Shown: piece by piece, positions 1 through 36,083 of the stretch
Numbering within the stretch: position 1 is the stretch's first letter
Layout: every line of letters starts with the position of its first letter
DNA from: Rhizobiales bacterium Ga0077524
Lineage (GTDB): Bacteria > Pseudomonadota > Alphaproteobacteria > Rhizobiales > Hyphomicrobiaceae
Length of the DNA: 36,083 nt
Direction of reading: 5' to 3'
Assembly: GCA_001464755.1 (NCBI GenBank)
Contig: LNDR01000394.1
Coordinates: 1-36,083, forward strand
Program-made: the position numbers and the translations under genes
Notes under the pieces: generated by a model
The model's input: the letters and a program-made list of their open reading frames with translations, nothing else
The model's database searches: none
Told to the model about the DNA's origin: nothing

Positions 1-98
1 CGAGCCTCGGCTACATCAGCCCAACGGCCTTCGAGGCAAGGCACGAAGCTGCGGCACGGATAGAGCGAATGGCTCTCCACTGAATCCGGGGAGGTCCA
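1..98 (+). mobile_element. 3' end of an IS3-family insertion sequence (OrfB/rve integrase C-terminus, stop at 81-83, plus putative right terminal inverted repeat ending ...AATCCGGGGAGGTCCA)
   Basis: Frame starting at nt 3 reads SLGYISPTAFEARHEAAARIERMALH*, the typical C-terminal tail of IS3-family transposases (…LGYxSPxxFE…). A CCGGGGAGGTCCA end follows. Window-truncated and absent from the ORF track. Confidence 0.7.
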
Positions 99-226
99 TT
101 CCGCGCAGTTGGCGCGACCGGCTCTACGACGTCCTCGCCCGCAACCGTTTCCGCATTCTGGGTCGCAAGCAGGCGTGTGACTTGCCCCCGCCGCACGTTC
201 GCGTGCGCTTCGTCCTGCCGGAGTGA
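99..226 (+). pseudogene. C-terminal remnant of a thiol-disulfide oxidoreductase DCC family (DUF393) protein, apparently truncated by the IS
   Basis: Codons from nt 101 read PRSWRDRLYDVLARNRFRILGRKQACDLPPPHVRVRFVLPE*, resembling the DCC/DUF393 C-terminus (…LYxxxARNRyRxFGRrxxC…). Stop TGA 224-226 overlaps the GTG start at 223. Confidence 0.6.
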
Positions 227-1938
227 GCGTGTCCGAGACCATTCTCATTATCGGTGCGACCGGCGTGTTCGGACGCAGGCTGGCTTCCCATCTGGCGCGA
301 ACGAGCGGCTACCAACTCATCCTGGCGTCGCGGTCGTATGCACGCGCGAGGCAACTCGCCGATGAACTGGCCGCGAGGCCCGAGACCAAAGCCACGCTCG
401 AGCCCATCGCTCTCGATACGACCGCGGGCATAGAACCGGCACTGGCGTCGGTGCATCCTAAGCTCGTAGTGGATTGCTCCGGGCCGTTCCAAGCCATGGA
501 CTACCGGGTACCGCTCGCTGCAGCGGTGGCGGGTGCGCATTTCGTCGACCTCGCGGATGGCCGCCAGTACGTGCTCGGCTTCGAGCACGCGCTCGATGCG
601 ACGTTCCGCTCGAGAAGGCTGATCGGCCTGACCGGAGCGAGCTCCTCGCCGGCGCTGGCCGGAGCCGCTGTCGCCGAGCTGACCCGCGGTTGGAAGCGCG
701 TCGATAACATCGATATCGCGATCGTGCCGGGTGGCCGGTCCGAGGTTGGCGAGGCCGCCGTCGCGGCTGCACTGAGCTATTGCGGAAAGGGGGTCCCGGT
801 TGTTGCAGCTGGCGTCCTCGATCACGCGCTCGGGTGGGGTATGCGGCGGCACGTTTCGATTCCATCGGTGGGCCGTCGCTTCGTGGCTCCCGTCGAGACG
901 CCAGATGCCGAACTCCTGCGCGCGCTCTATCCCGAGGCAACGCGCATTGGGTTCTGGGCGGGGCTCGAATCGCCACTCGAGCAATGGGGAATGGCGATCA
1001 TTGCGCAAGGGCGACGGCTCGGTTGGTTGCGTCGGCCGGAGAGCCTGGCGCCGCTTCTGGCGCGGGCGCGGCAGCTGACGCGCCTTACGACCGGTACGAC
1101 GGGTGCCATGTCGGTCCGTGTCGTCGGGCTCGATCAGGCGGCGCAATGGACCCAGGCCGAGTGGCGCTTGACTGCTCGAAACAACGAAGGACCGCAGGTA
1201 CCCCCTTCACCGGCCGCTGCGGCGGTGCGTGCCATCCTGGCTGGCAGCATCGCGCCTGGAGCGCGTCCCGCACTCGCGCTACCCCTCACGGCTATCGAGT
1301 CCGAATTCGCTGGTTACGCCATAGAGACGGAGCGAGTGATTGAAAGGAGCGATCGGTGCTTTGTGGAAGGGGCGATCGGAAGCGACGCATTCGACAGACT
1401 GCCCGGCGCGGTCAAGGCCTTCCATGCGATCGATGCGCCTGCTGTATGGACGGGTCGTGCCACGGTCGACGGAGCGACCGCACCTCTTGCCCGTATCGTA
1501 GCGCGTGCGGTCGGGTTCCCAGGTTCGGGAGAGGGCGTGCCCGTGACTGTCGTGGTGGATCGCAAGATGCCGACGTCCATAGGGCAACCCCCTCCGACAG
1601 AAACTTGGACGAGATCCTTCGGAGGGCACCAGTTCGTCTCGACGATCGCAGCACAAGGTGCGGGCGAGACGACGGAACGTTTCGGACCATTCACTTTTGC
1701 GCTTGCGCTGGCGGCACGCGACGGCCGGCTTCACTATCCGGTCATGGGCTGGCGCATAGGGCCGGTGCATCTGCCGACGGCATGGGCACCGCAGTCGACG
1801 GCGCACGAGTGGGAGGACGATCAGGGGCGCTTCAACTTCGATGTGCGCCTCAGTCATCCGCTTCTCGGGATGCTGGCTCGCTATCGGGGCTGGCTCGTGC
1901 CTGCAATCAGGCGACCTCCCTCCGCACCTGAGCGATGA
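223..1938 (+). CDS. saccharopine dehydrogenase-like NAD(P)-binding protein with C-terminal DUF4166 domain
   Basis: Rossmann start ETILIIGATGVFGRRLASHLA; C-terminal ERFGPFTFALALAARDGRLHYPVMGWRIGPVHLPTAWAP…GRFNFDVRLSHPLLGMLARYRGWL matches DUF4166 style. GTG start. Confidence 0.85.
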   Translation: MSVSETILIIGATGVFGRRLASHLARTSGYQLILASRSYARARQLADELAARPETKATLEPIALDTTAGIEPALASVHPKLVVDCSGPFQAMDYRVPLAAAVAGAHFVDLADGRQYVLGFEHALDATFRSRRLIGLTGASSSPALAGAAVAELTRGWKRVDNIDIAIVPGGRSEVGEAAVAAALSYCGKGVPVVAAGVLDHALGWGMRRHVSIPSVGRRFVAPVETPDAELLRALYPEATRIGFWAGLESPLEQWGMAIIAQGRRLGWLRRPESLAPLLARARQLTRLTTGTTGAMSVRVVGLDQAAQWTQAEWRLTARNNEGPQVPPSPAAAAVRAILAGSIAPGARPALALPLTAIESEFAGYAIETERVIERSDRCFVEGAIGSDAFDRLPGAVKAFHAIDAPAVWTGRATVDGATAPLARIVARAVGFPGSGEGVPVTVVVDRKMPTSIGQPPPTETWTRSFGGHQFVSTIAAQGAGETTERFGPFTFALALAARDGRLHYPVMGWRIGPVHLPTAWAPQSTAHEWEDDQGRFNFDVRLSHPLLGMLARYRGWLVPAIRRPPSAPER

Positions 1939-2971
1939 GGTCGCGCATCGTCGACTTATCCTCGGGCGTGTTGCACGGGATCGAGAACTCGATGTCGGAG
2001 ACGATACCGCCATAGCGCTGGACGAGCATCGCGCCGATCTCGTCGTAGGTGCCGATCGTCGCGTACATATGCAGGACTTCGTCGCTGATCTTAGACGGCA
2101 TCTCCTCCCAGCGTTGCGCTTTCGAGAGGATCGCCATCTCGTCGGCAAGCGCTCCGAGACCATGCAACTCGAAGGTCGCTCGATAGGCGGGCGTCGAGCA
2201 GTAAAAGGCGACCCGCGCTCGCACGTCCTTGACGCGGGTCTCGAGAGTCGCCTTGTCCGGCGCGGTGCAAACCAGTGGCTTCATGGCGATGGCGAGCGCT
2301 GAAGGATCCCGGCCGGAGCGCCGCGCGCCTTCAGTCGCGGCTGGGAGCATCACCTCGCGGATATACCGTGGCGTGCAGACGGGATGCACGCGGATGCCGT
2401 CCGCAACCTCGCCCGCGACGCGGCACATGACAGGATTCACGGCTGCGATGTGGATCGGGATATCGGGATGGGCGATCGGACCCGGATCAAACAGTGGCAC
2501 CATCAGGCTGAGCTTGTAGTGAGTGCCCTGGTAGTCGAGCGGCTTTTGCTCTTGCCAGCACGACCATACGGCTCGCACCGCTTTGACGTAGTCACGCATC
2601 CAGGGACCGACGGGATGGAACTCGAGGCCAAAGCGGCGGACGATGTGCCCGCGCACCTGGCTGCCGAGACCGAGCACGAAACGCCCCCTCGAGAGCTTGG
2701 CGAGCGACCATGCGGACATGGCCGTGATGGTGGGCGAGCGGGGGAACGCCATCGCAATGTTCGTGGATAGGCGGATCCGGCTGGTCGTAGAGGCGGCGAG
2801 CGCCATGATCTGGTAAGGGTCGTCCTTGGTCTCCTCCACACACAAGCCGTCGAAGCCCACCTCCTCGACAAGCGCGGCGTCGTGTGGGACGCGCGAGATG
2901 TCGAGAGGCATGTCCGAGGCGCGCAGTCCAGGGTCGAGCTTGCCGAGAGGGAGGAGTGTCTCTATGCGCAT
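1907..2971 (-). CDS. LLM class (luciferase-like) F420/flavin-dependent oxidoreductase
   Basis: Full-length luciferase-like monooxygenase fold signatures (GFDGLCVEETKDDPYQIMALAASTTSRIRLSTNIAMAFPRSP…LSRGRFVLGLGSQVRGHIVRRFG). Confidence 0.85.
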   Translation of the reverse strand: MRIETLLPLGKLDPGLRASDMPLDISRVPHDAALVEEVGFDGLCVEETKDDPYQIMALAASTTSRIRLSTNIAMAFPRSPTITAMSAWSLAKLSRGRFVLGLGSQVRGHIVRRFGLEFHPVGPWMRDYVKAVRAVWSCWQEQKPLDYQGTHYKLSLMVPLFDPGPIAHPDIPIHIAAVNPVMCRVAGEVADGIRVHPVCTPRYIREVMLPAATEGARRSGRDPSALAIAMKPLVCTAPDKATLETRVKDVRARVAFYCSTPAYRATFELHGLGALADEMAILSKAQRWEEMPSKISDEVLHMYATIGTYDEIGAMLVQRYGGIVSDIEFSIPCNTPEDKSTMRDLIAQVRREVA

Positions 2972-3066
2972 GGCCGCCTCGCCGTTCGATTAAAGGGCTT
3001 GTCGGTGAGAGGGTGGCATCCCTTGCGCGATGGTCAAGGCCGATTGCGAGGGCGAGAATTAAAAGC

Positions 3067-3101
3067 AATGAGGGCCGGCGATTGGCTCGCCGGCCCTCAT
3101 T
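3067..3101 (-). terminator. intrinsic terminator downstream of the porin gene
   Basis: 14-bp perfect inverted repeat AATGAGGGCCGGCG-(ATTGGCT)-CGCCGGCCCTCATT, followed on the minus strand by GCTTTTAATT. Confidence 0.75.
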
Positions 3102-3137
3102 GTCGACTGTATGCTCTTCAAAGGGTCTCGAGGCGCC

Positions 3138-3959
3138 TCAATAGGTGACCTTGGCGGTCGCGACGAAGCGCTCGTCACACCCGAACAGCTTGGCCGCGCA
3201 GAAGCCGTCGGCGAAACCGTTAGCTGCGTTGTTGTTCTTCACGTCGGTGTCCCAGTAGCGGAAATCCAGCGAGAAGTTGTCGCCGAAGCCGAGCGTCAGA
3301 CCGGAGTTCCAGTACAGGTAGTCGTCGTCCCCGTTGCCGAAGACGGCCTGGTAGGCCAGCGTGTCGCCAGACTGATAGCCCAGCGTTGAACTCCACGTGG
3401 GTGTCACGCCCCGGATCGCAGCGAATGCTTGCGAGAACGTGCCCTCGATGGTGAACACTTCGCCCGTCTTGCCCGTGTATTCTGGCGAATAGAAGCCAGT
3501 CAAGCCGACCGTGGCGTCCTTCCAAGGACTACCGCTCGCTCCGACTTTGATCTCGACATAGTCGAGCTCTGCACCAGGGTCGAAGGCGTTGGGATAGGTA
3601 TAATAGATCACGCCGATGTCGAACGTGATAGGCCCGAGCACAGGCTTGATGCCGGCGTAGAAGTCGACCTCCGCAGGGGCGTCGGCCGGGCCGAAGTCGA
3701 TATGCGATGCCCAGATGCCGGCATAAAGCCACTTGTACGTCGCATCGACGCCGCCTTGGACTGCCGGGCGCTCTTTCGATTGCGAGAAACCGCGAAACAC
3801 GTAGTCGCTTGTCACAGAGAAGTTAGCGCTTAACTGTAGGTCGCGCTTCGGCTCCTCAGCACCGCCATCCTTCACGCTACCACCGGCAAGTGCCGGTATT
3901 GCGGAGCCGCACAAAGCGAGTGCCGCGATGCCGCCCTTGATGCCCCTAAAGATCCCCAT
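3138..3959 (-). CDS. TorF family putative porin
   Basis: Signal peptide MGIFRGIKGGIAALALCGSAIPALAGG then LSANFSVTSDYVFRGFSQSKERPAVQGGVDATYKWLYAGIWASHIDF, typical of the TIGR02001/TorF porin family. Internal ATG chosen over the ORF-track start at 4094. Confidence 0.85.
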   Translation of the reverse strand: MGIFRGIKGGIAALALCGSAIPALAGGSVKDGGAEEPKRDLQLSANFSVTSDYVFRGFSQSKERPAVQGGVDATYKWLYAGIWASHIDFGPADAPAEVDFYAGIKPVLGPITFDIGVIYYTYPNAFDPGAELDYVEIKVGASGSPWKDATVGLTGFYSPEYTGKTGEVFTIEGTFSQAFAAIRGVTPTWSSTLGYQSGDTLAYQAVFGNGDDDYLYWNSGLTLGFGDNFSLDFRYWDTDVKNNNAANGFADGFCAAKLFGCDERFVATAKVTY

Positions 3960-4280
3960 CCCACCGTCTCCGAACACTTGAGTTCCGCTCCAGGCACGAA
4001 TCGTCCTGTCGTAGCTCCTACAGTCGGTCGGAAAGAGGGTGCCTCTCAAGTCTGAGATTCGGGCAATCGGTTCATTGGCATATCGCTGTGTCAACGGGGT
4101 AACGAACTGAATTCATTGCCCATATAGATGGCTTTCTCCGATTGAAAATTGAGCAGACAAGCGGCGGCATGGGATGGCTCGAGCAGCTCGGTTGCCTGGT
4201 TTTTGGCCACTTGCTCATGGCGCCACATTGCGCTGGTATGACAGGGCCGTGAGACAGGCCTCTTGGCGCAAGGAGCACGC

Positions 4281-5036
4281 ATGACCGACACCGTCTCGAC
4301 GCGCCGGGTTGCGCTCATCACCGGAGCCAGTCGACGGATCGGGCGTAGCATTGCTCTCGATCTTGCCCGCCATGGCTGGTCGGTCGCATTGCACTATGGC
4401 TCGCGATCCGATGAAGCGGAAATGGTACGTGCTGAGATCGAGGCTGGCGGCGGTCGGGCAATTGTGTTGGGCGCAGACCTCGCGGACCCATCGTCGGCCG
4501 ACAGATTGATCGGGGAGAGCGCCCGTGAGTTGGGTCCGGTCACGTGCCTCGTCAACAACGCGTCGCTGTTTATCGAAGACGATCTCGCGAGCCTCGAAGC
4601 CGCGATCTGGGACCGCCAGCACGCCGTCAACCTGAGAGCGCCGATGCTTTTGGCCAAAGCATTCGCTAAGCAACTCCCCACGGATCTTTCGGGGGTGATA
4701 ATCAATATCATCGACCAGCGCGTGCTAGCGCCGACGCCTGAATTTCTCTCCTACAGTCTCTCGAAAGCCGGTCTCTATGCGGCAACACGCATGCTGGCGC
4801 AGGCACTTGCGCCGCGCATACGTGTCAATGGGATTGGCCCGGGACCCGTGCTGCCGAGCGTCTACCAGGACGCAGCGGCCTTCGCCGCCGAAGTTCGCTC
4901 GACCCTGCTCGGCCGGGCGACGCCGCCGGACGAGATCGCTGCGGCCGTGCGCTTCATCCTTGACGCCCCGTCACTCACCGGCCAGATGATCGCGATCGAT
5001 GCGGGGCAGCATCTTAACTGGCGAACGCCGAGCTGA
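4281..5036 (+). CDS. SDR family oxidoreductase, pteridine reductase/FolM-like
   Basis: TGASRRIGRS fits the TG-x3-R-x-G pteridine-reductase variant of the SDR motif; NNAS and YSLSK motifs present; located directly upstream of folB. Confidence 0.8.
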   Translation: MTDTVSTRRVALITGASRRIGRSIALDLARHGWSVALHYGSRSDEAEMVRAEIEAGGGRAIVLGADLADPSSADRLIGESARELGPVTCLVNNASLFIEDDLASLEAAIWDRQHAVNLRAPMLLAKAFAKQLPTDLSGVIINIIDQRVLAPTPEFLSYSLSKAGLYAATRMLAQALAPRIRVNGIGPGPVLPSVYQDAAAFAAEVRSTLLGRATPPDEIAAAVRFILDAPSLTGQMIAIDAGQHLNWRTPS

Positions 5037-5040
5037 AACC

Positions 5041-5445
5041 ATGCCCGCCCAACCCGAGGGGCACGACCCAGTGACGATCCGCAACCCTCGACGAGTGTTC
5101 GTGCATAGGCTCGAGCTGATGGCAAGTGTCGGCATTTTCGAGGTAGAGAAGCGCTACGAGCAGCGAATCCTCGTCTCCATCGACCTCGATGTCCTTGACG
5201 ACTACGACGGGGTTTCGGATCGCCTCGACGCCGTCCTCGATTATGGCAGCATCATCGAAACGGCGCGCGCGATCGTGGCGCAACGTCACTTCAATCTGAT
5301 CGAGACGATGGCGGAGCGGGTTGCCGAAGCTTGTCTCGGAGATGGACGCGTCGCCTGGGTGCGGGTCGCCATCGAGAAGCCCGATATCGTTCCGGGCTGC
5401 ACGGCCGTCGGCATCGCCATCGAGCGCCGCCGCAAGGCACTCTGA
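5041..5445 (+). CDS. folB: dihydroneopterin aldolase
   Basis: RVFVHRLELMASVGIFEVEKRYEQRILVSIDLDVL…DYGSIIETARAIVAQRHFNLIETMAERVAEACL…VRVAIEKPDIVPGCTAVGIAIER: FolB hallmarks. Confidence 0.85.
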   Translation: MPAQPEGHDPVTIRNPRRVFVHRLELMASVGIFEVEKRYEQRILVSIDLDVLDDYDGVSDRLDAVLDYGSIIETARAIVAQRHFNLIETMAERVAEACLGDGRVAWVRVAIEKPDIVPGCTAVGIAIERRRKAL

Positions 5446-5592
5446 GAGACACCCATCTGAGTGGCCCGATCGGCTTTCAGGGTAACGCCTCGGCGTCGCC
5501 GCAATTCGACCACGCAACATCCCCAATAGCGCCCGAAACCGCACCCATTGGCGCCTAAAATCTGCGTGATGATCGGAGTTCGAATCGGGGAA

Positions 5593-5608
5593 TTAAAGGG
5601 CTGTTAAC
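5593..5608 (+). promoter_or_regulatory. putative CtrA binding site (full consensus TTAA-N7-TTAAC)
   Basis: Sequence TTAA-AGGGCTG-TTAAC at 5593-5608, about 80 nt upstream of the preferred start of the glucosaminidase-like gene. Confidence 0.55.
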
Positions 5609-5687
5609 GATGCGCGATTTATTAACCATAAGGCGCTCGGCGGCTTTTCGTTCCAGCCTCGGCGCGCAGCCAGTTGGGGGTTCGTTT

Positions 5688-7031
5688 ATGTCGCGTACCA
5701 GTATGCGTATCTGGGCCTCGAGCCTCGCCGCCGCAATGCTACTGCCCGTCTCGGGAGTGCTGGCGGATGTGCCTGCGATCAAGACATCTTCATCGAATAA
5801 GGTCGTCGCGTGCGCCACGCCGGGGCGGCTGATGGCCTATCTCAAATCGCGCAATCCGCAGCTTGATCCGCGGTTCGACAAGATCGCGGTCGAGTACATG
5901 CGTCACGGCGAGACGCTGGGCCTGCGCTGGGACTACGCCTTCTACCAAATGCTTCTCGAGACAGGCCACCTGAGCTTTCGTGGCGATCGTGGACGGCGCG
6001 GCGACGTCAGTCCGCGACAGAACAACTTCGCAGGCCTCGGCGCGACGGGTAATGGCGCCGCGGGAGAGAGCTTCCCGGACGTTTCGACAGGTGTTCTCGC
6101 GCACTTGCAACATGTGCTCGTCTACGCTGGCGAGACAGTCGACGATCCCGTCGCCGACCGCACGCGCAAGGTTCAGGAGTGGGGAATACTGAAGTCGATG
6201 CAGAAGCGCGCCGGTGGCGTCGTCACTTTCCGCCATTTGGCCACCAAATGGGCGCCGGGTGCGGACTATGTTGCCGGCATCTCCGCACTGGCGAGTCGGT
6301 TCGACGAGAGCTTCTGCAACCGCCCCGATCCGAATCCCGAGTGGGTCGCCGAGGCGCGCGGCGCGACCGCAGGCGCTAAGGTTGCCGATCTGGCGCCAGC
6401 CTCGGATCGCGTCTCCGGAGCAGAGCTGGCGAAGCGCGCCATCGCAGACGCCAAGGCCGCTGGCGACGACCGGCGCACCGGCCTGGGCGCGACCGGCTTG
6501 GCGACTGGGATTGCCGCGATGACGGGTGCAACCGGCGGCGGAGGCACCGCCGCCCCGACGCCATCCTATAGCATCCTCAACGCACCCCAGGTCGAGGCCC
6601 CGGTTGAGGCGGCGCCGATCGCTGACGACGACTTTGGACGCGCGAAGTCCAAATCGGCCTCTCGCGGCGAGAAGCCTGGTTCACTGGCCACCGCATCGGC
6701 AGCCGGCGTGTTGGGTGCGTCACCACCGCGTTCACCTGGTGCGCGGAGCGAGCCCGGCGTCTCCGACACCCCTGGCCCCACGGGTGGCAGGAAGTCTGGT
6801 GGGAGGTGCCGCGTTTGGACCGCCAGCTACGGCGGCCATAAAGCGCTGATCATCCGCGTGAATACCGACAAGGGAAGCGATCTCACTGTGCTCGACGTCA
6901 ACGAGGGCGCGGAGCGGCGTGAAGCCGAGGCCTACATCGCGGCCTACGCGAAAGGTGGCCAGATCGAGGCTGAGTTCACGAGCCAGGCCCAAGCGTTGGA
7001 CAAGGCGTTCGAGCTCTGCCCTGAGGGTTGA
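5688..7031 (+). CDS. secreted glucosaminidase (GH73-like) domain protein with variable linker and conserved C-terminal module
   Basis: Signal peptide MSRTSMRIWASSLAAAMLLPVSGVLA; RWDYAFYQMLLETGHLSF…SPRQNNFAGLGATGNGAAGESFPDVSTGVLAHLQHVLVYAG. ORF opens at 5610, but the signal peptide favours 5688. Confidence 0.75.
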   Translation: MSRTSMRIWASSLAAAMLLPVSGVLADVPAIKTSSSNKVVACATPGRLMAYLKSRNPQLDPRFDKIAVEYMRHGETLGLRWDYAFYQMLLETGHLSFRGDRGRRGDVSPRQNNFAGLGATGNGAAGESFPDVSTGVLAHLQHVLVYAGETVDDPVADRTRKVQEWGILKSMQKRAGGVVTFRHLATKWAPGADYVAGISALASRFDESFCNRPDPNPEWVAEARGATAGAKVADLAPASDRVSGAELAKRAIADAKAAGDDRRTGLGATGLATGIAAMTGATGGGGTAAPTPSYSILNAPQVEAPVEAAPIADDDFGRAKSKSASRGEKPGSLATASAAGVLGASPPRSPGARSEPGVSDTPGPTGGRKSGGRCRVWTASYGGHKALIIRVNTDKGSDLTVLDVNEGAERREAEAYIAAYAKGGQIEAEFTSQAQALDKAFELCPEG

Positions 7032-7113
7032 GAGGGGGAGCCGAAGTGAGCGGTCCACATGCGGTTCCGCGACCCGGTTCCGACAAAGGGCCGCTAGCAG
7101 GAGCAAGTTGCCG

Positions 7114-8181
7114 ATGATGTCGCGCCGACACCACGCCAGAACCCCGGCAGCTAAGTGGTTCGTATCGCTTGCGATCCTGCTCGCATTAACCGGCGCGGCC
7201 CCAGTGGCGGCGCAAACGCTCCCGGAAATCAGGATGAGCGAGAGCAACCGCGTGCCGGCATGCGTCACGCCCGCGCGGCTGATGCAGTTCCTGGCCGAGC
7301 GCAACCCGAACATGCCGGTCAAGTTCCGAGGTATCGCCGCCTATTATAAGACACACGGCGAGCGCCACCGGGTGCGATGGGACTACGCGTTCTTTCAGAT
7401 GGTGATCGAGACAAATTACCTCCAGTTTCGAAACGCCAAAGGCAAAGGCGACGTGAGCCCGTCCCAGAACAATTTCGCCGGCATCGGTACGACGGGCGGT
7501 GGCGTGCCGGGCGACAGTTTCCCCGACGTCTCGACCGGCGTGCTTGGCCAGATTCAGCACCTGATCGCCTACTCGGGCGAGCGCGTGGATACGCCTGTGG
7601 CGAAACGCACACGCGAGAAGCAGGATGATATCATTGCAGCCTCGCAGCGCCTGCGCCGCGCCGTGACGTTCCGCGATCTCGCCGGCCGGTGGGCCGTCGA
7701 TCGGCGCTATGCTCGCTCGATCGCCTTCGTGGCGGATGAGTTCACGCAGAAATATTGTACGGGGCGGCAACTCGATCCGGAGCCCGCACCGACGCGGGAG
7801 ACCGAGGCTAGCGCCAAGCCGTCGCCCAGCAGGCCGACCGCGCTGGGTGCCGCTGCCAGGATCGGCGGTGGAACTCCGCGGGCGCCGAACGCCATCTCGC
7901 CTCCGCAGGCAGTCGCGCGGTCGATCCCGTGCAAGGTTTTCACAGCTAGTTATGGGGGCACGAAAAACGTGCTGATCCGTAGGCGTGTCGGCGACGAGAT
8001 GCACTTCACAGTCCTTCAGGTCCTGGAAGGTCGCGAGGCAGGCTTGATCGAAGCCTTCATCCGTTCGCACGCGCAAGGTGGCGAGGCCCTTGGAGAGTTC
8101 GCAACCAGGGACGATGCTTTGACCAGCGCCTTCGATCAATGCCCCGGCGGAGGCACGGGCACGCCGAGTGGGCAGGGCTGA
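7114..8181 (+). CDS. secreted glucosaminidase (GH73-like) domain protein, tandem paralog of the preceding gene
   Basis: RWDYAFFQMVIETNYLQFRNAKGKGDVSPSQNNFAGIGTTGGGVPGDSFPDVSTGVLGQIQHLIAYSGERVDTPVAKRTREKQ aligns with the upstream paralog; shared C-terminal CxV(F/W)TASYGG module. Confidence 0.75.
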   Translation: MMSRRHHARTPAAKWFVSLAILLALTGAAPVAAQTLPEIRMSESNRVPACVTPARLMQFLAERNPNMPVKFRGIAAYYKTHGERHRVRWDYAFFQMVIETNYLQFRNAKGKGDVSPSQNNFAGIGTTGGGVPGDSFPDVSTGVLGQIQHLIAYSGERVDTPVAKRTREKQDDIIAASQRLRRAVTFRDLAGRWAVDRRYARSIAFVADEFTQKYCTGRQLDPEPAPTRETEASAKPSPSRPTALGAAARIGGGTPRAPNAISPPQAVARSIPCKVFTASYGGTKNVLIRRRVGDEMHFTVLQVLEGREAGLIEAFIRSHAQGGEALGEFATRDDALTSAFDQCPGGGTGTPSGQG

Positions 8182-8367
8182 AACCCGACGGTGCGTGCTT
8201 ACGACGCCACCGGGTTTGGACTATGGGCCACCGCCCCCGCTCGCCAGGCGCGAGGCGCGACAGGTGAGGCGGGGTGGGTGTGAGATGGCCGTGTCTATTC
8301 ATGCCGACCGGGACCAGCAGACTGATCCAGAGCATGGTCAGGGCCGATAGATACGCCGATTGTCGCC

Positions 8368-9858
8368 ATGTCGACCATGGCTCGGGATGATTGCCAAATG
8401 GCAGAAGATGTAGCGCCGGACGGCACGCGGCGCCTCGGGCTTGTCGCCGGGATCGCAGTCGCGGCTGTCATGCTGGTGGCGCCGCCGCCAGCCGGCCTCT
8501 CCGCGGAGGGGTGGGCAGCTGCCGCCGTCGCAGTCGTAATGGCGGTCTGGTGGATGACGGAGGCGCTCCCGATCGCCGTCACAGCGCTGCTGCCGGTCGC
8601 GCTTTTTCCGCTGCTGAGCGTTGCCACCCCGGAGCAAGCGACGCGACCGTACGCCGATCCGCTGGTCTTGCTTCTCTTGGGTGGCTTCATGCTGGCGAAG
8701 GCAATCGAGCGTTGGTCGCTGCATGAGCGTCTCGCCGGGGCATTGACGCGGTGGAGCGGGGAGCAGCCGGCCGCAAAGGTCGGCGCGCTGATGGCTGCGA
8801 CGGCATTTCTGAGCATGTGGGTCAGCAATACCGCCTCGGCGATGGTGATGCTGCCGATCGGTGTGGCGGTCGCCACGGCGATGGACGCGCATCTGCAGGG
8901 TGCCTCGGATCTCGAGCGAACCGACGCGAGGGCTGCCATCATGCTGGGCGTGGCCTATGCTGCAACGATCGGGGGCATGGCCACGCTCGTCGGCACGCCG
9001 CCGAACGCTTTGTTTGCCGCTTATATGGCCAATGCGCACGGCATCAACATCGGTTTTTCTGACTGGCTCATGGTGGGGCTGCCGACGTCACTCGTGCTCC
9101 TGGCAGTGACATGGATCGTGCTGACGCGAGTTGCATTTCACCTGCCTCGCGTCGCACTGACGGCAGGGCGTGATCCTTCGCTTGAGGTAGCTGCGGCCCC
9201 CGGTCCACTCTCCAGTGAGCAAGTGCGCGTCTTATGGATCGCGGCTGCGGCAGCACTGGCTTGGACGTTGACCCCCTTCATCCGGCGCCTGGTGCCGTCG
9301 CTCGAGATCTCGGACGCGGGCATCGCAATCACAGCGACGCTTGCGCTGTTCGTGACGCCGTCTGCACCAGGAAGCCGACGGCCTTTGCTCGTCTGGGACG
9401 ACGTCATCACGATCAAGTGGGACGTTCTGATTCTCGTTGGGGGCGGCTTGGCACTGGCGCACGGCATCGGCGCCTCGGGGCTGGCGCGATGGATCGGCGA
9501 GAGTGTCGGCGGGCTACGTCACATTCCACTGCCCGTCTTGACTGTGCTCGCGATGATCGCAGTTGTGTATCTGGGGGAGCTTGCGAGCAACACGGCCGTT
9601 GCCGCTATCTTCTTGCCCGTCGCTGGAGCGGCAGCTATCGGCCTGGGCGAAAATCCGATCGCCATGACACTCCCGATCGCGATGGCGACGTCGCTTGGGT
9701 TCATGCTGCCGGTTGCGACACCACCGAATGCGATCGTCTACGCGAGCGGAATGGTGAGCAGCGGACAAATGCTGCGCGCAGGGGCAGTTCTCGACGCTGT
9801 CAGCATAGCCGTTGTGGCGATGATTGCGCTGTCACTCGGTGCCTGGGCGCTCAGGTGA
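8368..9858 (+). CDS. DASS family (SLC13-type) sodium:dicarboxylate/anion symporter
   Basis: Multi-TM; WWMTEALPIAVTALLPVALFPLL, SNTASAMVMLPI, GTPPNALFAAYM, ELASNTAVAAIFLPV, PVATPPNAIVYASG motifs. Confidence 0.9.
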   Translation: MSTMARDDCQMAEDVAPDGTRRLGLVAGIAVAAVMLVAPPPAGLSAEGWAAAAVAVVMAVWWMTEALPIAVTALLPVALFPLLSVATPEQATRPYADPLVLLLLGGFMLAKAIERWSLHERLAGALTRWSGEQPAAKVGALMAATAFLSMWVSNTASAMVMLPIGVAVATAMDAHLQGASDLERTDARAAIMLGVAYAATIGGMATLVGTPPNALFAAYMANAHGINIGFSDWLMVGLPTSLVLLAVTWIVLTRVAFHLPRVALTAGRDPSLEVAAAPGPLSSEQVRVLWIAAAAALAWTLTPFIRRLVPSLEISDAGIAITATLALFVTPSAPGSRRPLLVWDDVITIKWDVLILVGGGLALAHGIGASGLARWIGESVGGLRHIPLPVLTVLAMIAVVYLGELASNTAVAAIFLPVAGAAAIGLGENPIAMTLPIAMATSLGFMLPVATPPNAIVYASGMVSSGQMLRAGAVLDAVSIAVVAMIALSLGAWALR

Positions 9859-9866
9859 AAGAAAAC

Positions 9867-9893
9867 GGCCAACCTCCTTTGACGAGGCTGGCC
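9867..9893 (-). terminator. putative terminator for the minus-strand gene at 9936-10202, between convergent genes
   Basis: Near-perfect inverted repeat GGCCAACCTC-CTTTGAC-GAGGCTGGCC; on the minus strand it is followed by GTTTTCTTTC. Confidence 0.6.
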
Positions 9894-9935
9894 GACTGTC
9901 GCGCAGGGCTTGCGGTGCGAGATCGTCCGCTCGCG

Positions 9936-10202
9936 TCAGGCCGCCGCCTTCTTGCGAACGGTTGCGCGGTTGCGGGAAAGTTCGGCTGCGATCATCTCTA
10001 CGGCCTTGTCCCAAGTCGCGTCGACGGGCGCGGAAAGGCCGACGGCGGCAAGGGCGTCGGTGGCGCGGCCGCCATCCCGGAAGACGCGGGCCGAGATTTG
10101 ACGGGCGAGACCGAGGGACTGTTGCCAGAGGATCGGATTGACGTGAGCGGGGGTCTCATCGTCGCTCGACCTGAGCGAGGCGTGATCGAATTGGATGACC
10201 AT
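9936..10202 (-). CDS. small hypothetical protein (about 88 aa)
   Basis: MVIQFDHASLRSSDDETPAHVNPILWQQSLGLARQISARVFRDGGRATDALAAVGLSAPVDATWDKAVEMIAAELSRNRATVRKKAAA; adjacent terminator-like hairpin supports a real minus-strand gene. Confidence 0.55.
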   Translation of the reverse strand: MVIQFDHASLRSSDDETPAHVNPILWQQSLGLARQISARVFRDGGRATDALAAVGLSAPVDATWDKAVEMIAAELSRNRATVRKKAAA

Positions 10203-10605
10203 GGGAGCTTGCCTCTCTGCTTGACTCTGTTCTGATGCGACGCCGCAGTGGACAGTGCCGGCAAGCGCTTCGAGCTGGGTGACAGCTCTACGCGGGACCG
10301 TGCTATGAGCTGCTATCGGGCTACCTTTCGGTGCCAATAGCTCAAAGCGCTTGCCGTTCCTTGGGAGTGGCGGGGGGACGCCACTCCGTTATTCTGCTGG
10401 CACGGCGAAGGGGATTGTCTCCGGCCGTTCGCCGTCTTCCTCACGGAGGATCGGGGACACATTCGACGCGACGCCACAACGGAATGCAACGAGACCCAAC
10501 ACACTGCCCGTAGCCTCACCGAGCGATCGCCAGCCCGGGGATCCGGACCCACTTGTCAACTCTCGGGGGAAAGAGACGACATTCGAGGCCACAGTTAGAA
10601 TTCCT

Positions 10606-11331
10606 TCAGTGAGCAGCACGGGCACGACGCGTGCCCAAACGCGACGGACACAACGCGGACGCTACAGGGACGGACGCACCAGACGCGGACGAGACGCTAC
10701 GAAACAAGCGCGACTTCGATGCAGGCAACGCGACATCACGCAACTCGGACGCGACCGACACAACCAACTCGGACCTTGACCCAACCGTAAACAACGCGAC
10801 GCAACGCGATAACGATGTTGCGGAAACGACGCTCCGCGACGAAGCATCCTCGAGCCGTCGCCACCTACGCGAAACCTTGGCGGCGGCGGCTCGCCGCACG
10901 AGTGCCTTCAGCACGAGAGGGAGCGTGCTCGAAGGAAGCTCATTGCGGGCCGACGCTGACGCTGTCGACTGGGACGCTGACACAACGCGATACCGATACG
11001 CAAAGGACTGGGACGCGGCACTCTGGGACGCTGACGCAACGAACTCGGACTCTGACGCCACTGAACGAGACGCTGACACTACTGACTGGGACGCAATACT
11101 ACCGATACGCCGACCTACGCCACGCAACACACTCAACGCACGCTGGACCGAGATGCGCTGGTCCTTGACCGCCACACCGCCGCACCGGGCGGAGTACAAC
11201 TTGCTGGACGCCTCATCACCTGCGGCCGCTACGCCGGCCATACTCACGCCACGCAGAAACAGAACCTCGGCAGGTGTCGGACTGCCCTTACGCGTTACGC
11301 TGGGCATCCGGCGGCGACTGATGACTTCCAT
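10606..11331 (-). CDS. questionable ORF encoding a low-complexity Ser/Ala/Val/Arg-rich product; possibly non-coding
   Basis: Open frame with ATG at 11331 and an SD-like GAGGGAGG about 9 nt upstream; product contains SASQSVVSASRSVASESEFVASASQSAASQS. No family recognised. Confidence 0.2.
   Translation of the reverse strand: MEVISRRRMPSVTRKGSPTPAEVLFLRGVSMAGVAAAGDEASSKLYSARCGGVAVKDQRISVQRALSVLRGVGRRIGSIASQSVVSASRSVASESEFVASASQSAASQSFAYRYRVVSASQSTASASARNELPSSTLPLVLKALVRRAAAAKVSRRWRRLEDASSRSVVSATSLSRCVALFTVGSRSELVVSVASELRDVALPASKSRLFRSVSSASGASVPVASALCPSRLGTRRARAAH
10626..11140. repeat. low-complexity degenerate GAC/ACG-type repeat tract with strong A/C skew on the + strand
   Basis: GACTGGGACGC occurs at 10967, 11006 and 11084, a TGGGACGCTGAC variant at 11024, and TACCGATACG at 10991 and 11100. 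Hand count of 10741-10800: A20 C24 G11 T5. Confidence 0.7.
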
Positions 11332-11542
11332 GATCCGGTGCCTCCCTCGACCTCGCGTTCGGCGCGTCGCCGCGTCATCCGCGAACGAGTGTTAATAAAC
11401 AGTTGCTGCGTGGCGACATGGTGACGAATTCGCGATTTGATTTCGGTTTTTTGCTTGACGGCTGTTCATAAAGTCACCGCGCGCCCCTGAATCAGGGGCT
11501 TTGCCAGCTGAATCCGCTGCTCGAAGGTTGCGGTCGAATCGC

Positions 11543-11551
11543 TGTGGATAA
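11543..11551 (-). promoter_or_regulatory. exact DnaA-box consensus (TTATCCACA on minus strand)
   Basis: TGTGGATAA at 11543-11551; TGTTCATAA (11463-11471) and TGTTAATAA (11390-11398) are weaker look-alikes. Confidence 0.35.
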
Positions 11552-11558
11552 CTTGGAT

Positions 11559-12083
11559 TCAGCGCATCCTGCACGACGCGGCAAAGGCCGCCTGCAACGC
11601 AGCAACGAAGATCATGAAGGAGCCAATCACATTCCACCCGGCAAACGACATGCCGAGGAAGCGCCACGCCGCCTCATCGCACCGCACGACGCGGGCCTTC
11701 GCGAGGTCGTCCAGAAGATTGCCCCCGCCAAGCGGCTTCAGCGTGCCACTTGGCTGAGCGCAAGTGTCTGGCCCGAGCCAGAATTTCCATTCGACACCGG
11801 CGTGGTAGGTTGCGAGGCCGGCGTTCGCGAGGAAGGCGAGTGCAACGGCTAGGAACAGCAGGGCAGCGGCCCTCGGATACTCGGCCGCGACGAGAACCAG
11901 CGCCAGGAACAAGACTGGGATGCCAGCGTAGAAGGCGTAGCGCTGCTGCAGGCAAAGAGGACACGGCTCGAGCCCGCCGAGATGCTCGAAGCCGAGCGCT
12001 GTAAGAATGGCTATCACCGCAAGCCCCAGCGCAAAGCCGCCGACGCGGTAGGCTGGATCTGACTCGGCGGCAACGCGGGACAT
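11559..12083 (-). CDS. dsbB: disulfide bond formation protein B
   Basis: Four-TM protein with GLEPCPLCLQQRYAFYAGIPVL (CxxC) and a second Cys pair region (DTCAQPSG…RCDEAAWRFLGMSFAGWN). Confidence 0.85.
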   Translation of the reverse strand: MSRVAAESDPAYRVGGFALGLAVIAILTALGFEHLGGLEPCPLCLQQRYAFYAGIPVLFLALVLVAAEYPRAAALLFLAVALAFLANAGLATYHAGVEWKFWLGPDTCAQPSGTLKPLGGGNLLDDLAKARVVRCDEAAWRFLGMSFAGWNVIGSFMIFVAALQAAFAASCRMR

Positions 12084-12109
12084 CGAAGCGACCAATCCGG
12101 CTGGGGATC

Positions 12110-12721
12110 TCAGAGCAGGAAGCGCAGGGCCACAAAACCACCGAAGAGCAGCACGAGAAACACCGTCAGCAAAAGACCCAGGCGCTTCTCGATGAAGACG
12201 CGGATCGGCTCGCCGAACCAGTAGAGGAGAGCGGCGACGATGAAGAACCGCAGCCCTCGTGACGCGATGCTGGCGACGATGAACACGATGATGTTCAGAC
12301 TTGTTGTGCCGCTCGCGATGGTAATGACTTTATAGGGAAACGGAGTAACGCCGGCAAAAAACACGATCCAGGCGCCCCACTCATTGTAGTGGCTGGAAAA
12401 CTCTTTGAATTTACTGCCATAACCATAAAGCTCGAGGAGCGGCTGACCGACTGCGTCGAACAGAAAGTAGCCTATGGCGTATCCGGCCACGCCACCGAGG
12501 ACCGACGCGACCGTGCACAAGGCCGCATAGAACCAGGCACGGGCTCGCTTGGCCAGCACCATGGGTACCAGCATGACATCCGGCGGAATGGGAAAGATAG
12601 AACTCTCGATGAACGAGACGGCGAACAGCGCCTCAGGGGCCCGCTTGTGGCCCGCCATACCCATCATCCAGTCGTAGGCCGCTCTGATCATGGCCGGGTG
12701 AATACGAAAGGCCCCAATCAC
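12110..12721 (-). CDS. DedA/VTT-domain (YqaA-like) membrane protein
   Basis: FIESSIFPIPPDVMLVPMVLA…GGVAGYAIGYFLFDAVGQPLLELYG…FFAGVTPFPYKVITIASGTTSLN signatures. Confidence 0.85.
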   Translation of the reverse strand: MIGAFRIHPAMIRAAYDWMMGMAGHKRAPEALFAVSFIESSIFPIPPDVMLVPMVLAKRARAWFYAALCTVASVLGGVAGYAIGYFLFDAVGQPLLELYGYGSKFKEFSSHYNEWGAWIVFFAGVTPFPYKVITIASGTTSLNIIVFIVASIASRGLRFFIVAALLYWFGEPIRVFIEKRLGLLLTVFLVLLFGGFVALRFLL

Positions 12722-12775
12722 TGTCCATGAGACATCGACGCCGCTGCTTAACTGGAGGCGAGCCGTGTGGCCTTT

Positions 12776-13465
12776 TCAGTCGCGATGTAGCCTGCGGCGC
12801 AACAGGACATAGAGGGCACCTTCTCCGCCGTGGCGGGGAGCTGCAACCTGGCAGCTGATGACCAGCGTGCGGAGCGGCGCCTCGGCAAGCCAGCGTGGCA
12901 CGCTACGCCGGAGAACACCGACGTCCTCGTCCTCCCGCCAGCCACCACGGAGCGCGGACGGTTGGCGGCTCGCGCCCTTGCCGGTGATGATGAGGACGGT
13001 GCGAAGACCTTGGGCGGCGGAGCTTTGCAGGAAGCTGACGAGGCGGCCGTGCGCTATGGTTTGAGTGAGGCCATGAAGATCCAGCCGGGCCTCGATCTCG
13101 ATGTTGCCGGAGGCGATGCGGCGGGCTTTGCGGCGGTCGACTGCCGGCACGGCTGAGGGCGACAGGGAGTAGGAGACGGCTGGTGGTCGCTGCCCTGGGC
13201 CTTTGATGGGTCGGCCTGGGAAAACCGGAGGCTCTTGCGCTCTAGTGGGCTTCGGTGGGTGTAGGCGTGACGCCATGTGCGCTGGCATTTCTGGTCTTGA
13301 CGGCAGCGAGCCGGTCGGCGCGGCCTCGACGTCTGGAACGCGAGGCTTGCCTTGCCGACGCGGATCAATCGTAGCTGCGATGCGCTGCCAGAGCGACGTA
13401 TCCTCGGGCGTGAGCAGGGGCCTCGGTCCCCGCTTCGGCGGGTGATCTCGGCCCGAGCCGGTCAT
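12776..13465 (-). CDS. Smr/MutS2-C domain protein
   Basis: EARLDLHGLTQTIAHGRLVSFLQSSAAQGLRTVLIITGKG…GVLRRSVPRWLAEAPLRTLVISCQVAAPRHGGEGALYVLLRR: Smr domain; adjacent to mltA as is typical. Confidence 0.9.
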   Translation of the reverse strand: MTGSGRDHPPKRGPRPLLTPEDTSLWQRIAATIDPRRQGKPRVPDVEAAPTGSLPSRPEMPAHMASRLHPPKPTRAQEPPVFPGRPIKGPGQRPPAVSYSLSPSAVPAVDRRKARRIASGNIEIEARLDLHGLTQTIAHGRLVSFLQSSAAQGLRTVLIITGKGASRQPSALRGGWREDEDVGVLRRSVPRWLAEAPLRTLVISCQVAAPRHGGEGALYVLLRRRLHRD

Positions 13466-14847
13466 CGCCCGCGAGGCCCGTGACTAGGCGAACCTTTGGT
13501 GGTCGCAGGCGCTGCGTCCGAGGCGCCGCCAGGTTCTTTGGCGATCAGGACGAAGAGGTTGCCCGGATGACGTACCGTTCCCGCCTGCCGTTCGGCCGTC
13601 TCACCCGAGCCGAAATAGATGTCGCCGCGCTCCGGACCCTTGATAGCGCTGCCGACGTCGTGGGCGACCATGAGGCGATTGAAAGGGACCTTGTGTCCGT
13701 TGGGGGTAAGACTTGGCGCGCTGACGTAGACTAGGCGACCCAGGCGATGCACACCGGGATCGATGGCAAGCGAGCGGCCGGCCACCAGTGGCACCTGGAT
13801 CGCGCCAAGTGGGCCACTGGCATCGGGCGGCATCTCGCGGAAGAACACGTAGGATGCGTTTTGGTTCATGATTGCGCGTGCACGCTCGAGATCGGACTTC
13901 AGCCAGCGACCGAGAGCCCCCATCGACATCTTGTCGGCCGCGAGCAAGCCTTTGTCGATCAGATAACGGCCGATCGACGTGTAGGGATGGCCGTTCTTAC
14001 CGTCGTATTGAACACGCACGGACGTCCCATCTGTGAGGCGAATTTGACCAGAGCCCTGGATTTGCAGAAAGAATTTCTCGACCGGGTCGGTGAGATAGAG
14101 AATCTCGAGATTCTGTCCCGCAAGCGCGCCCGCGTCGATCTCCGCTCTCGTCGCGAACGGAACCAATCCAGCCGCCGTGCGCCGCGCATGCGTAAGACTA
14201 CCAGGGGCGGCGCCGCGGGTCTCAGGGACGATCGTGACCAGGTCGGCAGGGCGCTTGAATAGGGGTGATTGGAAGCGGCCCTCCCGTGTCCGAGACCCCT
14301 CGATCACGGGCTCGTAGTAGCCCGTGAGGAGGCCATCCGAGCCTTGGTGGACGATGCGATGGGGCTGGAAATGCTGCTCGAAAAAGGCGCGAGCCGAGAC
14401 TTTCGTCGGCTTCTGCAAGGCGAGGGCGGCCGAGCACGCAGCCGGTAAAAGGTCGACATCTGGCCCGCTGGCTCTTCCAGCTTTGCCGGCGATAACCAGC
14501 GGGCACGAGGCGAGGAAAGCCTTCAATGCGGCCAAGTGGTCGTCGTCCGCCCAGCCGGTCAGATCGGCAAAGACGACAGGGGCGAGGCTGTGCGTGTTCA
14601 TCTTGGCAGAGGACCTGTCGCGTTCGCGTTTTGCTCCGAATTGCGGGACTGACACAGGAGGTGCTTGCGGCGTCGGCGCAACCGTCGGGACGCTCTGTCC
14701 GGGCGGGCGCGGGGCCGGAGCGAGGGAGCCGGTCGTTGCAGGCACGGTTTCCACAGACCAGCCACCAGTCGCGACCGGTTCGCGCGCCGCGGATCCGCCG
14801 GCCCACGTCCCCGCGGCAACGACGCATACGACTCGGCTCGCCAGCAT
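13462..14847 (-). CDS. mltA: membrane-bound lytic murein transglycosylase A
   Basis: LLTGYYEPVIEGSRTR, FFLQIQGSGQIRLTDG, YDGKNGHPYTSIGRYLID, AHDVGSAIKGPERGDIYFGSG (MltA + 3D domain). Confidence 0.9.
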   Translation of the reverse strand: MLASRVVCVVAAGTWAGGSAAREPVATGGWSVETVPATTGSLAPAPRPPGQSVPTVAPTPQAPPVSVPQFGAKRERDRSSAKMNTHSLAPVVFADLTGWADDDHLAALKAFLASCPLVIAGKAGRASGPDVDLLPAACSAALALQKPTKVSARAFFEQHFQPHRIVHQGSDGLLTGYYEPVIEGSRTREGRFQSPLFKRPADLVTIVPETRGAAPGSLTHARRTAAGLVPFATRAEIDAGALAGQNLEILYLTDPVEKFFLQIQGSGQIRLTDGTSVRVQYDGKNGHPYTSIGRYLIDKGLLAADKMSMGALGRWLKSDLERARAIMNQNASYVFFREMPPDASGPLGAIQVPLVAGRSLAIDPGVHRLGRLVYVSAPSLTPNGHKVPFNRLMVAHDVGSAIKGPERGDIYFGSGETAERQAGTVRHPGNLFVLIAKEPGGASDAAPATTKGSPSHGPRGR

Positions 14848-15003
14848 GACGATATGCCAGCGGCACCTATAGTTGCCGCAATCCCCCAAAAGTCGGCCCC
14901 CAATGTCCATCGACGCCCCGCCGGTAGCCGAACTCGCATCGACCGGGCCTTGCAAACGCAAATGCTTGGGAGCGCTTTCCAGTGAGGCGCCCCAGCGCCG
15001 TCC

Positions 15004-15741
15004 TTAGCCTGGGGCTTGGGTCGCGACCAGCTTCCAATTCGGATCCCGTGAGCCGATGTCGCGCGCAAACGTCCAGATGTCGATGACCTCTTTGATCCGC
15101 TTCGGATCGCCAGCGATGACGGTGCCTTCGCGATCCCGGGTCGCGGAGATGAGCTCGCTCGCGAAGCGAACCGTGACGTGAGCCATTCCGCCTTTCAGCT
15201 CGGCCTCGACGATGTCGGCCTTGTTGATGCCAACGAAACTCTGATCGATCTGCTCGCCTCGGCTTTCGCGGTCGGTAAGGGCCGCTGAGAACCCTTCGAA
15301 AACGTCCTTGCTGAGCAGACCCTTCAGGGTCTTGCTGTTGGCCTCGGCAAAGGCCGTCACGATCATTTCGTAGGCTTGGCGCGCTCCGACCAGGAAATGC
15401 TCGGGATCGAAGCTGGAATCGGCACGCGCCACCGACATCAGGCCGTCTGCCAGCGGCTCGTTACCGGAAGCAAGCGTGCGCACCTTCTCCTCGATGTCCG
15501 CCGTCGCTGCGGCAGCTGCCGCCTTTTCGGGGGCTGCCTCCGGTCGGTCCCGGCGCGGCAACGTTACGATCTTGTCTTGCCCCTGGCCAGCTGCAGCGCG
15601 TGCCCGCTGCTCGGCCTTGTAGCGCTCGACTCGGGCATCGTCCTCACTGCTCTTGCGGCCCAGCACGCTGCGTAGCCGCAGGATGATGATGACCGCCAGA
15701 ACGAGGAAAAGCAGCGTGAAGATGTCGATTTTGCCGTCCAT
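15004..15741 (-). CDS. Tim44-like (TimA family) adaptor/domain protein
   Basis: N-terminal TM MDGKIDIFTLLFLVLAVIIILRLRSVLGRKSSEDD and Tim44-like C-terminus (FLVGARQAYEMIVTAFAEANSKTLKGLLSKDVFEGFSAAL…WTFARDIGSRDPNWKLVATQ). Confidence 0.9.
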   Translation of the reverse strand: MDGKIDIFTLLFLVLAVIIILRLRSVLGRKSSEDDARVERYKAEQRARAAAGQGQDKIVTLPRRDRPEAAPEKAAAAAATADIEEKVRTLASGNEPLADGLMSVARADSSFDPEHFLVGARQAYEMIVTAFAEANSKTLKGLLSKDVFEGFSAALTDRESRGEQIDQSFVGINKADIVEAELKGGMAHVTVRFASELISATRDREGTVIAGDPKRIKEVIDIWTFARDIGSRDPNWKLVATQAPG

Positions 15742-16012
15742 GCTCTATGGTGCTTTCCAAGCAACGGGTCGCGAGGGCAACCCATGATCGCCATCCTAGA
15801 TATATTGGACGTTGCCGGGATGCTCCAGATGTTCCCGGCAATTCTTAGCTGCCACGCCCATCAAGGTCGTCCGAACGGCCGACGTCCATTGCCCGGCGAT
15901 AGGGCCAGCCAATTGGAATTTAGGCGATTGCGGCTTTGAATCCAAGCGCGGCAAGCGCCACCAGCGGCTTTAGGCCGTCCGGAGGCATCAACACCTCACG
16001 GGAAGCAAGGCA

Positions 16013-16549
16013 ATGATCGGCCTCCTCATTCTGATCGCGCTACCTTTGATCGAGATCGCCACGATGATCAAGGTCGGCCAATGGATAGGCTTCTGGCCGG
16101 CATTCGGGTTGGTCATCGCCACGTTCGTGCTGGGCGCGATGGTACTGGGCCGCAGCGGCTTTACCTCCGCGCTCAAGGTGCGCGAGGCGCTGGAGCGCGG
16201 CGAGCCGCCGGTTGCAGCCATGGTCGACAGCGCATTGGTTGTCGTGGCCGCGGTCCTGCTGATCACGCCGGGCTTCATCGCCGACGTCATCGGGGTCGCG
16301 TTGCTTATACCGCCGGTCCGCCGGGCTCTGGCGCACGCGGCATTGCGCAACGCCGTCACGGTTGGCGGCGGCGTCAGGATGCAACGCGGGTCGTTCGAGG
16401 AGACGCAGCGCGGTGCTGCCGATCTTGGGAGGCGTGAGCAACCGCCTCCGGACGGCGACGGACCCGTGATCGAGGGGGAGTTCGAGCGGCTCGACGAGCG
16501 CCCGGTCAACCCTCGAAGACCGCAGGGAGGCGACGACCGCCCCGGTTAA
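16013..16549 (+). CDS. fxsA: FxsA family membrane protein
   Basis: LLILIALPLIEIATMIKVGQWIGFWPAFGLVIATFVLGAMVLGRSGF…LLITPGFIADVIGVALLIPPVRRAL. Confidence 0.9.
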   Translation: MIGLLILIALPLIEIATMIKVGQWIGFWPAFGLVIATFVLGAMVLGRSGFTSALKVREALERGEPPVAAMVDSALVVVAAVLLITPGFIADVIGVALLIPPVRRALAHAALRNAVTVGGGVRMQRGSFEETQRGAADLGRREQPPPDGDGPVIEGEFERLDERPVNPRRPQGGDDRPG

Positions 16550-16701
16550 GGCACCAACGGAAAGGCCAATGCGATTCGATAAGAGATCAAAATAAATCAG
16601 CGGGTAAGACAATCGAGATAAAGTAAACTGATCTCCGGCTCGTCGCCGGGCCCCAATCGCATCGGCGCGACGGTGTCGGCCGAAAACGCGGAGTGAGACA
16701 C

Positions 16702-17661
16702 ATGAGAACCGGCAGCAACCCGCCGCAGCTTCCGTCCCCGCGCATTCCCGCGCTCGGCATCGGCGCCGGTGCATTGGCGGTGATCGCCCTCCTCGTGCTG
16801 TCCATCCTTTGGATGGGCATCTATCGCATCGACGCTGGCCATGTCGGCATCGTCAAGCGCTTCGGCAACGTTATCAACGTCGTCGACCCTGGCCTTCACG
16901 TGAAGATCCCATACGCCGACACGGTCGAGGAGATGGAGGTCCGTGAGCGGGCCTACTCGGTGGAGCTTGCCGCCGCCTCCCAGGACCCGCTCGAGCTTCC
17001 GATCACTGTCACGGTCAACTGGCTCGTCAAGCGCACCAACGTCCAGGACCTCTATATCCAGTTCGGCTCGCTCGACCAGTTCGAGAAGCGGATCATTCAG
17101 CCGCGCCTGAACGATGTCGTGAAGGGCGTCACCAGCGGCTACATCGTCAACGATCTTCTGCGCAAACGCGGCGAATATCGCGACAAATCACAGCAGGCCT
17201 TCGCCGATCGGATGCCGGACGATATCCAGATCACGGGCTTCTCGATCGTCAACATCGGCTTCCCACCCGAGTACACCAAGGCCATCCGCGACAAGCAGGT
17301 GGCGCGAGAGCAGGCCGAGACCGAGCGCTTCGTTCTCGAGCGCCAGAAATTGACCACCACGCAGGTCACGCAGACCGCCATGGCGCAGCGTGACGCCGAC
17401 AAGGCCCGCGCCGATGGTCGCGCCTACGAGATCAAGGTGCAGGGCGACGCACAAGCCGAGGCGGTTCGCGTGCTGGGCCAAGCGCTGACAAGCAACCCGC
17501 TCGTGGTCGAGTACCGCAAGATCGAGAAGTGGCACGGCACCTTCCCGACGACTTTCATGGGCGGCGAGCAGGGCGTCAACACGCTGTGGTCGCTGCCGGG
17601 TGGCGGTCCGGCGCCAGCTGCAAGGGGTAGCCAGACTATCAATACGCGGCCTCAACAGTAG
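16702..17661 (+). CDS. SPFH/Band 7 (prohibitin family) membrane protein
   Basis: N-terminal TM then YRIDAGHVGIVKRFGNVINVVDPGLHVKIPYADTVEEMEVRERAYSVE…QDPLELPITVTVNWLV; C-terminal coiled-coil region. Confidence 0.85.
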   Translation: MRTGSNPPQLPSPRIPALGIGAGALAVIALLVLSILWMGIYRIDAGHVGIVKRFGNVINVVDPGLHVKIPYADTVEEMEVRERAYSVELAAASQDPLELPITVTVNWLVKRTNVQDLYIQFGSLDQFEKRIIQPRLNDVVKGVTSGYIVNDLLRKRGEYRDKSQQAFADRMPDDIQITGFSIVNIGFPPEYTKAIRDKQVAREQAETERFVLERQKLTTTQVTQTAMAQRDADKARADGRAYEIKVQGDAQAEAVRVLGQALTSNPLVVEYRKIEKWHGTFPTTFMGGEQGVNTLWSLPGGGPAPAARGSQTINTRPQQ

Positions 17662-17680
17662 GCTTTGGCATCGCTGGCGA

Positions 17681-18607
17681 TCAGAACTCGAATACCTCAC
17701 GGGCAACCCGAAAGGTGTTGGCATACCCCTTGACGCTCGCCTCGATAGGGACGGCGTAGCCGCCTCCGATCGCGATCGATACGGGGATGCCGCGGCGCCG
17801 GCACATCTGGAAGACCATGCGGTCGCGCTCGGCCAGACCTTCGTGCGTCAGCGCCAGCCGGCCGAGCTTGTCCTCCCTCAGGGGATCGGCGCCCGACAGA
17901 TAGAGCAGCAGATCGGGGCGGTGCGCCTCGATGGCTGGCAACACGTCGGCCAACGCGTCGAGATAGGCGCGATCGTCGGTGCCGTCGGGAAGCTCGATAT
18001 CGATGTCTCCCGGCACGCGCCTGAACGGGAAATTGCGCTCGCCCTGGATGCCGACCACGAGCATGCCAGCTTGCCCACTGAGGATGGCGGCATTGCCATC
18101 GCCTTGGTGGACGTCGAGGTCGACGATGGCGATGCGCTGACAGGCGCCTTCTTCCAGCATGGTCAGCGCCGCGACAGCGAGATCGTTGAAAACGCAGAAG
18201 CCGGAGCCGAAGTCGCGATGCGCATGATGCGTGCCGCCGGCGAGTTGGCCGGAGATGCCATGCCCCAGAGCTTCGCGCGCGGCGGCGAGTGATCCACCGA
18301 CGGTCGCACGCGAGCGTCGAACGAGCGCAGGGCTCCAGGGCAAGCCGATCCGCCGCACGATGTCCGGCGAGAGCGTCCCGTCGAGCACGGCAGCCACATA
18401 CTCGGCCGAATGCGCGCGCGTCAGATCCTCGACGGTGGCCACGGGCGACGGCGTCAGGCTCTCGGGTGGCAGGATCGCCTCACACTCGATCATCTCGCGA
18501 AGGAGCCGATACTTCACCGCCGGAAAACGATGGCCGGGCGGGACCGGCATCTCCTCGACGTCGGGAAAGAAGAAGCGCACGGCACTTGCCTGATCTGTAT
18601 CGGCCAC
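17681..18607 (-). CDS. histone deacetylase family protein (class IV/HDAC11-like)
   Basis: GGTHHAHRDFGSGFCVFNDLAVAA, IVDLDVHQGDGNAAIL, DLLLYLSGADPLREDKLGRLALTHEGL, IPVSIAIGGGYA. Confidence 0.9.
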   Translation of the reverse strand: MADTDQASAVRFFFPDVEEMPVPPGHRFPAVKYRLLREMIECEAILPPESLTPSPVATVEDLTRAHSAEYVAAVLDGTLSPDIVRRIGLPWSPALVRRSRATVGGSLAAAREALGHGISGQLAGGTHHAHRDFGSGFCVFNDLAVAALTMLEEGACQRIAIVDLDVHQGDGNAAILSGQAGMLVVGIQGERNFPFRRVPGDIDIELPDGTDDRAYLDALADVLPAIEAHRPDLLLYLSGADPLREDKLGRLALTHEGLAERDRMVFQMCRRRGIPVSIAIGGGYAVPIEASVKGYANTFRVAREVFEF

Positions 18608-18646
18608 AGGGCTCGGCGCCCGCTGAAGATCACATTATCCGCCTCG

Positions 18647-19129
18647 TCAGCTCTCGCCACGCTTCAGACAGCGCGGCTCGGGATCGCACGTGCACCCGTA
18701 GACGCAATCGACCGTGCGGCGCCCGCACTGCTCGGCCTTGGCCGCGTATCCGACGCCATAGGTCAACGTTCTGCCCTTGCACGTGCAAAGCGTCGTGCAT
18801 ACCCCTGCAACGAAGCCGCCGCCGCGTGGCGGACTGGCCGGCGAGGACTCGAGCGAGCCACCAATGCAGCGATCCGCGACGCATGGCCCGGGACAAGGCG
18901 TGCGGGAAATCTCGACCGACTGGCATCGGCCGATACAGCGGCTCTGCTTCACGACCAGGGAATTGCCGGAACAGTAGGCTCGGGTCTGGCCGAAGTCGCG
19001 GCATTGGCTGTCCGAGGTGCAGGGTTGGGCGAAAGCCGGCTGCCCGGCTGCAATGTGGCCGAAAACGAGGAGCAGCACCGCCAGACCGCGCGCGGGAACC
19101 CAAAGGGCACGCCAAATCCAGGCGATCAT
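18647..19129 (-). CDS. secreted cysteine-rich hypothetical protein (16 Cys in mature region)
   Basis: Signal peptide MIAWIWRALWVPARGLAVLLLVFGHIAAGQPAFA followed by regularly spaced cysteines (QPCTSDSQC…YC…RC…RC…PCPGPC…RC…VCTTLCTC…QC…DCVYGCTC…RC). Confidence 0.65.
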   Translation of the reverse strand: MIAWIWRALWVPARGLAVLLLVFGHIAAGQPAFAQPCTSDSQCRDFGQTRAYCSGNSLVVKQSRCIGRCQSVEISRTPCPGPCVADRCIGGSLESSPASPPRGGGFVAGVCTTLCTCKGRTLTYGVGYAAKAEQCGRRTVDCVYGCTCDPEPRCLKRGES

Positions 19130-19318
19130 TAAGTAGGGACGCATCACGCACCATGCTTTCGGGTCACCGACGCCATTGCCCATTCTCGCACCGTCGTGCT
19201 CACCCCATATATAGGGCAAGCTACTCGATTTCACGGGTCAGCCCTGCGGCTCGGCCATGCGGGACGTGGAGGTGTGGTAAACGCTCATGATCGAGACATC
19301 TTGGGGGGCTTGGCGACA

Positions 19319-19804
19319 ATGACTGGAAAAACTGGCACGACCACTGCGGCCGCACTCACGCTTGCGCTAGGGCTATCGCTTGCGCCGCCAGCAGCCGCGC
19401 AGCCGACGGTCGAGATCGGCGTGCTAGAGTGCTCAGTCGAGGGCGGGACCGGGTTCGTCATCGGCTCGTCGAAGCGGCTCGATTGTCTGTTTCGGAACGG
19501 CGATCGGCGCGAGCCCTATTGGGGCCGGATCAACAAATTCGGGATCGATCTCGGCACCACGGGTGGCGGCGTCATCGCCTGGGCCGTGTTTGCGCCGGCA
19601 CGTGGCGATTTGGAGCCGGGAGCACTGGCAGGAACCTATGCCGGCGTCTCGGGTGAAGCGACGATCGGTGTCGGGCTCGGCGCGAACGCCCTTCTTGGCG
19701 GATCGAGACGCAGCATTGCGTTGCAGCCGCTCTCGGTCGGCGCTCAGCATGGCCTCAATCTCGCCGTGGGTGTTGCCGCGCTGACCCTCGAGCGGGCCGA
19801 CTGA
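19319..19804 (+). CDS. DUF992 domain-containing secreted protein
   Basis: Signal peptide plus VEIGVLECSVEGGTGFVIGSSKRLDCLFRNGDRREPYWGRINKFGIDLGTTGGGVIAWAVFAP…GANALLGGSRRSIALQPLSV. Confidence 0.85.
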   Translation: MTGKTGTTTAAALTLALGLSLAPPAAAQPTVEIGVLECSVEGGTGFVIGSSKRLDCLFRNGDRREPYWGRINKFGIDLGTTGGGVIAWAVFAPARGDLEPGALAGTYAGVSGEATIGVGLGANALLGGSRRSIALQPLSVGAQHGLNLAVGVAALTLERAD

Positions 19805-19809
19805 GGGCC

Positions 19810-20463
19810 TTACGCGACCGAGCCGAAGTATGCCTCGAATGGAATCAACTCGGTGGCTGCATCGGTATAGACGGGCAGGTGCCACGGCAGGCTTTCGACG
19901 CGCGTCAGCCATCGTGACAAGGCGGGCCACGCACCGGGATCGAGGCCGATTTCTCCGGCGAGGCGCGTATAGGGGTAGAGCGCGAGATCGGCGATGGTCG
20001 GCACCGCATCTGCGATCCAGTCTTGGGTCGCCAACCGGTCGTCGAGAACGCCGAGGACGAAGCGCGCTTTCTGCGTGAGTTCGGCTATGCGGTCGGTCTG
20101 TACTGCTGGATCGGGCGCAAAACGCATCAGGTAGCGCAGGACGGCGAGCGCTGGCTCGTGGCTGTACTGCTCGAAGAACATCCAGCGCAGCACCTCGGCT
20201 TGGCGCCGACGATCGGTAGGCCAAAGGCCCGTACCCTCGGCGAAATGAAACAGCAGCGCGCCCGAGTCACTGAGCACGTCCCCGTCCTCGAAGCGAACGG
20301 CCGGCACCTTGCCCATCGGATTGAGTGCCAGGAACCGCGGATCGCGTGGCTGGCCCCGATCCTGGCGCACGTCGACCCGGCGGAAGGGAATGTCGCGCGC
20401 GTGCAGGATGGTCTGCACCTTGTGCACATTGCCGGAGTCGAGATTGCCGAAGAGGGTAAGCAT
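19810..20463 (-). CDS. glutathione S-transferase family protein
   Basis: MLTLFGNLDSGNVHKVQTILHARDIPFRRVDVRQDRGQPRDPRFLALNPMGKVPAVRFEDGDVLSDSGALLFHFAEG…IADLALYPYTRLA. Confidence 0.85.
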   Translation of the reverse strand: MLTLFGNLDSGNVHKVQTILHARDIPFRRVDVRQDRGQPRDPRFLALNPMGKVPAVRFEDGDVLSDSGALLFHFAEGTGLWPTDRRRQAEVLRWMFFEQYSHEPALAVLRYLMRFAPDPAVQTDRIAELTQKARFVLGVLDDRLATQDWIADAVPTIADLALYPYTRLAGEIGLDPGAWPALSRWLTRVESLPWHLPVYTDAATELIPFEAYFGSVA

Positions 20464-20476
20464 GATACCTCCGCAG

Positions 20477-21646
20477 CTAGATCTCCAGCCGCTCCCGGAT
20501 CGCCGAGAACATCTTGGCGCGGCGCTCCATGCCGATGCCGGGCGTGTCGTGCGGACGCGTGAAGCCATCGACGATCGCGATGTCGTCGGCAAAGCCGCCG
20601 TAGGGCTGGAACACACCGGGATAGCTCTCGGTGCCGCCGAGTTGCAAGCCCGCTGCCATGTTGAGCCCGAGCTGATGGCCGCCATGCGGTACCGTCCGCC
20701 GCCGCGACCAGCCCATAGCCTCGCTCGCGTCGAGAATGCGCAAGGTCTCCGTCAGGCCGTAGTCCAGCGACGGGTCGGGCTGCAGCCAATCCTTGTGCGG
20801 GCGCAGGCCGCCATGACGAAGTAGGTTCTTGAAATCTTGCAATGAGAAAAGGTTCTCGCCCGTCGCCAGCGGAATGGCGCTCTCCTCGGCAATGACTTGA
20901 TGCGCGAGATAGTCGAGCGGATCGACCGGCTCCTCGAACCAGCACAGCCCATAGGGCTCCATCGCCTTGGCGTAGGCCAGTGCGTCGGCGAGCGAGAGCC
21001 GTCCATTGGCGTCGACGGCAAGGTTGTCGCCGCCGCCCGCGATCTCCAGTGCCCACTCGATTCGCTTCAAGTCCTCGGCGAGGGAAGCGCCGCCGATCTT
21101 CATCTTGAGCAGCTTGTAGCCGGCGGCCTTGCAGGCCTTCATCTCGTCCTGCAGTCCCTGCTTTTCCTTGCCCGGATAGTAATAGCCGCCACCGGAGTAG
21201 ACCAGCACTTGGCTATCCGCCTTGCCGCCGTTGAAGCGCTCGGAAAGGAGCTTCCACAGCGGCTTTCCCGCAATTTTGGCGACCGCGTCCCAGACCGCCA
21301 TGTCGATGGCGCCGGCGGCAACAGCGCGGTCGCCATGCCCGCCTGGCTTCTCGTTCGAGAGCATCGCCTTCGAGACGGCGAACGGATCGAGATTGTCGGA
21401 TGACTTGTCGAGCAGCGTTGACGGGTCGGCCTCGAGGATGCGCGGCGCGAGGCGCTCGCGGATGATGCCGGACTGCGCATACCGCCCGTTCGAGCAGAAA
21501 CCGTATCCGACGACCGGCTTGCCCTCGCGCACCACGTCCGTCTCGACGGCAACGACCGAGATGGTCATCTTGTCGAACGAGATGACGGCATTGCGCATCG
21601 GGCTCGGGATCGGCGCCGCGGCGTCGCGGATGCGGGTGATTTTCAT
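20477..21646 (-). CDS. enolase-superfamily (mandelate racemase/muconate lactonizing) dehydratase, D(-)-tartrate dehydratase-like
   Basis: KMKIGG (KxK), AVDANG, CWFEEPVDPLDY, ATGENLFS and TVPHGGHQLGLN catalytic-type motifs; overall resembles Bradyrhizobium D-tartrate dehydratase as recalled. Confidence 0.8.
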   Translation of the reverse strand: MKITRIRDAAAPIPSPMRNAVISFDKMTISVVAVETDVVREGKPVVGYGFCSNGRYAQSGIIRERLAPRILEADPSTLLDKSSDNLDPFAVSKAMLSNEKPGGHGDRAVAAGAIDMAVWDAVAKIAGKPLWKLLSERFNGGKADSQVLVYSGGGYYYPGKEKQGLQDEMKACKAAGYKLLKMKIGGASLAEDLKRIEWALEIAGGGDNLAVDANGRLSLADALAYAKAMEPYGLCWFEEPVDPLDYLAHQVIAEESAIPLATGENLFSLQDFKNLLRHGGLRPHKDWLQPDPSLDYGLTETLRILDASEAMGWSRRRTVPHGGHQLGLNMAAGLQLGGTESYPGVFQPYGGFADDIAIVDGFTRPHDTPGIGMERRAKMFSAIRERLEI

Positions 21647-21766
21647 TGTCTTTGACCCTTCAGTTGCCCACGCGGCAACCGGGCCGGTGGATGCAGCGCG
21701 CGGCGCCCGTGTGAGCGTGAGAGCGCTGCTTTTATCGAGCCGCGATACACGTCTCGAACAAGACTA

Positions 21767-21828
21767 GGACCGGAGCCTGCCGCCCACTCCCTCGTCCCCC
21801 GAGTTGGGCTGGTGGCAGGCTCCGGTCC
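21767..21828. other. long perfect inverted repeat (15-bp stem, 32-nt loop) in the intergenic gap between two minus-strand genes
   Basis: GGACCGGAGCCTGCC … GGCAGGCTCCGGTCC, with a partial inner stem GCCCACTC/GAGTTGGGC. Weak T-tract, so terminator or attenuator is uncertain. Confidence 0.6.
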
Positions 21829-21850
21829 CTCGCGCGCAACGAGGCACGCC

Positions 21851-23074
21851 TCACGCGCTGCGATAGAGCTTCGTAAGTGAGAACTCCCGATGACCGAGCG
21901 CCTCGGCCGCCGTCAGTCGCCCGTTTGCGGTGCGGATGATCATGTCGATCAACGCATCGCCGGCCATGTCGAGTGTCTGCTCACGGCGCAGGATGCCGGT
22001 CACGTCGACGTCGATGTGCTCCCCCATCGTGCGCAATGTCTTCGGGTTAGCCGAGATTTTGATGACAGGCACGATCGGGTTGCCGATGACGTTGCCCTGA
22101 CCAGTCGGGAAGGTGTGCACCACCCAGCCACCGGCCGCCATCAGGGTGACGCATTCGGCGGCGGCCGACGATGTGTCCATGTAGTAGAGGCCGTTGCCCT
22201 TCTGCGGCTCCTCCGCCGGGCCCAGCACGTCGATATAGCGGCATTCGCGGCCGATCTTCTCGAGATTGCCGAGCGCCTTCTCCTCGATGGAGGAGAGCCC
22301 GCCTGCGATGTTGCCCTTGGTTGGTTGGCTTTCCGACAGGTCATCGACCTTGTTGGCCTCGATCACCTCCTGCTGGTAGGCATTCCAGACCTTGTACCAC
22401 TTGTCGCCGATCTCCTTTGAGATCGCCCGCTCGCGGGCGATGTGCTCGCCGCCGGTGATCTCGCTGGTCTCGCCGAAAACGCCGGTAACGCCCTTGGGGA
22501 TCAGCTTGTCGTACATGTTGCCGACCGTCGGGCAGGAGCCGAGGCCGGTCGTGGTGTCGGATTCACCGCACTTGGTCGAAACCCAGAGTTCGTCGATAGA
22601 GCATTGCTCGCGCTTGAGCTCGGAGGCCCACTGTACGAATTCCTTGGCCTTGTAGGAGGCCTTGGCAATGATCGCGATGTCGCCGTGCCCTTCGATGCCG
22701 AAACCGACCACAGGCTTGCCGGTCTTCGCGATGCCTTGCACCACGCGATCTGTCCAGCCGTCCTCGATGCCGATCACGACCACAGCGGCGACGTTTGCAT
22801 TCGAGCCGGTGCCGATCAGCGTGCGGAAGTGCAGATCGAGATCGGCACCGAACTGCAGGCGGCCGTAGGCGTGCGGGATTGCGAGCGTGCCCTTGATGTT
22901 GTTCGCCACTGCCTCGCAGGCGGAGTTGGACAGATCGTCGAGCGGAAGGATGAGGACGTGATTTCTCACGCCCACGCGCCCGTTTTCTCGGCGCCATCCC
23001 CAGAACGACAGGTTATCGAGGCTTGTAGCCGTCGGTGCGGACTTGGCCGCCTTTTTCGCTGCTGGCTTTGCCAT
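21851..23074 (-). CDS. UxaA family lyase, large subunit (altronate dehydratase / (2R)-sulfolactate sulfo-lyase SuyB-like)
   Basis: [74 protein letters not shown]…[21 protein letters not shown]…[11 protein letters not shown]…[19 protein letters not shown]. Confidence 0.85.
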
Positions 23075-23088
23075 GGTCTCGTCTCGCC

Positions 23089-23379
23089 TCACCAGCGCTT
23101 TGTTCTGTGATTGTGGATGTGGACATGTTCGCCGGTATTGGCGCTGCCCACCATGCGGCCGACGTCGGCCCCGTACTTGATGACGGTGTCGCCTTCCTTC
23201 AGCTCGGTCAGCGCCACTTTGTGGCCAATAGGGATGTCCTGCTTGGCGGTGACGCGAATGGTGGTGTTGGTCTCGGTGATGACGCCGAGCATGTCAGTGC
23301 CGGCCTTGAGATCCTCGACCACGACGACGCCGACGTTGTCCTTGGGGCTATGCACCAGGAATTGTGGAATGTTGGACAC
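23089..23379 (-). CDS. UxaA family lyase, small subunit (SAF domain; SuyA-like)
   Basis: 96 aa: [24 protein letters not shown]…[52 protein letters not shown]. Confidence 0.85.
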
Positions 23380-23570
23380 GCGCTTCCTCTTCGAGGTGTT
23401 TTTTGAACCATCATGAGCCTATGCCCCCGTGACGGCGGTGGCCAGTGCGACGAAATGAGGGGAGCGGAGCAATCGGCGTGAATGGCGGACTGTAGACCGC
23501 TCCCTGGCGCGGCGACAACCGATTGCCGGAGCTTGAACGCCACGCGCGCGATCACACTTCGTTACGAGTT

Positions 23571-24533
23571 CTAACCGCCCGCCACGCCCTGCACCTGCAC
23601 ATAGAGTGCATAGACCGACGTCGACGCCGCCATGAATAGGCGGTTTCGCTTCAAGCCTCCAAAGCACAGGTTGGCGCAACGCTCGGGCAGCAGAATATGG
23701 CCGATCGCCTTGCCGTCAGGGGCGAAAATGCGAACCCCGTCGAGTGCGGGATCGCCCATTCCCCAGCCGCACCACAGGTTGCCGTCCTCGTCGCAGCGCA
23801 TGCCGTCCGGTGTGCCCGGGCCGGCGTCGATATGGACGCGCCGGTTGGCGATGCGCGTGCCGCCGTCGATCACATCCCAGGCCGTTATCAGCCGAGTGGG
23901 CGCAGCACGCGATTCCACGATGTAGAGGGTCTTCTCGTCGGGAGAGAAGCAAAGGCCATTGGGGCCTGGTACGATGTCGGTAAGCATCGTCGCCTTGCCG
24001 GTCGCGGGATCGAGACGATAGACGCACATCGGCAACTCGGGCTCGGCCTTCTCGCCCTCGTAGTTGCCGAGCAGGCCGAAGGCCGGGTCTGTGAACCAGA
24101 TCGAGCCGTCGGATTTCACCACCACATCGTTCGGCGAGTTGAGACGCTTGCCCTCGAAGCGGTCCATCAGGACGGTGATCGATCCATCGTACTCGGTGCG
24201 AGTGAGGCGCCGTCCGTGCTCGCAGGTGACGAGGCGGCCCTGCCGGTCGCGGGTGTTGCCGTTGGCCCAGTTGGAGGGTTTGCGGAACACCGACACCGCG
24301 CCGGTCTCCTCCTCCCACTTCATAATGCGGTTGTTCGGAATGTCGCTCCAGAGGAGGTAGCGGCCATCGCCAACCCACACCGGACCCTCAGCCCAGCGGA
24401 ACCCCGTCGCGATGCGCTCGACCGCGGAAAGCTTGATCCAATACTTCTCGAAGCGAGGATCGAAGGCCTGGATCGCGGGATCGGGATAGCGAGGCGCGTG
24501 GCTGCGCCAGCCGTTGGGATAAAGGTCGGTCAT
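23571..24533 (-). CDS. SMP-30/gluconolactonase/LRE family protein
   Basis: EGPVWVGDGRYLLWSDIPNNRIMKWEEETGAVSVFRKPSNWANGNTRDRQGRLVTCEHGRRLTRTEYDGSITVL…LNSPNDVVVKSDGSIWFTDPAFGLLG…. Confidence 0.9.
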   Translation of the reverse strand: MTDLYPNGWRSHAPRYPDPAIQAFDPRFEKYWIKLSAVERIATGFRWAEGPVWVGDGRYLLWSDIPNNRIMKWEEETGAVSVFRKPSNWANGNTRDRQGRLVTCEHGRRLTRTEYDGSITVLMDRFEGKRLNSPNDVVVKSDGSIWFTDPAFGLLGNYEGEKAEPELPMCVYRLDPATGKATMLTDIVPGPNGLCFSPDEKTLYIVESRAAPTRLITAWDVIDGGTRIANRRVHIDAGPGTPDGMRCDEDGNLWCGWGMGDPALDGVRIFAPDGKAIGHILLPERCANLCFGGLKRNRLFMAASTSVYALYVQVQGVAGG

Positions 24534-24629
24534 TCGAGCCTCTCGGGGCAAATGGGCATCGCCATCAGCCTGCGCCCACAATCGGCACTGTTCAAGTTGC
24601 AAGGCGCCGGGGGCCATCGGCTCTGCGCA

Positions 24630-25712
24630 TTAGGTGGGAACGTGGGGGCGCCCTGCGCGACATCTCATCAGCGGCTGGACGCGCCGACCAAACGCATCGA
24701 GGCCAATCAGGAAGTCGTCGAAGGTGAGCATGATGCCCTTGACGCCAGGCATGGTCGCAGCCTCGTCGAGCATGCGTGCGCAGTTCTCATAGGAGCCGAC
24801 GATCGTCCCCATGTTGAAGTTGATCGGCGAGGCGGATCGCGAGATGGCCGATGCCGTCGAGGTCTCTGTGAGATTGGGATCCTCGGCCGCCTTGCCGATG
24901 AGGTGGGCGAGCGCCTCGCGATCCGCGCCCCGGTTATAAAGATCCCATTTGGCGAGGGCGGCCTGGTCGGTCTCCTCGGCGATGACCATGTAGAGCATGT
25001 AGGCGCCCACATCGCGCCCGGTCTTCTCGGCGTGCGCCTTGACCCGGGCCGGCACGCCCGCAGCTTTTGTCGGCTCATTGACGCCCTCGCCGAGGCAGAA
25101 ATTGTACTCGCACCACTCGGCCGCGAACTCCATGCCGCGGTCCGACTGCCCTGCCGACACGATCTCGATGCGCCGCTTGGGTCTCGGAGACAGGACACAT
25201 TTCTCCATCTGGAAGTATTCGCCCTTGAAATCGGAAACGCCGGTCTCCCAGAGATCGCGCAGAATGCGCACGTATTCCGTGCTGTAGTCGTAGCGGGTTC
25301 CGAAATACTGGTCGCCCGGCCAAAGCCCCATCTGCGTGTACTCGGGCTTGTGCCAGCCGGAGACGATGTTGACGCCGAAGCGCCCGTCAGACACGTCGTC
25401 GATTGTCGACGTCATGCGCGCCACGATCGCAGGCGGTAGCGTGAGCACGGCGGTGGACGCAAAAAGCTTGATCCGGCTCGTCACCGACGCCAACGACGCC
25501 ATCAGCGTGAAACTTTCCAGGCCGTGATCCCAGAACTCGGTCTTGCCGCCAAAGCCATGCAGCTTGATCATCGAAAGTGCGAAATCGAAGCCATAGGCCT
25601 CGGCTTTCTGAACCACCGCCTTGTTCAGTTCGAAGCTCGGCATGTATTGAGGCGAGGTGGCCGAGATGATCCAGCCGTTGTTATTGATCGGAATGAAAAC
25701 GCCGACGTCCAT
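24630..25712 (-). CDS. LLM class flavin monooxygenase, RutA (pyrimidine monooxygenase)-like
   Basis: [100 protein letters not shown] closely resembles RutA as recalled. Confidence 0.85.
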
Positions 25713-25871
25713 GGGTGATCCTCTTCGCTACGCAGCCGCATCGTACCTGCAATTGCCGAGCTGATCTGCCTGCAAAATTGCTGGTTGATTCGACAAGATG
25801 ACCGATCGCGCATCACGATAGAGTAGGGTGTGCAGCGCGCGAGGGCGCCGTTACGGGAAAGGCCAAGCACC

Positions 25872-26669
25872 ATGCGTCTCAGGGACAGGATCGCCATCGT
25901 CGTCGGCGGAGGGCAGCAGCCGGGCGAGACCACCGGCAACGGACGGGCCGCGTGCCTCAGGTTCTCGGAGGAAGGCGCGACGGTGCTTGTCGTCGACAGC
26001 AACCAGGAGTGGGCAGAGAGCACCGTCCGGATGATCACCGACAAAGGAGGCAAGGCGTCCTCCTTAAAGGCGGACATCACGCGCGAGGCCGACTGCAAAG
26101 CGATCGCCGACACCTGCATCGAGCGCTACGGCCGCATCGACGTGCTACACAACAACGTCGGCCGGGCACGGGGCGACAGGGGAACGGTCGAGCTCGAGGC
26201 CGAGATGTGGGACGAGCTGATGGCCCTCAACATCCGCGGCATGTTCCTGACCATCAAGCACGTGCTGCCGGTGATGCGCCGCCAGCGCTCGGGCGCGATC
26301 GTCAACATCTCGTCGACCTCATCAATTGCCGCCGGGCCGATGCTCACGTACCGCGTCTCGAAGACGTCCGTGAATTCGCTGACGCAGCACGTTGCCATAG
26401 AGAATGCTCCGCACGGCATCCGCTGCAACGCGATTCTGCCGGGGCTGATGAACACGCCCATGGCCATCGAGCGCCGCGCGCGGGAACGCAACGTTTCGCG
26501 CGATCAGGTGCGGTCCGAGCGCGCATCTCAGGTGCCGCTGGCAGTGGCCGAGGCCGGCAACGCATTCGACGTCGCCAACGCAGCTGTGTTTCTCGCCTCC
26601 GATGAAGCGCGCTACATCACGGGCGTCCTCTTGCCGGTCGACGGCGGGTTGCTACTGAAGATCGGGTGA
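25872..26669 (+). CDS. SDR family oxidoreductase
   Basis: IAIVVGGGQQPGETTGNGRAACLRFSEEGATVLVVDSN… (unusual nucleotide loop), HNNVGRA, SSTSSIAAGPMLTYRVSK, ITGVLLPVDGG. Confidence 0.85.
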   Translation: MRLRDRIAIVVGGGQQPGETTGNGRAACLRFSEEGATVLVVDSNQEWAESTVRMITDKGGKASSLKADITREADCKAIADTCIERYGRIDVLHNNVGRARGDRGTVELEAEMWDELMALNIRGMFLTIKHVLPVMRRQRSGAIVNISSTSSIAAGPMLTYRVSKTSVNSLTQHVAIENAPHGIRCNAILPGLMNTPMAIERRARERNVSRDQVRSERASQVPLAVAEAGNAFDVANAAVFLASDEARYITGVLLPVDGGLLLKIG

Positions 26670-26692
26670 GCGGCGCATTCAGTTGGGGCGGC

Positions 26693-27481
26693 TCAATCGA
26701 AAGCCGCCTCCACCGCGCCCAGAACGCCGAACTCTGCACACGCGCTCTGGCCGGCCCTCACGGCGTCGAGACCCGTGCAGGTTCCAGTCGAGACGATCTC
26801 GCCGGCCTTCATGCCTCGGCCCCGTTTGCTCTGCTGATTGGCGAGCCAGACCATCACGGCCAGCGGGTCGCCGAGCGCGCGGGCGCCAGTGCCATGACCA
26901 CACTGTTGGCCGTCGATCGTCATGGTCACCGGGAGCGCCTTCAAATCCAGCGCGCGCCAATCGGTGGTCCATCGCCCCACGACCAACGCGATGTTGACGC
27001 CGAAATCAGCCGTCGAGAGAAAGCGCCCGATATCGGCGAGCCCACCCCCGATGCGGCTGCCGACCACTTCGATCGCGCCAGCCACGGCATCGACCGCATC
27101 GGCGACCTCGGCGTAGGTGTAGGGCACGTCGCGCGGTGGAAGATTGCGCCCCAAGCGAAACGCTATCTCGCCCTCGAGTTCGGCGTTGTGACCGGCGACG
27201 AGCGCGACCCGAGCAGGGCTTTCGTGGACGTAAGGTGCAAGCAGTGGGGCAGACCCGGGCTCTGTCGTCCCAAGCTTCTTCTGCGCCTCCACGCTGGTCG
27301 AGCCCACCTTGAACCCACGGGTCGCGAGGCCCGTGAGCCGGACCGCCTCCGCCTGCACGGCATACGCCTCCTCCGCCCCGGCAGGCGCGGCCAACGAGCC
27401 CCGGGGCAGCACCCTGCCGTCGCGACGGGCTTCCCAGAGTTGACGAGCGAGATCGTTCACAGCATGTACTCCAACGTCCAC
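26693..27481 (-). CDS. 2-keto-4-pentenoate hydratase / fumarylacetoacetate hydrolase-family protein
   Basis: RGFKVGSTSVEAQKKLG…PLLAPYVHESPARVAL…AELEGEIAFRLGRNLPPRDVPYTYAEVADAVDAVAGAIEVVGSRIG…GDPLAVMVWLAN…GMKAGEIVSTGTCTG. Confidence 0.85.
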   Translation of the reverse strand: MDVGVHAVNDLARQLWEARRDGRVLPRGSLAAPAGAEEAYAVQAEAVRLTGLATRGFKVGSTSVEAQKKLGTTEPGSAPLLAPYVHESPARVALVAGHNAELEGEIAFRLGRNLPPRDVPYTYAEVADAVDAVAGAIEVVGSRIGGGLADIGRFLSTADFGVNIALVVGRWTTDWRALDLKALPVTMTIDGQQCGHGTGARALGDPLAVMVWLANQQSKRGRGMKAGEIVSTGTCTGLDAVRAGQSACAEFGVLGAVEAAFD

Positions 27482-27482
27482 T

Positions 27483-28349
27483 TCAATGGCCTTTCTCGAC
27501 GGTCGCGCGCTCGACCGCCAGCATGGCCTCGAGGCCGATCGTCTCGCGCACGATCTCCTGTTCGGCTTTTGCGCCGCCGCGACCGAGGTTGGGCGGCGGC
27601 TCGCCCTTGGCCATCGCCACGTAGCACTCGCGCAGGGCTTTGTGCATGGCCATCAGCGGCGTCGAGGCATCGCAGACCAGCCAGTAGCCAAGACGCCCCA
27701 GGTCGTCGAGCGATAGGCCGGTCGCCGCTCGACCGTCGTCGGACAGCAACAGCATCAGCGGGCCGCCAAGCTTCTCGCCGATTGTCGCCACCTGGTCGGG
27801 CGTCTTGGCGAGCACGTAGATCATGTCGGCACCGGCCTTCCGGTAGGCCTCCGCGCGGTGCAAGGCCTCGTCGAGGCCGTGCATGCGCGCGGCGTTGGTC
27901 CGGCCGATGATGACCGTCTCGGGATTGCGGCGCGCGGCGACACACTCCTTGATCTTCGCCACCATCAGCTCTTTAGGAATGATGTGCTCGATGCCGATGT
28001 GATGATGCGCCCGCTTCGGAAGGATCTGGTCCTCGATCTCGATGGCAGAAAAACCTGCCGCCTCCGTCATGCCGATAGTGCGGTGCATGTGCATGGGATC
28101 GCCAAAGCCGCAGGCGCCGTCGAGGATCAGCGGCAATGGCGAGACCGCGCGGATATCGAGCGCCGCCTGGCACATCTCGGAAATGTTCAGGTTCGCCTCC
28201 GTCACGCATTTCATGTACCCGCTCGAGCCACCGCCGAGGTAGGCCGCCTTGAAGCCTGCAGCTTCAGCGAGCTTGGCCATGATCGGGTTCAGCACCAGAG
28301 GTGCCAGCAGCGGCTTCGGTCCGGCGATCATCTCGCGGAATGTGGCCAT
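27483..28349 (-). CDS. isocitrate lyase/PEP mutase superfamily protein lacking the KKCGH-type motif
   Basis: AAGFKAAYLGGGSSGYMK, LPLILDGACGFGDPMHMHRTIGMTEAAGFSAIEIEDQILPKRAHHHIGIEHIIPKELMVAKIKECVAARRNPETVIIGRTNA. Confidence 0.85.
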   Translation of the reverse strand: MATFREMIAGPKPLLAPLVLNPIMAKLAEAAGFKAAYLGGGSSGYMKCVTEANLNISEMCQAALDIRAVSPLPLILDGACGFGDPMHMHRTIGMTEAAGFSAIEIEDQILPKRAHHHIGIEHIIPKELMVAKIKECVAARRNPETVIIGRTNAARMHGLDEALHRAEAYRKAGADMIYVLAKTPDQVATIGEKLGGPLMLLLSDDGRAATGLSLDDLGRLGYWLVCDASTPLMAMHKALRECYVAMAKGEPPPNLGRGGAKAEQEIVRETIGLEAMLAVERATVEKGH

Positions 28350-28403
28350 GGCGTTTCGTCTCCCGTTAAGTCTTGCCTCAGCCTGACAGCGCGGGCCGGG
28401 AGG

Positions 28404-29135
28404 TCAAGGGGCACGGGTGATAGGCTCCGGGCTGCCAACCCCGACCCGCCGAACCCTAACGAAAGCCCCGACGACGCGGCCCTTGCCGTCCAGGATCGGG
28501 TCCAGGTGACCGGAGTGCATCTCGGACGGGTCGCGGCCGGGATGCGGCGTGACGCAAGCCGTGGCTTGGCCCGCGAAGCAGCGGTCGAACGCGGGTTTGG
28601 TCACACGTTCGAAAAAGGCTTCGGACGTCATGGCCCAGAGCGTCTTGTCGAGAAACGCCTGGGCCGATACGCCGTGGAAGGCAGCATTGGCGGTATTGGC
28701 GAACCGGTATCGATAGTTCGTGTCGAGAATAACAATGCGATCGGTCGATGCATCCAGCATCTTCAAGCTGCTGGCGTCGGGCCACATGCAATGTGTCGAA
28801 GGTACTTGCGTCACCCCGGGTTGGACCCGCTCCTTCTTTTGCGAGGCAAGGGACCTGGAAAGAGTTTCGAGGTGCTGCCGGGAGGCCTCCGCGACGAGCC
28901 CGGCGAGCTCGGCATCATATGGATCATGTGCAAGACACTCCAAAAGCGTCCGCAGTTGAACGAGCGCGACCGAAGCATTCTGCGAGCGCTGCGTGAGCAA
29001 TTGTCTAAATGCTGTAGCGCGCTCCCAGTGTAACTGGTCCCGATCACCAGTCGTCATGGCAGCTGAATGGGCCGCGAGTGCCTTGTCCAGAAAGCGATAC
29101 GATTTCAGAAGAAACTCAAGATCGCGATCCGCCAT
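28404..29135 (-). CDS. stand-alone PAS-domain protein, no recognisable output domain
   Basis: Helical N-terminus then DRIVILDTNYRYRFANTANAAFHGVSAQAFLDKTLWAMTSEAFFERVTKPAFDRCFAGQATACV…GHLDPILDGKGRVVGAFVRVRRV (PAS_4-like). Confidence 0.7.
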   Translation of the reverse strand: MADRDLEFLLKSYRFLDKALAAHSAAMTTGDRDQLHWERATAFRQLLTQRSQNASVALVQLRTLLECLAHDPYDAELAGLVAEASRQHLETLSRSLASQKKERVQPGVTQVPSTHCMWPDASSLKMLDASTDRIVILDTNYRYRFANTANAAFHGVSAQAFLDKTLWAMTSEAFFERVTKPAFDRCFAGQATACVTPHPGRDPSEMHSGHLDPILDGKGRVVGAFVRVRRVGVGSPEPITRAP

Positions 29136-29212
29136 TCGGACCCTCCTTGCGGCCATTCACGGTCAAGGCAATTACGGTGACCTCGCGTCATGATCAAAGC
29201 GCGGGAGACGCC

Positions 29213-29989
29213 CTAGACCAGCCCCTGCACGTCGCTGTCGATGGAGATTGCCTGCCCCGAGAGCGTGCGTGCCCGGGGGCTCGCGAGGTAGACCATCATG
29301 TCGGCGAGGTTCTCGGGCGGCACGAGCGACTTGATCGAGGCATTGCCCAGCGTGGCGTCCTGGATCGCCTGCATCGAAGTACCCGCGACCTGCGCCTTCG
29401 CTTGAAAAACGCGACGGATGCGGTCCCCGTCAACGGGGCCGGGCAGGATCGCGTTGGCGCGGATGCCGTACTGGCCCAGCTCCATCGCCAGTGTCTTGGT
29501 GAAGCCGATCACGCCCCACTTCGCCGCCGCGTAAGGCGATCGGTTCGGGAAGCCGAACTTACCGGCTGCCGACGATAGGTTGATGATCGACGGGTTCTGC
29601 GATTGTTTCAGGTGCTCGACCGCGAGGCGCGTGCAATTGAATTGGCTGGTCAGCGTCACGTCGAGGCAGCGGTCCCAATCCTCTGGATTGATCTCGTGGA
29701 CGGGGCCGGTCGGACCCGCGATGCCGGCATTGTTGACGAGGCAGTCGAGGCCGCCGAGGGCCGCGAGGGCGTCTTTGAAAAGCGCTGCCACCTGGGCCCG
29801 GTCAGCAACGTCGCAGACGCTCTGCGTCACCGTGGCATGGGCCTTCTTCAGCGCCGCCAGCGCCTCCTTGTCGACGTCGCAGGTGTGCACCTTGGCGCCT
29901 TCGCGCAGGAACGCCTCGACGGCCTTGAGGCCGATGCCGCTCGCGCCTGCCGTGATCAGCACGCGCAGGCCTTTGATGCCGAGATCCAT
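29213..29989 (-). CDS. SDR family oxidoreductase
   Basis: LRVLITAGASGIGLKAVEAFLREGAKVHTCDVD…VNNAGIAGPTGPVHEI…NLSSAAGKFGFPNRSPYAAAKWGVIGFTKTLAMELG. Confidence 0.9.
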   Translation of the reverse strand: MDLGIKGLRVLITAGASGIGLKAVEAFLREGAKVHTCDVDKEALAALKKAHATVTQSVCDVADRAQVAALFKDALAALGGLDCLVNNAGIAGPTGPVHEINPEDWDRCLDVTLTSQFNCTRLAVEHLKQSQNPSIINLSSAAGKFGFPNRSPYAAAKWGVIGFTKTLAMELGQYGIRANAILPGPVDGDRIRRVFQAKAQVAGTSMQAIQDATLGNASIKSLVPPENLADMMVYLASPRARTLSGQAISIDSDVQGLV

Positions 29990-30098
29990 TGGTCAAGCTC
30001 CGAGGCGATTTGACGATTCCGCGCAACCTAGCATCTTGGCCGCCACGTGCTAGTCTCCCGGTCCAATCAACCCACCAATCCTCAGCGAGACCACCTCC

Positions 30099-31163
30099 GT
30101 GCGCGCCTTGCAGTTCCACGAGACCGGTCAGCCGCTCCGCGTCATCGAGCAGCCTTCGCCCGAGCCCGGCCCTGGCGAGGTGATTGTGAAGGTGGCCTAC
30201 TGCGGCATCTGTGGCTCGGATGTGCACGCAACCGAGGCGAGCGCGTCCCAGGTCGGACGGGGAACCGTGCTCGGTCACGAGTTCTCCGGCGAAGTGGCAG
30301 CATCCTGCGATCCGGACTGGACCCCTGGCGACCGGGTCATCGCTGTGCCTCTGAAACCGTGCGACGAGTGCCGCTCCCTCGGCGCATGCAAGGATGGGCT
30401 CGGCATTCTCTGCCCCAGCAACCGCATCATCGGTATGTCCCCTGAGGCACCCGGCGGCTATGCCGAGTTCGTGCGCATCCATGGTCGTCAGCTGCTTCGA
30501 GTGCCCGAGGCAATCACGCTCGATGCTGCCGCGCTGGCCGAGCCGCTGGCCGTTGGCGCCCATGCCGTGCGCCTTGCCGGACAACTCCTGGGGCGCCGCG
30601 TGCTCGTCATCGGGGCTGGCCCGATCGGGCTCGCGACCACCGCCTTCGCGCGGCGGGCTGGCGCCCGAGACGTGGTGGTCAGTGAGCTGGACGCGACACG
30701 GCGGGAGCGCGCACTGCGTCTCGGTGCCAGCGCCCTTGTCGATCCGGCCAAAAGTTCAGTCGCAGCAGCGTTTGGCGACATCGCGGGCGGCCCTCCGGAC
30801 GTCGTCTTCGAGTGCGTCGGCGTTCCGGGCGTACTGGCGCAATGTATCGACGTGGCCGGCATTCGTGGGCGCATCGTGGTCGTCGGCGTCTGCCGCCACG
30901 AGGACCGCATCCTGCCGCGCGCCGCGATCCGCAAGGAGCTTTTGCTGCAATTCGTGCTAGGCTACACGCCCGAGGATTTTCAGCTCTCGCTCGACCTGCT
31001 GGGCTCTGCCAGCTTCGAAGCTGGCGCCATGATCACGGGCCGCGTCACGTTCGATGAACTGCCCGACGTGTTCGAGAGACTCCGCCATCCGAACGCACAC
31101 GGCAAAGTGCTGCTCGAGCCCTTCGCACGACGCAACGAAATCACGACCTCAACCAGGAGATAG
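30099..31163 (+). CDS. zinc-binding medium-chain dehydrogenase (2,3-butanediol/sorbitol dehydrogenase-like)
   Basis: GTG start; VKVAYCGICGSDVHATEA, GHEFSGEV, structural-zinc-like Cys cluster (KPCDECRSLGACKDGLGILC), VLVIGAGPIGLATTAFARRAGA. Confidence 0.9.
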   Translation: MRALQFHETGQPLRVIEQPSPEPGPGEVIVKVAYCGICGSDVHATEASASQVGRGTVLGHEFSGEVAASCDPDWTPGDRVIAVPLKPCDECRSLGACKDGLGILCPSNRIIGMSPEAPGGYAEFVRIHGRQLLRVPEAITLDAAALAEPLAVGAHAVRLAGQLLGRRVLVIGAGPIGLATTAFARRAGARDVVVSELDATRRERALRLGASALVDPAKSSVAAAFGDIAGGPPDVVFECVGVPGVLAQCIDVAGIRGRIVVVGVCRHEDRILPRAAIRKELLLQFVLGYTPEDFQLSLDLLGSASFEAGAMITGRVTFDELPDVFERLRHPNAHGKVLLEPFARRNEITTSTRR

Positions 31164-31165
31164 CA

Positions 31166-32104
31166 ATGCCGACAGTCGGCCTCGTCGGGGTGGGCCTCAT
31201 CGGCCGCGCATGGGCGAACGTCTTCAGCCGTGCGGGCTGGAACGTGAAGTGCTGGGACGCCAATGCGGAGGCGACGGCAAATGCGCCGAAGCTCGTGGCG
31301 CAGAGCTTGCAGGATCTCGCGGTTCACGGCCTTGTCGACGATCCTGAGGCAGCGGCACGGCGCATAGCGCCGGTCGGCACGCTCGCCGAAGCCGTTACCG
31401 GCGTCGACCTCGTGCAGGAGTCGGGCCCGGAGACGATCGAGGCCAAGATCGCCATCTGGCAGCAGCTCGACGCGGCTGCGGCGCCCGAAACGATCCTCGC
31501 TTCATCGTCCTCGGCCATCGTTGCCTCGCGTTTCACCGAAGCGCTCAAGGGGCGTCACCGCTGCCTCATCGCCCACCCCGTGAACCCTCCCCACGTCGTG
31601 CCGGTGGTCGAGCTCTCACCCGCCCCGTGGACCGACCCTGCCGTGGTCAAGCGCGCGCGCTCCATCTACGAAAGCATCGGCCAGGTGCCGATGGAGCTCA
31701 AGAAAGAGATAGACGGCTTCATCCTCAACCGCATGCAAGCCGTGCTGCTGGCGGAAGCGTTCCGGCTCGTCTCCGAGGGCTACTGCTCGGCGGAGGACCT
31801 CGACAAGACCATCGCGCATGGCCTCGGCCTGCGCTGGAGCTTCATGGGACCGTTCGAGACCATCGAGATGAATGCGCCGGGCGGCATTCCCGACTATTGC
31901 GCACGGTTCGGCGGCGCCTGGGCCTCGCTGGCGGGGCGGCCCTATGAGCCGGACGTGCTCGGCCCCGAGAATGTCGCCCGCGTCATGGCGAGCTGGGGCG
32001 GCACGCCATCTGCCGAGGACATCGCCAAGAAGAGCCGCTGGCGCGACGAGCGCCTGGCGGCCCTGGCCGCTCACAAGAAAGCTCAGAAGGCATATAACGG
32101 CTGA
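31166..32104 (+). CDS. 3-hydroxyacyl-CoA dehydrogenase NAD-binding family protein, CRYL1/L-gulonate 3-dehydrogenase-like
   Basis: TVGLVGVGLIGRAWANVFSRAGWNVKCWDAN…VQESGPETIEAKIAIW…ASSSSAIVASRF…HPVNPPHVVPVVELSPAPWTDPAVV…GFILNRMQAVLLAEAFRLV. Confidence 0.85.
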   Translation: MPTVGLVGVGLIGRAWANVFSRAGWNVKCWDANAEATANAPKLVAQSLQDLAVHGLVDDPEAAARRIAPVGTLAEAVTGVDLVQESGPETIEAKIAIWQQLDAAAAPETILASSSSAIVASRFTEALKGRHRCLIAHPVNPPHVVPVVELSPAPWTDPAVVKRARSIYESIGQVPMELKKEIDGFILNRMQAVLLAEAFRLVSEGYCSAEDLDKTIAHGLGLRWSFMGPFETIEMNAPGGIPDYCARFGGAWASLAGRPYEPDVLGPENVARVMASWGGTPSAEDIAKKSRWRDERLAALAAHKKAQKAYNG

Positions 32105-32160
32105 ACGACGGTGGTGCCTGGTTTCAGCCTGATACCGAGATGCCTGACGGCGAGCCCCGC

Positions 32161-32487
32161 ATGAGCGAACGACAGAGCGGCAACACAGCTGACAAGGCGC
32201 TTTTGATTGCCGTTGCGGTAGCACTCGTGGGTTATCTGCCGGCGACAGCGACCTATGGTCTGGTGATGGGGTGGATCAGTCCAATGCGTCACCCGGAGGA
32301 GGCCATGGGACGCGGGCTCGAGGCGATCTTCATCGGCGGTCCCATCGGCACCCTGTGCCTGGCCGTCGCGACGGGTTGGCTTGTCTATCGAAGCAAAGAT
32401 CCACCAGCGACCCGGTTTGCGATCGCGGCCGTCGGTGGCTTGGCTCTCGTCTCGGTGGCGATCTTGAGATGGGAAAATCTGCTCTGA
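32161..32487 (+). CDS. small hypothetical membrane protein (about three TM segments)
   Basis: LLIAVAVALVGYLPATATYGLVMGWI, IGTLCLAVATGWLVY, FAIAAVGGLALVSVAIL; lies between two catabolic genes on the same strand. Confidence 0.55.
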   Translation: MSERQSGNTADKALLIAVAVALVGYLPATATYGLVMGWISPMRHPEEAMGRGLEAIFIGGPIGTLCLAVATGWLVYRSKDPPATRFAIAAVGGLALVSVAILRWENLL

Positions 32488-32610
32488 CGGCGGCGACCCG
32501 GCACGATCGGTGCGAGTAGGCAGCGTCGTCGACTGGTGCCGCGGGAGGCGTTAAGTGTCATCTTGCGATCGGACAGCGGTCAAACTTCGAGACGAACGGA
32601 AACCAGGACA

Positions 32611-33552
32611 ATGGCCAAGACGACCAAAAAGCGCAAAGTCATGATCACCTGTGCGGTGACGGGCTCGATCCACACGCCGTCGATGTCACCGCACCTGCCG
32701 ATCACGCCCGAGGAAATCGCGGACGCGGCCGTCGGTGCGGCGGAAGCCGGTGCCGCGCTCGTCCATGTGCATGCGCGGAATCCGCAGAATGGGTTGCCTG
32801 ATCAGAGCCCCGAGGCTTTCGGCAAGTTCCTCAAGGTGATCAAACAGCGCTCGTCCGCCGTGATCAACATCACCACCGGCGGCGCGCCGACGATGTCGAT
32901 CGAGGAGCGTTTGAAGCCTTGCGCCGTGTTCAAGCCCGAGGTTGCCTCGCTCAATATGGGCTCGATGAACTTCGGCCTCTACCCAATGCTCGAGCGCCAG
33001 AAGGAGTTCAAGTACGACTGGGAGAAGCCCTACCTCGAGGGCTCGCGCGACCGCATCTTCAAGAACACGTTCACCGACATCGAGATGATCCTGACATCGT
33101 GCGCCGAGAACGGTACGCGCTTCGAGATCGAGTGCTACGATATCGGGCATCTCTACACGCTGCGCCACTTCGCCGACCGTGGCATCGTCAAGCCGCCGTT
33201 CTTCATTCAATCGGTGTTCGGCATCCTGGGTGGCATCGGCCCGCACCCGGAGGACGTGCAGCACATGAAGCGCACGGCGGACCGGCTGTTCGGCGATGAG
33301 TACCAGTGGAGCGTGCTCGGCGCCGGCCGCAACCAGCTTCCAATCGCAGCGCAAGCGATCGCGCTGGGCGGCAACGTGCGCGTCGGCATGGAGGACTCGC
33401 TCTGGTCTGGTCCGGGCAAGCTGGCCAAGTCCAACGCCGAGCAGGTCAAGCTGGCACGCCAGATGATCGAGGCGCTCGGCCTCGAGGTGGCGACGCCCGA
33501 GGACGCACGCGAGTTGCTCGAACTCAAGGGCGCCGACCGCGTGGAGTTCTGA
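32611..33552 (+). CDS. BKACE (DUF849) family 3-keto acid cleavage enzyme
   Basis: KVMITCAVTGSIHTPSMSPHLPITPEEIADAAVGAAEAGAALVHVHARNPQNGLPDQSPEAF…NITTGGAPTMSIEERL…VLGAGRNQLPIAAQAIALGGNVRVGMEDSLW. Confidence 0.9.
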   Translation: MAKTTKKRKVMITCAVTGSIHTPSMSPHLPITPEEIADAAVGAAEAGAALVHVHARNPQNGLPDQSPEAFGKFLKVIKQRSSAVINITTGGAPTMSIEERLKPCAVFKPEVASLNMGSMNFGLYPMLERQKEFKYDWEKPYLEGSRDRIFKNTFTDIEMILTSCAENGTRFEIECYDIGHLYTLRHFADRGIVKPPFFIQSVFGILGGIGPHPEDVQHMKRTADRLFGDEYQWSVLGAGRNQLPIAAQAIALGGNVRVGMEDSLWSGPGKLAKSNAEQVKLARQMIEALGLEVATPEDARELLELKGADRVEF

Positions 33553-33679
33553 ACCCTTCCCCGTGTGTTCGGGTTGCCGTTGGCCGTTGCGTTCATGGGG
33601 CGACCTCCGCACTGCGGGGGCGCCTGCATGAACTGCGGTTTGACTGGGCGCGATCCAGGTGGCCGGCCGGGGGTGATGC

Positions 33680-34378
33680 TTAGCGCATCACCACGGCGAC
33701 CTGCTTGAACGAGTAGCCGATGTAGTCGTAGGCCTTGGCCGTGCGCGCGACGAACTCGCGGAACGCCTTGTGCTCGTGCGTCTGCCAAGCCGGATAATTG
33801 AAGTACTCGTCGAAGACGATAACCGTGCCGGGGACGATGCGGTCGCCCAGGTGCTCGAAGATGCAGGCGGTCGAGGAGTAGAGATCGCAGTCGACGTGCA
33901 GGAAGGCCACGGGCCCCGGGTTGGCGGCGATGAACTTGGGCAGGCTGTCCGAGAACCAGCCGGCATGCAGCCGCACGTTCTTAGGCACCTTCGGCAGCTT
34001 GCCGCCGCGATTGAAGTAGCCGGCTTCCATCGTGTTTCCGGACCAGCCCTCTGGCAGCCCCTCGAAGCTGTCGAAGCCGTCGATGGTGCGCTTCGGCATG
34101 CGCTTGGCGATGTAGGAGATCGAGCCGCCCTCGTTGACGCCGAACTCGGCGACGAGGCCGTCGAGCGTCACCTGCTTCAGGGCGTAGTCCATCAGCTCGC
34201 GCGGCGTGTCGAAGGCCAGCGCCGACGGCATCTCTGCGGTGATGAAATCGAGCGTCTCGGCGAGCGCGCGCTGCTGCAGCGCCCGGTAGGGGTGGAACGT
34301 CGAATAGTCGAGCGGCAGCTGGACGAACATCATCGCCTTCTGCACGAGGGACTTCAGGGGGTAGTTGGCGATGAACAT
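33680..34378 (-). CDS. TylF/MycF-like SAM-dependent methyltransferase
   Basis: VAEFGVNEGGSISYIAKRMPKRTIDGFDSFEGLPEGWSGNTMEAGYF…VAFLHVDCDLYSSTACIFEHLGDRIVPGTVIVFDEYFNYPAWQTHEHKAFREF. Confidence 0.85.
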   Translation of the reverse strand: MFIANYPLKSLVQKAMMFVQLPLDYSTFHPYRALQQRALAETLDFITAEMPSALAFDTPRELMDYALKQVTLDGLVAEFGVNEGGSISYIAKRMPKRTIDGFDSFEGLPEGWSGNTMEAGYFNRGGKLPKVPKNVRLHAGWFSDSLPKFIAANPGPVAFLHVDCDLYSSTACIFEHLGDRIVPGTVIVFDEYFNYPAWQTHEHKAFREFVARTAKAYDYIGYSFKQVAVVMR

Positions 34379-34400
34379 GGCGAAACCTTCCTGGTCGGCC

Positions 34401-34880
34401 TCACGCGCGCTCGGGCGCCGGAGCGTTGAAGACGAAGACGCGGAGCGCGGTGAAGACGGTTACGAACGAGAAGCCGGTTGCGACGAGCTTGGCGAGCAGG
34501 GGGTGCAAGCCCATTACGTCGGCGAGAAGACCCACCGTCGCCACGGTCACGACGAGGCCGGTTCCACCCGCGACGAAGAACTTGCCAAGGACGGGCGCCT
34601 CGGCCGCGATGCCGCGGGCGCGGAGCCGACCGGCGAAGACGATGCGCGAAGAGAGTGCATAGTGGACCACGACGCCGCAGACGTAGCCGCCTGCAGCCGC
34701 GAGTGCCGCGACCTCGAGGACCTTGAAGAGCGACCAGTAGATGGCGACGTCGACAATCAGCGCGGTGCCGCTGACGGCCAGATAGCCGATCAGCTGGCGT
34801 GCGATCGGACGCAGCCGCTCCGGCACGATGCGGAGGACCGCATCGAGCGGAGCCAGCAGCGTGTCGAGCGCGAAGGTCAT
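34401..34880 (-). CDS. GtrA family membrane protein
   Basis: ARQLIGYLAVSGTALIVDVAIYWSLFKVLEVAALAAAGGYVCGVVVHYALSSRIVFAGR…KFFVAGGTGLVVTVATVGLLADVMGLHPLLAKLVATGFSFVTVFTALRVFVF. Confidence 0.85.
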   Translation of the reverse strand: MTFALDTLLAPLDAVLRIVPERLRPIARQLIGYLAVSGTALIVDVAIYWSLFKVLEVAALAAAGGYVCGVVVHYALSSRIVFAGRLRARGIAAEAPVLGKFFVAGGTGLVVTVATVGLLADVMGLHPLLAKLVATGFSFVTVFTALRVFVFNAPAPERA

Positions 34881-36083
34881 GCCACCTTACCGACCGGGCG
34901 CGGCACAAGGCGGACGCTCTTCAGGGCCTCGTTGGCACCGGAAGCGCCAGCCTCGTGGTACTCTGCGTCCTCGTTGACGTTCCAGATGTCGAACTGATCC
35001 TTGCCGGCCATGATGTTCTTGACCGTCAGCATGGCGGTCATCATGGCGTGATCCTGGTTGTTGTACTTATGCATGCCGTTGCGGCCGACCAGATGCAGGC
35101 GCGGGTAGTTGGCGGTGATGTCCTCGCGGATGGTGTCGACGTTGAAACGATAGGAGTCGTCGTAGACCGGGTAGGCCTTCTTCTGGCGCACGACGCAGCC
35201 ATCCTTGATGTCGTTCCAGGTGGCGAGGCCGATCTGCTCGAGCTCTTTCTTGGCGAGGCCGATGAGCTCGCCGTCGCTGGCGCCCCACAGGCCGTCACCT
35301 TCGAAGCAGAAATACTCGAGGCCGAGGCAGGCGAGGTTCTCGTCCGGCACCATCTCCGGCGACCAGGAGCGGAAGTTCTGGATGCGCCCCACCTTCACGG
35401 AGGGCTCGTGGATGTAGATCCAGTTGTCGGGGAAGAGGTCGGGCTTGTCGACGATCAGCGCCACGGTGATGAAATCGCGATAGCGCAGCTTGTCGGCGGC
35501 AGGCAAGGAAACCGGCGTCGGAGCGATGGAGTGCATCAACTCGCGGATCGGAGCCGACGAGATGACGTCGCGGGCCGTGAACGTGCGGACAGTGCCGTCT
35601 GTCGTCTCGGCGGTGATGGTCCAGATCCCGGCCTTGGCGTCGTGGACGAGGCTCGTCAGGGTGGTGCCCATATGGATGACGCCACCCTGCGCGCGCGTTT
35701 TGGCGGCGGCGGCGTCCCACATCATACCGGGGCCCTTGCGGGGGTACTGGAAGCTCTCGATAAGGGTCTTGATGACCTCGCCGTCGTGCGCCTTGGTGCC
35801 GTCCTTGAAGCCCTTCGGCGCGATCGAGTTCCTGAGCGCGTTGGCCATGGCGCTCCAAAGGTCGAGACCCTTGATGCGCTGGGCCGCCCAGTCGGCGGAG
35901 ATGTCGTCGCAGCTCATGCCCCACACCTTCTCGGTGTAGGTCTTGAAGAAGATCGAGAACAGGCGTTCGCCGAACTGGTTCGCAACCCACTCGTGGAAGG
36001 TCACCGGCTTCTCGTTCGGGAAGGCCTGCTTGTACATGAAGGAGAGGACGCAGAGGCCCGACTCGACGACGCCGAGGTTGTTC
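34877..36083 (-). CDS. NAD(P)/FAD-dependent oxidoreductase (UDP-galactopyranose mutase/protoporphyrinogen oxidase-like), 5' truncated by window edge
   Basis: FGERLFSIFFKTYTEKVWGMSCDDISADWAAQRIKGL…YPRKGPGMMWDAAAAKTRAQGGVIHMGTTLTSL…LHLVGRNGMHKYNNQDHAMMTAML. The frame stays open to 36083 (…NNLGVVESGLCVLSFMYK). Confidence 0.85.
   Translation of the reverse strand, partial: NNLGVVESGLCVLSFMYKQAFPNEKPVTFHEWVANQFGERLFSIFFKTYTEKVWGMSCDDISADWAAQRIKGLDLWSAMANALRNSIAPKGFKDGTKAHDGEVIKTLIESFQYPRKGPGMMWDAAAAKTRAQGGVIHMGTTLTSLVHDAKAGIWTITAETTDGTVRTFTARDVISSAPIRELMHSIAPTPVSLPAADKLRYRDFITVALIVDKPDLFPDNWIYIHEPSVKVGRIQNFRSWSPEMVPDENLACLGLEYFCFEGDGLWGASDGELIGLAKKELEQIGLATWNDIKDGCVVRQKKAYPVYDDSYRFNVDTIREDITANYPRLHLVGRNGMHKYNNQDHAMMTAMLTVKNIMAGKDQFDIWNVNEDAEYHEAGASGANEALKSVRLVPRPVGKVA

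Follow-up and report, generated by a model that had tools for sequence, protein, structure and literature searches.

The stretch between positions 10606 and 11331 of the window (the whole 36,083 nucleotides of DNA analysed here) raises the question of what a strongly skewed, degenerate repeat island holding no recognisable gene might be. The original prediction offered four possibilities: a decayed repeat protein, a fast-evolving orphan gene, a noncoding RNA or a structural DNA element. The features on which it was built were recovered, with GACTGGGACGC at 10967, 11006 and 11084, TGGGACGCTGAC at 10970 and 11024, TACCGATACG at 10991 and 11100, a composition of A20 C24 G11 T5 over 10741-10800, and an AT skew with a maximum of +0.56 over 10600-10799 that falls back to the level of the flanks on either side. 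Tandem Repeats Finder, proposed at the time as a check, returned only weak short arrays (scores 43 and 74), so that the pattern comes from a dispersed motif and not from repetition in tandem. This motif can be written as the pentamer GHGTH (H being A, C or T), and its strand asymmetry at 10601 (37:1 in favour of the minus strand, per 600 nt) is the highest in the window: the strand difference there is 36, where the mean over the window is 1.0 (sd 5.3). The skewed stretch therefore exceeds chance. The element itself is larger than the reported 10606-11331, running from about 11473 down to 10260, and its informative strand is the minus strand; the folded domain, the conserved neighbours and the family-wide distribution described below were missed in the first reading. 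A mobile or multi-copy repeat was also considered and rejected, as the element is present as a single copy in its own genome, a draft of 5.1 Mb.

Read along the minus strand, the locus has the order dsbB, promoter-like block, repeat body, P0 hairpin, folded domain, gene X. The first of these, dsbB (11559-12095; disulfide bond formation protein B, Pfam PF02600, E 1.6e-31), is the same-strand upstream neighbour in most relatives. Comparison of 5' regions delimited the conserved promoter-like block (11373-11473), which contains GTCAAGC followed by GTTTATTAACACTCGTTCGCGG, and motif density delimited the repeat body (about 10400-11372). The P0 hairpin (10364-10387) lies directly upstream of the folded RNA domain (10260-10355), the gap between them being usually about 8 nt across loci, and the domain is linked to gene X (9936-10202), which encodes a small helical orphan protein of 88 aa; all of these features are on the minus strand. 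No tRNA or tmRNA was found at the locus. Elsewhere in the window, Smr-domain, MltA and Tim44-like genes follow one another on the minus strand (12776-15741), a block that is presumably origin-proximal in some alphaproteobacteria. Positions 20477-28349 hold an apparent sugar-acid catabolism cluster (MR/MLE enolase-like, altronate/galactarate dehydratase, SMP-30 gluconolactonase, luciferase-like monooxygenase and PEP mutase-like genes), and an overlapping pair of open reading frames at 5610-8181 has weak, sub-threshold glucosaminidase matches.

The two long open reading frames of the original prediction, a SAS-rich frame on the minus strand (10606-11331, 241 aa) and a D-rich frame on the plus strand (10631-11395, 254 aa), are indeed present, and we judge both to be noncoding. 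In pairwise comparison with the sister genome G003, five flanking genes (X, dsbB, and VTT-domain, Smr-domain and transporter genes, with mltA left out because its comparison was out of frame) gave dS values of 0.89-1.10 and dN/dS ratios of 0.04-0.19, whereas the minus-strand frame (dN 0.176, dS 0.232) and the plus-strand frame (dN 0.163, dS 0.194) gave ratios of 0.76 and 0.84. The 241-aa frame thus bears no mark of purifying selection on its codons when set against these five neighbours, and its substitutions fall evenly over the codon positions (41/34/44). It speaks against a noncoding reading that both frames are also open in G003, an outcome with a chance of about 7% for each under neutral substitution, and that the longest frame exceeds 95% of shuffles in 10 of 41 loci; in most of the 41 it is no longer than in shuffled sequence (median P 0.21). 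Among 90 relatives the minus-strand protein has one convincing homologue, in G003, and one further match at 24% identity, and neither frame matches a Pfam family. A likeness to frames of G016, G006 and G002, seen by eye, was rejected: it appears to reflect a short DNA similarity around PAEVLF and failed a genome protein search. The substitution pattern and the missing homologues led us to reject a protein-coding reading of either strand. Since the island has a pseudo-dS of about 0.2 as against about 1.0 in the flanks, and carries no codon signature, the nucleotide sequence itself is constrained. Its rate of change is some four- to fivefold below that of synonymous sites nearby, as would be expected of functional noncoding sequence. 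That the unit is an RNA gene or an RNA leader, and not a gene for a protein, is very probable.

The pentamer array fills the body of this unit. Over 41 loci the predicted transcript strand carries 1333 copies of GHGTH and the opposite strand 88, many copies of one motif on the transcript strand being also a feature of decoy RNAs of the CsrB/CrcZ type; within 10356-11345 of the window the counts are 48 minus and 3 plus. All-pairs GHGTH spacing has a period of 5.1 nt, and in the general form of the motif positions 2 and 5 are rarely G. The longer word GTTGCGT was found 222 times in the repeat bodies of the 41 loci (12.8 expected from shuffles) and once on the opposite strand; over the whole gaps the counts are 230 on the dsbB strand and 1 opposite, and pair spacings peak near 10, 20-21 and 30-31. 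In 35 loci, motif density is 5.6/kb from the dsbB stop to the promoter-like block, 43.9/kb (3.1/kb in reverse) from there to the domain, 21/kb in the interval before X and 6.8/kb within X. Five genomes lack the dsbB neighbour; there the array still fills about 700 nt upstream of the domain, with background beyond. The unit accordingly comprises promoter block, array, domain and X, and is no appendage of dsbB. In structure prediction the repeat body of the window folds no better than its shuffled versions (fold z +0.69). At one locus, in G033, the body is an expanded tandem array of GAGTT, which suggests that the pentamer unit can grow by slippage. A possible complementarity of GACGCAACG to a segment of 16S rRNA was also considered.

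A structured end to this array is indicated by the alignment of the domain (45 sequences, about 92 nt), which consists of a 9-bp P1 closing stem, P2 and a hairpin and scores 68 bits with our model R1 in the window. RNAalifold predicted 22 pairs, 18 of them with compensatory changes. When a structure of 21 pairs was scored over 941 cells, pairing stood at 97.0% (82.8% shuffled) and double changes at 181 cells, as against 54.1 (sd 8.7) in shuffles; sliding one partner by 1-3 columns lowers pairing to 23-51%. Compensatory changes thus exceed both shuffled and slid controls, as in a structured RNA, and G-U pairs are tolerated. The P1 stem was demanded when segments were chosen, so that P1 counts partly by construction, while P2 and the inner hairpin were free of that requirement. 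For a possible further stem, P3, lying after P2 and before the hairpin, pairing barely exceeded that of shuffles (4.07 against 3.77 bp), and this stem is not claimed. P0 and the domain together have a fold z of -7.0 in the window. The GU-N3-GCGU positions of the apical loop are invariant, and the structured part therefore presents the core of the array itself. Rfam covariance models gave only a chance miRNA match outside the element for 9800-12600 of the window (E up to 1) and no match in 10 relative loci (E up to 0.5). We claim membership in no named RNA family.

A 1001-base query found one strong homologue, in G003 (82% identity, E 1e-292), where the island is flanked by the same neighbours, and the remaining matches were short. 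Searches with DsbB and X showed that the order dsbB, gap, X is kept in most genera, with gaps of 0.7-1.5 kb across 41 loci. Model R1 matched 52 of the 90 relatives, each with a single copy, in close agreement with X. It recovered the domain in 18 of 298 genomes drawn evenly from the order, all in Hyphomicrobiaceae or six neighbouring families, and in the window's own genome only in a draw of the class (n = 385), these two draws having been searched with stricter filters that lose weak matches. The unit is found once per genome in most sampled Hyphomicrobiaceae and in a few neighbouring families. G001, of the same genus and listed as 100% complete, has neither dsbB nor the RNA domain, and its X match is spurious; the unit seems to have been lost there in its entirety, which would make G001 a natural knock-out. 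No account of the locus came up in searches of the openly accessible literature. Gene X is strongly conserved at about 70 residues in relatives, with a dN/dS of 0.07 between the window and G003, and is predicted to form three main helices (pLDDT > 90 in much of the core). It has no convincing match by sequence or fold in Pfam, NCBIfam or the PDB (best Foldseek E 2.5).

The 5' end of the unit offers a possible view of its control. Transcription is predicted to start near 11385 on the minus strand, at a TTCGCGGAACA element, and positions 11360-11419 are 95% identical to G003. The block has no clear sigma-70 -35/-10 pair, which speaks against the RNA-gene reading. Most loci have a second conserved element (11450-11473; GTCAAGC, then A-rich) some 70 nt before the predicted start; read on the complementary strand, it looks like a TTGAC -35 box directed towards dsbB. 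A GAAC-N7-GAAC box, of the LexA type of alphaproteobacteria, was found in the gap of 25 of the 41 loci, which are orthologous and so do not count independently, and nearly always lies over the predicted start; other GAAC spacers occur in at most one locus each. The two GAAC halves are nevertheless kept where the bases between them differ, and the same box stands upstream of recA in G004, G012 and G021 (3 of 11 recA loci). GAAC/GTTC LexA motifs are in use for Alphaproteobacteria (PMC6473078). The box may point to induction by DNA damage (SOS control) in the relatives that bear it. It has been lost from the window and its two closest relatives, G003 and G002, and is missing from several other genera, and so damage control is not claimed for the window. 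Just past the dsbB stop codon, at 11543-11553, we noted a DnaA-box-like TTATCCACA (CTGTGGATAAC on the plus strand), and in 15 of the 41 loci this sequence or a near-match stands no more than 140 nt from where dsbB stops.

We propose, with a probability of about one half, that the island makes up the repeat body of a gene, about 1.1 kb in length and read on the minus strand from about 11385, for a long noncoding RNA, or else of an exceptionally long untranslated leader of X; most likely it belongs to a previously unrecorded RNA gene common to many Hyphomicrobiaceae. In this model the unstructured array would offer dozens of closely set single-stranded sites to one putative RNA-binding protein, which would load in steps of about 5 nt, reading GHGU. 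The P0 hairpin and the folded domain would provide a stable 3' anchor and a high-affinity entry site, and the RNA would act as a decoy or scaffold for its putative protein, with X possibly co-transcribed and possibly a partner. This decoy or scaffold mechanism is put forward tentatively, at a little under even odds. We infer the transcription, the noncoding status of the transcript and the GHGU-reading protein alike. It is more doubtful that the unit defines a new class of long noncoding RNA, in which a GHGUH array (period about 5.1 nt) with a covarying 3' domain, paired with X, serves as a track for protein polymerisation or titration and is tied to DNA damage in many genera.

The closest rival would make the repeats and domain a very long 5' untranslated region of X, acting only in cis on X expression, be it by attenuation, at translation or through the stability of the RNA. 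As a rule the domain stops some 40-110 nt short of the X match, and it is linked to X; the two are co-directional with no terminator spotted by eye between them, and the moderate motif enrichment persists as far as X. However, 0.5-1 kb with dozens of motifs is far beyond the needs of a cis switch, and in G024 and G040 the domain sits 456 and 198 nt upstream of X. We regard a leader with no role in trans as unlikely, though less so than the readings that follow.

An oriented protein-binding array in double- or single-stranded DNA, serving a replication, segregation or recombination factor, with the folded part extruded as single strands, would account for the single orientation of the motif, for a spacing of about half a helical turn together with the GTTGCGT pair distances, and for the DnaA-box-like sequence that follows dsbB at no more than some 100 nt in several loci. 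A promoter-like start and a covarying end with tolerated G-U pairs are, however, RNA-like, and we consider this reading improbable. As to the structural DNA element of the original prediction, the motif is strand-specific, has a promoter-like block on one side and a covarying RNA domain on the other, and recurs in the loop of that domain, all of which makes a purely DNA-structural reading less likely. Most improbable is a fast-evolving or dual-coding orphan protein in the minus-strand frame, with GAGGGAGG as its ribosome-binding site. That frame is open in both the window's genome and G003, its ATG and ribosome-binding-site-like sequence are conserved, and indels of 15 and 3 nt keep the frame; but divergence is uniformly low, the dN/dS ratio and even codon positions are those given above, the convincing homologue is confined to G003 among 90 genomes, and many genera have no long frame that stands out. 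Of the four possibilities first raised, the noncoding RNA thus gains support, while the decayed repeat protein and the orphan gene lose it for want of codon-phased substitution.

If the unit is transcribed, a large RNA gene runs through most of a bacterial family and is in no RNA-family library searched. A dense, strand-specific pentamer array with a folded anchor predicts a protein for which GHGU is the site, met at intervals of five nucleotides; the discovery of such a protein would define a novel RNA-binding code, and possibly a novel alphaproteobacterial regulator as well. The locus also illustrates that conserved RNA can hide in sequence that fails gene finding and simple repeat finding alike.

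Several known systems resemble this candidate RNA in part. OLE, GOLLD, ROOL and HEARO are likewise long, conserved and apparently noncoding RNAs with covarying structure; unlike them, the present element has no Rfam match and is structured at its 3' end only, the rest being a degenerate array of short motifs. Candidate RNAs restricted to Rhizobiales have been described as flg-Rhizobiales, Rhizobiales-1 and Rhizobiales-2 (PMC2864571). The first and last have Rfam accessions and gave no match here, while Rhizobiales-1, having no accession, lies outside the Rfam comparison. The targets of TRAP have a unit of about 5 nt with short spacers, and the GAGTT tandem array of G033 resembles their repeats. 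TRAP recognises 11 (G/U)AG repeats (PMC4027176), whereas the main unit here is GCGUN rather than GAG or UAG, with dozens of units and a folded domain. TRAP itself was rejected as the binder, since PF02081 was found in 0 of 40 genomes (a Bacillus subtilis control was positive), the window's own genome being a draft of 88% completeness. CrcZ, RsmY/RsmZ and CsrB are, like the RNA proposed here, noncoding RNAs with many copies of a protein-binding motif. CrcZ is intergenic, 407 nt long and carries A-rich motifs for Hfq (PMC8395346); the present element differs in its length of about 1.1 kb, its GHGUH arrays, its covarying 3' domain, its lineage and its putative partner. By analogy, the element would work most like the protein-decoy RNAs exemplified by CrcZ, with a spacing of sites like that of TRAP targets.
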